In this document: piece by piece, positions 1 through 64,000 of the stretch
Position numbering within the stretch: position 1 is the first letter of the stretch
Layout: each line of letters starts with the position of its first letter
Assembly (NCBI GenBank): GCA_022652985.1
Contig: JALCRY010000001.1
Span: 1-64,000 of the forward strand
DNA from: Eubacteriaceae bacterium
GTDB lineage: Bacteria > Bacillota > Clostridia > Peptostreptococcales > Anaerovoracaceae
Length of the DNA stretch: 64,000 bases
Direction: 5' to 3'
The notes under the pieces: model-generated
Database searches by the model: none
The model's input: only the letters and a program-made list of their open reading frames with translations
Told to the model about the DNA's origin: nothing
Made by a program: the position numbers and the translations under genes

Positions 1-53
1 TTCATGGTTAGATTATACACCGCCGGGAACATCTGTAAAAGACGTAATATAGT

Positions 54-82
54 TTGACGCTTATTTTAGATAGTTGTATTAT
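54..82 (+). promoter_or_regulatory. sigma-A-type promoter TTGACG-N17-TATTAT
   Basis: TTGACG at 54-59, 17-nt spacer, TATTAT at 77-82, upstream of the 113 ORF with a GAGGAG SD. Confidence 0.75.
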
Positions 83-112
83 GATATGGTAACAATAAAG
101 TGAGGAGATAAT

Positions 113-958
113 ATGGAAACATTAAACAGACGGATAATCACCGAACCGTGTGCAGGTCTCAGGGCGCGTGCGCGGATGATGCTTAAAGGGCATTGGAATA
201 CCGCCGTACTTGGCATGCTTATCATGTATGTCTGCATCTATTTTCCAAGATGGATACTGGACACATTCCTCGGAAAAGAGACCAGTCTGGCTGAACTGCT
301 GACACAGCTGGGACTAAGTTCATCTGATCTGGCTGCGCTGCCGGGGCAGGATCTCAGTACACTGCAGTCGACTACCGTGAATATTTCACCTGTATCGAAC
401 ATTTATATACTGCTCGTAACGGGGACATTCACATTTGGGATGATCTATATCATGATGATGCTGCTGAGAGCAAGGGCGGCGAATCCGGGTGATGTATTCA
501 CAGGATTCGAACGTTATGGAAAGACGCTCGGACTGTATCTGTATATGATGCTTCTGATCATGCTCTGGACTCTGATCCCTTTTGCGGGACCGGTACTCGG
601 GATCATCGCAGGATTGAGATACAGCCAGTCCTTCTTCATTTTATTTGACAATCCGGATATGCCGATACCGATGATCGTATCCATGAGTAAATATCTGATG
701 CTCGGTAACAAGGGCAAATTATTCGGACTTGAGCTTTCTTTTATAGGATGGCTGCTTCTCGCCGCTGTTCCTGCAGGTATAATTTCAGGAATAACATCGA
801 TGACGGGCGCCGGTACAGGAGTTATTATGCTGGCGACTTTTATCGGATGCGCCGGAGAACTCTGGGTCATGTCATATATGATGGCGGCTCAGGCCATATT
901 CTATGAAGTATTGCTTGGACACATACAGGCAGAAACATATATACCGGGGGTATACTAA
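113..958 (+). CDS. DUF975 family integral membrane protein
   Basis: ORF 281 aa; N-terminal LRARARMMLKGHWNTAVLG pattern typical of DUF975, multiple TM segments. Confidence 0.7.
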   Translation: METLNRRIITEPCAGLRARARMMLKGHWNTAVLGMLIMYVCIYFPRWILDTFLGKETSLAELLTQLGLSSSDLAALPGQDLSTLQSTTVNISPVSNIYILLVTGTFTFGMIYIMMMLLRARAANPGDVFTGFERYGKTLGLYLYMMLLIMLWTLIPFAGPVLGIIAGLRYSQSFFILFDNPDMPIPMIVSMSKYLMLGNKGKLFGLELSFIGWLLLAAVPAGIISGITSMTGAGTGVIMLATFIGCAGELWVMSYMMAAQAIFYEVLLGHIQAETYIPGVY

Positions 959-960
959 AA

Positions 961-2175
961 ATGACAGAAAAAAACAATGAATTTGTACCGCTTTTATTTG
1001 CGGGTGATTATAATGTCTACAGCGTGGCGCGCGCTTTCCACGAGGCGTACGGAATAACCGTGACGGACTACGGAAAATTTTATTCCGGTCCGTGCGTGGC
1101 CAGCAAGATCATAGACTATCGTGTGAACGAACACTGCGATGAACAGGATACATTTCTGAAGCTGGTGAACGATTTCGCGGATGAACATCAGAATAAAAAA
1201 GTATTGCTGATAGGATGCGGCGACTCATACGTTGAACTGGCGGCGGCCAACAAGGGCAATTTCCGCAGTAATGTCATCGCGCCTTACATAGATGTCGATC
1301 TCATGCATGAGCTTATCAATAAAGAAAAGTTCTATGCGCTGTGCGATAAATACGGTGTCGATCATCCCGCAACTTTTGTGCACAGGAAAGAAATGGGCGT
1401 TGATGTAGAGCTCCCGTTTGATGCGCCGTACATCGTAAAGCCGGCCAACGGCATCGAGTACTGGAGACATCCTTTCGAGACGCAGAAAAAGGTCTATACT
1501 CTGGACACCTATGAAGAATTCCAGCAGGCGCTGAACGACATTTACGGCGCAGGATACAACGATGCTCTGATCGTCCAGGAATACATTCCGGGCGATGATA
1601 CATACATGCGTGTCCTGACGAATTATTCCGACAGGAACGGCAAGGTCAAGATGATGTGTCTCGGTCACGTGCTCCTTGAAGAGCATACGCCTCACGGCAT
1701 CGGCAATCATGCTGTCATAATCACAGAGGAAAACAAAGAGCTCGAAGATCAGTTCAGGAGACTTCTCGAAGCGATCGGTTATGTGGGATTTTCCAATTTC
1801 GACATCAAATACGATGAGCGCGACGGCAAGTATAAGGCTTTTGAAATAAACACGAGACAGGGAAGATCGAATTATTACGTGACCGGTGCAGGTGCGAATA
1901 TCGCCCGCATCCTGGTCGAAGACCGCGTGGAAGGCAGGGATATGGATTTCTTCTCCGTATCTAATGAGAATCTCTGGCTGGTCGTGCCTAAACAGGTTGC
2001 TTTCGATTATGTCAGCGAGCAGGAATACAAGGATAGAATGAAGAAACTTTTCGACGAGGGAAAGTTTGTGAATCCTCTGGACTATGCGATCGACAATAAA
2101 TTCATGAGGAAACTGAGATTAAGAAAGAATCAGAACAGACATTATAAAAACTTCGCTACTTATTATCATAAGTAA
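961..2175 (+). CDS. ATP-grasp carboxylate-amine ligase, D-aspartate ligase (Aslfm)-like
   Basis: FVPLLFAGDYNVYSVARAFHEAYG..., KPANGIEYW, VQEYIPGDDTYMRVL, VKMMCLGHVLLEEHTPHGIGN, FEINTRQGRSNYYVT resemble E. faecium D-Asp ligase from memory. Confidence 0.75.
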   Translation: MTEKNNEFVPLLFAGDYNVYSVARAFHEAYGITVTDYGKFYSGPCVASKIIDYRVNEHCDEQDTFLKLVNDFADEHQNKKVLLIGCGDSYVELAAANKGNFRSNVIAPYIDVDLMHELINKEKFYALCDKYGVDHPATFVHRKEMGVDVELPFDAPYIVKPANGIEYWRHPFETQKKVYTLDTYEEFQQALNDIYGAGYNDALIVQEYIPGDDTYMRVLTNYSDRNGKVKMMCLGHVLLEEHTPHGIGNHAVIITEENKELEDQFRRLLEAIGYVGFSNFDIKYDERDGKYKAFEINTRQGRSNYYVTGAGANIARILVEDRVEGRDMDFFSVSNENLWLVVPKQVAFDYVSEQEYKDRMKKLFDEGKFVNPLDYAIDNKFMRKLRLRKNQNRHYKNFATYYHK

Positions 2176-2194
2176 CGAAAAGGAGGAGTGATAA

Positions 2195-2911
2195 ATGGCA
2201 GTAATGGACGGAAAGACTCTCGGCGTCATTGGCGGCATGGGCCCTCTGGCAACGGATGTCTTCTATCGCATGGTCATAGATAATACAAAAGCGGAGCGCG
2301 ATCAGGATCATGTAAATATGATCATCCTGAATCACAGTTCCATGCCTGACAGAACTGCCGCCATCAACAGCGGAGACACAAAAGACGTCACTGAGAAGCT
2401 GGTCCGCGACGCTGAATTTCTGGAACAGAGCGGTGCCTGCTGCATAGCGATACCGTGCAATACATCGCATAGCCTGCTTCCGTATATCGAAGAGGCGATC
2501 AGTATACCGGTGATCAACATGATCAGGGAAGCCGCAGCCGCCGCGAAGGATAAATGCCGCGGGACAGGTTCAAAAGTCGGAGTCATGGCTACCGACGGAA
2601 CGATCAGGACAGGGCTTTATACAGGGGCGCTCCGTGATATCGGACTGGAGCCGGTGATACCTTCCGCAGCAAATCAGAAGCGCATCATGCGCGTGATTTA
2701 TGAAGGGGTAAAAGCGGGGAAGCCTGTCGACCCTCTCGATTTTGAGATGCCGGAAGCCGAATTTGTCAACGCCGGGTGCGAATGTGCGATCCTGGGATGC
2801 ACGGAGCTTTCCGCATACAGGGCGCTGGCCGGATTGTCGGATTATTTTGTTGACGCAATGGAAGTGGTCGCCAGGAAAGCGATCGTTATGTGCGGAAAGG
2901 AGCTAAGATAA
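2195..2911 (+). CDS. aspartate/glutamate racemase family protein
   Basis: LGVIGGMGPLATDVFYRMV; two catalytic-Cys motifs AIPCNTSH and ILGCTELS. Confidence 0.85.
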   Translation: MAVMDGKTLGVIGGMGPLATDVFYRMVIDNTKAERDQDHVNMIILNHSSMPDRTAAINSGDTKDVTEKLVRDAEFLEQSGACCIAIPCNTSHSLLPYIEEAISIPVINMIREAAAAAKDKCRGTGSKVGVMATDGTIRTGLYTGALRDIGLEPVIPSAANQKRIMRVIYEGVKAGKPVDPLDFEMPEAEFVNAGCECAILGCTELSAYRALAGLSDYFVDAMEVVARKAIVMCGKELR

Positions 2912-2914
2912 TAT

Positions 2915-4444
2915 ATGGCAGAGAACCATACTATTTCAGAATATGAGAAATTGCTGCGCGGGGAAGGCCTCGCGGCAGCTGCAGATATCCCGGACGATAT
3001 GGCGGATACGGCGGTAGAGTATGTATCATACGATACCCGCGATATGAAGCCCGGGACTCTTTTTGTCTGCAAGGGTGCGCATTTCAAAGACGAATATCTT
3101 GCTGATGCTCTGAAACTTGGAGCCGTGGGGTATGTGGCGGAAAAAGTGCACGAAGAAGCGGCAGGTGTTCCCTGCATTATCGTAAACGACATGAGAAAAA
3201 CCATCGCCGTCATAGCCGATCATTACTACAACAGCGCGTGGAAAGACCTGACAGTCATCGGCATTACCGGCACAAAGGGCAAGTCGACAACGACATTTTT
3301 CATGAAGCAGATACTTGACGACTATGAAGAGTCTCTCGGGAAGCCGGAGACCGCAGTCGTGTCCGGGATCGATAATTACGACGGGATAGTCCGCGAGGAA
3401 TCAAGGCGGACCACGCCGGAAGCATTCGAATTGTGGCAGCATTTCAGCAATGCCGGGAAGAGCGGGATCGATTATCTGACGATGGAAGTGTCGAGTCAGG
3501 CGCTGAAATATGACCGCACTTACGGGATCACTTTCGACATCGGCTGCTTTATGAATATCGGGGAGGACCATATAAGTCCGATCGAACATCCGACTCTGGA
3601 AGACTATATCGCCTCGAAGATGGTGCTGTTCGGCCAGAGCAGGACTGCAGTAATAAACAATGATTCGAAGTATGCCGGCATGGCGCTCGAGGCCGCGAAG
3701 GCTTCTCCCGTGACGGAAAAAATACTTACGTTCGGCGAAAAAGAAGGCGCCGATGTCGTCGGATATGATGTGACTCCGGGCAGAAACGGCGTTTCCTTCC
3801 GGGCGAAATGCGCGGATTTTGATGAGAAATTCACTCTCGGTCTGACGGGAACTTTCAATGTCAGCAATGCTCTGGCGGCGATAACGATTTCACATGCCCT
3901 GGGGATACCGACAGAGTTCATTCAGAGCGGTCTTCTGAAGGCGAGAGTCGCGGGCCGGATGGAAGTGTTCACGAACAAGGCGGAAGACCTGGCGGTGATC
4001 GTGGATTATGCCCATAATCAGATGAGTTTTCAGGCGCTCTTTGATTCTACGAAAAAAGAATACAAGGACTGGACGATAGATATCATTTTCGGCTGCCCGG
4101 GCAAAAAGGCGCTCGGCAGAAGGAAGACCCTGGGAGAGATCGCCGGGAAGTATGCGGACATGTCTTACATTACGGAAGAAGATGAAGGCGAGGAACCTGT
4201 TGATGTCATCAGCAGAGAGATCGCGGGCCATATCGAAGAACAGGGCGGAAAATATGTGATAATAAACGACCGCGAGGAAGCGATAAGGACGGCGATAAAT
4301 GACGCGGAGCCGAATACGGTCATACTCATAACCGGAAAAGGGCGAGAGACCAGACAGAAGCGGGGTATGCAGTACATCGAGACCCCGAGCGATGTTGATT
4401 ATGTAGAGAGGTTCATAGCGGAAAAAGAAGGCAAGACAGAATGA
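2915..4444 (+). CDS. murE: Mur ligase, MurE-like (UDP-MurNAc-tripeptide synthetase)
   Basis: GITGTKGKSTTTFF P-loop, RRTTPEAFELWQ, MEVSSQALK, VDYAHNQMSF; no canonical DNPR (DAP) motif. Confidence 0.8.
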   Translation: MAENHTISEYEKLLRGEGLAAAADIPDDMADTAVEYVSYDTRDMKPGTLFVCKGAHFKDEYLADALKLGAVGYVAEKVHEEAAGVPCIIVNDMRKTIAVIADHYYNSAWKDLTVIGITGTKGKSTTTFFMKQILDDYEESLGKPETAVVSGIDNYDGIVREESRRTTPEAFELWQHFSNAGKSGIDYLTMEVSSQALKYDRTYGITFDIGCFMNIGEDHISPIEHPTLEDYIASKMVLFGQSRTAVINNDSKYAGMALEAAKASPVTEKILTFGEKEGADVVGYDVTPGRNGVSFRAKCADFDEKFTLGLTGTFNVSNALAAITISHALGIPTEFIQSGLLKARVAGRMEVFTNKAEDLAVIVDYAHNQMSFQALFDSTKKEYKDWTIDIIFGCPGKKALGRRKTLGEIAGKYADMSYITEEDEGEEPVDVISREIAGHIEEQGGKYVIINDREEAIRTAINDAEPNTVILITGKGRETRQKRGMQYIETPSDVDYVERFIAEKEGKTE

Positions 4445-5235
4445 CAGACACCATTCGTAAGCAATATCAGAAACAAGTGATCACTCTGGCTGTGCAGGCC
4501 GGAAAAATGATGATGACAAACGGCGCGGAAGTGTACCGCGTCGAAGAAACAATAGAACGTATATGCCTGGCGTGCGGCCTGAAGGAGGTCGAAGTATTTG
4601 CGACGCCTACAGGTATAATCGCCTCGGTGGATTCCGGAGAGGACGCCGGCGGAGTATATACGAAAGTGAAAAGAGTCCGGAATACAAGGGTCGATCTGGC
4701 CAAGGTATCCGAACTCAATTCTTTTTCAAGAATATTCACGACGACAGAATATTCACCGAAGAAAGGCATGGACAAACTGCAGGAAATAGACAGCATAAAG
4801 CCCTACAAGCTGTGGAAACGTCTCCTGGGAGCGGGTATTATCGCGGCATTTTTCTGCTGGGCGATAGCGCATAACGCGGTCGATACGGCGGCGGCCGGAG
4901 CCATCGGAATGATGAGTTATCTGTTCTCGTCGTGGATCTCAAAATACAGCATAAATTACTTCATGAACGGAATGATATGTTCGGCTTTTGCGACGTTCTT
5001 CGCATTGCTGGCCTATTCGACAGGACTGGTTTATCATTACGACGCGATAATAATCGGCTCGATCATGATATTCGTTCCCGGAGTCGCGATCACCAATTCG
5101 ATACGCGATCTGCTTTACGGTGATATGATCTCCGGAGTCGCGAGAATGGCGGAGGCCTGTGTAGTGGCGGTAGCTCAGGCTGCCGGCGCCGGCATAATTC
5201 TGAAACTGTGGACGATGGGAGGAAGTTTGCTATGA
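4441..5235 (+). CDS. threonine/serine exporter family protein, ThrE N-terminal half (DUF1212)
   Basis: GKMMMTNGAEVYRVEETIERIC...VFATPTGI; C-terminal TM helices; overlaps murE-like stop (ATGA). Confidence 0.8.
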   Translation: MTDTIRKQYQKQVITLAVQAGKMMMTNGAEVYRVEETIERICLACGLKEVEVFATPTGIIASVDSGEDAGGVYTKVKRVRNTRVDLAKVSELNSFSRIFTTTEYSPKKGMDKLQEIDSIKPYKLWKRLLGAGIIAAFFCWAIAHNAVDTAAAGAIGMMSYLFSSWISKYSINYFMNGMICSAFATFFALLAYSTGLVYHYDAIIIGSIMIFVPGVAITNSIRDLLYGDMISGVARMAEACVVAVAQAAGAGIILKLWTMGGSLL

Positions 5236-5687
5236 GTTTCTTCGTATCAGTAATAGTCATGGGTTTTATTCCTTCACTCGGCTTTTCGATTCTTTTTCAT
5301 GTACCGAAGCGTCTGATTTTTCCGGCCATGATAGTGGGTTTCTGCAGTAATGCAGCCTATCAGGCGGTGATCTACACGAGTGAGAACCGGATGATGGCCT
5401 GTTTCCTCGGCGCCTGTGTGGTGGGCTTTTTTGCGTATTTCATGGCGCGGGGACTGCGTGAAGCGTCGACAGTATTTATCCTGCCGGGGATAATGCCGCT
5501 CGTGCCGGGATCGTATATGTATTACACCATGTCTTATCTCATAGAGAGATCATACTCGCAGGCTGCTTCTTCGCTGAGCAGTACGCTGCTCATGGCCGGT
5601 TCAGTTGCGCTGGGACTGCTGATAAGCGGGTCGATACTCAAAATATGCACGAGTCTCAAAAGGAAAGTTCAGAGTCTTTATGAGTAA
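5232..5687 (+). CDS. threonine/serine exporter family protein, ThrE C-terminal half (DUF3815)
   Basis: ATGA overlap with preceding gene; small multi-TM protein with FILPGIMPLVPGSYMYY motif. Confidence 0.8.
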   Translation: MSFFVSVIVMGFIPSLGFSILFHVPKRLIFPAMIVGFCSNAAYQAVIYTSENRMMACFLGACVVGFFAYFMARGLREASTVFILPGIMPLVPGSYMYYTMSYLIERSYSQAASSLSSTLLMAGSVALGLLISGSILKICTSLKRKVQSLYE

Positions 5688-5688
5688 A

Positions 5689-5715
5689 AAAATACTTTGA
5701 TAGTCAAAGTATTTT
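5689..5715 (+). terminator. intrinsic terminator-like hairpin
   Basis: AAAATACTTTGA-tag-TCAAAGTATTTT perfect 12-bp stem right after the stop codon. Confidence 0.7.
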
Positions 5716-5790
5716 ACTTGATTTTAATTTGTCATATAGTATAATTAATGTGGCCGGATGTTTCGGCCGCATTTTATCAAGGAGCAAATT

Positions 5791-7188
5791 ATGGGTAAAG
5801 TCAAGATAACAGAGACAGTCCTCAGGGATGGACATCAGTCACTCATAGCTACGAGGATGAGGACCAGCGAAATGCTGCCTATCCTGGAGACGATGGATAA
5901 TGCAGGGTATTACGCGATAGAAATGTGGGGCGGGGCTACATATGACGCATGCCTCAGATTTCTGGACGAGGATCCGTGGGACAGGCTCAGAGCTATAAGA
6001 AAGAAAGTTAAAAACACGAAACTGCAGATGCTGCTCAGAGGGCAGAATCTTCTGGGATATAAGCATTACGCCGACGATGTTGTCGACGAATTTGTCAACC
6101 GTGCCATAGGCAACGGCATAGATATCATCAGGATATTCGATGCGCTGAACGATACGAGAAATCTCGAATCATCGATCAGGGCCACGAAGAAATACGGAGG
6201 CCATGCGCAGGGATGTGTTTCCTATACGATCAGTCCGGTGCATACGGACGAGATGTTTGTCAGACTCGGGAAAGAACTTGAGGAAATGGGAGCGGATTCG
6301 TTCTGCCTTAAGGACATGGCGGGACTGCTTACGCCGTACAGGACGTATGACCTGGTGAAGTCACTGAAAAAAGAACTTTCGATCCCGGTGGAAATACATA
6401 CCCACGCAACGAGCGGACTCGGCAGCATGACATATATGAAAGCCATAGAGGCAGGGGCCGATATAATCGATACCGCCTGCACGCCTTTTTCCGGAGGGAC
6501 TTCTCAGCCGCCGACGGAACCGATAGTGGCTGCGCTCAGGGGAACGGAATACGATACTGGCATGAATGAAGAGCTTCTGAATGAAGTGGCTGAGTATTTC
6601 CGCCCGATACGCGAAAAATATATCGCCAGCGGCCGCATGAATACCAAGGTGCTCGGCGTGGATATCAATACGCTCAAGTATCAGGTTCCGGGCGGGATGC
6701 TTTCAAATCTGATCTCGCAGCTGCAGGTCGCGGGAGCCGTGGACAAGCTGGAAGAAGTTCTGAAAGAAGTGCCGCGTGTACGTGAAGATTTCGGATATCC
6801 GCCTCTCGTCACACCTTCCAGTCAGATAGTTGGTACGCAGGCTGTGGCTAATGTCATTACCGGCGAGAGATACAAGATGGTTTCCAACGAGGCCAGAAAT
6901 CTCGTCAAGGGAATGTACGGAAGGACTACCGTTCCGATAAGCGAGGAAATCGTCAAAAAGATCATCGGCGATGAAGAAAGAGTTACCTGCAGACCGGCGG
7001 ATCTTCTGGAACCTGAACTGGAGAAGGCGAAGCGCGAATGCGCTGTGTTCATTAAACAGGATGAAGATGTACTGACTCAGGCTTTCTTCCCGAAAACTGC
7101 TCAGGAATTCTTCAGGAAGAGACTTGAAAAAGAATATGCTCTGGATCTCGATCTTCTCGATGAAGAGAACTCAGTATATCCGGTGTAA
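5791..7188 (+). CDS. pyruvate carboxylase subunit B / oxaloacetate decarboxylase alpha carboxyltransferase domain
   Basis: TETVLRDGHQSLIATRM, MWGGATYDACLRFL, IRIFDALNDTRN, VEIHTHATSGLG; SD AAGGAG before ATG 5791; no C-terminal biotinyl AMKM. Confidence 0.88.
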   Translation: MGKVKITETVLRDGHQSLIATRMRTSEMLPILETMDNAGYYAIEMWGGATYDACLRFLDEDPWDRLRAIRKKVKNTKLQMLLRGQNLLGYKHYADDVVDEFVNRAIGNGIDIIRIFDALNDTRNLESSIRATKKYGGHAQGCVSYTISPVHTDEMFVRLGKELEEMGADSFCLKDMAGLLTPYRTYDLVKSLKKELSIPVEIHTHATSGLGSMTYMKAIEAGADIIDTACTPFSGGTSQPPTEPIVAALRGTEYDTGMNEELLNEVAEYFRPIREKYIASGRMNTKVLGVDINTLKYQVPGGMLSNLISQLQVAGAVDKLEEVLKEVPRVREDFGYPPLVTPSSQIVGTQAVANVITGERYKMVSNEARNLVKGMYGRTTVPISEEIVKKIIGDEERVTCRPADLLEPELEKAKRECAVFIKQDEDVLTQAFFPKTAQEFFRKRLEKEYALDLDLLDEENSVYPV

Positions 7189-7205
7189 CAGAAAAGCAAT
7201 CATTA

Positions 7206-7235
7206 CGGATCCGTTTCACAGCGGGTCCGTTTTAT
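7206..7235 (+). terminator. intrinsic terminator
   Basis: GGATCCG-tttcacag-CGGGTCC followed by GTTTT. Confidence 0.6.
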
Positions 7236-7267
7236 GTTACAGAATCGCAATTGTGACAGTTTGTGAA

Positions 7268-7295
7268 TTGAATTTAACTCACGGTCATCTATAAT
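7268..7295 (+). promoter_or_regulatory. promoter TTGAAT-N16-TATAAT
   Basis: boxes at 7268-7273 and 7290-7295 upstream of the 7346 ORF. Confidence 0.6.
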
Positions 7296-7345
7296 AATAA
7301 ACAAGGTCGTTGATACGGCCTGGGCATATGCCGGGAGATGTACAC

Positions 7346-7855
7346 ATGGAAACCAGATTTGGCGGTGTGTGTAAGAGAACAGGAGCAGTGATTTTTGCAG
7401 CTGTCGTGATCATGTTCGCAGTGCTGAATATAATTGCCGATACGGATGACAGCGTATCAGCAGAAGCCGTGAGCGTGACACAGAGTTCAGAGGCACAGAT
7501 TACAAAGGATGAGGCAACTTACATGATGACCGGGATGGACGGAAATTCCGGAACGGTCGCTTTTAACAGCTATGTCGGACAGGGATCATATGCGACAGTC
7601 CCTGCCTCGATCATAGTGAACAGCCATAAAATGAAAGTGACGAAAATCATGGCAGCGGCTTTTTCGGGAGAAGAAGCTGCAGGGCTGAAAACCATTGTTA
7701 TCCGAAGCCGCGTCATAAGCGAGGTGGAAAAGGGAGCATTCAGCGGGATCTCAGCGGGAACGGTCATAAAAGTACCGTTCAGCAAACTTTCAGAATACAC
7801 GGCCATGATAGAGGCTGCCGGAGTGCGTGATGACACGACAGTCATAGGATACTGA
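7346..7855 (+). CDS. small secreted/anchored protein with a BspA-like LRR_5 segment
   Basis: N-terminal hydrophobic signal segment; YATVPASIIVNSHKMKVTKIMAAAFSG...LKTIVIRSRVISEVEKGAFSG pattern. Confidence 0.6.
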   Translation: METRFGGVCKRTGAVIFAAVVIMFAVLNIIADTDDSVSAEAVSVTQSSEAQITKDEATYMMTGMDGNSGTVAFNSYVGQGSYATVPASIIVNSHKMKVTKIMAAAFSGEEAAGLKTIVIRSRVISEVEKGAFSGISAGTVIKVPFSKLSEYTAMIEAAGVRDDTTVIGY

Positions 7856-7910
7856 TAACAAAATAACTCTTCTTAATAAATAACAATGAATAACAACAAA
7901 CACGACGGAA

Positions 7911-7937
7911 AAAACATCTGCTCAGCAGGTGTTTTTT
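7911..7937 (+). terminator. intrinsic terminator
   Basis: AAAACATCTG-ctcag-CAGGTGTTTTTT. Confidence 0.75.
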
Positions 7938-7957
7938 CAATTTAAGATAAGAATGTT

Positions 7958-7986
7958 TTGATACTTTCACATTAACGTGTTATGAT
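7958..7986 (+). promoter_or_regulatory. promoter TTGATA-N17-TATGAT
   Basis: boxes at 7958-7963 and 7981-7986 upstream of the M24 peptidase. Confidence 0.65.
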
Positions 7987-8019
7987 TATTTCTGGCAGTT
8001 TTACGGAAAGGCGGTTAAT

Positions 8020-9108
8020 ATGAATTTGGAAAAGGAAATGTCAGAAGTGCAGAGAAATGATCTGCTGTGCGGAAATGATGTTGACGCGGTGATCATAACC
8101 GATCCGTACAACATGAGGTATATGAGTGCTTTCGCAGGCGAAGGATGTCTTTATATCTCGAAAAACAAAAAAGTCCTTATTACCGACTCAAGGTATACTG
8201 AGGCGGCGGGGAAGGCGACTTCGTTCGATGTCGCTGAAGAAGGCAGGGGGTCTGCTGTTCAGAGCAGATTTGAGATCTTCAGGGACTGTATAGCGGACGA
8301 TAAGGTGAAACGCCTCGGCTATGAGGATCGTTCGATGCTGTGCAGTCAGTTTGCTGACTTCAGCGCGGAACTCAAAGGAGTCGAATTCATTCCAATCGGT
8401 GACAGCGCCGGTAAAATGAGAAGAATCAAAAAACCATGGGAAAAGGAATGTCTGGCTAAAGCTGAATCGATCGGCGATGCGGCTTTTTCGCGCATACTTG
8501 AAATCATCCGTCCGGGAATGACGGAACTCGAGACTGCGGCGGAACTTGAATATGCCATGAGACAGAACGGCGGAGAAGGCATAAGCTTTGAAACGATCAT
8601 TGCTTCGGGAATACATTCGTCGATGCCGCATGCTGTTCCTACAGACAAGCCGCTGGAAGAAGGCGACTTTATCACCATGGACTTCGGATGCAAATATCAG
8701 GGATATTGCTCCGACATGACGAGGACGATCGTTCTCGGCAAAGCTGCCGACTGGCAGAAAGAGATTTACAGTATTGTATTGAAAGCGAATAAGGCAGTTA
8801 TTGAAAAGGCGCACGGCGGCATGACCGGAAAAGAAATCGACACCATAGCGAGAGACATCATTACTGATGCAGGCTACGGCAGCTGCTTCGGACACAGCCT
8901 CGGACACGGCATCGGCCTGTTCATTCACGAGGAGCCTAACTGCAACCAGCGCGATGAAAGAATCATCGAGGCAGGCATGGTCGAAAGCGACGAACCGGGA
9001 ATTTATATTCCGGGCAGGGGAGGCGTCAGGATAGAAGATATGATATATCTTACTGAAGACGGCCTGGAAGTATTATCGCATTCACCGAAAGAATTGATTG
9101 AGCTATAG
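8020..9108 (+). CDS. M24 family metallopeptidase (Xaa-Pro aminopeptidase)
   Basis: TMDFGCKYQGYCSDMTRTIVLG, GHSLGHGIGLFIHEEP, ESDEPGIYIPGRGGVRIEDM. Confidence 0.9.
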   Translation: MNLEKEMSEVQRNDLLCGNDVDAVIITDPYNMRYMSAFAGEGCLYISKNKKVLITDSRYTEAAGKATSFDVAEEGRGSAVQSRFEIFRDCIADDKVKRLGYEDRSMLCSQFADFSAELKGVEFIPIGDSAGKMRRIKKPWEKECLAKAESIGDAAFSRILEIIRPGMTELETAAELEYAMRQNGGEGISFETIIASGIHSSMPHAVPTDKPLEEGDFITMDFGCKYQGYCSDMTRTIVLGKAADWQKEIYSIVLKANKAVIEKAHGGMTGKEIDTIARDIITDAGYGSCFGHSLGHGIGLFIHEEPNCNQRDERIIEAGMVESDEPGIYIPGRGGVRIEDMIYLTEDGLEVLSHSPKELIEL

Positions 9109-9120
9109 GAGGACAATACA

Positions 9121-10524
9121 ATGGAAAGAGAAAACGCATGGAAAAAATACAGCGATGCCGATATGGAAAGGGTATTCGCATTCAGTGAAGAATATAAAAG
9201 CTTCCTGACAAACTGCAAGACAGAACGTGAGGTCACGGATTTCACGGTCAAGGAGATCGAGGCGGCAGGTTACAGAAATATCGACGCACTGATCGAAAAC
9301 GGCACGGAACTCAGGGCGGGAGACAAGGTCTACGCTAATAATATGGGCAAGGGAATCGCCATGTTTCAGATCGGCAGCGAATCTTTTGAAAAGGGCATGA
9401 ACATTCTGGGAGCCCATATCGATTCGCCGCGTCTCGACTTAAAGCAGAATCCTCTGTATGAAGATACCGACCTCGCGCTTTTAGAGACGCATTATTACGG
9501 CGGCATCAAAAAATATCAGTGGACTGCAAGACCTATGGCTATCCACGGTGTTATCTGCAGGGAAGACGGAACAAAGGTCACGATTTCCATAGGAGAAGAT
9601 CCTGAAGATCCTGTACTCGGCATTTCGGATCTCCTGATACATCTTGCTGCCAAGCAGATGGATAAAAAGGGTTCGGTCGTAGTTGAAGGCGAGGATCTTA
9701 ATGTGCTCGTCGGCAGCATGCCGGTCAAAACTGAAAAAGATGCCGAAGATGAGGAAAAGGAGCCTGTAAAGGCGATGATCCTCAAAATCCTGAAAGAGAA
9801 GTATGGAGTAGAGGATGCCGATTTCGAGTCATCAGAACTTGAGATCGTTCCTGCGGGACCTGCACGCGACTACGGCCTCGATAGAAGCATGATCATGAGC
9901 TACGGACATGACGACAGAGTGTGCGCATTCCCTTCATATAAAGCAATGCTGGAGCTCCCGGAGACCACCGCCAAAACATGTGTATGCCTGCTGGTCGACA
10001 AGGAAGAGATAGGCAGCATGGGCGCTACCGGAATGCAGTCCATGTTCTTCGAGAATACTGTGGCGGAAGTAATGAATCTCTGCGGCGATTATTCGGAACT
10101 CGGTCTCAGAAGAGCGCTGAGAAACTCCAAGATGCTTTCATCAGATGTCAGCGCGGCATTCGATCCGAACTATCCGAGCGTCATGGAAAAGAACAACTGC
10201 GCTTACCTCGGCAAGGGTCCTGTGTTCTGCAAGTACACAGGCGCGAGAGGAAAAGCCGGGTCCAATGATGCGAATGCCGAATACATTTCGGAGATAAGAG
10301 CAATATTCAATAAGGATAATGTTTCTTATCAGACAGGCGAACTCGGGAAAGTAGATGAAGGCGGCGGCGGCACTATCGCTTATATCATGGCGAACTACGG
10401 CATGAATGTCATCGACAGCGGAGTTGCAGTGCTCAACATGCATGCACCGAATGAGATCATCAGCAAAGCCGACATTTATGAAGCCCTCATGGGATATGTG
10501 TCGTTCCTGAAGAATATCAAATAA
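9121..10524 (+). CDS. M18 family aminopeptidase
   Basis: ILGAHIDSPRLDLKQNPLYED, YGHDDRVCAFPSYKAML, DKEEIGSMGATGMQS. Confidence 0.9.
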   Translation: MERENAWKKYSDADMERVFAFSEEYKSFLTNCKTEREVTDFTVKEIEAAGYRNIDALIENGTELRAGDKVYANNMGKGIAMFQIGSESFEKGMNILGAHIDSPRLDLKQNPLYEDTDLALLETHYYGGIKKYQWTARPMAIHGVICREDGTKVTISIGEDPEDPVLGISDLLIHLAAKQMDKKGSVVVEGEDLNVLVGSMPVKTEKDAEDEEKEPVKAMILKILKEKYGVEDADFESSELEIVPAGPARDYGLDRSMIMSYGHDDRVCAFPSYKAMLELPETTAKTCVCLLVDKEEIGSMGATGMQSMFFENTVAEVMNLCGDYSELGLRRALRNSKMLSSDVSAAFDPNYPSVMEKNNCAYLGKGPVFCKYTGARGKAGSNDANAEYISEIRAIFNKDNVSYQTGELGKVDEGGGGTIAYIMANYGMNVIDSGVAVLNMHAPNEIISKADIYEALMGYVSFLKNIK

Positions 10525-10551
10525 CAGAATAAAATATTCGTAAATAAACTG

Positions 10552-10585
10552 CCGCAGCGGATCATATCATTATGATCCGCTGCGG
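10552..10585. terminator. perfect 15-bp stem-loop after the M18 gene
   Basis: CCGCAGCGGATCATA-tcat-TATGATCCGCTGCGG. Confidence 0.7.
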
Positions 10586-10676
10586 TATTGCTGTTATGTC
10601 CCATTGGCCTGGTATCAGGGCAGCAGAACTTTTCGTCGTGCGGGCCGCGCTGACATTGCTGCGGGACAGTAAATGA

Positions 10677-10730
10677 CCAAAAAGGCTGCATTCACGGGAT
10701 CCGCAAGATGGATCACCGGGCATGCAGCCT
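10677..10730 (-). terminator. terminator of the convergent CoA-transferase gene
   Basis: 10-bp perfect outer stem AAGGCTGCAT/ATGCAGCCTT followed by T-run on the minus strand. Confidence 0.65.
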
Positions 10731-10751
10731 TCGAATCATATATGTTTCTTT

Positions 10752-12104
10752 TTATCTCTTGTTCGATCTTCTCCAGATGTTCATTTTTTCAGCTTCTGCG
10801 ATGAGACCGTCGCGTGTTTTTGGATGAGCGATACTGATAAGGCTTTCAGCGATCTCCCATGTGGACCTGCCGGCGAGGTTCACTATGCCGTATTCTGTTA
10901 CGATATACATGGCCTGGTTCCTCGGGTCAGTCGTGATGCTGCCTTCGCGCATGCGCGGAACGATCCTTGACTTTGTTTCACCGGTCTTTTTGTCCGTGAA
11001 TGAGGATGACATGCAGATGAATGCCTTGCCGCCCCTGGACATGTGTGCGCCTGTCAGGAAGTCGAGCTGCCCGCCTGTGCCGGAAAGCTGTCTGGTGCCG
11101 GAAGCTTCAGCGCAGACCTGACCGAAGAGGTCCATCTCGATGCAGTTATTTATCGACATCATATTATCGTTCAGAGCCATATTATACGGGTCGTTGCAGT
11201 AATCGATAGGAGCCGAAACCAGCCCCGGATTTTCTCTTGCCCATTCGTAAAGATCGTTGCTTCCCTGAGCAAAACCGAATACGCCTCTGCCTTTGTCTAT
11301 GTTCTTTCTGCTGTTGGTGATCTTGCCGGCCTGGAACATTTTGTAATATGCGTCAACAAGCATTTCGGTGTGGATGCCGAGATCCTTCAGATCGGAATCC
11401 GCGATAGCTGCTCCGATGGCATTAGGCATGCCGCCGATACCGAGCTGCAGCGTGGAACCGTCAACGATCTCAGGAACTACGTAAGATGCAACTGCTTTGT
11501 CTATTTCTGTCGGTTCGCCTGCGTCAGGAAGAGTAGGGATAGCCGGGCTTGAACCTTCTACTACATAATCAACTTCCGAGATATGTACGCATTCTTCCTT
11601 TACGCCGTAGACCCACGGCAGATTCTTATTGGTTTCAATGATGATGACATCAGCGCAGTCGAGGATAGCCCTGGTCGCGGAGTTCGTGAGCGAGAAGTTG
11701 AAATAACCCTTGTCGTTCATCGGTGTTGTCATGACCATTGCTACATTGACATGCAGATTTTTTCTGTAATGCATCGGCAGGTTCCTGTAGAGAAGAGGCT
11801 CAAAATAAATATTTTTTGAACCTTTCTTGATCATGTTTCTGATATAGCCGGTCCAGTGCCAGTCCATATATGTCAAATGTTCGCCGGTCATGTCGGCTTC
11901 GAGCACCTTTCTCGGTGTTGAAGTGATTCCGGATCTGATTTTGAGATCCTCAAGTTCAGGCAGTCTCTTTGCGAGCGCTTCGTCGAGGTCGATAGGAATA
12001 GTGAAAGCCAGACTGTAATCTACCCAGTCTCCTGATTTGACGCATTTCACCGCTTCGTCAGCACTGACGAGTTTGCTTTGATACTCTTTTTGAACGTCCA
12101 TCAT
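10752..12104 (-). CDS. acetyl-CoA hydrolase/transferase family, butyryl-CoA:acetate CoA-transferase-like
   Basis: [69 protein letters not shown]. Confidence 0.82.
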
Positions 12105-12245
12105 GGTATGATTCTCCTTGTTAAAATTTGGTTAACTGATAGTGAATATATTGATAACTGATTTACGTCCGGTCTGAACCCGGACATTTACTATTATAAC
12201 GTATTTCCGGGGAAAAAACAGTATCATAAGATATTTTTTTAACAA

Positions 12246-12274
12246 TTGGATATAACAGCGATTTCGTGTACAAT
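12246..12274 (+). promoter_or_regulatory. promoter TTGGAT-N17-TACAAT
   Basis: boxes at 12246-12251 and 12269-12274; sets nadK start downstream at 12317. Confidence 0.65.
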
Positions 12275-12316
12275 AGAAGAACAGTTATCATACGATTTGA
12301 AGGGAACGCATCGATC

Positions 12317-13123
12317 ATGACCAAGGGGAAGAAAATTTGTATTTATTCCAATAATACAGAAGTGTCCAGGGATACAGAGACGCTGCTCAGAGATAAATTT
12401 GCAGGCGCCGGCATAGTGGCCCAGGATATCGTGGGGGAAGATACAGATCTTCTTGTAGTAATAGGCGGTGACGGTTCGATGCTGTCTGCGGTCCACAAGT
12501 TCGATTTCCCGGGCGTGCCTATCATCGGCATCAACACGGGACACCTGGGATTCTTTCAGGAGCTTGCTCCGGAAGATGTTTCCCTGTTCATCGAGAAATA
12601 CGAGTCGGGCGAATTCAACATTCAGAAGTCGTCGGTCGTCCAGGCGGAAGTATATGCCGGGGGAGAGCGTGATGTACTGAAGGGACTGAACGAAATCGTT
12701 ATCAGAGGATCGCATTCATATTCGACGCATCTGACGATATCCATCGGCGACAGTTTTATCGAAAATTTCAGCGGAGACGGCATACTGGTCGCATCATCGT
12801 CGGGCAGTACAGCTTACAATTACTCAGTCGGCGGCTCTATCGTAGACCCGCGCATCGATGTGCTGCAGGTCACACCGATCGCGCCGATGAACACGACGGC
12901 TTACCGCTCGTTCACCTCGAGCCTGCTGCTGCCGCCCGAGCTGACTCTGGACGTTGTGCCGGAGTTCAAAAGAGATGATACCATATATCTGATCAACGAC
13001 GGGTTCGAGCATACATACTTTTCACCGGATCATATCAAGATAGAATTTTCCGATTCGGCGGTAGACCTTCTCAGATTTGAGAGCTATGATTTCTGGAACA
13101 AAGTAAAAACCAAATTCCTTTAG
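12317..13123 (+). CDS. nadK: NAD kinase
   Basis: VVIGGDGSMLSAVHKF, GINTGHLGFFQE, SSGSTAYNYSVGG. Confidence 0.9.
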   Translation: MTKGKKICIYSNNTEVSRDTETLLRDKFAGAGIVAQDIVGEDTDLLVVIGGDGSMLSAVHKFDFPGVPIIGINTGHLGFFQELAPEDVSLFIEKYESGEFNIQKSSVVQAEVYAGGERDVLKGLNEIVIRGSHSYSTHLTISIGDSFIENFSGDGILVASSSGSTAYNYSVGGSIVDPRIDVLQVTPIAPMNTTAYRSFTSSLLLPPELTLDVVPEFKRDDTIYLINDGFEHTYFSPDHIKIEFSDSAVDLLRFESYDFWNKVKTKFL

Positions 13124-13132
13124 AGAGAGCAA

Positions 13133-14032
13133 ATGGCAGAATTTAAATATACAGTTACAAAAGAAGACCATGATGAACAGCGCCAGATCAAAGATCTGCT
13201 CAGGCAGAATTTTTCGTTTTCATCAAGGCTGAGAGCAAAAATAAAAAAAGCCGATACGATTTATCTGAACGGCGGACATATGAGACCTTTCTGGGTACCG
13301 GAAGCGGGAGATGAACTCGTGGTGGAACTTCCGCCGGAGGAACCGAGTCATTACGAGCCGGAAGATATACATATCGAACCGGTCTTTGAAGACGAGGATC
13401 TGCTTATAGTAAACAAACAGCCCGGGTATACGGTCCATCCCACCAAGGGGCATCCCAACCATACTATCGCGAACGGCGTCATGAAGTATATGCTGGATAC
13501 CGGGCAGGAATTCAAAATCAGATTTGTCAACAGACTCGACATGGATACATCGGGCCTTCTTGTGCTCGGCAAAAATGCCTTCGTGCAGGATAAATTCGTC
13601 AAAGAGATGAAAAGCGACAGAGTGAAGAAGATCTACACCTGCATAGTCAAAGGCATAATCGAGGAAGAAGAGGGAACGATAGACGCTCCGATCGGCAAAG
13701 TAGACGAGGAGCAGGTGGCGCGCGGCGTCGTCGAAGGCGGCAGAAACAGCATCACGCATTACCGCGTCATCGAAAGGTATCCGAAAGGATATACACAGCT
13801 GATGCTGAGGCTCGAGACCGGCAGGACGCATCAGATAAGAGTGCATATGGCTCATATCGGCCATCCCGTCGCGGGGGATTATCTATATGGCGGAGAAGCG
13901 CCGTGGCTGATAAACCGCCAGGCGCTCCATGCTTCAAGACTTATTTTCCGGCACCCGGTCACGAACGAAAAAATCGATCTGACGGCGCCTCTTCCTGCTG
14001 ATATTCTGGAAGTCATCGAAAAAATAAAGTAA
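13133..14032 (+). CDS. RluA family pseudouridine synthase
   Basis: NKQPGYTVHPT, VNRLDMDTSGLLVLGKN, LETGRTHQIRVHMAHIGHPVAGDYLYG. Confidence 0.9.
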   Translation: MAEFKYTVTKEDHDEQRQIKDLLRQNFSFSSRLRAKIKKADTIYLNGGHMRPFWVPEAGDELVVELPPEEPSHYEPEDIHIEPVFEDEDLLIVNKQPGYTVHPTKGHPNHTIANGVMKYMLDTGQEFKIRFVNRLDMDTSGLLVLGKNAFVQDKFVKEMKSDRVKKIYTCIVKGIIEEEEGTIDAPIGKVDEEQVARGVVEGGRNSITHYRVIERYPKGYTQLMLRLETGRTHQIRVHMAHIGHPVAGDYLYGGEAPWLINRQALHASRLIFRHPVTNEKIDLTAPLPADILEVIEKIK

Positions 14033-14037
14033 TATTT

Positions 14038-15858
14038 TTATTGTTCATTGAGTCCGCAGAATTCGTCGACGAGTTCTGCGAATACTTTCATGGCGTTATT
14101 TACCGGTCCGGTCGTGCTCATATCGACTCCGGCTATTTTGAGTAGTTCGATAGGATAGTCATTATCGCCGGATTTCAGGAATTCGATATACGCTTCAGTA
14201 GCTTTGCCCGGTTTGCTGTTCTTTTCATAATCGGAAAGTATGCTGTCGGAAATGGCTGCGGCGGCAGAGTATCCCGTAGCATACTGATAAACATAAAAAG
14301 CCGAATAGAAGTGAGGTATGCGTGCCCATTCGTACTGGATATATTCGTCATCCGCGAGGGCCCGGCCGAAATATTTGTAATTCAGTTTCTTATACTCTTC
14401 ACACATGCCGGCTGCGGTCAGCTGGCCGCCTTCTTCGACAGTCCTGTGGGAATAAAGCTCAAACTCCGCAAACATGGTCTGTCTGAATAGTGTTGTGCGG
14501 AAAGCTTCTATGTGCATGTTGATAAGATACTTCCTCATTTCAGGATCTTTTTCTTTTTTGAGAAGGTATTTCATCAGCAGATTTTCATTGACGGTCGATG
14601 CGACTTCCGCGGTGAAAATCGAATGACTGCCGTAGATGAAAGGCTGTGCTTCGCGAGTATAAAGAGAATTCATCGAATGACCCATTTCATGGATCACCGT
14701 GAATACATCCTGCAGCGTATCCGCATAATTGCAGAGAATGAACGGCTTGCTGTCGTAACTGCCGAAACTGTAGGCGCCGCTCGTTTTGCCTTCGTTTTCA
14801 TAGACATCGATCCAGCCGTCGGCAAATCCTTTTTTCATCCTGGCGATGTATTCTTCACCCATAGGCTGCAGAGCCTCTTCGACTATTTCAAGCGCTTCGG
14901 CATAAGGTATCACACGTTTCGGTATCTCGATAAGAGGCACGTAAACGTCATACATGCTGAGTTCATCGACTCCGAGCATTTTCTTCCTCAGCTCGATATA
15001 TTTGTGGAGGGTCGGGAGCTCATCGTTGACCGCGCTGACAAGACTGTCGTATACCGTCTCCGGAATATTGCCGCCCGAAAGAGCGCACTGGCGCGCCGAA
15101 TCGTATTTTCTCATGCGGGCATGCAGACAGTCGCCCTTGACGCTGTAATTATATGCCGCTGCGAGGGTGTTTATCAGTGCCCGGTATGCTTTATAGCATC
15201 CCTCGTAGGCCTGTTTTCTGACGCTGCGGTCGTGCGATTCGAGGAATTTGATGTAATTTCCGTGTGTGAGTTCGACCTCTTCTCCGTCTTCGTCTGTGAC
15301 CGTGCCGAATTTCATATCGGCGTCATTCAGCATTTTGAAAACATCTCCTGCCGCAGGGGTGATCTCGCCGAACTGCGCGATGATGTTCTCCTCTTCTTTG
15401 GAAAGGACATGATCTTTTTCGCGGAACATGTCTTTGATGAAGAATCTGTAAATCTCAAGAGCCGGTTCCGCATCGATGAACGACATGACAGTATCTTCGC
15501 TGCAGGAAAGAAGTTCGGGGGTAATGAATGATGTCGCGGCGGCCAGCTGGGTGAAAACGGACATGGCCTTGTCGCACATAGCCTGGTATTTTTCACGTCT
15601 GTTGTCCTCGTCGCGGCGCATCATCGCATAAACGATAACGTTCTCGCCCGTACGTTCCAGCTTGTCATGAAGAGACATTACTGCCAGAAGATTCTCCGCG
15701 TTTTCACCTATTTTCCCTTTATAGCCGGCCAGCTCTTTCGCGGTCTCCCCGCAGGCTGCAAGATCGCTCTCCCAGTCTTTCTCATCTGCATACATCGACT
15801 CCAGATCCCATTTATATTTATCATCGATTTCATTTCTCTGTTTTAATTTTTTTGACAC
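14038..15858 (-). CDS. pepF: oligoendopeptidase F (M3B)
   Basis: VFTVIHEMGHSMNS (HExxH), overall M3 architecture. Confidence 0.92.
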   Translation of the reverse strand: MSKKLKQRNEIDDKYKWDLESMYADEKDWESDLAACGETAKELAGYKGKIGENAENLLAVMSLHDKLERTGENVIVYAMMRRDEDNRREKYQAMCDKAMSVFTQLAAATSFITPELLSCSEDTVMSFIDAEPALEIYRFFIKDMFREKDHVLSKEEENIIAQFGEITPAAGDVFKMLNDADMKFGTVTDEDGEEVELTHGNYIKFLESHDRSVRKQAYEGCYKAYRALINTLAAAYNYSVKGDCLHARMRKYDSARQCALSGGNIPETVYDSLVSAVNDELPTLHKYIELRKKMLGVDELSMYDVYVPLIEIPKRVIPYAEALEIVEEALQPMGEEYIARMKKGFADGWIDVYENEGKTSGAYSFGSYDSKPFILCNYADTLQDVFTVIHEMGHSMNSLYTREAQPFIYGSHSIFTAEVASTVNENLLMKYLLKKEKDPEMRKYLINMHIEAFRTTLFRQTMFAEFELYSHRTVEEGGQLTAAGMCEEYKKLNYKYFGRALADDEYIQYEWARIPHFYSAFYVYQYATGYSAAAAISDSILSDYEKNSKPGKATEAYIEFLKSGDNDYPIELLKIAGVDMSTTGPVNNAMKVFAELVDEFCGLNEQ

Positions 15859-15940
15859 GATGTGCTTCCTCCGTTCTGTTTACTTTAAAGTATGATTGTT
15901 GTAGAATACATTATATCATAAGTTGAAAGGAAGCAAGTGC

Positions 15941-16762
15941 ATGGACAACAGGCCAATCGGATTTTTCGATTCGGGACTGGGAGGGCTTACCAGCATTCCC
16001 CCGATGATGAAGAAACTTCCGAACGAGAAAATAATATATTTCGGAGATACTGCCAGGACTCCCTACGGGTCGAAAGCGGTATCCACAATAAGATCCTTTT
16101 CAAAGCAGATAGCAGATTTTCTCGTCAAGCAGGATGTGAAGATGATTGTGATCGCCTGCAATACAGTAAGTTCGACATGCCTTGATGATCTGAACGAAAT
16201 GTATCCGGATATTCCGATAGTCGGGATCATAGAGCCCGCCGCCGATAAGGTGGTCAGGAGCTGTTCTGAAGACAGCCAGGTCGGCATCATCGGTACGAAG
16301 GTGACTATCAGCACTCATGCATACAAAACGATGATAGAGGCCAGGGATCCTGATATCAATGTGTTCGAAACTGCCTGTCCGGCGTTCGTTCCTCTGATAG
16401 AAGAGGGCATTATAGCCAGTGATATCATGGATCTGACGATCCATCATTACATGGACGACTTCGTGATGGAGAACAGGATAGATACACTAGTGCTGGGATG
16501 TACGCATTACCCGCTGATCAGATCAAATATAGAAAGAATATATCCGGATATCAAGCTGATAAATCCTTCTGAGGAAATCATTTCGAGCATAGACGCGATA
16601 CTGACCGAACGCGATATGCATTCCGGAGAATCGGTCATAAAAAATGTTTTTTACGCGAGCGACCTTTCCGAGAATTTTATAAATATGATCGATGCGATCA
16701 TGAAGGGCTCCGGAGTGGATGCGAACGTTAAGTTTATCAACCTTGAGATAAATCAGGTGTGA
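15941..16762 (+). CDS. murI: glutamate racemase
   Basis: IGFFDSGLGGLTSI, YFGDTARTPYGSK, IACNTVSS, LGCTHYPLI; SD AAGGAAG before ATG 15941. Confidence 0.93.
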   Translation: MDNRPIGFFDSGLGGLTSIPPMMKKLPNEKIIYFGDTARTPYGSKAVSTIRSFSKQIADFLVKQDVKMIVIACNTVSSTCLDDLNEMYPDIPIVGIIEPAADKVVRSCSEDSQVGIIGTKVTISTHAYKTMIEARDPDINVFETACPAFVPLIEEGIIASDIMDLTIHHYMDDFVMENRIDTLVLGCTHYPLIRSNIERIYPDIKLINPSEEIISSIDAILTERDMHSGESVIKNVFYASDLSENFINMIDAIMKGSGVDANVKFINLEINQV

Positions 16763-16766
16763 CTGT

Positions 16767-17372
16767 ATGGAAGGCGGTGGAACCATGGACCTGGAAGAAT
16801 TACTGGAAATGCTTGAATTGGATGAACCACAGGAATTCGAATACTTCGAAAACTTTTCTGATCTTGTGGAATCCGAAGAGGAGATACCTGCCGGAACGCT
16901 TTATGACCTGTTCTCTCAGACGGATCAGGATACTGTGGCAGAGATCATCGATAATTATTTCGACGATACACTGGATGCTGTGCCCGATGATCAGACCGAT
17001 ATTTATATGCTGCTGGGGAACATAAAAAGGGAACTGACAGGGCTTATGAGTACTGCTGACGAAGAGGAACAGATGAGGCGTTTCTGCGAAGAACTTAACA
17101 AGTTCAAGCAGTGGTACAGCTTCGAGTCGGAAGTTGCATGTACCGACCGGGAAACCGGAAAAGAGAAGGAACTTACAGTCAGGGATGCCCTGACACTGGC
17201 GCGTCTCGAAAAGCTGGGGCACGAAGAATACGATTATGATTTTTCGGATTGTCTGGAATATGATCTGGATGAATATGCGATGGATCTGGCGGGACTGGCC
17301 GCGGAAGAAGAGCCGGAGAGCGATGATCCTCTGGATAACGGGTTCGTTCTTGACAGGCAGGATGATGAATAA
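16767..17372 (+). CDS. hypothetical highly acidic protein
   Basis: 201-aa intact ORF in an operon-like run between murI and an MBL-fold gene; Asp/Glu rich. Confidence 0.65.
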   Translation: MEGGGTMDLEELLEMLELDEPQEFEYFENFSDLVESEEEIPAGTLYDLFSQTDQDTVAEIIDNYFDDTLDAVPDDQTDIYMLLGNIKRELTGLMSTADEEEQMRRFCEELNKFKQWYSFESEVACTDRETGKEKELTVRDALTLARLEKLGHEEYDYDFSDCLEYDLDEYAMDLAGLAAEEEPESDDPLDNGFVLDRQDDE

Positions 17373-17384
17373 ACAGGAGAACGG

Positions 17385-18362
17385 ATGGATATAGACGGAC
17401 TTATACAAAATAAATATGATTCTGAAAAACTTGAAAAAGCCTTTTTGAACAACGACCGAATGGCGCTGCCGGAGGGCTTTTTTCGAGTTACTGCCGGAGT
17501 CGGAGGAGAATCATATCTCATTACCAGATATGAAAAGACTGTGTTGTACGATACCGGTATGGCATACTGCGGCGACAGGCTCACGGAAAATATACAAAAA
17601 ATACTCGGAGGCAGAACGCTGGATTATGCCGTGCTCAGTCACACGCATTATGATCATGTAGGCGCGCTGCCGTTTGTCAGAAAGGCTTTCCCGGAAGTGA
17701 CAGTGTGCGGCTCGGCGTACGGGCAGTATGTTTTTACGAGACCGGGCGCGATAAAGATGATGATGAAGCTGAGCAGGAAGGCCGAGATCATGTTCGGAGA
17801 AGAGGGACAGGATAAATGCTTTTCCGAAGGTCTTTCGATAGACAGAGCTCTCGCCGACGGCGAGGAACTCGATCTCGGCACAGATGCAGGCGGCAGAAGA
17901 GGCCGGCTGAAAGCAGCTGAATGCAAAGGGCATACCGACTGCAGCATGGCATACATGATAGAGCCTGATTCAGTAATGTTCGCGAGCGAATCGACGGGCG
18001 TGCCTGTCGGCTGGGACGGGAATGAGATCGCGATACTTAAAGGCTATGACGAGTCGATGAAATCGGCCGAAAAATGCCGAAAGCTTCATCCCGAACATAT
18101 CATCGCGCCACATTACGGCATGATCCCGGATGTATACAGGGACGCGTACTGGGATATTTACTGCTGGAATGCCGAAGATCAGAAGGAATTCGTCAGCGGA
18201 CTTCTGGAGCGCGGCATGGGTTACGACGAGATCATGAAAGAGTTCGAAAACCGGTACTGGAGCGACCGCCGCATGAAAAGCCAGCCCAAGGATGCCTTTC
18301 TGGAGAACGCGAAGAATATAGTGAAAATGTATATCATGTCGCTTTCAAAAGTGGTAAAATAG
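17385..18362 (+). CDS. MBL-fold metallo-hydrolase
   Basis: LSHTHYDHVGALPFV (HxHxDH), CKGHTDCSMAYM. Confidence 0.85.
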   Translation: MDIDGLIQNKYDSEKLEKAFLNNDRMALPEGFFRVTAGVGGESYLITRYEKTVLYDTGMAYCGDRLTENIQKILGGRTLDYAVLSHTHYDHVGALPFVRKAFPEVTVCGSAYGQYVFTRPGAIKMMMKLSRKAEIMFGEEGQDKCFSEGLSIDRALADGEELDLGTDAGGRRGRLKAAECKGHTDCSMAYMIEPDSVMFASESTGVPVGWDGNEIAILKGYDESMKSAEKCRKLHPEHIIAPHYGMIPDVYRDAYWDIYCWNAEDQKEFVSGLLERGMGYDEIMKEFENRYWSDRRMKSQPKDAFLENAKNIVKMYIMSLSKVVK

Positions 18363-18397
18363 TTTTGCATTTTAAATAAATAGGTGGGATTAAAAGA

Positions 18398-19648
18398 ATG
18401 GTGAAAATCAAAGAACTTGATTGCGGTATCAGGGTCGCAATGGACGAAATGCCGGAGGTGCAGTCTGTATCTCTGGGTATTTGGGTACATGCCGGATCTG
18501 CATTCGAAAACAAGAGGAATGCGGGTGTTTCGCATTTTATCGAGCATATGATGTTCAAGGGCACGGAGAAGAGATCCGCGCAGCAGATCGCTCACGATGT
18601 TGATGCCATAGGCAGCCAGATGAATGCCTTCACTGGACGTGAGGCGACATGTTACTACATCAAGACACTGTCGTCAAATCTGGACAGATCGCTGGAAATA
18701 CTGCTTGACATGTTCACATCTTCCGTATTCGACGAGGGTGAAATGGACAAGGAAAGAAAAGTCATTTTCGAGGAAATGAAAATGATACGCGATACTCCGG
18801 ACGAAGACTGTCAGGATGCAGTGATAGAACAGGTTTTCCGCGGAACTCCGCTGGGAAGTTCGATAATCGGCACCGAGGCCACACTGAACGGCATCCACAG
18901 AAGCACGATCAGGAATTACATCAGCAAAGAGTACACGCGCGACAGTATCGTTGTCGCTTTTGCCGGCAATTTCGACGAGGACCATGTATGCAGTCTGGTA
19001 GAGGATGCTTTCGCGGATTTCGCGCCGAAAAAGCCGGAATACAAGTACAAAAAGGTAAAATACGAGCCGTCATTCCGTGTCAAAGTCAAGGACATCGAAC
19101 AGAGCCATATATGTATGGCTGCTAAAAGCGTGCCTGTCGGCGACAAGGATTTCTATGATTACGCTGTTTTTTCGAATATTATGGGCGGAAGTATGAGTTC
19201 GCGGCTTTTCCAGAGCATACGCGAGCAGAAAGGGCTTGCCTATACTGTATATTCGATGAACAGTTCTTTTTCGAAAGACGGATATTTCAATATATATGCC
19301 GGCGTGAGCCATGATAAGATCACAGAAGCCGTGAACGGAATATGTGAGGAGCTGAGGAAGTTCAAAAAGTCGGGAGTGTCTGACGAAGAGCTTTCAAAGG
19401 CGAAGGAACAGCTCAAGAGCGGATATATCTTCGGACTGGAGAGCGTGAATTCAAGGATGTTCCAGGTCGGCAAGGATGCCACAGTCCAGAACAGGATCTA
19501 TACGCAGGAAGAAATTATAGAAGGTGTTGATGCTGTTACTCATGAAGATCTGGCAAGAGTGGCAAGAAAATTGTGTGACTGCAGCAGATACAGTGCTGTT
19601 GCTGTAACAAATAAAAGAATACCATTAAGGAGAATAGTTCAGGGATGA
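18398..19648 (+). CDS. M16 family (insulinase-like) peptidase
   Basis: VSHFIEHMMFKGTEKR (HxxEH), GRLFQSIREQKGLAYTVYS-type C-terminal motif. Confidence 0.9.
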   Translation: MVKIKELDCGIRVAMDEMPEVQSVSLGIWVHAGSAFENKRNAGVSHFIEHMMFKGTEKRSAQQIAHDVDAIGSQMNAFTGREATCYYIKTLSSNLDRSLEILLDMFTSSVFDEGEMDKERKVIFEEMKMIRDTPDEDCQDAVIEQVFRGTPLGSSIIGTEATLNGIHRSTIRNYISKEYTRDSIVVAFAGNFDEDHVCSLVEDAFADFAPKKPEYKYKKVKYEPSFRVKVKDIEQSHICMAAKSVPVGDKDFYDYAVFSNIMGGSMSSRLFQSIREQKGLAYTVYSMNSSFSKDGYFNIYAGVSHDKITEAVNGICEELRKFKKSGVSDEELSKAKEQLKSGYIFGLESVNSRMFQVGKDATVQNRIYTQEEIIEGVDAVTHEDLARVARKLCDCSRYSAVAVTNKRIPLRRIVQG

Positions 19649-20073
19649 AAATCAGAATGATAAGCAGGAGCGGCGTTATGCCCTCATACGAGACTAGCGG
19701 TTCGGCGGGAATGGATCTGAGAGCGATGCTTGATGGACCTGTCACACTGGGACCGGGAGAGCGCGGACTGATACCGACAGGCCTGTTCATGGAGCTTCCT
19801 GAAGGATATGAAGCACAGATAAGAGCCAGAAGCGGTCTGGCTGTCAAGCACGGCATCGGTCTGACAAACGGCGTGGGAACTATCGACAGCGACTACAGAG
19901 GCGAGATCAAGATCGCGCTGATAAACTGGGGAAGCGAAGACTTCACAGTAAATGACGGAGACAGAGTTGCTCAGATGGTCATTGCAAAATATGAAAGAGC
20001 AGAACCGGAGAAAGTCGATTCGCTGGAAGATACGGAAAGATCCGACGGCGGATTCGGTCATACCGGAATATAG
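19645..20073 (+). CDS. dut: dUTP diphosphatase
   Basis: GSAGMDLRA, RSGLAVKHGI, GTIDSDYRGEIKIALIN, DRVAQMVI, RSDGGFGHTG. Confidence 0.95.
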   Translation: MKIRMISRSGVMPSYETSGSAGMDLRAMLDGPVTLGPGERGLIPTGLFMELPEGYEAQIRARSGLAVKHGIGLTNGVGTIDSDYRGEIKIALINWGSEDFTVNDGDRVAQMVIAKYERAEPEKVDSLEDTERSDGGFGHTGI

Positions 20074-20093
20074 GCACATAAGGAGAAAGTGTT

Positions 20094-20720
20094 ATGAGTC
20101 AGAGAACAAAGAAGAAGGAAGATATCTTCTATACGCTTTTTATCGATTTCGCCGCAAAGATCAAGGAGGCCGGCGAGGCTTTCGTGGATATCTGCACGAA
20201 ATATGAAGATGTAGAAGATAAGATCGCCAATATGAAAGTACTGGAGACAGAATGTGATATGGAGGCGCACAAGATACTGAAGAGCCTTCACGAGTCATTT
20301 ATCACTCCGTTCGACAGAGAAGATATTTATTCGATAACCAGACAGATGGACGAAGTCGTCGACTGCATGGAAGAAGTATCGAACAGATTCCTCGTATTCA
20401 ATATTGCGGAGATGAGGCCGGAAGCGAAGGACCTTGCAGAAACCGCTCTGCAGGCCATCTGTGAGCTGGAAACGCTTTTCATGCATCTGAGCGAGCTGAA
20501 GCGCAACTCGATAGCAATGGAACAGATCATCGAAGTCAACAGAATCGAGAATGAAGGCGACCTTATTTTCAGAAGAGCGTTGTGGAACCTGTTCCGAGAT
20601 GAAAAGGATCCTATCGAGCTGATCAAATGGAAGCATTTGTTCGAGCAGATGGAGGAATCCATCGATAAATGTGAAAATGTTGCAAACATACTGGAAGGCG
20701 TGGTAATGAAATATGCTTAG
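20094..20720 (+). CDS. DUF47/PhoU-like phosphate transport regulator
   Basis: ETECDMEAHKILKSLHESFITPFDREDIYSITRQMDEVVD. Confidence 0.88.
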   Translation: MSQRTKKKEDIFYTLFIDFAAKIKEAGEAFVDICTKYEDVEDKIANMKVLETECDMEAHKILKSLHESFITPFDREDIYSITRQMDEVVDCMEEVSNRFLVFNIAEMRPEAKDLAETALQAICELETLFMHLSELKRNSIAMEQIIEVNRIENEGDLIFRRALWNLFRDEKDPIELIKWKHLFEQMEESIDKCENVANILEGVVMKYA

Positions 20721-21705
20721 CGGCATAATGATAGGTGTAATAAGCGTTGCTTTCCTTTTTAATTTCATTTCGGGCTTTCATGATACTGCAAATGCCATTG
20801 CAACAGCCGTATACACGAAGGCGCTGACTCCTGACAAAGCGATCCTTCTTGCGGCAGTAATGAATCTGATCGGCGCCATGGTAAGTGAAAAGGTCGCAAT
20901 GACGATTTCGAACGGGCTGGTCAGTGTCGCACTGGCGCAGCACGTTATTCTTGCCGCGCTGATAGGAGCAGTGATCTGGAACCTGATAACATGGTGGCTG
21001 GCGATACCGAGCAGTTCATCTCATGCCCTGATAGGAAGCCTTATAGGCGCGACAATGGTTTATACCCGTTCAGGAGATGCGATCCTCTGGGGCGGATTCA
21101 TCCGTAAAGTTGTGATACCGCTTTTCACTTCGCCGCTGATAGGATTCCTCATCGGCTATGTGTTTATGAAAATCGTTTTCATGGTTTTCGCGAACTGGTC
21201 GCAGAATAAAGTCAACAAAACATTCCTGAAGGCGCAGATATTTTCTTCTGCGCTTGTAGCTTATTCGCACGGCAATAACGATGCCCAGAAAACGATGGGA
21301 ATAATAACACTGGCGCTGATAAGCGGAGGCATTCTGGATCCTTCATCGGGAGTGCCGCTGTGGGTAAAAGTGGCCTGCGCCGCAACCATGGCGCTGGGTA
21401 CATTTACAGGCGGCAAGAGAATAATGAAAACAATGGGCGGAGGCATGACAAAGCTCGAACCTGCAAGCGGGTTTGTGGCTCAGACTGCATCTGCATTGGT
21501 AATAGAACTGATGACATTTTTCGGGATACCGGTCAGCACGACGCAGGTCATCACGACATCGATCATGGGTGCCGGCAGTGCCAAAAGAGTATCATCGGTA
21601 AAATGGGGAATTGCAAGAAACATACTTTTCGCGTGGGTGATAACTCTTCCTGTGTCAATGGCGTTCGGCGGAGCAGTATGCTGGATAGTGGATATGTTTG
21701 TTTGA
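20713..21705 (+). CDS. inorganic phosphate transporter, PiT family
   Basis: NFISGFHDTANAIATAV, GNNDAQKTMGIITLAL, PVSTTQVITTSIMGAG. Confidence 0.92.
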   Translation: MLSGIMIGVISVAFLFNFISGFHDTANAIATAVYTKALTPDKAILLAAVMNLIGAMVSEKVAMTISNGLVSVALAQHVILAALIGAVIWNLITWWLAIPSSSSHALIGSLIGATMVYTRSGDAILWGGFIRKVVIPLFTSPLIGFLIGYVFMKIVFMVFANWSQNKVNKTFLKAQIFSSALVAYSHGNNDAQKTMGIITLALISGGILDPSSGVPLWVKVACAATMALGTFTGGKRIMKTMGGGMTKLEPASGFVAQTASALVIELMTFFGIPVSTTQVITTSIMGAGSAKRVSSVKWGIARNILFAWVITLPVSMAFGGAVCWIVDMFV

Positions 21706-21716
21706 GGTATTGAATC

Positions 21717-22766
21717 ATGTTGACAAGAGAGGATTTAGAGAAAAGAGAAGAAGAAACTTTTTCCGCATACGCATGCAGGGCTTCTGAAACAAGAGGCAGA
21801 GATATTCCGGAGGAAAAATGTGAATACAGGACTGATTTCCAGCGCGACCGCGACAGGATAATCTATTCGAAGGCATTCCGGAGACTGATGCATAAAACGC
21901 AGGTCTTCATAGCGCCTGAAGGAGATCATTTCCGCACCCGGCTCACGCATACTCTTGAAGTTTCTCATATTTCCAGGACCGTCGCCAGGGCTCTTTCCCT
22001 GAACGAAGATCTGACAGAAGCAATAGCTCTCGGGCATGATCTGGGACACACGCCTTTCGGACATAACGGTGAAAAGATCCTCGATGAAATACACCCGGGC
22101 GGATTCAAACACAACGAACAGAGCCTCAGGGTAGTTGAGGTGCTTGAGCATTACAACGGCAGACCCGGAATGAACCTTACTGCAGAAGTGCGCGACGGCA
22201 TACTGAACCATACGGGGGAAGGCGTGCCTTATACAGAAGAAGGACAGATCGTGAAAATATGCGACCGCGTCGCGTACATCAATCACGATATCGACGATGC
22301 TATCAGAGCAGGAGTGATTTCGGGAGACGATCTTCCGCAGTCCTGCGTCGATTATCTCGGCAGCACGCACAGTGCCAGGATAAATACGCTCGTTACAGAT
22401 CTCATCAGAATGAGTGACGGAAAAGATACAATAAGGATGAGCTCTGAGGCTGCCGAATATATGAACAGACTAAGGGAGTTTATGTTTGAAAATGTCTATC
22501 TGAATCCGGGAGTCAAAAAGGCGGAAGAACTCGCGAAAGTCGAAGAAGTGATCGTTTCTCTGTATAACTACTATCTGAAACGGCCTGAAAAACTCCCGAA
22601 AGAGCAGCGCGACATGGAACTCGAGTATGATACCCATGTTCTGGTCAAGGATTTCGTCGCAGGCATGACCGACAGATATGCCATGAATCTGTATTATGAG
22701 ATATTCAGGCCGGAACGCAGGAATGCATTCAGAAAAAGCGAAAAGAGTCATCGCCGGGGAAGATAA
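21717..22766 (+). CDS. dgt: deoxyguanosinetriphosphate triphosphohydrolase-like protein
   Basis: FRTRLTHTLEVSHISRTVARAL, ALGHDLGHTPFGHNGE (HD domain), VAYINHDIDDA. Confidence 0.9.
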   Translation: MLTREDLEKREEETFSAYACRASETRGRDIPEEKCEYRTDFQRDRDRIIYSKAFRRLMHKTQVFIAPEGDHFRTRLTHTLEVSHISRTVARALSLNEDLTEAIALGHDLGHTPFGHNGEKILDEIHPGGFKHNEQSLRVVEVLEHYNGRPGMNLTAEVRDGILNHTGEGVPYTEEGQIVKICDRVAYINHDIDDAIRAGVISGDDLPQSCVDYLGSTHSARINTLVTDLIRMSDGKDTIRMSSEAAEYMNRLREFMFENVYLNPGVKKAEELAKVEEVIVSLYNYYLKRPEKLPKEQRDMELEYDTHVLVKDFVAGMTDRYAMNLYYEIFRPERRNAFRKSEKSHRRGR

Positions 22767-22996
22767 CCGGGAAATTTAATATGAACAGGGATCGGCGGCA
22801 GTTTCAGTTTCTGAAAATGCACGCCGGTTTTTACTTGTCCCGGGTATTGTGCCGGATCGCGGATATTGTGCCGGATAACAAGAGATAAGACGGTTTGCCG
22901 GTCAGGTAAGCAGTAGAATTTACTTTGACAAAAATATCCAAAAATATCCAAAAACTTTTTTCAAGTAAAGCCGTTATTTTTGTCGTATATAAAAGT

Positions 22997-24736
22997 ATGA
23001 GAGATAATACTATCGACGAAATAAAAAACAGATGCGACATAGTAGACATCATAGGGAGGGTCGTTTCGCTTAAAAAGACAGGGTCCAATTTTAAAGGGCT
23101 GTGTCCTTTTCATAATGAAAAGACACCATCTTTTGTGGTATCGGAAGACAAGCAGATATTCACGTGTTTCGGATGCGGGGCCACCGGAGATGTGATATCT
23201 TTCGTTCAGAAATACGACAATCTCGAATTCATGGAAGCAGTGGAAAAGCTGGCTGCGGAGTGCGGAGTGACGATCGACAATGATTACGACGGTGATTCCG
23301 GCGAACGCGAAATGCTTTATAAGATCAACCGCGAGGCTGCTAAATATTTTTACATGTCCTTCAGATCGGGAGAAAATCCCGGGAAGAAATATATGGAAAA
23401 GCGCGGCATCAGCGAAGAGATACTGAAAAAGTTCGGTATCGGCTATGCCGACGACAGGTGGGAAAGTCTGTTCGATTATCTGACAGGACTGGGATTTCCG
23501 GCAGAAAAAATGATAAAACTGGGCTTGATTTCACAGTCTAAGGGTAAATACTATGACAAGTACAGAAACAGAGTCATGTTTCCCATCATCAATACGAGCG
23601 GCAAGGTCATCGGATTCGGAGGGCGCGCGATAGGAGATGCGATGCCGAAGTATCTCAATTCGCAGGAGTCTTCGATATTCATGAAGAAGAATAATCTTTA
23701 CGGACTGAATCTGACGAGACAGGAGATCAGCAAAGAAAACTGCGCGATCCTTGTCGAGGGCTATATGGATGTTATCGGACTTTATCAGGGCGGCGTCAGA
23801 AATGTGTCCGCATCGCTGGGAACTGCACTGACGGAAAATCAGGCCAAGCTTCTGACGAGATATACAAAAAATGTTGTACTCTCATATGACGCGGACGATG
23901 CGGGAAGAGCGGCGGCGCTGAGAGGAATAGAAATACTCAACAACCAGAAATGCCGGGTGAAAGTGCTGCATGTAACTGACGGTAAGGATCCGGACGAGTT
24001 CATAAAGAAGCAGGGCAGGAATGAGTTCCTGAAGCTAGTAGACGGAGCACTTCCGTATGCGGATTACAGAATAGCATCCGCTGCGCGCAAATATGATACT
24101 GATACTGCCGAAGGCCGGCTGGATTTCATAAAGGAGGCCGTGGCGGTGCTGCGTTCTCTGAGTCCTGTCGAGGCGGATATGTATGTAAAAAAACTGGCGG
24201 CCGACTATGATATTTCGGAGGGAGCCATCAGATCGGAAATGGCTCTGGGAGCTGAGAAAACGATGCCGGAGCACAGGCACAGCAGCACCGAGGAAACAGC
24301 TGCCAAGCCGCTGACTGCTATCGAAAAGAATCTGATAAAGATATTGATAACAGAAAGCAGATATCTGGAAAAACGGGCGGATTTTGATGGATATATGACA
24401 AATCCGCTGTGCAGGAACATTTTGTCCGCAATGGAGAAGATGTACAGCAGAGACAGTGAGTTCGATACGGGAGAGCTTATGGCGGGTCTTGATGATGATT
24501 CCGCAGAGGCGCTCCGCGACATCGATGAAAACGTTTTGCCTGTGGGAGACGGTGCGAAAGCATACGCGGACTGTATTGCAGGCATGAAAATAGATTACCT
24601 TCAGAAAAAGGAAAAATTGCTGATAGATAAAATAGCAATGGCCGAAGGTATGGATGAATCAGTTATGAACGAACTCATGCTCGAAAAGATGAATACGAGC
24701 AAAGAGATCGATACAATTAGAAAGAGGGGTAAGTAA
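22997..24736 (+). CDS. dnaG: DNA primase
   Basis: [69 protein letters not shown]; canonical start at 22997, not 22925. Confidence 0.95.
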
Positions 24737-24737
24737 T

Positions 24738-26153
24738 TTGAGCGATACTGCCACAAAGAAGACAACTACAGCTAAGACGTCCGAAGCGGGAAAAGAGACT
24801 GCAGCGAAAAAGCCGGCTGCGAAGAAAGCGGAGGCCGCAAAAAAACCGGCCGCAGCGAAAAACACGGCTGAAAAAAAAGAAACGAAGAAAGCGCCTGCGG
24901 GCAAACCGGCGGCCAAAAAGGCCGCACCGGAAAAGAAAACGGCGAAGGCTCCTGCCAAAGCCGGTGAAGCTAAGGGCACGAAGAAAAAAGATCAGAAAGA
25001 AAAGGCCGCCGAGGTGCAGGGAGAAGAGATGCTGAGCATCGGCGAATATGTTCTTCTGCTCAAGAAGAAAGCCAAAAAGAAGCAGATCTCATATGAAGAG
25101 ATAGGCAAGGAACTCGATTCCGTTGATCTGGACAAGGATCAGATGGATGAGATATATGAAGGTCTGATGTCGCTCGATATTGAAATCGTATCCGAGGAAG
25201 AACCGGACGAATTCGAGCTCGACGATATAGAGGATGATGATGAGGACGAAGATGATGTCGTCAAATCGGCGAAGGAAAACAATGAAAAAGAGATAGATCT
25301 GGAAAGTGCTATTTCCAAAACTGTGGCCGTTGACGATCCTGTAAGGATGTACCTCAAAGAAATCGGCAAAGTTCCGCTTCTGACGGCAGAAGAGGAGATC
25401 GAGCTTGCCAAGAGGATGGAAGAGGGCGATGAGGAAGCCAAGCAGAAGCTGTGCGAAGCGAACCTCAGACTTGTTGTTAGTATCGCGAAAAGGTATGTCG
25501 GCAGAGGGATGCTGTTTCTTGATCTGATACAGGAAGGCAATCTCGGACTGATCAAAGCTGTCGACAAGTTCAACTGGCGCAAGGGTTTCAAATTCTCTAC
25601 ATATGCGACATGGTGGATCAGACAGGCGATAACAAGATCTATTGCCGATCAGGCGAGAACGATCAGGATACCTGTCCATATGGTCGAAACGATCAACAAG
25701 CTCATGCGTATCCAGAGGCAGCTGCTGCAGGAATACGGCCGCGAGCCGACGCCTGAAGAAATTGCAGCTGAAATGGATATTACTGTGGAAAAGGTGCGTG
25801 AGATAATCAAGATCGCGCAGGAGCCTGTTTCGCTGGAAACTCCTATAGGCGAAGAAGAAGATTCACATCTCGGAGACTTTATTCCTGACGATGATGTGCC
25901 TGCACCGGCTGAAGCAGCTGCCTTTTCCATGCTGAAGGAACAGCTCGTTGAAGTGCTTGATACGCTGACAGAGAGAGAACAGAAAGTGCTCAAACTCAGA
26001 TTCGGCCTGGAAGATGGACGTGCTAGGACGCTGGAAGAGGTCGGCAAGCAGTTCGATGTTACCAGAGAGAGAATCAGACAGATCGAGGCCAAAGCGCTGA
26101 GAAAACTCAGACATCCGAGCAGGAGCAAGAAACTCAAGGATTATCTGGAGTAA
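24738..26153 (+). CDS. rpoD: RNA polymerase primary sigma factor with Lys/Ala/Pro-rich N-terminal extension; TTG start
   Basis: Region 2 [30 protein letters not shown] and region 4 [41 protein letters not shown]. Confidence 0.96.
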
Positions 26154-26156
26154 TAA

Positions 26157-26966
26157 ATGGTAGAACTTACTAACAGACTTAAAACGATGGCATTAGAGAT
26201 ATATTCAGGAGAAACCATGGCGGATATAGGTACCGATCATGGTTTTCTTCCTATTTTCCTGAAACAGTGCGGCATGTGCCCGAAAGTCATTCTGACTGAT
26301 CTGAGTGAAGGATCTCTGCAGAAAGCACGCGACAATGCGGCTGCCGCGGCGCCTGATCTGGAATTTGATTTCAGGCTGGGAAGCGGACTCGAAGTTATCG
26401 GAGAAGAAGAAGTGGATGATATAGTTATCGCCGGCATGGGCAGCGAACTGATGATAGACATGTTCGAGAAAGACCTGCATAAGACGAAAACGTTCAAGAA
26501 ATTTATATTACAGCCGCGGAGCAAAACCGGGGTGCTGAGGCACTGGCTCGACTCGAACGGTTTCGCAATCGCCCAGGAAAGCCTGGTAGAGGAAGGACCG
26601 AGGATATGCGTGATCATTACTGCAGTCCCGCTCGTATATGAAGGCGAGGATAAAGAAGGCGCTGAAAGGACAGCTTCGAGCTACGGCGAGATCACAGCTG
26701 TTCCGGAAGAGATAACCGAAGGGTTTTCGGAACCGGTGAGACTGAAAGAGGAACCGGCAGATTCGGTCAAATGGGATATGCCGTACTGGACGCAGGACAG
26801 CGAGGACGAGCTTACGGAGGAATACATCAGAAGAAAACTCGCGCAGGAAAATACCAGGCTGGCCGGACTTTCACAGGGCAGGGTTGTAGACGCGGCGGAA
26901 TTTGAAAAAGTCAGGAACGGGATCAGATATCTGAAGGAACTGCTGGACCCATTCTATGACGACTGA
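26157..26966 (+). CDS. trmK: tRNA (adenine(22)-N1)-methyltransferase family (TrmK)
   Basis: MADIGTDHGFLPIFL, IAGMGSELMIDM, LQPRSKTGVLRHWL; conserved location after rpoD. Confidence 0.88.
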   Translation: MVELTNRLKTMALEIYSGETMADIGTDHGFLPIFLKQCGMCPKVILTDLSEGSLQKARDNAAAAAPDLEFDFRLGSGLEVIGEEEVDDIVIAGMGSELMIDMFEKDLHKTKTFKKFILQPRSKTGVLRHWLDSNGFAIAQESLVEEGPRICVIITAVPLVYEGEDKEGAERTASSYGEITAVPEEITEGFSEPVRLKEEPADSVKWDMPYWTQDSEDELTEEYIRRKLAQENTRLAGLSQGRVVDAAEFEKVRNGIRYLKELLDPFYDD

Positions 26967-26982
26967 TCAGCGGGAGAAACAG

Positions 26983-27777
26983 ATGAATTACGATACAATA
27001 ATAAAAATAATCGAAGAAATAGCGCCGCCTCAGCTGGCTGAGGAATGGGACAACAGCGGCGTTCAGATATATACGGGCAGCGAGACGATCGAAAAGATAA
27101 TGACTACGCTGGAGATAACCGATGAGGTCGTCGACGAGGCAAAAGCAAGTGGCTGCGGCATGATCCTGTCGCATCATCCGCTGATACCGGCGCCGGCGTT
27201 CGGCATGATACAGAAGATCGATGCTTCCGAAGCACTGGGAGCAAGAATAACAGAACTCATCAGAAGCGGGATATCTGTTTATTCCGCGCATACCTCGTTT
27301 GATTCGGCGATGGAAGGCAACAATACATATACCGCGAGAAAGATCGGGCTCAGGAATATCAGAAGGCCTATGAACGATCCGGAGTCGATGCCGGGAATAA
27401 TAGGCGATCTGCCCGGAGAGATGACGCTGATCGAGCTGTGTGACCGGGTGGAAAAAAGTCTCGGACTGTGGGAAGGGTATTCCCGGGCGGCGGGAAATCC
27501 GAACGGGACAGTAAAGACCGCTGCGATATGTACAGGAGCGGGTTTCGATCTGATAGATGCCGCTTACGCGAACGGCTGTGATGTGCTTATTACCGGCGAT
27601 GTGAAATATCACCAGGCGCTGAAGGCAAAGGACATGGGTATTGCCGTTATCGATGCGGGACACTGGGGCACGGAAAAATCGTTCACCGTGAATATGGCTG
27701 AACAGCTCCGCGAAAGATGCGACGCATCCGTCGAGATAATAGAAACTACTATCAATGTGAATCCTTTTGTGCTATAA
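26983..27777 (+). CDS. Nif3-like dinuclear metal center protein
   Basis: EEWDNSGVQIY, LSHHPLIPAPAF, SAHTSFDSAMEGNN, GDVKYHQAL, DAGHWGTE. Confidence 0.9.
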   Translation: MNYDTIIKIIEEIAPPQLAEEWDNSGVQIYTGSETIEKIMTTLEITDEVVDEAKASGCGMILSHHPLIPAPAFGMIQKIDASEALGARITELIRSGISVYSAHTSFDSAMEGNNTYTARKIGLRNIRRPMNDPESMPGIIGDLPGEMTLIELCDRVEKSLGLWEGYSRAAGNPNGTVKTAAICTGAGFDLIDAAYANGCDVLITGDVKYHQALKAKDMGIAVIDAGHWGTEKSFTVNMAEQLRERCDASVEIIETTINVNPFVL

Positions 27778-27778
27778 T
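27773..27778 (+). promoter_or_regulatory. -10 box of the rnpB promoter
   Basis: TATAAT ~20 nt upstream of the RNase P RNA; contains the nif3 stop codon. Confidence 0.5.
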
Positions 27779-27795
27779 CATAAAGTTTGATAATA

Positions 27796-28136
27796 ATGGG
27801 CAGACCAGGCGATCGCGTGCTTCGGCATGAGGAAAGTCCGGGCTCCGCAGGGCAAGGGTGCCGGATAACGTCCGGCGCAGGTAACTGTAGGGAAAGTGCA
27901 ACAGAAACATACCGCCGAAACAGTTCGGCTGTGGCAAGGTTGAAATGGCGAGTTAAGAGCTCACCGGCGGTGCAGAGATGCATCGGCCGTGTAAACCCCA
28001 CCCGGAGCAAGACCAAGACAGGGCTTTGAGTGCAGCGGCCCGCTGCCGCCCGAGAGGTAGGTCGCACGAACGTATCAGCAATGGTGCGTCTAGATAGATG
28101 ACCGCTTAATACAGAACCCGGCTTATGGTCTGCCCA
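27796..28136 (+). ncRNA. rnpB: RNase P RNA
   Basis: GAGGAAAGTCCGGGCTCC signature, ACAGAAACATACCGCC, GGTAAACCCCAC-type core, terminal pairing GGGCAGACCA...TGGTCTGCCC. Confidence 0.93.
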
Positions 28137-28163
28137 TATTATAAATTGAAATAAAGGATTCAT

Positions 28164-29534
28164 ATGGGAGATATAAAAGAAAACAAAATGGGCACGATGC
28201 CGATAAGGAAGCTTCTGCTTTCAATGTCGTGGCCTTCAATACTGTCAATGACTATTCAGGCGCTGTACAATATTGTAGACAGCATATTTGTGTCATACAC
28301 CGGTGAGGACGGGCTGACCGCACTCACCCTTATTTTTCCTGTACAGATGCTGATGATATCGGTGGGGGTCGGTACAGCCATCGGAGTCAATTCACTGATT
28401 GCCCGGCGTCTCGGCGCACGCAGATTCAGCGACGCTAATGAGGCCGCCAGCTGCGGATTTAAGCTGTCGTTTGTAAACTGGGCTATATTCGCGGTGATCG
28501 GGATATTCTTTTCACAGAAATTCATGGCAATATTCAGCAAAAATGAATACATAATAGAAGCCGGTGCATCATATCTGCGGATAGTGCTTGTTGTATCGGT
28601 ATTCCTGTTCGTCGATATTACAGCGGAGAAAATGCTGCAGGCGACAGGCAATATGGTGACGCCTATGCTGGCGGCGCTGGTCGGACAGATCATCAACGTG
28701 ATCCTCGATCCGATACTTATTTTCGGGCTTCTCGGTGCTCCGAAACTCGGGGTCCCGGGCGCGGCGGTCGCCACAGTCATCGGCCAGTGCGGCGAAGCAG
28801 TCTGGATCTCTTATATTCTGTTCAAAAAGGATCACGATATAAAGATAACGTTCAGGGGACGTTCGTTCCGGAAACAAATCATAAAAGATATTTACGCGGT
28901 CGGCGCGCCGTCAATGATTATGCAGTCGATCGCGTCCGTCATGCAGCTGGGGATGAATATGATACTTATACTGCTCAGTCCTACGGCGGTGGCGGTAATG
29001 GGCGTTTACGGCCGTCTGCAGTCGTTTGCGTTTATGCCGTGCTTCGGACTGAATCAGGGCCTGATGCCGATCATAGGTTATAATTTCGGCGCCAGAGACA
29101 GGCACCGGATAGAAGCTGCCCTTCAGGAGGGGTACAAGGTCAGCTTCATTATCATGGGCTGCGCGCTGATAATTTTTCAGCTGTTTCCGCATCAGCTGAT
29201 GACATTATTCAACGCGTCGCCGAATATGTACGCCATCGGCATTCCAGCGCTCAGGACGATAAGCTGGTGCTTTCTTCCTGCCGCGTTCGGCATAGTGTGC
29301 GGAGGCTTTTTCGGAGCAACGGCGCACGGATTCATCAGTCTGTGGGGTTCGATGCTCAGACAGCTGGTGGGGATACTGCCGCTGGCATATGTATTTGCCA
29401 GAATCGGCGGGATAAAGATGGTCTGGTGGGCGTTCCCGCTCGCCGAGATCATAGGTCTCATATACATGACGATCATGATCAGAAGAGTATACAGCCGAGA
29501 AATCAAAGTCATGGAAAAGCCCGTAAATGATTGA
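28164..29534 (+). CDS. MATE family efflux transporter
   Basis: Multi-TM; GTMPIRKLLLSMSWPSILSMTIQALYNIVDSIFVSY...GEDGLTAL. Confidence 0.92.
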   Translation: MGDIKENKMGTMPIRKLLLSMSWPSILSMTIQALYNIVDSIFVSYTGEDGLTALTLIFPVQMLMISVGVGTAIGVNSLIARRLGARRFSDANEAASCGFKLSFVNWAIFAVIGIFFSQKFMAIFSKNEYIIEAGASYLRIVLVVSVFLFVDITAEKMLQATGNMVTPMLAALVGQIINVILDPILIFGLLGAPKLGVPGAAVATVIGQCGEAVWISYILFKKDHDIKITFRGRSFRKQIIKDIYAVGAPSMIMQSIASVMQLGMNMILILLSPTAVAVMGVYGRLQSFAFMPCFGLNQGLMPIIGYNFGARDRHRIEAALQEGYKVSFIIMGCALIIFQLFPHQLMTLFNASPNMYAIGIPALRTISWCFLPAAFGIVCGGFFGATAHGFISLWGSMLRQLVGILPLAYVFARIGGIKMVWWAFPLAEIIGLIYMTIMIRRVYSREIKVMEKPVND

Positions 29535-29597
29535 TATTTGTGCATACGGGTACATAAATGATATAATACGATTCGAATCAAAGGGAGAAAAGATATA

Positions 29598-32500
29598 ATG
29601 AAGTTAGGTATTGACGTCGGCTCGACCACTGTAAAACTGGTCCTTATCGATGAAAATAACAAATTGCTGTATAAACGTTATGAAAGACACATGTCGAATG
29701 TACTGGAAAAAGCTGCGGAGCTTATGAGAGATCTTTACAGCGAGTACGGCGATATAGAGGTGAATGCAGTAATAACAGGCTCCGGAGGTTTGTCGCTTTC
29801 ACGGCTGATCGGGGTCTATTTTGAACAGGAGGTAATTTCGTGTTCAAAGGCCGTAGAGGTACTCATCCCGCAGACAGACTGCGCGATAGAACTCGGCGGT
29901 GAAGACGCGAAAATCACTTTCTACGGACAGACGATCGAACAGAGAATGAACGGTACCTGCGCCGGCGGCACAGGTGCTTTTATAGACCAGATGGCTATCC
30001 TGCTCAATACGGATGCGGCAGGAATGAATGAAGCTGCGAAAAATAAAAAGATGATTTATCCTATCGCAGCCAGATGCGGCGTTTTTGCGAAGACAGATAT
30101 ACAGCCTCTGATCAATGAGGGAACATCTGTCGAAGACCTTTCGGCTTCGATATTCCAGGCGGTAGTGAATCAGACTATCAGCGGGCTGGCCTGTGGTCAT
30201 CCGATAAGAGGCAACGTGGCATTTCTGGGAGGGCCGCTCTCATTTTTGAGCGAGCTGAGACAGAGATTTATTGAAACTCTTGATCTTTCCCCGGAACAGG
30301 TCATTTTCCCGGAGAATTCCAAATACTTTGTGGCCATCGGCGCGGCTATGCTTGCTGAGAAGCATGAAAAACACTCGCTGAAGGAACTGACAGAGATACT
30401 GGAGACGATGGACCCGGATGCTATGTCGGAAACAAAACATCTTCAGCCTCTCTTCAAGGACGAAGCTGATTATGCTAAATTCACGCAGCGTCACAACCGT
30501 GCGCAGGTGAACAAAAAAGATATTAAAAAAGCGAGAGGAAAACTGTATCTCGGTATAGATGCAGGTTCAACTACGACAAAGGCTGCCCTTATCGATGAAG
30601 ACAGAAACCTGCTGTTTCAGCATTATATGAGCAATGAGGGCAATCCTATCTCCGCTACGATGCAGATACTGAGGAAGCTTTATCCTCAGCTGCCGCCGAA
30701 CGCGTATATCGCGAATACATGCGTCACGGGATACGGCGAAGGGCTGATCAAAGCGGCTTTCAAAGCCGATATGGGAGAGATCGAGACCATGGCGCACTAC
30801 AAGGGCGCGGAGCAGTTCCTGCCGGGAGTCGATTTCATCCTCGATATAGGCGGACAGGACATGAAGTGCATGAAGATCAAGGACGGCGCTATCTACAGCA
30901 TCATGCTGAATGAAGCGTGTTCATCCGGCTGCGGATCGTTCCTCGAGACATATGCGAAGTCGGTCAACATGGATACCAGGCAGTTTGCAAAAGAAGCGAT
31001 TCTGGCCGATGCGCCGGTTGATCTCGGAACAAGATGCACGGTTTTCATGAACTCAAAAGTAAAACAGGCGCAGAAAGAGGGGGCGACCATCGGAGATATC
31101 TCCGCGGGTCTGTCTTATTCTGTTATCAAAAATGCGCTCTACAAAGTAATAAAGCTCAGAAATCCGGATGAAGCCGGGGAGAAAATCGTCGTTCAGGGCG
31201 GAACGTTCATGAATGATGCCGTTCTCCGCGCAATAGAAAGGATCATAGGCAGAGAAGTTATCAGACCTGATATCGCCGGTGTCATGGGCGCTTTCGGGGC
31301 CGCTATCATAGCTCAGGAGAATTACGTAGAAGACACCGAGTCATCTCTCATCACTCTCGAGGAAATGGATAAGTTCACAGTTGAGAATTCACATGCCAGA
31401 TGCGGAGGATGCGAAAACAACTGCCTGCTCACGATCAATAAATTCAATGACGGATCAAAATTCATTACCGGCAACAGATGCGAGAAAGGCGAGGGGAAAC
31501 AGAAGGGTCAGAGCGACCTTCCGGACCTTTATGATTATAAACTGAAGAGACTGTTCAGATATAAACCTCTGTCGGAGGAAGAATCGACGCGCGGAACCAT
31601 CGGGATCCCGAGAGTACTGAATATGTATGAGGATTATCCGTTCTGGTTCACTGTATTCACTGAGCTCGGATTCAGGGTGCAGCTCAGTCCGGTATCGAAT
31701 AAGAACATGTACGAATCGGGCATAGAAACTATTTCCTCTGATACTGCATGCTATCCTGCCAAGATGGTGCACGGGCATATCAGATGGCTTGTGGACAACG
31801 GCATCAAATGGATATTCTATCCTTCGATAAACTATGAGAAGGTGGAGGACAAGGCACAGCCGAATCATTACAACTGCCCTATAGTAGCAACATATCCCGA
31901 AGTTATCGCCAACAACATGGATGATGTCCTGGGAGATAATGATGTGAAATTCTCGCATCCATTCCTGCCGTATGACGATGACGCAAGACTGATAAAAGAA
32001 CTGCATAATCTGCTCAGCGGTATCGGCGTTTCGAGAATGGAAATTGACAAGGCGGTATCGGCAGGCAGAAAAGAACAGAAGAGATTCAAGGACGATGTCA
32101 AGAAGCAGGGCGAGTACGCGTTGAAATATGCGCATGATCACGGCAAGAAAGCTATCGTTATTGCCGGCCGTCCTTATCATGTGGATCCGGAGATCAACCA
32201 CGGCCTGAATAAGCTTATCGGGCAGTTTGATATGGTAGTGCTCACCGAGGATTCGATCGCACATCTCGGGCATCTTCAGAGACCGATACGCGTACTGGAT
32301 CAGTGGGTGTATCATTCGCGTCTTTACCGTGCGGCTGATTTTGTCGGCACTCAGGACGATGTGGAACTCATACAGCTGAATTCCTTCGGCTGCGGACTCG
32401 ATGCCGTTACTATAGACGAGGTCGAAGAACTGCTGCGCAGAAACAATAAGCTGTATACTGTGCTTAAAATAGACGAAGGCTCGAATCTGGGCGCGGCGAG

Positions 32501-33854
32501 GATCAGGATAAGATCGCTGAAAGCGGCTATGGAAGAGCGTGATAAAAACGATATAAAACATGTGGACAATCATGAATCATACGGCAGAGTGACTTTTACG
32601 AAGCAGATGAGGAAGGACTATACTGTTCTGATACCGCAGATGGCGCCTTTCCAGTTCCAGTTCCTGGAGACTGCTCTGGGAAGAGCGGGATACAAGGCGA
32701 AGCTGCTTCCTGAAGTTGATACGCATGCCGTAGATGAAGGACTGAGGTATGTAAATAACGATGCCTGCTATCCGACGATCGTCACGCTCGGACAGATAAT
32801 ATCCTATCTGAAATCAAATCCGGACAATCTCGATCTGAACAAGACAGCGTTGTTCATGTCGCAGACGGGCGGACAGTGCCGAGCATCAAATTATGTGGCG
32901 CTTCTGAGGAAGGCTTTAAAGGATCTCGAGATGGAACAGATACCGGTGGTTTCGGTAAATGCTTCCGGACTGGAGACGAACCCGGGATTCAAGATTTCCC
33001 TGGGACTTCTTCTCAGAGGAGGCATGGGCTTCGTTTACGGCGATGTCCTGATGAAAGTTCTCCTGGCGACGAGACCTTATGAGAAAGTCCCGGGTTCTGC
33101 TAATGAGCTTTATGAGAAGTGTGCAAGGCTGGCGCGCAGGAATGTATATACAGGCAATATGCGTGCGTTCAAGAAAAATATAAAGAAAATCGTTGAAGAA
33201 TTCGATGCGCTGCCTCTTGATGAAACTATTAAGAAGCCTAAGGTCGGAGTAGTGGGAGAAATACTGGTCAAGTATCATCCGAATGCCAATAATGATATTG
33301 TCGGCACCATCGAAAAAGAAGGCGGAGAAGCCGTGGTGCTCGAGCTGATAGATTTCTTCCTGTACGGCATGTACAGCAAGACCTTTAATTATGAACATCT
33401 TTCCGGTTCGTGGTGGCAGATGACATCCAATAAATTTGCTGTCTGGGCTATAGAAAAGTTCCGGAGCAGCGCGCGGGAAGCGCTGGAAAACAGCAAAAGA
33501 TTCGTGCCGCCGGCATTTATCAGCAAGACTGCCGAGGCGGCGCAGGAAGTCATTTCACTCGGAAATCAGTGCGGTGAAGGCTGGCTGCTTACAGGAGAGA
33601 TGGTGGAACTCATAGACAACGGAGTACCGAATATCGTTTGTCTGCAGCCGTTTGCCTGTCTGCCGAATCACGTTATGGGCAAGGGCATGCTGAAGGCTAT
33701 GAGGAAGAGGAATCCGGAAGCGAACATAGCGGCTATCGATTTCGATCCGGGCGCTTCCAATGTCAATCAGCTGAACAGGATCAAACTGATGATGGCCACG
33801 GCGTATAAGAATCTTGAAAAAGAAGACTCTAAGGTGTATACTGACAAAGCATGA
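29598..33854 (+). CDS. BadF/BadG/BcrA/BcrD-type ATPase / 2-hydroxyacyl-CoA dehydratase activase fusion (1418 aa)
   Basis: Two ASKHA ATPase modules ([40 protein letters not shown]) plus DUF2229-like and dehydratase-like C-terminal region. Confidence 0.9.
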
Positions 33855-33882
33855 AAAAAAATATTTAAAGGAGGTGCCTAGA

Positions 33883-34608
33883 TTGGGCAGACACGGCACG
33901 ATCGCGGGCAGAAAAGCGGCTCAGGATACAAAAAGAGCGGCAATGTTCACGAAATATGCAAGAGTAATCACGGTAGCGGCGAAAGCAGGAGGCGATCCTG
34001 AGTTCAATCCTGCCCTGAGAACGGCAATAGAAAAGGCGAAGGGCGTTGATATGCCTAACGCAAACATTGATAGGGCTATTAAGAAGGGAACCGGCGAACT
34101 GGCCGGCGAAACTTACGAGTCCGGAACATTCGAAGGATACGGAGCTGCGGGCGTCGCTGTCATAGTGGAAGTACTGACAGATAATAAGAACAGAACGACC
34201 TCGGCAGTGAAGCACGCATTCGATAAGTGGGGCGGCAATATGGGCACACCTGGATGTGTTTCATATATGTTCAAAAGAAAAGGCCTGATCACTATCGAAA
34301 AGACAGATGATGTCGATGAGGAAGCATTGATGGATGCAGCGCTGGAAGCTGGCATGGAAGACATGAACACTTATGATGACAGTTACGAGATCGTGACTGC
34401 TCCTGAGGATTTCCCGTCTGTGTGCGATGCTCTTAAAGCCGCGGGCTATAAATTTGCCGATCAGAATGTAGAATATGTTCCTGATATGGAACAGACACCT
34501 GAAGATCAGCATGACATAGACAATCTCAAAAGGATGATCGGTGCGCTGGAAGAGGATGACGATGTACAGAACGTTTATCACAACTGCACAGTAGACCTTG
34601 AGGACTGA
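33883..34608 (+). CDS. yebC: YebC/PmpR family regulator; TTG start
   Basis: GRHGTIAGRKAAQDTKRAAMFTKYARVITVAAKAGG; strong SD AAAGGAGGTG before TTG 33883. Confidence 0.94.
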   Translation: MGRHGTIAGRKAAQDTKRAAMFTKYARVITVAAKAGGDPEFNPALRTAIEKAKGVDMPNANIDRAIKKGTGELAGETYESGTFEGYGAAGVAVIVEVLTDNKNRTTSAVKHAFDKWGGNMGTPGCVSYMFKRKGLITIEKTDDVDEEALMDAALEAGMEDMNTYDDSYEIVTAPEDFPSVCDALKAAGYKFADQNVEYVPDMEQTPEDQHDIDNLKRMIGALEEDDDVQNVYHNCTVDLED

Positions 34609-34636
34609 TAAATAAAGACTTGAATGAAATCAATGA

Positions 34637-34663
34637 CGCCGCATCGAAAGATGCGGCGGTTTC
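34637..34663 (+). terminator. intrinsic terminator after yebC
   Basis: CGCCGCATC-gaaa-GATGCGGCG-GTTTCTT. Confidence 0.75.
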
Positions 34664-34684
34664 TTAAATAAAAAGGAGCGCGCG

Positions 34685-35635
34685 ATGGGAAGAAAAGCAG
34701 TATTTTTTATCTGCGACAGACATGACTGGGGACACGTAAGTTTCAACGTCTGGGATATCCTGAGGGAAGAAGGTTTCCTGGACGGGGAGGCCGGTTTTAC
34801 TTTTGACGGCGGCAAAGTCATGAAACATATCGATGAAGCGGGAAACGAATATTACTTTGCACCGACAAAAATTGCCATATGTCTTGATTATCCGCATTAT
34901 CTTCCGGAGATGAATGAACATTTCAGCGATTTTGATGTGTCGGGAATGGTCACCTGGCATGAGGGAGCTTCAGCGCCTCAGAACGTTCTGACTGTACATT
35001 CTCTCGGCGATGTCGTATCGGGAATATATGATCCGGCCGACCCGCGCTGCATGAGGAACCTTATACTGGGCATCGACCGCGAAAGACAGGCTCTGAGACT
35101 GGATGATTATTCTGTGGTTACAGAAGCTACTCACTGGTCGGGGGCATACGACGACGACAGCGATCCTTCGCTGCTGATAAAATTCCCGGTGCCGATGATG
35201 GATATAGAAGTCGGTTCCGATCCTGCGAGCTGGGACGATATGGATGCCTGCAGAGCTCTGGCGAGAGGTCTGATGCATGTTTTCGATGATGACGGGCTAA
35301 CTGTACATAATCTTCTGTGCGTAGGCGGGATCCATTTCCAGCCGGACTGGGCAGAAGCGGTATTCCGGCAGTGGGACGGACAGACATTCGGAATTACACA
35401 TATCATCGCCAATCAGTGGCTGGTGGACGGAGAATACGAAAACGAGAAGGGCATTGCCCGGACTGAAGCCTGTATTTCCGCTATAGCCGGGGGCGTGGAG
35501 GCAATAGTCTTTCACGATAAAATGAAAGCTTGCTATAAAGATCTGGTAAGGACGATCGGCGCCGAATATGACATACCGATATATAAACATCAGCGGCTTA
35601 GAAATCCTGAAACTTTAGAGTTCGCAAAGCATTGA
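34685..35635 (+). CDS. DTD2/DtdA-like D-aminoacyl-tRNA deacylase family protein
   Basis: WHEGASAPQNVLTVHSLGD, SVVTEATHWSG, MMDIEVGSDPASWDD, LLCVGGIHFQPDWAEAV match the order of archaeal DtdA motifs (HrSe..LTvHtpGN, EATHHGP, vEIGSteeeW, GGGHYaP). Confidence 0.65.
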   Translation: MGRKAVFFICDRHDWGHVSFNVWDILREEGFLDGEAGFTFDGGKVMKHIDEAGNEYYFAPTKIAICLDYPHYLPEMNEHFSDFDVSGMVTWHEGASAPQNVLTVHSLGDVVSGIYDPADPRCMRNLILGIDRERQALRLDDYSVVTEATHWSGAYDDDSDPSLLIKFPVPMMDIEVGSDPASWDDMDACRALARGLMHVFDDDGLTVHNLLCVGGIHFQPDWAEAVFRQWDGQTFGITHIIANQWLVDGEYENEKGIARTEACISAIAGGVEAIVFHDKMKACYKDLVRTIGAEYDIPIYKHQRLRNPETLEFAKH

Positions 35636-35660
35636 AATCGGAAACGGTTTATGTTATCAT
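35632..35660 (+). promoter_or_regulatory. extended -10 promoter TTGAAA-N17-TATCAT
   Basis: TTGAAA 35632-35637, TG at -15/-14, TATCAT 35655-35660. Confidence 0.65.
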
Positions 35661-35666
35661 AGGACC

Positions 35667-35912
35667 AAGAAATATATGAAGATAATCCTGGAATGTACGT
35701 CGGGATGTATAATTCAACCTACATTATAAAATTGGGAGCCCAGTTATCCGGGTGCCAATGTACAGCCTCCTCTGAGAGGACTACAGAAGCAGGATGAGGG
35801 CACCCCCCTAACGAAGGCTAGGGCGTGAATTAACTTACTGACGGCACTTCGGGATTTTTATTTCTCCGAATTGCCGCGGTGCGCACCATTATTAACAGGA
35901 GGAGATCAAACA
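35667..35912 (+). ncRNA. putative structured 5' leader (riboswitch/attenuator candidate) of the FNT gene
   Basis: Multiple complementary segments: AATGTA/TACATT, ATTGGGAGCCC/GGGTGCCAAT versus GGGTGCC/GGCACCC, TCCTC/GAGGA, CCCTA/TAGGG, CGGCAcTTCGG/CCGAAtTGCCG. Confidence 0.55.
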
Positions 35913-36743
35913 ATGGCAAACGTAAAAACACCGGCTGAAATACTGGATACAGCTATCGATGTAGGGGTAGCAAAAGGGAACTCGAGTTTTTCCAAACTCG
36001 CAGTTCTGGCAATTTTCGGAGGGGCATTTATTGGACTGGCTGCAGAAGGCTCCAACATGGCGGCTTTCAATCTGCTGTCGAATCCGTCAACTTACGGACT
36101 GGGCAGGCTCGTCGCGGGAGCGATCTTCGGCGTAGGGCTCATGCTGGTCTGTCTTGCAGGAGCTGAACTGTTTACAGGAAACTGTCTTATGATAACCAGC
36201 TGTCTCGAGAAAAAGCTCAGCTGGGGAAAGATGTTCAGAAACTGGGGCATAGTATATGTGTTCAACCTGGTCGGCGGGCTGCTTATATCTTTCCTGATGT
36301 TCAAATCTGGTCTTTTCGGCGCCGGAGGCAATATGCTGGGCGCGATGACTGTCAAGATAGCGGCGGGCAAGACTTCACTGTCGTTCGGTTCCGCATTTAT
36401 ACTGGGCATACTGTGCAACTGGCTCGTATGTCTCGCTGTCTGGTTAAATTTCGGAGCTGATACGATGTTCGGAAAGATGATGGGCATATGGTTCCCTCTG
36501 TGGCTGTTTGTCACATCCGGATTCGAACACAGCATTGCGAATATGTATTACATTCCGGCGGGGATACTGGCAAAGTCGAATGAAGTCTTTGCGAGTTTAT
36601 CCGGTGCGACGCCGGATGCGCTGGCATCCCTCACCTGGGGAGGATTCTTTGCCGGCAATCTTCTGCCGGTCACACTGGGAAATATTGTCGGCGGCGGATT
36701 GTTCGTGGCGATGGCATATTGGTTCGTTTATAAAAAAGCATGA
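35913..36743 (+). CDS. formate/nitrite transporter (FNT) family channel
   Basis: TPAEILDTAIDVGVAKG, GAFIGLAA, LAGAELFTGNCLMI, CNWLVCLAVWL, SGFEHSIANMYYIPAGI; SD AGGAGG before ATG 35913. Confidence 0.92.
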   Translation: MANVKTPAEILDTAIDVGVAKGNSSFSKLAVLAIFGGAFIGLAAEGSNMAAFNLLSNPSTYGLGRLVAGAIFGVGLMLVCLAGAELFTGNCLMITSCLEKKLSWGKMFRNWGIVYVFNLVGGLLISFLMFKSGLFGAGGNMLGAMTVKIAAGKTSLSFGSAFILGILCNWLVCLAVWLNFGADTMFGKMMGIWFPLWLFVTSGFEHSIANMYYIPAGILAKSNEVFASLSGATPDALASLTWGGFFAGNLLPVTLGNIVGGGLFVAMAYWFVYKKA

Positions 36744-36762
36744 TAAATGCGGGGATCTTGAG

Positions 36763-37728
36763 ATGAAAGAAATCAGTATAACCGAGATAGAAGGAATAAA
36801 AATCGGCAATGCGGAAGATACCGAAGCCGGCACAGGATGCACGGCGGTGATCTGTGAGCAGGGAGCGTGTCCCGGGGCGGATATAAGAGGCGGCGCACCT
36901 GCGTCGCGCGAAACGGCGTCTCTCGAACCGACAAAGATGTGTCAGGCGGTGCATTGCGTTATGCTGTCGGGAGGAAGCGCTTTCGGTCTGGCTTCGTGCG
37001 ACGGAGCTATGGCTTTCCTGGAAGAAAAAGGAATTGGCTTCAGCACGCCGGGCGGCGTGGTTCCGATAGTCTGCGGCTCATGCATATATGATCTGAGCTG
37101 CGGCAGACCGGACATCAGACCTGATAAAGAAATGGGCAGGCTGGCCTGCGAAAACGCCTGGAACGGAGCTGCTCTGCTGCAGGGCAATGCAGGGGCAGGC
37201 ACGGGAGCAACGGTCGGTAAATTCGATTTCGGCAAATGGAAGATGAAAGGCGGACTCGGCCTGTACGCGGTCAGGGCAGGCGGAGTCAGCATCGGAGCCG
37301 TCGCTGTGGTCAATTCTTTCGGAGATATACGGGATTATGATACCGGGAAAATCATTGCCGGCGCCAGGTCGGATGAAAAAGCGGAATTTATCAATACACA
37401 GAATGCCATGTACGGCATACTTGAACAGGAGTTTGAGCCGTATTCCATAGAGAATACCTGTATAACCTGTATCGTGACTGATGCGGATATTACCAAGACA
37501 GAAGCAAACAGGACGGCACAGCTTGCTCACAACGGATATGCGAGAACGATCAGTCCCGTGCATACTGCGGCTGACGGCGATGCAATATTTGTAATGGCGA
37601 CAGGGAAAGTTAAGGTGAATGCCGATGCGCTGGGAGCGCTGGCAGGCGAAGTGACCGGCCGCGCAATAAACAATGCGGTCAGGAATGCCTGTTCTGCTTA
37701 CGGGATAAAATCTTTGAACGATCTTTAG
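36763..37728 (+). CDS. P1 family peptidase (DmpA-like)
   Basis: ITEIEGIKIGNAEDTEAGTGCTAVI, HCVMLSGGSAFGLASCDG, GNAGAGTGATVGK. Confidence 0.9.
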   Translation: MKEISITEIEGIKIGNAEDTEAGTGCTAVICEQGACPGADIRGGAPASRETASLEPTKMCQAVHCVMLSGGSAFGLASCDGAMAFLEEKGIGFSTPGGVVPIVCGSCIYDLSCGRPDIRPDKEMGRLACENAWNGAALLQGNAGAGTGATVGKFDFGKWKMKGGLGLYAVRAGGVSIGAVAVVNSFGDIRDYDTGKIIAGARSDEKAEFINTQNAMYGILEQEFEPYSIENTCITCIVTDADITKTEANRTAQLAHNGYARTISPVHTAADGDAIFVMATGKVKVNADALGALAGEVTGRAINNAVRNACSAYGIKSLNDL

Positions 37729-39233
37729 AATCTGCGTCTCTGTCTGCGGCGTTCCATTCTGGATGAACCTCCGGTGACTCTGGCTCTGGAACGTCTTTTT
37801 CTTGCTCTTCTTGTCCGGACAGCCAGAACGGCGAAAAGGACGATAATGATCAGAGCAGCTGCACCGAGCACTCCGACTATGTGGCCGACTGTGAAAAGAT
37901 AACCTGCGCTTTCCGCTGCGGTGACGACAGCTGTTCCGACAACAGCGCCGTTAAGCTTGGCTGTCTCTGTACCTATGACTTCGCCCTTGCCGATATGATC
38001 TTTCAGACCTGTTGCGGATACGAAATCATATTTCAGATCACCGGCGGAATAGCCTGCCGGGATCTCTGCATACATAACAGATGACAGCTTGCCCTTGACA
38101 TGCATGCTGCCGTGCTTGTTGGAATTTTTAACAGTAACATTGCTGACATCTATTTTCGAGCTGTCGATTTTCACCGCAGAATAAGAGCTGCGTATCAGCT
38201 TGATCAGCTTCTGCGTGTCTCGGCAGTATTCTCCGGCGCTGTCTGTGCGCGCATCGACAATAATTAGATCCTGTCCGTCTTTCTGATAATGCGTTATCAG
38301 GTTGAATCTGGACTCGTCGATATATCCGTTCTTGCCGCCCACGATGCCGTAGAGGTAGTAATATTTATGTACTATCATGTAATGCCCGTTCCACAGGTCG
38401 CGTTTCTTGGATTTGTTGGTTTTGTTCATTTTGTAGCGCCACGACGTGTCGATGCGTTCGAATATTTTATTTTTGACGCAGTAATTCATGATGACTGCGA
38501 GATCATGCGCTGTCGTGTAATGATTTTTATTGTAAAGTCCGTTGGGATTCACAAAATGAGAATCGGTGCACCCGAGTTCCTTAGCTTTTTTATTCATCAT
38601 GTCCGCGAATTTTTCGGTGGAGCCGCCGACATTTTCAGCTATTGTAATGGCGCAGTCGTTGGCCGAGCACATAAGAAGTCCGTACAGCGCCTGTTCCATC
38701 GAAAGTTTTTCGCCCGGCTGAAGCGCAATATGAGAAGAATTATAAGCCAGATCGGTGGCATGCTGCGATACAGTCAGCGTATCGTCAAGATTGCTGTTTT
38801 CAATGGCGACTATCGCGGTCAGTACTTTCGTGCAGCTGGCCGGATATATCTTTTTATTCATATTTTTATTGAAAAGGATATTGCCGGTATTGGCATCGAT
38901 GACGATCGCGGATTTCGAGTTGAGCTTGACCGTTGAGGAATCGATAAGATATTTGCCTGCGGTTTCCGCGGCTTCTGTGTTCTGATACAGTGCGGCGGAA
39001 GGATTTTTCCCGTTGTCAAAATTGCCGCCGAATACTTTTCCCCACCGGGTCGTGTATTTTCCGTCGACGACGCTTCCTGTATAACTCTGATCCAGTTTGG
39101 AAATGTTATCGACTTTATCCGCTGCGGATACGCTGAAAGGTACAGCCGCATTGACAAAAAAGAGCGCAGCTGTCAAAGCTGCTGCTATAATAAGTGTCGA
39201 TAGATTGCCGCGTTTTTTATGTAGTAAATTCAA
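37725..39233 (-). CDS. D-alanyl-D-alanine carboxypeptidase family (S11, DacF-like) with Arg-rich C-terminal tail
   Basis: Signal peptide, SxxK motif PASCTKVLTAI, SxN motif CSANDCAI, C-terminal TM helix. Confidence 0.88.
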   Translation of the reverse strand: MNLLHKKRGNLSTLIIAAALTAALFFVNAAVPFSVSAADKVDNISKLDQSYTGSVVDGKYTTRWGKVFGGNFDNGKNPSAALYQNTEAAETAGKYLIDSSTVKLNSKSAIVIDANTGNILFNKNMNKKIYPASCTKVLTAIVAIENSNLDDTLTVSQHATDLAYNSSHIALQPGEKLSMEQALYGLLMCSANDCAITIAENVGGSTEKFADMMNKKAKELGCTDSHFVNPNGLYNKNHYTTAHDLAVIMNYCVKNKIFERIDTSWRYKMNKTNKSKKRDLWNGHYMIVHKYYYLYGIVGGKNGYIDESRFNLITHYQKDGQDLIIVDARTDSAGEYCRDTQKLIKLIRSSYSAVKIDSSKIDVSNVTVKNSNKHGSMHVKGKLSSVMYAEIPAGYSAGDLKYDFVSATGLKDHIGKGEVIGTETAKLNGAVVGTAVVTAAESAGYLFTVGHIVGVLGAAALIIIVLFAVLAVRTRRARKRRSRARVTGGSSRMERRRQRRRF

Positions 39234-39273
39234 ACCAGTATCCTGCCCTCTAAATCCTATTTTTTACTTCAAT

Positions 39274-39302
39274 ATTATGGATTATTTTATAATAACCGTC
39301 AA
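39274..39302 (-). promoter_or_regulatory. promoter TTGACG-N17-CATAAT (minus strand)
   Basis: Reverse-complement boxes at 39297-39302 and 39274-39279, upstream of dacF-like. Confidence 0.6.
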
Positions 39303-39380
39303 GCAGTAATAAAATAATTCACAAAAACCACCCTAAACACAGTTTAAATATAGTAAAATCAAATCAGTGGAGGGATCGTT

Positions 39381-40085
39381 ATGGCCGGATATATTGAATT
39401 CCAGAATGTCAGCAAGTTCTATAAGATGGGCGGCCAGCGCATAAGCGCTCTGGACGACATGAATTTTGAAATTGCCAAAGGCGAGTTCTGTGTCATCGTC
39501 GGACCGAGCGGCGCCGGAAAAACTACGCTGCTCAATATACTGGGCGGTATGGACAGATGCGACGAAGGCCGGGTTTATCTTGACGGAAGAGAAATAGGCG
39601 GACTGGATACGAGAGGGCTGACGGAGTACCGGAGATATGATGTCGGTTTTGTTTTCCAGTTCTATAATCTTGTGCAGAATCTGACAGCGCTGGAGAATGT
39701 GGAACTGGCTTCCGAGATATGCAGAGATCCGCTGGACTGCAGAGCGGTCCTGAGAGAAGTCGGTCTGGAAGACAGAATGGATAATTTTCCAGCCCAGCTT
39801 TCAGGCGGAGAGCAGCAGAGAGTGGCGATCGCCAGGGCGCTGGCGAAAAATCCGAAAGTGCTGCTGTGCGATGAGCCTACCGGAGCGCTTGATTACAGCA
39901 CGGGGAAAACAATATTACAGCTTCTGCACGACACCTGCCGCAGATTCGGGAAAACAGTGATCGTCATTACTCATAACCAGGCCATAGTGCCGATGGCGGA
40001 TAAAGTTATTTCCGTAAAAAACGGCAAAGCCGTCAGGGTAGAAATCAATAATGACCCTGAACCGATCGAAAGGATAGAATGGTGA
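39381..40085 (+). CDS. ABC transporter ATP-binding protein (MacB/LolD-like)
   Basis: [48 protein letters not shown]. Confidence 0.95.
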
Positions 40086-40089
40086 CAGA

Positions 40090-43000
40090 GTGAAAACCTA
40101 TGGCAAAATGACCCGCAGGAGCATAAGAGGAAGTCTCAGCAGGTTTTTGTCGATCCTCAGTATAATCGCGCTGGGGGCGGGCTTTCTGGCCGGCCTGATT
40201 TCGTCGACTCCTGATATGCAGAAGACGGCGGATAAATATTTCGTTTCGCATAATGCATATGATTATGATATTACCGGCACTCTCGGACTGACGGCCGGGG
40301 ACATAAAGGCGATCAGCGGGCTGAGTGAAGTCGATAAGGTCATGCCTGTCTATAAGCGGGATATGACTGTGGAAAATTACGCGGACAAGGAAAAATATAC
40401 TGTCAGGATGACGGCTTTTGATTTTGCGGCGAGGAACAGCGATGATTTCATCAACAGATCTGATCTTCTGAAAGGCAGATATCCCGAGAAAGATAATGAA
40501 TGTGTCCTGGAGATCTCGAATATTTATACTTCCAATCATAAACTCGGCGAAGAGCTGACGATATCAAAAGACGACCGTGATTATGATGAGATCAGGGGCG
40601 ATTTTAAATATAAAAAATTCAGGGTCGTCGGTATAGTGCGGACTCCGATGTTTATTTCCGCGCACGGGGAAGTGACTACTGCCGGGGACGGCAGCGTGAT
40701 GCTGGGCGTTTATGTCAGAAAACAGGCCTGCAAAGCATCAGTTTATACGGATGCTTATGTGACGCTGACAGGCGCCGATAAGCTCAGCCGTTTTTCTGAC
40801 GATTATTCTGATCTCGTGAGCAGTGATAAAACTGTTCTGAAAGATCTTGGCCGGGAAAGAAGCAGTATACGCAGCCGGGAAGTCATCGGCAGGGCTCAGC
40901 AAAAGGTCGACAAAGTCGAAAAAAAGTATCAGAAGAAAAAGGCTGAGACTTCTTCTCAGCTCGCCGATGCGGCATATAAGATAAATGCCGGAAAGCAGAA
41001 ATTAAATTCGTCTGAGGATAAAATAAAGGCCTCTGAAGCCGCGCTGAAGGAACAGTCCTCTTCTGTTGACGCAAAAGAGGATCAGCTGGATGCTCTGGAC
41101 AAAAAGCTGGCCGCGGGCCAAGCTTATGTGGATCAGCTGAAGCAGCTGAGAGATTCCGGAGCTGCGCTGACGGAGGAGCAGACTGCCGCTGTGGAAGCGT
41201 ATGATTCTGGTATGGCGCAGCTCAGTGCAGGCAGGACCGCGATCGCATCCGCGAGGAGCAGGATAAGTGCGGCATATAAAAAACTGGCGAAGGCTCAGGC
41301 GGCCATAGATTCATCACGGGCTGAACTTGCGGCTCAGGAAAGCAAATATCTGCAGGCCAGAGCGAAAGCGGAAAAATCTTTTGCCGGAGCGGAAAAGAAA
41401 CTGCGGGATGCTCAGGATGAAGTCGATAAGATAAAGAATGCCAAATGGTATCTGAACTCGTTCGAGGACAGCGTGGGGTTCAGCAATTATAAGAGCGACG
41501 TCGACAAGGTGTCGGCCGTTGCCAAGGTGTTCCCGGTATTCTTTTTCCTCGTAGCTGTGCTCGTAGCGCTGACGACCATGACGAGGCTGATAGACGAGGA
41601 GAGAGAGCTTATCGGTACTCTGAAATCCCTGGGCTACAGCCGGAGAAAAATAATGCAGTATTACATGTCGTATGCGCTTGAAGCCTCGGCCGGCGGATGT
41701 GTGATCGGTATGGCTCTGGGGTTCCCGCTGTTTCCGAAAATTATCGGTAATGCTTATACGATGATGTATGATCTGCCGGCGACGGAAACCGAGTTTATCT
41801 GGAAATATGCTGTTGTCATCGGGCTGGTCATGATCATTTCGATCCTCGGCACTACGTATCTCGCCTGCGCGCGTACTCTCAGAGAACGCCCGGCCATGCT
41901 TCTTCTGCCTGAGGCTCCGTCTCCGGGCAAGAGGATACTTCTCGAGAGGATCGGCCCTCTGTGGCGCAGACTTTCCTTTACCAGGAAGGTCACATGCAGG
42001 AATCTTTTCAGATATAAAAAACGTTTTCTCATGACCATCATCGGAGTGGCCGGATGCTTTGCGCTGCTGATAACAGGTTTCGGCGTGCGCGATTCAATAG
42101 GGGATATAGTACACAAACAGTATGATGAACTATTCCATTATGATTTTACAGTTGAAGTAACGAATGACAAGTGGACTGCCAAAGACAAAACGCTGGCGGA
42201 TACTCTCGGAAATAAAGACCTGGTGAAGTCGTACATCTCGTATTTCAGCGACAAGGCTCATACTGAGGACACAAAGGGAAAAGACATGGATATCAATGTC
42301 ATCTCCCCGCAGAACGATGCCGCCTTCACGGACTTTGTGACTCTGCGTTCAAGGAGCACCGGGAAGAATGTTCCGTTCGGCCGCAACAGCGCCGTCATCA
42401 ATGAAAAAGCCGCCGAGAGTATTGGCGCAAAGACCGGCGATAAAGTAAAATTCACTCTGAGCAGCGATAAAAGCATTACCGTCAAGATAACGGGCATTAC
42501 TGAGAATTACGTTGCAAGTTATCTTTATTTAGGCGATAATGTTTACAGCGCTCCGAACCACAGGCATCTGATGGTCAAAATGGCGAAGGGCGCGGATAAC
42601 GATAAGGTGATGGAAAAGCTGCTCGACAGCAGCAGGGTTTCCTATGTCGTCTCAACAGAATACGTAAAGAGCAATTTCGCGGATTCCGTCAAAAGCATAA
42701 ATTATATAGTGATCGTACTGATAGTCTGTGCCGGTGCGCTGGCTGTCATAGTCCTTTATAATCTCACCAATGTGAATATCTGTGAGAGGAAAAAGGAACT
42801 GGCGACTATCAAAGTGCTTGGATTCTTTGACAGGGAAGTTTCGGCATATATATTCAGAGAAATAAATATGCTGGCCGGGATCGGGATATTGTTCGGCGTT
42901 CCGGTCGGGATCTGGCTTCACAAATTTGTGATCCGCACTGTGGAGGTGAATTCGGTAATGTTCGGGCAGAACATAGAGTGGCCGAGTTATCTGTACGCGG

Positions 43001-43098
43001 CCGGCCTGACGGTATTGTTCACGATATTCGTGAATCTGATAATGAGACGAAAGATAAAAGACATAGATATGGTCGAATCGATGAAAGCAAATGACTGA
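40090..43098 (+). CDS. FtsX-like ABC transporter permease with large coiled-coil domain
   Basis: Two FtsX-like TM blocks flanking a Lys/Ala/Glu coiled-coil; follows the ATPase gene. Confidence 0.9.
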   Translation: MKTYGKMTRRSIRGSLSRFLSILSIIALGAGFLAGLISSTPDMQKTADKYFVSHNAYDYDITGTLGLTAGDIKAISGLSEVDKVMPVYKRDMTVENYADKEKYTVRMTAFDFAARNSDDFINRSDLLKGRYPEKDNECVLEISNIYTSNHKLGEELTISKDDRDYDEIRGDFKYKKFRVVGIVRTPMFISAHGEVTTAGDGSVMLGVYVRKQACKASVYTDAYVTLTGADKLSRFSDDYSDLVSSDKTVLKDLGRERSSIRSREVIGRAQQKVDKVEKKYQKKKAETSSQLADAAYKINAGKQKLNSSEDKIKASEAALKEQSSSVDAKEDQLDALDKKLAAGQAYVDQLKQLRDSGAALTEEQTAAVEAYDSGMAQLSAGRTAIASARSRISAAYKKLAKAQAAIDSSRAELAAQESKYLQARAKAEKSFAGAEKKLRDAQDEVDKIKNAKWYLNSFEDSVGFSNYKSDVDKVSAVAKVFPVFFFLVAVLVALTTMTRLIDEERELIGTLKSLGYSRRKIMQYYMSYALEASAGGCVIGMALGFPLFPKIIGNAYTMMYDLPATETEFIWKYAVVIGLVMIISILGTTYLACARTLRERPAMLLLPEAPSPGKRILLERIGPLWRRLSFTRKVTCRNLFRYKKRFLMTIIGVAGCFALLITGFGVRDSIGDIVHKQYDELFHYDFTVEVTNDKWTAKDKTLADTLGNKDLVKSYISYFSDKAHTEDTKGKDMDINVISPQNDAAFTDFVTLRSRSTGKNVPFGRNSAVINEKAAESIGAKTGDKVKFTLSSDKSITVKITGITENYVASYLYLGDNVYSAPNHRHLMVKMAKGADNDKVMEKLLDSSRVSYVVSTEYVKSNFADSVKSINYIVIVLIVCAGALAVIVLYNLTNVNICERKKELATIKVLGFFDREVSAYIFREINMLAGIGILFGVPVGIWLHKFVIRTVEVNSVMFGQNIEWPSYLYAAGLTVLFTIFVNLIMRRKIKDIDMVESMKAND

Positions 43099-43119
43099 TA
43101 CAGCAGGGGTTGATGAAAC

Positions 43120-43638
43120 ATGAGAAAGCAGAATGTTGTTTTGATAGGAATGCCGGGCTGCGGCAAAAGTACTACCGGAGTACTGCTTGCGACGATAATG
43201 GGTTATGATTTCGTAGATACTGATCTTCTGATAATCAAGGAAGAAGGCAAAAAGCTTGCCGAAATAATAGAGGAAATCGGCAATGAAGGATTCAACAAGG
43301 TCGAAGAGAACCTGTGCGCCACCCTTCATGTAAAACATTCGGTCATTGCTACAGGCGGCAGCGTGATCTACGGCCCGAGAGCGATGGAAAATCTCCGGAA
43401 TGAAGGCATGGTGGTGTTCCTGGATGTCCCTCTCGCCGAGATCGAAAAAAGGATAGGGGACTATTCGCAGCGCGGCATCTCTCTGAAGGAGGGGCAGTCG
43501 ATCGAAGATCTTTTCGAAGAGAGGAGACCGCTGTATCTTAAATACGCGGATATCGTTGTCAATACGACAGATACTGAGCTTTCTGATGCTGCGGAAACGG
43601 TCGTAGGACTGGTAGAGGAAGAGTGGAGAAAACTTTAA
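43120..43638 (+). CDS. aroK: shikimate kinase
   Basis: NVVLIGMPGCGKSTTGVLLA, DFVDTDLLI, VIATGGSVI. Confidence 0.88.
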   Translation: MRKQNVVLIGMPGCGKSTTGVLLATIMGYDFVDTDLLIIKEEGKKLAEIIEEIGNEGFNKVEENLCATLHVKHSVIATGGSVIYGPRAMENLRNEGMVVFLDVPLAEIEKRIGDYSQRGISLKEGQSIEDLFEERRPLYLKYADIVVNTTDTELSDAAETVVGLVEEEWRKL

Positions 43639-43648
43639 GGAGAAGAGA

Positions 43649-44386
43649 TTGGATTATTTAGCGGCTATAGACAAAAGGGTGTCACGACGTCATTTCACTA
43701 AGGATCCCGTTCTGCCCATGCAGATAACAGCGCTGCAGCGCGCGCTGGATGAAAGCAACGGCTCGGGCGGACTGAACATGAAAATGATCATCGGAAGAGG
43801 GGAGCCCTTTTCCGCCAGAAACAGTTTCGGGATGTTCTCAGGTGTGCAGAATTATATCATTCTTGCGGGGCCTGAAAGCGATAAAAACTGTGAAGAGAAA
43901 CTCGGATATTTCGGAGAAGGCATCGTTCTTCTCGCTGTTTCGCTGGGACTCGGGACCTGCTGGGTCGGCGGGACATACAGCAGGGAACTGGTGTCGGAGA
44001 ACATCGAACCTGATGAAGTAATGAAGTGCTGTATTGTTTTCGGCAATGTCAAACCCCGTTTTTCACCGAAGGAACTGGCGGTATCCAAAAGTCTGAAAAG
44101 AAATATCAAAGAAGTAAAGGACAGGCTTTACGTCGAGGAGACGCCGCCGAACTGGGTAGTCGCGGGGATGAGATCAGTGGTGAAAGCGCCGTCGGCGCGG
44201 AACAGACAGAGTACCATGTTCATTTACGCTTCAGACCGCGTGAGCGCGAAGATCGATATGAAAAATGATATGGATCCCTATGATCTCGGCATAGCAAAGC
44301 TGCATTTTGAAATAGGCGCCGGCATCGGGAAGGGATCATGGGATTTCGGCAACGGCGCTGTATATGAAAGGCATGAAAAAGACTGA
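43649..44386 (+). CDS. nitroreductase family protein
   Basis: Start AAIDKRVSRRHFTKDPVLP; LAVSLGLGTCWVGG; RNRQSTMF. Confidence 0.8.
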   Translation: MDYLAAIDKRVSRRHFTKDPVLPMQITALQRALDESNGSGGLNMKMIIGRGEPFSARNSFGMFSGVQNYIILAGPESDKNCEEKLGYFGEGIVLLAVSLGLGTCWVGGTYSRELVSENIEPDEVMKCCIVFGNVKPRFSPKELAVSKSLKRNIKEVKDRLYVEETPPNWVVAGMRSVVKAPSARNRQSTMFIYASDRVSAKIDMKNDMDPYDLGIAKLHFEIGAGIGKGSWDFGNGAVYERHEKD

Positions 44387-44432
44387 GCATCAGGGATCGC
44401 TCCCCAATGCCCAGTTGTTTTATAGTTATTTA

Positions 44433-45791
44433 TCAGTTCTTGAGGGCCTGCATTGGAGAAGGGATCCTGCCGCCGCGGGCTATCATTTTGGCCGGCGAAG
44501 CAGTGTTGACTTTCATGACAGGACCGGTGCCGAAAAGGCCGCCGAATTCGAGCTCTTCGCCTTCAGGCACGCCTATAGCCGGGATGACTCTTACCGCCGT
44601 TGTCTTGTAATTTACCATGCCGATAGCGGCTTCATCGGCTATCATTCCCGATATTACTTCAGCAGGGGTGTCTCCCGGGATGACTATCATATCGAGACCT
44701 ACTGAGCATACTGCTGTCATAGCTTCCAGTTTCTCTATTTTCAGGCATCCTGATCTTGCTGAATCTATCATGCCGGCATCTTCTGTAACAGGTATGAATG
44801 CGCCGGATAAACCGCCGCAGTTATTGGCAGCCATCAGGCCGCCTTTTTTGACGGCATCATTCAGCATAGCCAGAGCTGCTGTTGTGCCTGCCGCGCCGCA
44901 CTGTTCCAGGCCGATCTCCTCGAGTATATGCGCTACGGAATCTCCGACAGCCGGTGTAGGCGCAAGCGACAGATCGATAATGCCGAACGGTGCTCCGAGC
45001 ATGCGTGATGCTTCTGTGCCGACCAGCTGACCCATCCTGGTGATCTTGAAAGCGGTCTTCTTTATTTCATTGGCTATTTCACCCATGTCCGCGGTGTCGT
45101 CCATGTTGGCCAGCGCAGCCCTTACAACTCCCGGACCGGAAACACCGACATTTATGACGCAGTCCGGTTCTCCCGGGCCGTGGAATGCTCCCGCCATGAA
45201 CGGATTGTCTTCAGGGGCGTTGCAGAAAACGACAAGCTTTGTCGCGCCGACGCACTGATCGTCTTTAGTAAGTTCGGCGCATTCCCTGACGACGTGTCCG
45301 AGCGTACGCACCGCGTCCATATTGATGCCGGCTTTGGTACTGCCGACATTGACCGATGAGCATACTACATCTGTTTCTGCCAGAGCGCGCGGAATAGACT
45401 GAATGAGTTCCGTGTCCCCGGGAGCAAAGCCTTTCTGTACGAGAGCGCTGTAGCCGCCGATGAGGTCCACGCCGACAGCGCGTGCCGCGCGGTCAAGTGT
45501 GACTGCGTATTTGATAGGGTCTCCGCCCGATGCGCCCGCAAGCAGGGCAATAGGAGTAACGGCGATCCTTTTGTTTACGATGGGGATCCCATATTTCTTT
45601 TCTATTTTTTCGCCTGTTTCGACGAGCCTTTCGGCATATCGCGTGATTTTGTCGTAGACTTTGTCGCATGATCTGTCTATGTCGCCGTCGGCGCAGTCAA
45701 TGAGTGAAATACCCATAGTGATCGTTCTTATATCAAGAGCCTCGTCCTGTATCATGGTCACTGTTTCCATGATGTCTGTCATATTGAGCAT
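44433..45791 (-). CDS. PFL family protein (DUF711/UPF0210)
   Basis: [30 protein letters not shown]; [18 protein letters not shown]. Confidence 0.9.
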
Positions 45792-45803
45792 CAGCAGCCT
45801 CCT

Positions 45804-46067
45804 TTATATTCTGTGCATAGCGTTGAATATATCTTCGTGCATGACGTGTATCTTCATCGTCGGCAGATCAGCTTCGAGTTTCTTGTTGAGTTCGGAAAGA
45901 TCTGCATTGAGCTTTGATATTTCGACTACCATCACCATTGTGAAATAATCGTCTATGACCGACTGTGTGACATCGAGTATATTCGCGTTGAAATCCGAAC
46001 ATCCGCAGCTGACCTTTGCCAGAATGCCTACACTGTCCTTGCCTACTACTGTTATTACTGCTTTCAT
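45804..46067 (-). CDS. ACT domain-containing protein (UPF0237)
   Basis: MKAVITVVGKDSVGILAKVSCGCSDFNANILDVTQSV. Confidence 0.93.
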   Translation of the reverse strand: MKAVITVVGKDSVGILAKVSCGCSDFNANILDVTQSVIDDYFTMVMVVEISKLNADLSELNKKLEADLPTMKIHVMHEDIFNAMHRI

Positions 46068-46102
46068 ATTCTTTACCTCCGTGCGCTTCAGCGCATAATG
46101 TG

Positions 46103-47152
46103 TTATTTTACCACAATATATGTGTTGTCCGCAATATCGTTGTCTGAAGTGAAATGCATTTCCAGTTCCGGGTATTTTGCCCTGAAATATTCTCTGTTCA
46201 CGCCTTTATGTCCGGACATGTTAGAAACGCACCTGCCGCATGAGGCGAATGTTACCGCGAGATGCCCGGCGGCCCGGATATTTTCCGCCGGACCGAAGCG
46301 TTCTATAAGAGCTGCCTCCATATCTTCCCTGGCTATCATCCCCTCGACCAGCTGTCTGAACGCAGGATGGTACGTTCCTCCGAGATCTGTTCCCGGCGTG
46401 ATGAGATCAGTGCTTTTAAGACCGACGCGCATGATCTCGATGCCGGCATCGGACAGGATCCGGTACATGTCTTTCGTGATATCAGCTGCTTTTTCCACGC
46501 CCGGCGGAGTATATTCTCCGGAGGCCATCATGTCTGCCAGAGCGGTGCCCCTGAGCACTACAGTCGGATATATCCTGGCCAGGGAAGGGCGGAGCCCGGC
46601 AGTTATTTCAGCCGAACGTATATCCTTTTCCTTTGTGTCTCCGGGAAGTCCGACCATGAGCTGTATGCCCAGGTCGAAGCCGTATTCCCTGATCAGTCTG
46701 CACGCGTCGAAAACAGCATCTGCCGTGTGTCCGCGCTGTGATTTCTCCAGGACTTCGTCATCGAATGACTGGACGCCGAGTTCAACGGCGCCGACCTCGT
46801 ATTTTTTGAGATTCGTAAGAATTTCATCATCGATATAATCGGGCCTGGTCGAAAGATGAAGACTGTCGACGCGTCCCGCGCGGACATATCTGTATCCTAT
46901 TTCCAGATACTTCGTCTGAAGCTCCAGCGGGATCGCCGTGAAGCTGCCTCCGTAAAAAGAAATCTCCACCTTGTCGAGACCGCGTCCTTCAAGTGTGGAA
47001 AGCCATTGTTCAATTGTATCCGTGATTTCCTTTTCGCTGACCGGCTGCTGCCTGGCGGTTATGGCATTCTGGTCGCAGAACACACAACTGTGAGGGCATC
47101 CGAGATGCGGAATGAAAATCGGTATTATCGCATGTTTTTTCATGCTATCCAT
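46103..47152 (-). CDS. radical SAM protein (Elp3-like family)
   Basis: IPIFIPHLGCPHSCVFCDQ (CxxxCxxC), VEISFYGGSFTAIP; ORF extension upstream of 47152 rejected. Confidence 0.9.
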   Translation of the reverse strand: MDSMKKHAIIPIFIPHLGCPHSCVFCDQNAITARQQPVSEKEITDTIEQWLSTLEGRGLDKVEISFYGGSFTAIPLELQTKYLEIGYRYVRAGRVDSLHLSTRPDYIDDEILTNLKKYEVGAVELGVQSFDDEVLEKSQRGHTADAVFDACRLIREYGFDLGIQLMVGLPGDTKEKDIRSAEITAGLRPSLARIYPTVVLRGTALADMMASGEYTPPGVEKAADITKDMYRILSDAGIEIMRVGLKSTDLITPGTDLGGTYHPAFRQLVEGMIAREDMEAALIERFGPAENIRAAGHLAVTFASCGRCVSNMSGHKGVNREYFRAKYPELEMHFTSDNDIADNTYIVVK

Positions 47153-47212
47153 TATAACCCAAGATGTAGCAGATTCAAGCCGATAAATGCTATAATGAAA
47201 CAGGAGGTCATC

Positions 47213-47857
47213 ATGGAGAAAATATATGTTGCGGAAGACGCGTCCGGAGAACTGAAAACGTATCTTAAACAAAAGAATTTCGCAGTTGTCGAAGTGCATC
47301 ATACCGAAAGAGTGGGGAAAGCGGTGTCTGCTCACCCTGATATCTATATGTGCCGGCTCGGAACAGCTCCCGGCGGAGAGGTGTTTCACGGTGATCCGGA
47401 AAAGCTCACGCCTGAATATCCCGGTGATGTCAGATATAATGCAGCCTGTACGGGCAGATATTTCATACATAAACTGTCCGTCACGGATCCTGAGCTTCTC
47501 AGGCTGGCGGAACAGCGCGGCCTGGAAATGATCGATGTGCACCAGGGCTATACGAAATGCAGTACAGTAATAGTCGACGAGGAGAGTATAATTACTGCGG
47601 ATGAAGGCATTGCGGCTGCGTGCGCGCAGAAGGGAATGGCAGTAATGTCCGTTGCTCCCGGTCATGTGGTGCTTCCCGGTTTCCCGTACGGATTCATCGG
47701 CGGTGCGGCCGGAAGGGTCGGAGACGAAATCATTTTCAACGGAGATCTTACCGGGCATCCAGACAGTGAAAAAATGATCGATTTTATCAGGGACAGGGGG
47801 GCAGGTGTGAAATGGTTCAGCGGCTATCCTCTCACCGATATAGGAACGATCCTCTGA
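47213..47857 (+). CDS. conserved hypothetical protein (DUF6873-like)
   Basis: SD AGGAGG before ATG 47213 and TATAAT upstream; C-terminal GGAAGRVGDEIIFNGDL. Confidence 0.7.
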   Translation: MEKIYVAEDASGELKTYLKQKNFAVVEVHHTERVGKAVSAHPDIYMCRLGTAPGGEVFHGDPEKLTPEYPGDVRYNAACTGRYFIHKLSVTDPELLRLAEQRGLEMIDVHQGYTKCSTVIVDEESIITADEGIAAACAQKGMAVMSVAPGHVVLPGFPYGFIGGAAGRVGDEIIFNGDLTGHPDSEKMIDFIRDRGAGVKWFSGYPLTDIGTIL

Positions 47858-47876
47858 TATAATCAGCAGATATGAA

Positions 47877-47917
47877 AAGACCGTGCAGCGGGAAGTGCTT
47901 CCCCGGGCACGGTCTTC
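47877..47917. terminator. bidirectional terminator between convergent genes
   Basis: AAGACCGTGC...GCACGGTCTT perfect 10-bp outer stem. Confidence 0.7.
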
Positions 47918-47927
47918 TGAATTCCTG

Positions 47928-50414
47928 TTAAACTATCGGCTTTGTGAACCAGATCTTCTCGGCATAATCATTTATGCTTCTGTCAGCCGCAAATCTTGCC
48001 GACATGGCGATATTCGTAGCGGACATCCTGTTCCAGCGCGGTCTGTCTTCATAAGCCTCCTGTATGCGCTCATGTACTTCGCAGTAGCTGCCGAAATCCT
48101 TCAGGCACATATACGGATCGGCGATACTGTATGAAGGCTGAAGGAGATAATCGTGAATGCCTTTGAAATCTTTGCCGTTGAAGCCGGCGCTCAGGCTGTC
48201 AACAGCAGCTTTCAGCTGTTCGTTCTCACCGTAACATTTTCTGGCGTCGTAGCCGTTTCTGAAGTTCTCCAGGACTTCTGCCGCAGTCTGTCCGAAAATG
48301 AATATGCTGTCGTCGCCGACCGCGTCGAACATTTCCACATTTGCTCCGTCCATCGTGCCGATAGTGACGGCGCCGTTTATCATCATTTTCATATTGCCGG
48401 TGCCGCTCGCTTCTTTGCCGGCGAGCGATATCTGCTCGGAAATATCGGTTGCCGGCATCAGTGTCTCGGCGAGCGATACGCTGTAATTCTCCAGGAAAAT
48501 GACCTTCATCTTTTCCGATATCCGCGGATTCTTTTCAATTTCCTGACCTATTTCATAGATGAGCTGAATAATTCTCTTTGCCATAAAATAATTAGGAGCT
48601 GTTTTAGCGGCGAAAAGGTATGTTTCAGGCCGCATCTCCATGTCGGGATCTGCCAGAAGTCCCTGATATTTTACTATTATTCTCAGAGCATTCAGCAGCT
48701 GCCTTTTGTATTCGTGCAGACGTTTGGCCTGAACGATAAAAAGAGAATCCGGATCGGGAGCGATGCCTGTCATCTCCTTGATTTTAGCGGACATCCTTAT
48801 TTTGTTGTCCCTCTTGATCTCGGTGAGTCTTTCACCGACATGCTTATCGTCTCTGTATCGGAGAAATCCCTGCAGTTTCCAGGCATCTTTTCTGTATTCC
48901 GGCCCGATGCATTCGTCGAGCAGGGATGCGAGTTCCGGATTCGACTGACAGAGCCAGCGTCTATAGGCGATGCCGTTCGTCACATTAGTGAATTTTTCCG
49001 GATACGCAAGATAGAAGTCATGGAAAAGATCGTCCTTCAGTATTTCCGAATGAAGTTTCGACACTCCGTTGACCTTGTGCGAACCGATGACCGACAGGTT
49101 CGCCATGCGTACCATGCCGTCGCCGAGAGGGGCCACGTAATCTATCTTGCCTTCATCGCCCGGGAATTTGACTTCCATATCGTTTCTGAAACGCTTGTTG
49201 ATCTCTTCTATCATCATGTAGATACGCGGAAGCATATTTTTTACGAGACTGTCGCTCCATTTCTCAAGAGCTTCGGCGAGGACTGTATGATTCGTATAGG
49301 AGATCGTGTTGATGACTCTGTACCAGGCATAATCCCAGTCGCAGCCGTAGTCGTCGATAAATATCCTCATGAGCTCCGGTATGCAGAGCGCAGGATGAGT
49401 ATCGTTGATATGTATCACATTTTTCTGATGGAAGTTGTCGAGCGTGCCGTGGAGTCTGTAATGATTCCTGACGATATTCTGGCATGATGCCGACACCATG
49501 AAATACTGCTGTTTCAGTCTGAGTTCTTTTCCGCCTTCGATATTGTCGGCAGGGTAGAGCACCTTGGACAGAAGTTCCGCCCTGGTATTTTCCTGGGCCG
49601 CTTTCGTGAAGTCGCCGTTATTGAATGACGTCATATCGAAGCCTTCGGTATCGCGTCCGCTCCAAAGCCTGAGTTTTTCGACAGCTTCAGAATCTGAGCC
49701 GGATACGAACATATCATAAGGTACGGCTTCGACGATATCCTGGCCTTCGGCGACAAATTTCAGACCGTCTTCGCCCCATTGCTCTTTATACTGGCCGTAA
49801 AATCCGACTTTATATACATCGTCTTCACGCGCATTAAGCCAAACGTGGCCGCCCGGCAGCCAGTTGTCAGGCATTTCCACCTGCCATCCGTCCACGAGCT
49901 TCTGCTTGAAAAGGCCGTAATCGTACTTGATGCAGAATCCGGTGACATCGTATCCGCACGAAGCCATGGCATCCATGTAGCATGCCGCCAGTCTGCCGAG
50001 ACCTCCGTTGCCGAGTCCTGCGTCCGGTTCGAGGTCATAGAGTTCGGTGATATCCATGTTTATTTCACTGAGCATATCTTCGACCATTCCGGTCTGCCCG
50101 AGATTATAGAGATTGTTCTTCAGTGACTGACCCATCAGGAACTCCATGCTGATGTAATATATTTTCTTTTTGCCGTCTTCATGTTTTTCAACGGCACGTC
50201 TTTTCTTGTTGAATTCCCATCTTTTCGTCTGCAGCTCGCTGTTGATGACTGTGGCGACCGCTCTGTACATATCATACGGTTCTGCTGTCTCGAACGAACA
50301 GTGAAAAGTGTTCTCGAGCTGATCGTCCACAGCGCTGCGGAATTTTTTATATTCCTCTTTCGTGTATTTTTTTGCAGTATCTGCCGAGGTGTTTTTTGTT
50401 TTTTTAAGGTCCAT
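47928..50414 (-). CDS. glgP: glycogen/alpha-glucan phosphorylase
   Basis: YYISMEFLMGQSLKNNLYN, GLGNGGLGRLAACYMDA, EASGTGNMKMMINGAVTIGTMDGANVEM. Confidence 0.97.
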   Translation of the reverse strand: MDLKKTKNTSADTAKKYTKEEYKKFRSAVDDQLENTFHCSFETAEPYDMYRAVATVINSELQTKRWEFNKKRRAVEKHEDGKKKIYYISMEFLMGQSLKNNLYNLGQTGMVEDMLSEINMDITELYDLEPDAGLGNGGLGRLAACYMDAMASCGYDVTGFCIKYDYGLFKQKLVDGWQVEMPDNWLPGGHVWLNAREDDVYKVGFYGQYKEQWGEDGLKFVAEGQDIVEAVPYDMFVSGSDSEAVEKLRLWSGRDTEGFDMTSFNNGDFTKAAQENTRAELLSKVLYPADNIEGGKELRLKQQYFMVSASCQNIVRNHYRLHGTLDNFHQKNVIHINDTHPALCIPELMRIFIDDYGCDWDYAWYRVINTISYTNHTVLAEALEKWSDSLVKNMLPRIYMMIEEINKRFRNDMEVKFPGDEGKIDYVAPLGDGMVRMANLSVIGSHKVNGVSKLHSEILKDDLFHDFYLAYPEKFTNVTNGIAYRRWLCQSNPELASLLDECIGPEYRKDAWKLQGFLRYRDDKHVGERLTEIKRDNKIRMSAKIKEMTGIAPDPDSLFIVQAKRLHEYKRQLLNALRIIVKYQGLLADPDMEMRPETYLFAAKTAPNYFMAKRIIQLIYEIGQEIEKNPRISEKMKVIFLENYSVSLAETLMPATDISEQISLAGKEASGTGNMKMMINGAVTIGTMDGANVEMFDAVGDDSIFIFGQTAAEVLENFRNGYDARKCYGENEQLKAAVDSLSAGFNGKDFKGIHDYLLQPSYSIADPYMCLKDFGSYCEVHERIQEAYEDRPRWNRMSATNIAMSARFAADRSINDYAEKIWFTKPIV

Positions 50415-50441
50415 AAATCCCTTTCTCCTTTTGAGGTGTAA

Positions 50442-51941
50442 CTAATATGTCAGAATGTCTTCATACATTTTCTGATATTCTTTGGCCTGTGAAGCCCAGC
50501 TGAAATTCATCCGCAGATCGTGTTCGACCAGTTTCTGCCAGTTGGCTTTATCATGATATCTGTTCAGTGCGTTCATGACTGCATGATAGAAGGCGTCAGA
50601 CGTGAAATCTCCGAAGAGAAATCCGTTGCCGTCTCCGAGAGTGCAGTCTTTTATCGAATCTCTGAGTCCTCCCGTTTCACGGACGACAGGTACCGTTCCG
50701 TACCTGCAGGCGATCATCTGAGACAGTCCGCATGGTTCGCTGCGTGATGGCATGATAAAAATATCAGAGCCTGCATAGACCTTGTGCGACATGCCGTTAT
50801 CAAAGTAGATAAGCGCCGCCGCCTTGTCCGGATGTCTCTCCGCGAGGCCTCGGAACCAGTTTTCGTAATGGCCGTCTCCTGTGCCGAGCAGGATGAACTG
50901 CACGTCATTGCCGTCAAGGATGCCGTCCATGGTTTCCAGGATCAGATCCATCCCCTTGGCCGGGACGAGCCGGCTGACGACTGCCATGACCGGAACATCT
51001 TCCCGGACCGGGAGTCCCGCGGCTTTCTGAAGTTCAGTCTTGTTCGGCAGTTTGCCTTCCGGATGATTATATGAGTAATTTGATACGATGAAAGGATCCG
51101 TCGACGGATTGTACACTCTGGTATCGATTCCGTTGAGGATGCCGCGCATCTTATGTTCGTTTCTGCGTATGATGTGGTCCAGACCGAACGAATAGAACGG
51201 ATCTTTTAATTCGTTCGCATAGGACGGGCTGACCGTGCTGACCATATTCGACGATTCGATGGCGCCTTTCATGAGGTTCACATCGCCGTGATATTCAACG
51301 ACATAGGTTTTGTCTTCCGGGAGTCCCAGAACATTCTGCAGAACATCCATGCCGTAATGGCCCTGGTATTCGATATTGTGTATCGTAAAGACAGTTTCCA
51401 TGAATTCGCGGTGGTAGATAGTGTTCTGGAAAACAGGCACCATTGCAGTCTGCCAGTCGTTCGCATGGATGATATCCGGCACGAAGTCTATGATGCGGAG
51501 CGATTCGATGACGGCTCTGGAAAAGTAGGTGAACCTTTCGCAGTCGTCGAAATATCCGTAAAGGCCGTCTCTTTTGAAGTAATATTCATTGTCTATGAAG
51601 TAATAAGTGACGCCTTTGTATTCCAGGCTGAACACGCCCATGTATTCATGCTTCCAGGCGATAGGTATCTCCGCACAGCCCAGAAAGTCCATGTCTTTGC
51701 GGTATTCATCAGAAATAGACTGGTAAAGAGGCATGATGACTCTGCAGTCTATATCTGAGCTTTTTATCGATTTAAGAGCTTTTGGAAGAGAACCCGCAAC
51801 TTCTCCGAGACCTCCGGTGCCCGCGAAAGGCGATACTTCCGGCGAGGCAAACAGTATATTGTACTGCATCTTTTCTTTGACAGCTGACGGTTTTCTCGGA
51901 CGGGCCTTTTTCATCGGCCGGCCTCTGTAATTAGATCCCAT
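50442..51941 (-). CDS. glgA: glycogen synthase (GT5)
   Basis: ILFASPEVSPFAGTGGLGEVAGSLPKAL, HANDWQTAMVPVF, PSRSEPCGLSQMIACRYGTVPVVRETGGLRDSI; SD AGGAGG before the start. Confidence 0.96.
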   Translation of the reverse strand: MGSNYRGRPMKKARPRKPSAVKEKMQYNILFASPEVSPFAGTGGLGEVAGSLPKALKSIKSSDIDCRVIMPLYQSISDEYRKDMDFLGCAEIPIAWKHEYMGVFSLEYKGVTYYFIDNEYYFKRDGLYGYFDDCERFTYFSRAVIESLRIIDFVPDIIHANDWQTAMVPVFQNTIYHREFMETVFTIHNIEYQGHYGMDVLQNVLGLPEDKTYVVEYHGDVNLMKGAIESSNMVSTVSPSYANELKDPFYSFGLDHIIRRNEHKMRGILNGIDTRVYNPSTDPFIVSNYSYNHPEGKLPNKTELQKAAGLPVREDVPVMAVVSRLVPAKGMDLILETMDGILDGNDVQFILLGTGDGHYENWFRGLAERHPDKAAALIYFDNGMSHKVYAGSDIFIMPSRSEPCGLSQMIACRYGTVPVVRETGGLRDSIKDCTLGDGNGFLFGDFTSDAFYHAVMNALNRYHDKANWQKLVEHDLRMNFSWASQAKEYQKMYEDILTY

Positions 51942-51988
51942 ATGAACCTCCTGAGATAATATATTACTTTCCCTTTAAATAATTTCAA

Positions 51989-52017
51989 AGTATAACATAA
52001 GATTGAATATTAGTCTA
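51989..52017 (-). promoter_or_regulatory. glgA-side promoter TAGACT-N17-TATACT (minus strand)
   Basis: Reverse-complement boxes 52012-52017 and 51989-51994. Confidence 0.5.
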
Positions 52018-52031
52018 TCCGAGGATATAAT
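52003..52031 (+). promoter_or_regulatory. glgB-side promoter TTGAAT-N17-TATAAT
   Basis: Boxes 52003-52008 and 52026-52031. Confidence 0.7.
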
Positions 52032-52068
52032 AGAATTAAGTAAAATCAATAAGGTACGGAGGTAGAAT

Positions 52069-53979
52069 ATGACACTGCATAAGGGCGATTTATCTTATCC
52101 GAAATACCTATTTCATCAGGGCGAAAATTTTAAATCATATGAATTTCTCGGACCGCATTACGCGGGCAGCAAGGCTTCTGAAGGTATCTGGTTCAGAGTC
52201 TGGGCCCCGAGAGCAGCTGCTGTATCCTTAGTTGGCGATTTCAACGACTGGGATGTTTCGGCGCACCCTATGGAACAGATGGATGACGACAAGACCATCT
52301 GGGAAATCTTTATTAAAGATATCCCGGACAACTGTTTTTACAAGTATGCCGTTACAACAGATACCGGCGAAATACTCTACAAGGCGGATCCATATGCTTT
52401 CTGTTCCGAAAAAGGAACAACTGATGAAGGAGCGCTGATGGCATCGCAGGTATATAATATTGACAATAATTACCAATGGAGCGATTCGGCCTGGTGCCGC
52501 AGGCGGGATTCGGCGAATCATTACGCCGGTCCGGTCAATATATATGAGGCGCATCTCGGCTCATGGAAGAGGAAAAAGGACGGTTCCTTCTACAGCTACA
52601 GAGAACTGGCGGATATGATCATACCTTACGTTAAGGATATGGGATATACGCATATTGAACTCATGCCGCTCATGGAATATCCGTACGAGGGGTCGTGGGG
52701 GTATCAGATCACCGGATATTACAGCATCACGTCGAGGTACGGGTCGCCGGCCGATTTTGTGTATTTCGTGGACCGGGCGCATCAGAACGACATCGGCATA
52801 ATCCTGGACTGGGTGCCGGCGCATTTTCCGAAAGATGCCCACGGGCTGATGGAATTCGATGGACATCCGCTGTATGAGGACAGCGATCCTCTGAAAATGG
52901 AGCATAAGGGATGGGGGACGAGAGTTTTCGATTACGGCAGGCCGGAAGTTCTGAGCTTTCTGATATCGAATGCGTTTTTCTATTTCGACAAATATCATGC
53001 AGACGGTTTGCGGGTAGATGCGGTAGCGGCGATGCTGTATCTGAACTATGACAGAAAAGACGGCGAATGGAGGCCTAACGAGGACGGCGGCTGCGAAAAC
53101 AAGGAAGCAGTTCATTTCCTGCAGACGCTAAATAAAAACATTCTTTCGTTTTTCCCGGGAAGGCTGATGATCGCGGAGGAATCGACAGCGTGGCCTATGG
53201 TCACTATGCCGCCTTCAGTCGGCGGGCTCGGCTTCAATTTCAAATGGAACATGGGCTGGATGAACGATGTGCTCGAGTATTTTTCGAAAGATCCGCTTTT
53301 CAGATCAGGAGTTCACAACAAGCTGACTTTTTCGATATCGTACGCTTACAGCGAAAATTATATACTGCCGATATCGCATGATGAAGTGGTGCACGGAAAA
53401 CATTCGCTCCTGGATAAAATGCCGGGTGAGTATGAAGACAAGTTTGCTCAGCTCAGGGCATTCTGTGTATATATGATGACGCATCCGGGGAAAAAACTGG
53501 TATTCATGGGAGCCGAGTTCGGCCAGTTTATTGAATGGAATGAAAAACAGGGACTTGACTGGATGCTGCTGAAATTTGAGAAACACAAAAAGATGCAGTC
53601 CTATGTCAGAGAACTCAACCGATATTATCTGGATACGCCGGCTCTCTGGAAAAAGGATGATTCTTATGACGGATTCGGCTGGGTCGATGCTGACAATGCG
53701 AATGACAATGTCTACACATATTTCAGAACTGACTGCGAAGGGCAGATAGCGCTTTCGGTCATCAATCTTTCGGGCAATGATTATGAGGACTTCTGGATAG
53801 GGGTTCCGGAAGGCGATTCATATGAAGTAATGATAGATACAGACAGAAAGAGATCAGGAGGTACGGGAAAGAGAAAAAAGAGAAAATATAAAGTAAGAAA
53901 AGGTTCGATGAACGGCTATGACAGATTTATATCCGTATCGATGCCTAAATTATCCGCTATGATACTTGAAAAAAGATAA
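52069..53979 (+). CDS. glgB: 1,4-alpha-glucan branching enzyme (GH13)
   Basis: WFRVWAPRAAAVSLVGDFNDWD, ELMPLMEYPYEGSWGYQITGYYS, GLRVDAVAAMLYL, ISHDEVVHGKHSLLDKMPG. Confidence 0.97.
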   Translation: MTLHKGDLSYPKYLFHQGENFKSYEFLGPHYAGSKASEGIWFRVWAPRAAAVSLVGDFNDWDVSAHPMEQMDDDKTIWEIFIKDIPDNCFYKYAVTTDTGEILYKADPYAFCSEKGTTDEGALMASQVYNIDNNYQWSDSAWCRRRDSANHYAGPVNIYEAHLGSWKRKKDGSFYSYRELADMIIPYVKDMGYTHIELMPLMEYPYEGSWGYQITGYYSITSRYGSPADFVYFVDRAHQNDIGIILDWVPAHFPKDAHGLMEFDGHPLYEDSDPLKMEHKGWGTRVFDYGRPEVLSFLISNAFFYFDKYHADGLRVDAVAAMLYLNYDRKDGEWRPNEDGGCENKEAVHFLQTLNKNILSFFPGRLMIAEESTAWPMVTMPPSVGGLGFNFKWNMGWMNDVLEYFSKDPLFRSGVHNKLTFSISYAYSENYILPISHDEVVHGKHSLLDKMPGEYEDKFAQLRAFCVYMMTHPGKKLVFMGAEFGQFIEWNEKQGLDWMLLKFEKHKKMQSYVRELNRYYLDTPALWKKDDSYDGFGWVDADNANDNVYTYFRTDCEGQIALSVINLSGNDYEDFWIGVPEGDSYEVMIDTDRKRSGGTGKRKKRKYKVRKGSMNGYDRFISVSMPKLSAMILEKR

Positions 53980-53996
53980 GGAAGGATTGATGGTTT

Positions 53997-55187
53997 ATGG
54001 AAAGAATGAGTAAGAAAACATGCATTGCCATGTTGCTTGCAGGCGGTCAGGGGAGCAGGCTCGCGCCTTTGACGAACAAGATAGCAAAACCGGCGGTACC
54101 GTTTGGTTCGAAGTACAGGATCATTGATTTTTCCCTTTCGAACTGTGTCAATTCAGACATCGATACTGTCGGGGTACTGACGCAGTATCAGCCTCTGCAG
54201 CTGAACGATTACCTGGCCAGAGGACAGTCGTGGGATCTGAATCTGAATTTCGGAGGACTGCATATCCTGCCTCCGTATCAGGCCAAGAAAGGCGGCGACT
54301 GGTTCAAGGGGACCGCGAACGCGATATATCAGAATATCGGCTTTATCGAAAGATACGATCCGGAATATGTCCTTATCCTGTCGGGCGATCACATTTATAA
54401 AATGGATTATTCCGTGATGCTGGAGGAGCATATTAAGAACAATGCCGACTGCACGATCGCGGTCATAGATGTTCCCGAAGAGGAAGCGTCGAGATTCGGT
54501 ATCATGAGTACCGATGAGAGCGGACGTATCGTCGAATTTGAGGAAAAACCTGAGCATCCGAAGAGCACGCAGGCTTCGATGGGCGTGTATATTTTCAGCA
54601 CCGACAAGCTGAAGAAATATCTCATCGAAGACGAGCATACAGAAGGATCGGAAAACGACTTCGGCAAGAATGTAATTCCGGCCATGCTGCGCGACGGACA
54701 GAGGATGTTCTCATATCTGTATAAAGGATACTGGAGAGATGTAGGTACTCTGGACTCGTTCTGGGCGGCCAACATGGATGTGCTGGGTGATGTTCCGGAG
54801 CTTTTTCTGAATGATCCAGGATGGAAGATTTCCTATCACCACAGTTTCAGCAGGCCGCAATACCTGGGGCCTGCATCATCAATTTCCAATTCTGTCGTGG
54901 GAGACAGCTGCGTGATAGACGGAAAATCAGTTGATTCAGTCATCTTCAGCAATGTTGTCATAGAAGAAGGAGCCTGCGTCAGAGACTGCGTGGTCATGAA
55001 CGGCGCAGTCATCAGAAAAGGAGCCTTTGTGGAATATGCGATCATAGACAATGACGCTGTTATCGAGGCAAACGCTTCTGTAGGCGGGCCGAAGGAAAAC
55101 AGCGCACTCACTGTGATAGCCGGCGGCATAACAGTTGGCAGAGATGCTGTGGTATGCCCCGGAACTATAGTTGAGGAAGATATATAA
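53997..55187 (+). CDS. glgC: glucose-1-phosphate adenylyltransferase
   Basis: [57 protein letters not shown]. Confidence 0.97.
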
Positions 55188-55204
55188 AAGGAGGGAACAG
55201 AGTA

Positions 55205-56326
55205 ATGGATGCAGTAGGAATAATATTTGCAAATACATATGATGCCGACCTTAATGAGCTGACACAAAAACGGACACTGGCTGCTGTTCCTTTTGCGGGA
55301 AGATACAGACTGATAGATTTTACGCTGTCAAATATGGTCAACTCGGGTATCAGGAACATAGGCCTTATTACCAAGGGAAATTATCAGAGCCTTCTCGGAC
55401 ATGTGAGGACGGGAGCGGAATGGGATCTGGACCGCAAAAACAGCGGTCTGACAATATTACCGCCGTTCTCGACGATGGCCGGGGAAAGCATATATGACAA
55501 CAGGCTCGAAGCGCTGGCTTCCAATTTCTCGTTTTTAAGAAGGGCCAGAGAAAAATATGTGCTGATGTGCGACAGCAGTTACGTCGGCAATGTCGATCTT
55601 AAAGAGTATTTTGATTTTCATGTGCAAAGCGAAGCTGTGCTGACGGGTCTTTATTCTGATCAGGTCATGAACAATCAGAAAGGCGTCAAGGGAACAACGG
55701 CCATGGTGGACAGCGACGGCAGGATCACAGAAATGGAGATAACCAAAGAAAGCCCTGAAGGATCGAAGATCCTCATCAATACCTGGCTGATAGACCGTGA
55801 ACGCCTGATGGAGATAATCGAACAGGCGATCAGGGACAACAAGAGGAGTCTGAGACGCGATGTTATCATACCTGCCGTTGAAAAGCAGAAGATAATGGCG
55901 TTCAGAACAGACAGCAGGATACTCGCTCTGGATAATCTGCAGAGTTATCTTGCGAGCAATCTGGACCTTCTCGACAAAGATGTCAGGGCGGATATTCTCG
56001 GAACGGGCAAGGGGCGCCCGATACTGACGAAGACGAGAGACAGTGCGCCGACGAGGTACGGACACGAGTCGAAGACTTCTAATTCGCTGATCGCCGACGG
56101 GTGTGTTATTGAGGGAGATGTAAAAAACTCTGTTATTTTCAGAGGTGTACGCATCAAAAAAGGCGCCGTAGTCGAAAACAGTGTAATAATGCAGGATTCG
56201 ACAGTAGGCGAATATGTGAATCTGAATTATGCGATCCTGGATAAGAATGTTATCATACAGGACGGAAGGATGCTTTCCGGTTATATAACGCATCCGTTCT
56301 TCTGCCAGCGTAATTCTGTCATCTGA
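55205..56326 (+). CDS. glgD: glucose-1-phosphate adenylyltransferase subunit GlgD
   Basis: IIFANTYDADLNELTQKRTLAAVPFAGRYRLIDFTLSNMVNSGI; follows glgC. Confidence 0.95.
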   Translation: MDAVGIIFANTYDADLNELTQKRTLAAVPFAGRYRLIDFTLSNMVNSGIRNIGLITKGNYQSLLGHVRTGAEWDLDRKNSGLTILPPFSTMAGESIYDNRLEALASNFSFLRRAREKYVLMCDSSYVGNVDLKEYFDFHVQSEAVLTGLYSDQVMNNQKGVKGTTAMVDSDGRITEMEITKESPEGSKILINTWLIDRERLMEIIEQAIRDNKRSLRRDVIIPAVEKQKIMAFRTDSRILALDNLQSYLASNLDLLDKDVRADILGTGKGRPILTKTRDSAPTRYGHESKTSNSLIADGCVIEGDVKNSVIFRGVRIKKGAVVENSVIMQDSTVGEYVNLNYAILDKNVIIQDGRMLSGYITHPFFCQRNSVI

Positions 56327-56340
56327 TCGGAGATCATTAT

Positions 56341-58236
56341 ATGACATCAAACGAAGTACTAGTTATTTACAATTCAAGAGACGAACAGTTCAAACAGCCC
56401 CCCGGCGCAGTAAAAGCCGGGGAGCTGCTGAAGATAGACATTCTGGTTTCCTTAGCGGAAAGGGTCGACCATGCGAAGGTCGCGGTGATATGCGACAGAG
56501 ACGGCAGTACGGCATATTACGATATGAACGAACACAGTACGGAAGCAGAGACAGACGATTACTGCGCGTGGACGGCTGAGTTCAGGATAGCAGACAGGGG
56601 ACTGTACTGGTATTATTTCATAATCGGGAACAGTGAAGGCGAAAGGAAAATAGGCAGGTCGGGCGACAATAAAGCTGTTTTGTCCGGTGACCCGGTTTCT
56701 TCCTGGCAGCAGACAGTATACAGCCGCGATTTCGATGTCCCGGAATGGATAACCGGCGGAGTGTTTTATCATATTTTCGTCGACAGGTTTTACAGGGCGG
56801 GCACTGAAGAAGTGCTGCCGGGAAAAATCCTCAGAACTGACTGGGGCGGCATCCCCGATTACGGCCAGAACAGCGGCGGGGAGATCCTGAACAATGATTT
56901 CTTCGGCGGCGATCTGGCGGGAGTGAAGGAAAAGCTGCCGTATCTGGAGGAGCTCGGGGTCACATGCATTTATCTCAGTCCTGTGTTCGAAGCCTATTCG
57001 AATCACAAATATGATACCGGAAATTATATGCGTATAGATCCGATGTTCGGTACGGAAGATGATTTCAAAGCACTGTGCGCCGCCGCTTCCGCACGGGGGA
57101 TAAGGATCATCCTGGACGGAGTCTTTTCGCATACCGGCGCGGATTCGCTGTATTTCGACAAATACGGACATTACGGCGGTGAAGGCGCCTGGATGAACAG
57201 GGATTCCAGGTACAGAAACTGGTATTATTTCCATGAAGGAGAAGCATACGAAACCTGGTGGGGCATTGAGACTCTTCCGCGGGTGAGGAAAGATGATCCC
57301 GGATATACGGATTTCATCTGCGGCGAAAACGGAGTCGTCAGGCACTGGCTGCGCATGGGTGCTTCCGGATGGAGGCTGGATGTGGCGGACGAGCTGCCGA
57401 ATTCATTCCTGGCGAAGCTCGCGCGGGCGGCGAAGACCGAAAAGCATGATTCCATGATCATTGGCGAAGTGTGGGAAGATGCTTCAAATAAGATATCGTA
57501 TGACCAGCGGAAGAATTACTTCGAAGGGAATAAGCTGGATTCCGTCATGAATTATCCGTTCAAGAATGCAGTCATTGATTTTATCAGAGACGGCAATGCG
57601 CAGGAGATTCAGGAGACTGTCGAACTGATACTGGAGCATTACCCTGATGATGTAGTGAACTGTCTGATGAATATCCTCGGGACGCACGATACGCCGAGGA
57701 TACTGACAGCGCTGGCCGGAGATCTGCTTCCCGACAACGCTTCGCGTCAGGAGAAGGCCGAACACCGGCTGACTGAAAAGCAGCGCGCAGACGGCGAGAC
57801 GATGCTCAAAATAGCATGTGTGCTCCAGATGACACTACCGGGCGTTCCCTGTGTATATTACGGAGACGAGGCCGGAACGGAAGGCTATGCCGATCCTTTC
57901 AATAGAACATGTTTTCCGTGGGGCAGCGAGGACCGCGAACTGACGGAATGGTATAAAAAAATAATTTCGATCAGAAAAACTCACAAGGTGTATAAGAAAG
58001 GCAGATACAGAACTGCGGCCGCTATAAACGGGATATATGCTTTTGTGAGGTTTGATGAAGATCAGGCGATGATGACCGCGGTCAACTGCGGGGCTTCTGA
58101 GGAGATCGTTATTGCCGGCGGGCAATGGCGGGACCTGCTGACCGGAAGAATATTAAGCAATAATTTCACTGTTATTCCGGGAGAAATTCTTCTTCTGGAA
58201 AAACTGCAGGAGGAAAACAATGGATTACAGGAATAA
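56341..58236 (+). CDS. GH13 alpha-glycosidase (neopullulanase/cyclomaltodextrinase-like)
   Basis: VFYHIFVDRFYRAG, GVTCIYLSPVFEAYSNHKYDTGNY, ILDGVFSHTGADS, GWRLDVADELP, MIIGEVWEDAS. Confidence 0.92.
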   Translation: MTSNEVLVIYNSRDEQFKQPPGAVKAGELLKIDILVSLAERVDHAKVAVICDRDGSTAYYDMNEHSTEAETDDYCAWTAEFRIADRGLYWYYFIIGNSEGERKIGRSGDNKAVLSGDPVSSWQQTVYSRDFDVPEWITGGVFYHIFVDRFYRAGTEEVLPGKILRTDWGGIPDYGQNSGGEILNNDFFGGDLAGVKEKLPYLEELGVTCIYLSPVFEAYSNHKYDTGNYMRIDPMFGTEDDFKALCAAASARGIRIILDGVFSHTGADSLYFDKYGHYGGEGAWMNRDSRYRNWYYFHEGEAYETWWGIETLPRVRKDDPGYTDFICGENGVVRHWLRMGASGWRLDVADELPNSFLAKLARAAKTEKHDSMIIGEVWEDASNKISYDQRKNYFEGNKLDSVMNYPFKNAVIDFIRDGNAQEIQETVELILEHYPDDVVNCLMNILGTHDTPRILTALAGDLLPDNASRQEKAEHRLTEKQRADGETMLKIACVLQMTLPGVPCVYYGDEAGTEGYADPFNRTCFPWGSEDRELTEWYKKIISIRKTHKVYKKGRYRTAAAINGIYAFVRFDEDQAMMTAVNCGASEEIVIAGGQWRDLLTGRILSNNFTVIPGEILLLEKLQEENNGLQE

Positions 58237-59944
58237 TTACAACGAATGGCTCGAATCGGAATATGTGGATGAGGCGACAAAGGCGGAGCTGCGGGCGATC
58301 GCCGATGATGAAAAAGAAATCGAAGGGCGCTTCACGTCCATGCTGGATTTCGGGACGGCCGGACTGAGAGGGATAATGAGAGCCGGACTGAACGGCATGA
58401 ACATATATACTGTCAGATATGCGACCCAGGGGCTTGCAGATCTCATAAACACCTGCGGAGAAGATGCCGGCGGCGGAGTATCGATAGCGTACGACTCGAG
58501 GAACAACAGCGCGGAATTCGCCGAAGAAGCGGCAGCGGTCATAGCAGCGAACGGAATCAAAGTAAATCTTTTTGAGAGTCTCCGGCCGACGCCTGAACTG
58601 TCTTTCGCGATCAGAGAAACAGGCTCGATAGCGGGCATCAATATTACTGCCTCACACAATACGAAGGAGTATAACGGCTATAAGGTCTACTGGGCCGACG
58701 GGGCGCAGCTTCCGCCTGAACATGCGGAGAAGGTTTCGGCGCAGCTAGGCAGGATCAATATTTTCAGAGATGTCAAGACCATGGATCTGAAAAAAGCCGC
58801 TGCGGACGGCATGGTCACGATGCTTGGCGCCGAGATGGATGAAAAGTACATGGAAAAAGTCCTGGAGCAGTCGGTCGGCAGAAAGTATGTCGATGCTGTG
58901 GCCGATGATTTTACGATCATCTATACGCCTTTCCATGGTTCGGGATATAAACTTGTGCCCGAGGTCCTGAAAAGGCTGGGGATGAAACATGTGCTGACGG
59001 TAAAAGAGCAGATGGAGCCGGACGGCGATTTCCCGACAGTCGCCTCTCCTAATCCTGAGAATAAGGAAGGCTTCAATATAGCTATCGAAATGGCGAAGAA
59101 GAGCGGAGTGGATCTTATCATCGGTACTGATCCGGACGGGGACAGGTGCGGGACAGTAGTCAGGAACGGTGATGATTATGAGACGCTCAGCGGGAATCAG
59201 ATGGGCGTTCTGCTGCTGGATTATCTTATCACTGCCAAGAGAGAGCAGGGGATACTGGCGGAGAACAGCGCGGCTGTCAAGAGCATAGTGTCTACGACGA
59301 TGGCCAATAAGGTATGCGAGCAGAACGGCATCAAGCTGTTCGAAACACTTACAGGATTCAAATTCATCGGAGAAAAAATCAAGGAGTTCGAAACGACGGG
59401 AGAGTATACCTTCCTCTTCGGATTTGAAGAAAGCTACGGTTATCTCAGCGGTACATATGCGAGAGACAAGGACGCGGTAGTCGCTTCTATGCTGATCGCC
59501 GAAATGGCCTGCAGATATAAAATGAACGGTATGAATCTTTATGAAGCCATGCAGGAACTGTATAAAAAATACGGCTATTTCAGTGAGAAGGTCGTCTCAT
59601 ATACCATTGAAGGATTTGACGGGCCTCAGAAAATGGCCGGGATCATGTCTGGTCTGCGTTCAGATCCGCCGCAGAGCATAGGCGGCATGAAGGTTAACAG
59701 AATAAGAGATTATGACAATAGAACCGTCAAAGATGTAAACACAGGCGCCGTTGAGGAAACGGGTCTCCCGGGCAGTAATGTCCTGTTCTACGATCTGGAG
59801 GACGGCTGTTCCGCGATCGTCAGACCGTCGGGAACAGAACCTAAAATAAAACTATATGTCATGGCAAAAGCCGCTGACAGAAGTTCTGTTGAGCAGAGAG
59901 TGGATTCGATCGTTGCCGACGGTTCAGAGCTGCTGAAAGCCTGA
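58220..59944 (+). CDS. phospho-sugar mutase (phosphoglucomutase-like)
   Basis: FGTAGLRGIMRAGLNGMN, GINITASHNTKEYNGYKVYW, IGTDPDGDRCGTV, FGFEESYGYLSG, VRPSGTEPKIKLYV. Confidence 0.95.
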   Translation: MDYRNNYNEWLESEYVDEATKAELRAIADDEKEIEGRFTSMLDFGTAGLRGIMRAGLNGMNIYTVRYATQGLADLINTCGEDAGGGVSIAYDSRNNSAEFAEEAAAVIAANGIKVNLFESLRPTPELSFAIRETGSIAGINITASHNTKEYNGYKVYWADGAQLPPEHAEKVSAQLGRINIFRDVKTMDLKKAAADGMVTMLGAEMDEKYMEKVLEQSVGRKYVDAVADDFTIIYTPFHGSGYKLVPEVLKRLGMKHVLTVKEQMEPDGDFPTVASPNPENKEGFNIAIEMAKKSGVDLIIGTDPDGDRCGTVVRNGDDYETLSGNQMGVLLLDYLITAKREQGILAENSAAVKSIVSTTMANKVCEQNGIKLFETLTGFKFIGEKIKEFETTGEYTFLFGFEESYGYLSGTYARDKDAVVASMLIAEMACRYKMNGMNLYEAMQELYKKYGYFSEKVVSYTIEGFDGPQKMAGIMSGLRSDPPQSIGGMKVNRIRDYDNRTVKDVNTGAVEETGLPGSNVLFYDLEDGCSAIVRPSGTEPKIKLYVMAKAADRSSVEQRVDSIVADGSELLKA

Positions 59945-59958
59945 GCCGCGAGCTGAGG

Positions 59959-61026
59959 TCAGCGTGAAAGTTCTTCGAAAGGAAGAAGTCCGCTGACCGC
60001 ATCTTCCGCAGTCACGCAGAGCGCGCCTTCGGTAAGAGCAAGGTCAATGCAGTCACGGAAGTCATAGCCTCTCAGCATGGCGGATAAATATGCTGCTATA
60101 GAAGTATCGCCGGCCCCGAGCCCCGATACTTCTTTTTGGGCTTTTTTGGCCGGTGCGCTGCCGGACACGCCGATCCAGCTGTCCATCGAGCCCGTACTGA
60201 TCTCCAGCCGGTCTTCTATGCTTCTGATAACAGCTTCTCCGGCGTTCTCAAAGTACATGCCGTCAGAACCGCATTTGATCAGAATGTTGGATGCGCCGAG
60301 TTCTCTGGCTCTTCGCGCTGTCATTTCCGGCGGCTCTTTGGCATGAGCTCCCGTCATATATTTCAGTTCATCGATACTCGGAACAAAGAAATCGGTATAA
60401 GGGAGCACTTCTGCCAGAAATTCCTGCCAGTCGCAGTCTGCGGCGTCCGAAGACGGATCTACGGCGCACATGTCAAGCGATGTCAGCATGCCGGCTTCCT
60501 GGGCGGCACTGAAAATGCGAACGAGTTCGCGGCCGCTGTTCTCATATATTTTTTTCATCGAAGGCGGATGCCCGAAGTGGAGCAGGCTGCAGCCGCGCAG
60601 AAGATCGAAATCAATGTCGTCGAAGCCGAAATCATCATTTGCCCCCGGGTTCTGCAGGATCGACCGGTCGAGTCCGGCAGGAGAGATTATGACGCTCCAG
60701 GCGGTATAGACATCGTCAGAGCGGATTATTCCGGCGGACGTGCCGGCGCCGCCTGCATCGTCCAGCATCCTGCACAGCATATCGCCGAAAGGATCATTGC
60801 CTGTTTTGCCGCATATTACGGTATCTATCCCGAACAGGTTCATGGCGAGACCTGTATTGCCGGGACTTCCGCCCGGGTGTACACCTGAACCTTCTATATG
60901 AGTTATCCTGCCGGGGATGATGACATCGGCGACCGAGCCCGCTTTCTTATTTGTAAAATGCGGGATGATATCTATTCCTATATTGCCGGCACATGCCGCT
61001 TTTCTTTTTTTTATTTCTTCAGCCAT
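59959..61026 (-). CDS. PfkB family carbohydrate kinase
   Basis: GGSPGNTGLAMNLFGIDTVICGKTGNDPFGD; VSGLGAGDTSIAAYLS (PfkB signature). Confidence 0.88.
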   Translation of the reverse strand: MAEEIKKRKAACAGNIGIDIIPHFTNKKAGSVADVIIPGRITHIEGSGVHPGGSPGNTGLAMNLFGIDTVICGKTGNDPFGDMLCRMLDDAGGAGTSAGIIRSDDVYTAWSVIISPAGLDRSILQNPGANDDFGFDDIDFDLLRGCSLLHFGHPPSMKKIYENSGRELVRIFSAAQEAGMLTSLDMCAVDPSSDAADCDWQEFLAEVLPYTDFFVPSIDELKYMTGAHAKEPPEMTARRARELGASNILIKCGSDGMYFENAGEAVIRSIEDRLEISTGSMDSWIGVSGSAPAKKAQKEVSGLGAGDTSIAAYLSAMLRGYDFRDCIDLALTEGALCVTAEDAVSGLLPFEELSR

Positions 61027-62498
61027 TCTGTTCTTCCGTACATCTCTGACATCTCCGCCATGCGGTCCGCCAGTCTTTTTGTAAATTCACTGTATGTCAT
61101 TCGCCAGCGCCAGTTTCCCTGAGCTGTCCCCGGAACATTTATCCGGGAATCGCTGCCGAGATTCAGCCAGTCCTGTATAGGTATTATACATGTATCGGCA
61201 ATGCTGCTTTCAGCCAGTCTGATCATTTCCGCCGCGACAGTGTCGCCGGCGATATCGGTGCGCCCGGTATATGAGCGGAACCAGTGCCTTTTTTCCCGGT
61301 CCAGATTGGCGAACCATCCGCGCGAGGTGTCGTTATCATGGGTGCCGGTGTATACGATACAGTTCTTTATATAATTATGTGGGAGATATTCGCTGTCATC
61401 CCCGCCGAACGCAAACTGGAGGACTTTCATGCCCGGCAGTCCGTTTTTAGTGATCATTTCCCGTACTGAGTCATCTATGAATCCCAGATCTTCCGCAATA
61501 TACCGTTTTTTGCCGATCTTCTTATCCACGTAATTGAAGAAAGGAAGCCCGGGACCTGCGATCCAGCGGCCGTTCACAGCGGTGGTTTCCCCGGATTTTA
61601 TGCTGTAGAACGAGTCGAATCCGCGGTAATGATCGAGCCGGACGATATCGTACAGGCGGAAATTGTGCTGTATGCGCGATACCCACCAGCGGTACGAATG
61701 CCTGCGTATGCTGTTCCAGTTGTATATCGGATTTCCCCAGAGCTGTCCTTTGGGTGCATAATCGTCCGGAGGGCATCCGGCGACGGATAAAGGACGCTTG
61801 TTGCGGTCCAGCATGAAAAGATATGAGTTCGCCCAGCAGTCAGCGCTGTCCAGAGCCGTGTAGATAGGCAGATCGCCGATTATCTCGATCCCGTGAGCGT
61901 TGGCATGATGTTTCAGGGCCATCCATTCAAGTGACAGTTCATACTGCTCCCATTTATAGAATTCAATATCGTCGTTGAGCATTTCTCTGTACCGGTCCAG
62001 AGCGTCCTGCTTTCTGAGCATTATATCTTTGTCCCATTCAGACCACGAAACGTGATGGAAATGTTCCTTGACAGCCATGAACAGCGAATAATCATCGAGC
62101 CAGCCGGCATTCGACGCTGTGAAGTTCTTAAAGTCAAGTGTGGGCGAGAAGCCGCGGTATGCTATGCGCAAAAGCTCGGAGCGTCTTTCGAAGAGCCTGC
62201 CGTAATCTATATATCGCGGATCTATTCCGAAATCCCTCGTTGAGAAGTCATGTCTGTCCAGCAGACCTTTTCTGACAAGTACGATGGGATCTATAAAGTA
62301 GGGATTCACCGCGAAAGACGAAAGCGGCGCATATGGTGAATCACCGGCTCCGGTCGGACCCAGCGGCAGTATTTGCCAGTATTTTTGTTTAGCTTCTTCA
62401 AGCCTGAAAATAAATTCGTAAGCTTCCCTGGAAAAGCAGCCTATGCCGTAGTGGGAAGGGAGCGAAAAAACAGGCATCAGGACTCCGCTTGCTCTCAT
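61011..62498 (-). CDS. malQ: 4-alpha-glucanotransferase
   Basis: SGVLMPVFSLPSHYGIGCFS, WQILPLGPTGAGDSPYAPLSSFAVNPYFIDP, IRLDHYRGFDSFYSI, YTGTHDNDTSRGWF; SD GGAGG before 62498. Confidence 0.96.
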   Translation of the reverse strand: MRASGVLMPVFSLPSHYGIGCFSREAYEFIFRLEEAKQKYWQILPLGPTGAGDSPYAPLSSFAVNPYFIDPIVLVRKGLLDRHDFSTRDFGIDPRYIDYGRLFERRSELLRIAYRGFSPTLDFKNFTASNAGWLDDYSLFMAVKEHFHHVSWSEWDKDIMLRKQDALDRYREMLNDDIEFYKWEQYELSLEWMALKHHANAHGIEIIGDLPIYTALDSADCWANSYLFMLDRNKRPLSVAGCPPDDYAPKGQLWGNPIYNWNSIRRHSYRWWVSRIQHNFRLYDIVRLDHYRGFDSFYSIKSGETTAVNGRWIAGPGLPFFNYVDKKIGKKRYIAEDLGFIDDSVREMITKNGLPGMKVLQFAFGGDDSEYLPHNYIKNCIVYTGTHDNDTSRGWFANLDREKRHWFRSYTGRTDIAGDTVAAEMIRLAESSIADTCIIPIQDWLNLGSDSRINVPGTAQGNWRWRMTYSEFTKRLADRMAEMSEMYGRTEWLKK

Positions 62499-62532
62499 GA
62501 GATCCTCCGTTGTTTTTTTTAGATGCGAGTAC

Positions 62533-62561
62533 ATTTTAACACAATTCCGATGTGATGTTAG
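62533..62561 (-). promoter_or_regulatory. malQ-side promoter CTAACA-N17-TAAAAT (minus strand)
   Basis: Reverse-complement boxes 62556-62561 and 62533-62538. Confidence 0.5.
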
Positions 62562-62586
62562 ACTTTATTTCAAAATGAACTATAAT
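62558..62586 (+). promoter_or_regulatory. promoter TTAGAC-N17-TATAAT
   Basis: Boxes 62558-62563 and 62581-62586 upstream of the GH13 at 62622. Confidence 0.65.
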
Positions 62587-62621
62587 ATAGAAAAGATACA
62601 TTTGGCAAAGGGGGTATTGAC

Positions 62622-63920
62622 ATGTGGGCATTCAATAAAGTTTTTTATCAGATCTACACTTTGAAATTCTGCGGGGCACCTGCGGAAAATGACGGAGTGG
62701 TGCAGCCGAGGATACGCAAAATAAGGGAATGGATACCGTATTTCAACGATATTGGCGTTGATGCAGTTTATCTTTGTCCTGTTTTCTGCAGCGATACGCA
62801 CGGTTACGATACGAAGGATTACGGCCATCTCGATGAGAGACTGGGCACTGACAATGATCTGAAAACACTTGTCGCAGAAATGCACAAAAACGGAATTAAA
62901 GTAATACTGGACGGAGTTTTCAATCATGTAGGAAGAAATTTTGCGGCATTTGCAGACGTGCGTGAAAACAGAGAAAATTCAAGATACCGCGACTGGTTTT
63001 ATCTCGATTTCGGCAGAGATTCCCAATACGGCGACGGTTTTTACTATGAGGGCTGGGAAGGCCACTTTGAACTTGTAAAGCTCAACGATGAAAATCCTGA
63101 GGTAATAAAATATCTGGAAGATCAGGCCGTTTCCTGGATCGATAAATACGATATAGACGGTCTCAGACTGGATGTTGCGTATTCGCTTCCGGATGTATTT
63201 CTGGCCGGACTGCGCGATGTCTGCCGCGGCAGAAAAGAAGATTTTTTCATCATTGGCGAAACCATTGATGATAATTACGAGCGTCTGCTGAACAACATGG
63301 ACAGCGTAACGAATTATCAGTCCTACAAGGGACTGTGGTCAAGCTTCAATTCCGGAAATCTGTTCGAGATAGCGGATACTTTCAGACGGCAGTTCAATGA
63401 GATGCTGCCGGGGAGCCATCTTTTCAATTTCCTGGACAATCATGATGTTTCCAGGATCGCTTCCAAACTGAATGATCCTCTGCTTCTCGGCCCGATATAC
63501 GGTCTTCTGTTTGCTATGCCGGGCATACCGTGTGTATATTACGGAAGCGAATGGCGGGCAAAGGGAAGCATAGATGAAGGGCAGCCGGATGATGTCGTCA
63601 GGCCGTACTTCGGTGTGCCTATGCCGGATGAAATGACGATCTGGATCAAATGGCTGATCAAGCTGCACAAAGAAAACAAGGCTTTTATTTACGGAGGATA
63701 CAGGCAGCTGTATCTTACGAATGAGCAGCTGGTTTTTGAAAGAGCGTTTGAAGATGACCGGATCGTGGTCGGCCTGAATATCAGCGATACTGAAGTACAT
63801 GTTGATTTCGACGCCGGCGCAGAACAGGGCATGGACATCCTTTCGGGTCATCGTCACAACTTCGGCGGAGGGACAGATCTGGCGCCGAGAAGCATATATT
63901 ACTGGTACATAGAAGGCTAA
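62622..63920 (+). CDS. GH13 alpha-amylase family protein
   Basis: KVFYQIYTLKFCG, DAVYLCPVFCSDTHGYDTKDY, VILDGVFNHVG, DGLRLDVAYSLP, FFIIGETIDDN, NFLDNHDVSRI. Confidence 0.92.
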   Translation: MWAFNKVFYQIYTLKFCGAPAENDGVVQPRIRKIREWIPYFNDIGVDAVYLCPVFCSDTHGYDTKDYGHLDERLGTDNDLKTLVAEMHKNGIKVILDGVFNHVGRNFAAFADVRENRENSRYRDWFYLDFGRDSQYGDGFYYEGWEGHFELVKLNDENPEVIKYLEDQAVSWIDKYDIDGLRLDVAYSLPDVFLAGLRDVCRGRKEDFFIIGETIDDNYERLLNNMDSVTNYQSYKGLWSSFNSGNLFEIADTFRRQFNEMLPGSHLFNFLDNHDVSRIASKLNDPLLLGPIYGLLFAMPGIPCVYYGSEWRAKGSIDEGQPDDVVRPYFGVPMPDEMTIWIKWLIKLHKENKAFIYGGYRQLYLTNEQLVFERAFEDDRIVVGLNISDTEVHVDFDAGAEQGMDILSGHRHNFGGGTDLAPRSIYYWYIEG

Positions 63921-63931
63921 GGAGGAAAATT

Positions 63932-64000
63932 ATGGATCTCAGAGTTGAATTGAAAAACACAGGTATCGGCGAAGCTGTCGCTTCAAGAAGAAATGAAGCA
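63932..64000 (+). CDS. start of a CDS truncated by the window edge
   Basis: SD GGAGGAAAAT followed by ATG; MDLRVELKNTGIGEAVASRRNEA... open to the window end. Confidence 0.5.
   Translation, partial: MDLRVELKNTGIGEAVASRRNEA

Follow-up and report, generated by a model that had tools for sequence, protein, structure and literature searches.

The window analysed here is a stretch of 64,000 nucleotides from an Eubacteriaceae bacterium, a gut-type fermenter (GCA_022652985.1, contig JALCRY010000001.1), and it carries on its forward strand a gene whose product is a full-length relative of the archaeal D-aminoacyl-tRNA deacylase DTD2, or DtdA (Table 1). The open reading frame and the four motifs quoted for it in the first-pass annotation were all present as given. 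The gene has its own ribosome-binding site and lies downstream of yebC, from which a hairpin separates it, and a 6S RNA gene follows directly at its 3' side. Elsewhere in the window we found a complete RNase P RNA and a large protein resembling acyl-CoA dehydratase activases, of a kind typical of amino-acid fermenters.

Table 1. Features of the DTD2-like gene, its product and its surroundings in the window.
Feature	Coordinates	Strand	Remarks
CDS, bacterial-type DTD2/DtdA homologue (PF04414)	34685..35635	+	ATG start, 316 codons (316 aa), stop at 35635; Pfam, AlphaFold2 model, Foldseek
Ribosome-binding site AGGAG	34674..34678	+	6 nt upstream of the ATG; from the sequence
Terminator-like stem-loop	34637..34658	+	Between yebC and the DTD2-like gene; consensus match only
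WHEG (residues 91-94)	34955..34966	+	Position of archaeal RHSS/RHSG; H92 invariant in both domains, W91 in bacteria only
HSLGD (105-109)	34997..35011	+	Position of archaeal HxxGN; H105 and G108 invariant; all bacteria have D for N109
EATHWSG (147-153)	35123..35143	+	Position of archaeal ExTHHGP; E147, T149 and H150 invariant; Trp replaces the second His in all bacteria
DIEVGS (173-178)	35201..35218	+	Position of archaeal FxE(I/L)GS; E175, G177 and S178 invariant; all bacteria have D for F173
GGIHF (214-218)	35324..35338	+	Position of archaeal GGxHY; G214, G215 and H217 invariant
THIIANQWLV (238-247)	35396..35425	+	H239 is the His of archaeal GH; NxWL specific to bacteria
FHDK (276-279)	35510..35521	+	H277 invariant in bacteria, opposite Asp in archaea
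6S/SsrS RNA gene	35682..35859	+	Directly 3' of the DTD2-like gene; 57.8 bits, above the gathering score
Promoter-like match	35632..35660		10/12; near the 6S RNA gene
RNase P class A RNA	27797..28140	+	Complete, bacterial
BadF/BcrA-type ATPase + DUF2229 protein	29598..33854	+	1418 aa; acyl-CoA dehydratase activase-like

The homology to DTD2, proposed in the first-pass annotation, is firm, since the Pfam, profile and Foldseek matches to this family are far beyond chance. The Pfam scan of the protein returned a single family, PF04414, which scored 85.6 bits (curated cut-off 33.6; E = 4.5e-24), with residues 81-298 aligned to profile positions 3-203, and the same cut-off was exceeded by 13 of the 13 bacterial members scanned. 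The NCBI DtdA equivalog model NF003072 gave 44.6 bits against a cut-off of 272, and the other DtdA equivalog models also scored below theirs; scores so far beneath the cut-offs indicate a divergent relative within the superfamily, outside the curated archaeal subfamilies. Among PDB sequences the closest match was AF0625 of A. fulgidus (1YQE; phmmer E = 7.6e-5), and a profile built from 13 bacterial members reached 1YQE with E = 3.9e-12 and 2GFQ with E = 1.7e-9, near full length and including the N-terminal half.

The AlphaFold2 model of the protein (pLDDT 91.8, pTM 0.92) agrees with this assignment. In a Foldseek search of the PDB, ranks 1 to 4 were taken by three chains of 2GFQ and by 1YQE (E 2.7e-18 to 2.7e-17, TM 0.71-0.83), so that the two solved archaeal DTD2 structures clearly lead the fold matches. 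The next tier, MTA/AdoHcy nucleosidases (MTANs) with E of 1e-5, lies about twelve orders of magnitude behind; to these enzymes and to zinc amidases there is only a distant likeness of fold (TM ~0.3-0.5), without any DTD2 motif. Thus, both the HMM and the AlphaFold checks that had been suggested gave significant matches, and neither outcome named in the first-pass annotation as a refutation was seen, the core residues being retained. The clostridial proteins share with PH0006 (2GFQ) and AF0625 (1YQE) the same fold, a near full-length alignment and the same His/Glu/Gly core, but they are only ~20-28% identical to the archaeal proteins.

The active site shows both what was kept and what was changed. 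An alignment of 35 bacterial proteins with three from archaea (AF0625, PH0006 and that of Natronorubrum bangense) showed 13 archaeal core residues to be invariant in 35/35 bacterial sequences: H92, H105, G108, E147, T149, H150, E175, G177, S178, G214, G215, H217 and H239. Where archaea have THHGP, RHSS, GN, FxE and GGxHY, the window protein has THWSG, WHEG, GD, DxE and GGxHF. The fixed replacements, each in 35/35 copies, are R91 to W, S94 or G94 to G, N109 to D, the second His of THH to W151, the following G to S152, F173 to D and Y218 to F218. Archaeal R91, the second His of THH, the G and P of GP, and Y218 are replaced in all or nearly all bacterial copies, and the resulting bacterial signature reads WHxG for RHSS, THWSG(S) for THHGP and GD for GN. 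The bacterial proteins differ from archaeal DTD2 also in an insertion of ~10 residues between THWSG and DxExGS. The changes from EATHHGP to EATHWSG and from GGGHY to GGIHF, already pointed out in the first-pass annotation, are therefore real, and the WHEG of the window protein in the place of RHSS/RHSG is a further consistent difference beyond those listed there. Its idea of a divergent branch is likewise supported; the bacterial copies are one clade with clade-wide fixed swaps, far from the archaeal proteins.

According to DSSP assignment of the AlphaFold2 model, strands 85-91, 101-106, 143-146, 171-176, 206-213 and 233-241 have the core residues at their ends or immediately beyond. This modelled placement fits one active-site crevice, since alpha/beta hydrolases of this kind would be expected to have their active site at the strand ends. 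The DTD2 of P. abyssi is reportedly a D-Tyr-tRNA deacylase with two zinc ions, which makes an alteration of the metal site conceivable; judging from the alignment, the loss of one His and the gain of two Asp could alter either this site or the acyl pocket. As one adjacent His and several neighbours are swapped in every bacterial copy, the substrate, the metal content or the chirality preference may differ from those of the archaeal enzymes.

The gene is rare and patchy in Clostridia. About 36 clostridial relatives were found, closed chromosomes included. Of 300 genomes sampled across the phylum Bacillota, the window genome alone was a carrier (0/299 others), and carriers numbered 12/391 in the class, 13/298 in the window's own family, 2/2 in the genus and 12/58 in the Anaerotignum family, each count including the genome on which the sample was centred; control archaea were positive (4/4) and control bacteria negative. 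The gene occurs in a single-contig genome of 4.3 Mb (G883) and in an isolate, Anaerotignum lactatifermentans An390, and also on the closed chromosome (2.63 Mb) of Acetoanaerobium noterae (NZ_CP154629.1), which is listed as a plasmid in PLSDB. Contamination of the assembly with archaeal DNA might be considered for a family best known from archaea, but it is refuted by the bacterial genes on the same contig (RNase P class A, 6S RNA, YebC, FNT, MatE and TrmK) and by the presence of the same gene in many bacterial genomes, closed ones included, and we give it practically no credence. Moreover, pairwise dN/dS among close pairs of bacterial copies was 0.014-0.114, and in the window protein's own close pair the proteins are 80% identical with synonymous sites saturated. 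The bacterial copies are under strong purifying selection, and the window gene is not a pseudogene.

In a maximum-likelihood tree with three archaeal sequences and a midpoint root, all bacterial copies formed one clade, with very long branches between it and the archaeal proteins. The window's own family was scattered across the bacterial part, well-supported branches forcing at least 4 changes. A single bacterial clade with a scattered family would fit, without proving it, one old entry into Clostridia followed by horizontal transfer and loss. A viral or plasmid vehicle was also sought: phage records and viral contigs gave no match, and the sole match in the plasmid collection was the A. noterae sequence, whose entry as plasmid pTPELB2 carries chromosomal genes such as those for DTD1 and PrdA and is a mislabelled chromosome. 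The archaeal DTD2 of N. bangense lies on an 828 kb plasmid (NZ_CP031306.1), adjoining an ftsZ gene. Two copies deserve separate mention. An identical protein was found in genomes of two families (G440:C90 and G741:C35), and since G440:C90 is a contig of 3.7 kb, the G440 copy may be a misbinned contig or a very recent transfer, and no argument here rests on it. In G592 the copy is shortened, also internally, to 188-203 aa, with THWSG kept and the GGxHF block absent, and it is probably decaying.

In the literature DTD1 is assigned to bacteria, and DTD2 to archaea and plants (PMC10954443). A search for a dtd1 gene, another check proposed in the first-pass annotation, found a normal one as a separate gene of the assembly to which the window belongs (189.6 bits). 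DTD1 was present in 23/27 carriers, the four without a match being genomes 71-86% complete, and in 10/10 carriers that are at least 90% complete; thus, the DTD2-like gene is an addition to DTD1 and not its replacement. The two proteins presumably overlap in function, the removal of D-amino acids from tRNA, but are not related in sequence: the 316-aa protein had no match to the DTD1 family PF02580 in the Pfam scan, and BLAST found no similarity between it and the DTD1 of the same genome. DTD2 has been described from archaea and land plants, with plants as the only group to possess DTD1 together with DTD2 (PMC10942605). With DTD1 in every near-complete carrier, both this statement and that of PMC10954443 need amending, since as statements of gene content they do not hold for these Clostridia. 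The plant enzyme (GEK1) is similar to the clostridial one in belonging to the DTD2 family and in sharing its organism with DTD1, but the clostridial copy is carried by bacteria and has diverged strongly from the archaeal proteins.

The DTD2 family and its fold are already known, and general databases probably already carry automatic bacterial matches to PF04414. Our search of the literature on bacterial DTD2 or DtdA found no relevant description, and a clostridial branch that is coherent and conserved, has an active-site signature of its own and is present alongside DTD1 appears to be undescribed in the literature searched.

We consider it probable, with some reserve, that the gene encodes a second freestanding and probably metal-dependent deacylase of D-aminoacyl-tRNA or of its adducts, belonging to a distinct clostridial branch of the DTD2/DtdA superfamily which would have been acquired long ago and later spread sporadically among Clostridia. 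In this tRNA-recycling hydrolase, a cluster of His and Glu residues (H92, H105, E147, H150, E175, H217 and H239) at the C-terminal ends of the central beta-strands would bind zinc and/or activate water, and the ester between a D-amino acid, or an N-modified D-amino acid, and the 3' end of tRNA would be cleaved; D-Asp-tRNA, suggested in the first-pass annotation, would be a candidate substrate. The enzyme would be a second, chemically different proofreader working alongside DTD1. The changes of RH to WH and THH to THW, together with N109D and F173D, probably adjust the metal site or the acyl pocket. The tRNA substrate, the D-selectivity and the zinc are predicted, and the homology, fold, retained core, purifying selection and co-occurrence with DTD1 are observed. 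No conserved operon partner was found among carriers, as expected of a freestanding enzyme; neighbours are shared only between close relatives, and the surroundings vary from yebC to hrcA/dnaK, a signal-recognition/tRNA-methyltransferase cluster and ATPase or iron-transport genes (all but yebC named by sequence inspection).

Since the fixed changes adjoin conserved histidines, the main rival is a hydrolase of the same fold with a shifted substrate on tRNA, which would remove another non-canonical acyl group (from N-acylated, glycyl or other modified aminoacyl-tRNA) rather than act on ordinary D-aminoacyl-tRNA. The ~10-residue insertion, the long branch between bacterial and archaeal clades and the retention in the same genomes of DTD1, which already handles D-aminoacyl-tRNA, also point in this direction. 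However, all the core residues common to the archaeal proteins are retained, and plants too keep DTD1 and DTD2 (PMC10942605), so that coexistence alone is no sign of a new substrate; we regard a shifted substrate as a somewhat unlikely, though serious, alternative. Slightly more doubtful, and put forward tentatively, is that the re-wired active site, with THW for THH, might proofread a tRNA-linked error removed by neither DTD1 nor archaeal DTD2, in bacteria that would run two non-homologous deacylases side by side. An activity away from tRNA, for instance on a small ester or amide of a D-amino acid or on a cell-wall-derived metabolite, by a nucleosidase- or amidase-like hydrolase of the same fold class, seems very improbable. 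The second-tier fold matches are to nucleosidases and weaker ones to zinc amidases, and the protein is acidic (pI 4.7) without obvious basic bias, but those matches are weak and reflect a shared fold, archaeal DTD2 sequences are acidic as well (pI 4.3-5.4), and the motifs specific to DTD2 are kept.

Within the preferred reading of a second D-aminoacyl-tRNA deacylase, the enzyme could mainly recycle aldehyde-modified D-aminoacyl-tRNA in fermenters that make acetaldehyde, as had been suggested in the first-pass annotation. Archaeal and plant DTD2 do recycle such adducts (PMC10942605), and as clostridial anaerobes the carriers belong to a group of fermenters. However, the idea gained no support from co-occurrence with AdhE: a full-length bifunctional AdhE above cut-off was found in 3/36 carriers and 7/36 non-carriers, which is no enrichment, and no full-length AdhE in the window genome passed the cut-off, although AdhE is a single proxy and many of the genomes are incomplete. 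D-proline reductase showed no association either (5/37 carriers and 5/36 non-carriers above cut-off). As the non-carriers for both enzymes were chosen manually within the same families and orders, the test is coarse, and we consider a mainly aldehyde-directed role unlikely.

A conserved clostridial DTD2 branch in genomes with DTD1 means that bacteria can hold both genes. The question has been raised whether DTD2 reached plants by way of "an unidentified intermediate bacterium" (PMC10942605), and this branch provides a concrete set of sequences to be placed in a phylogeny of the origin of plant DTD2. It is also a natural variant of the active site for dissecting the chemistry of DTD2.
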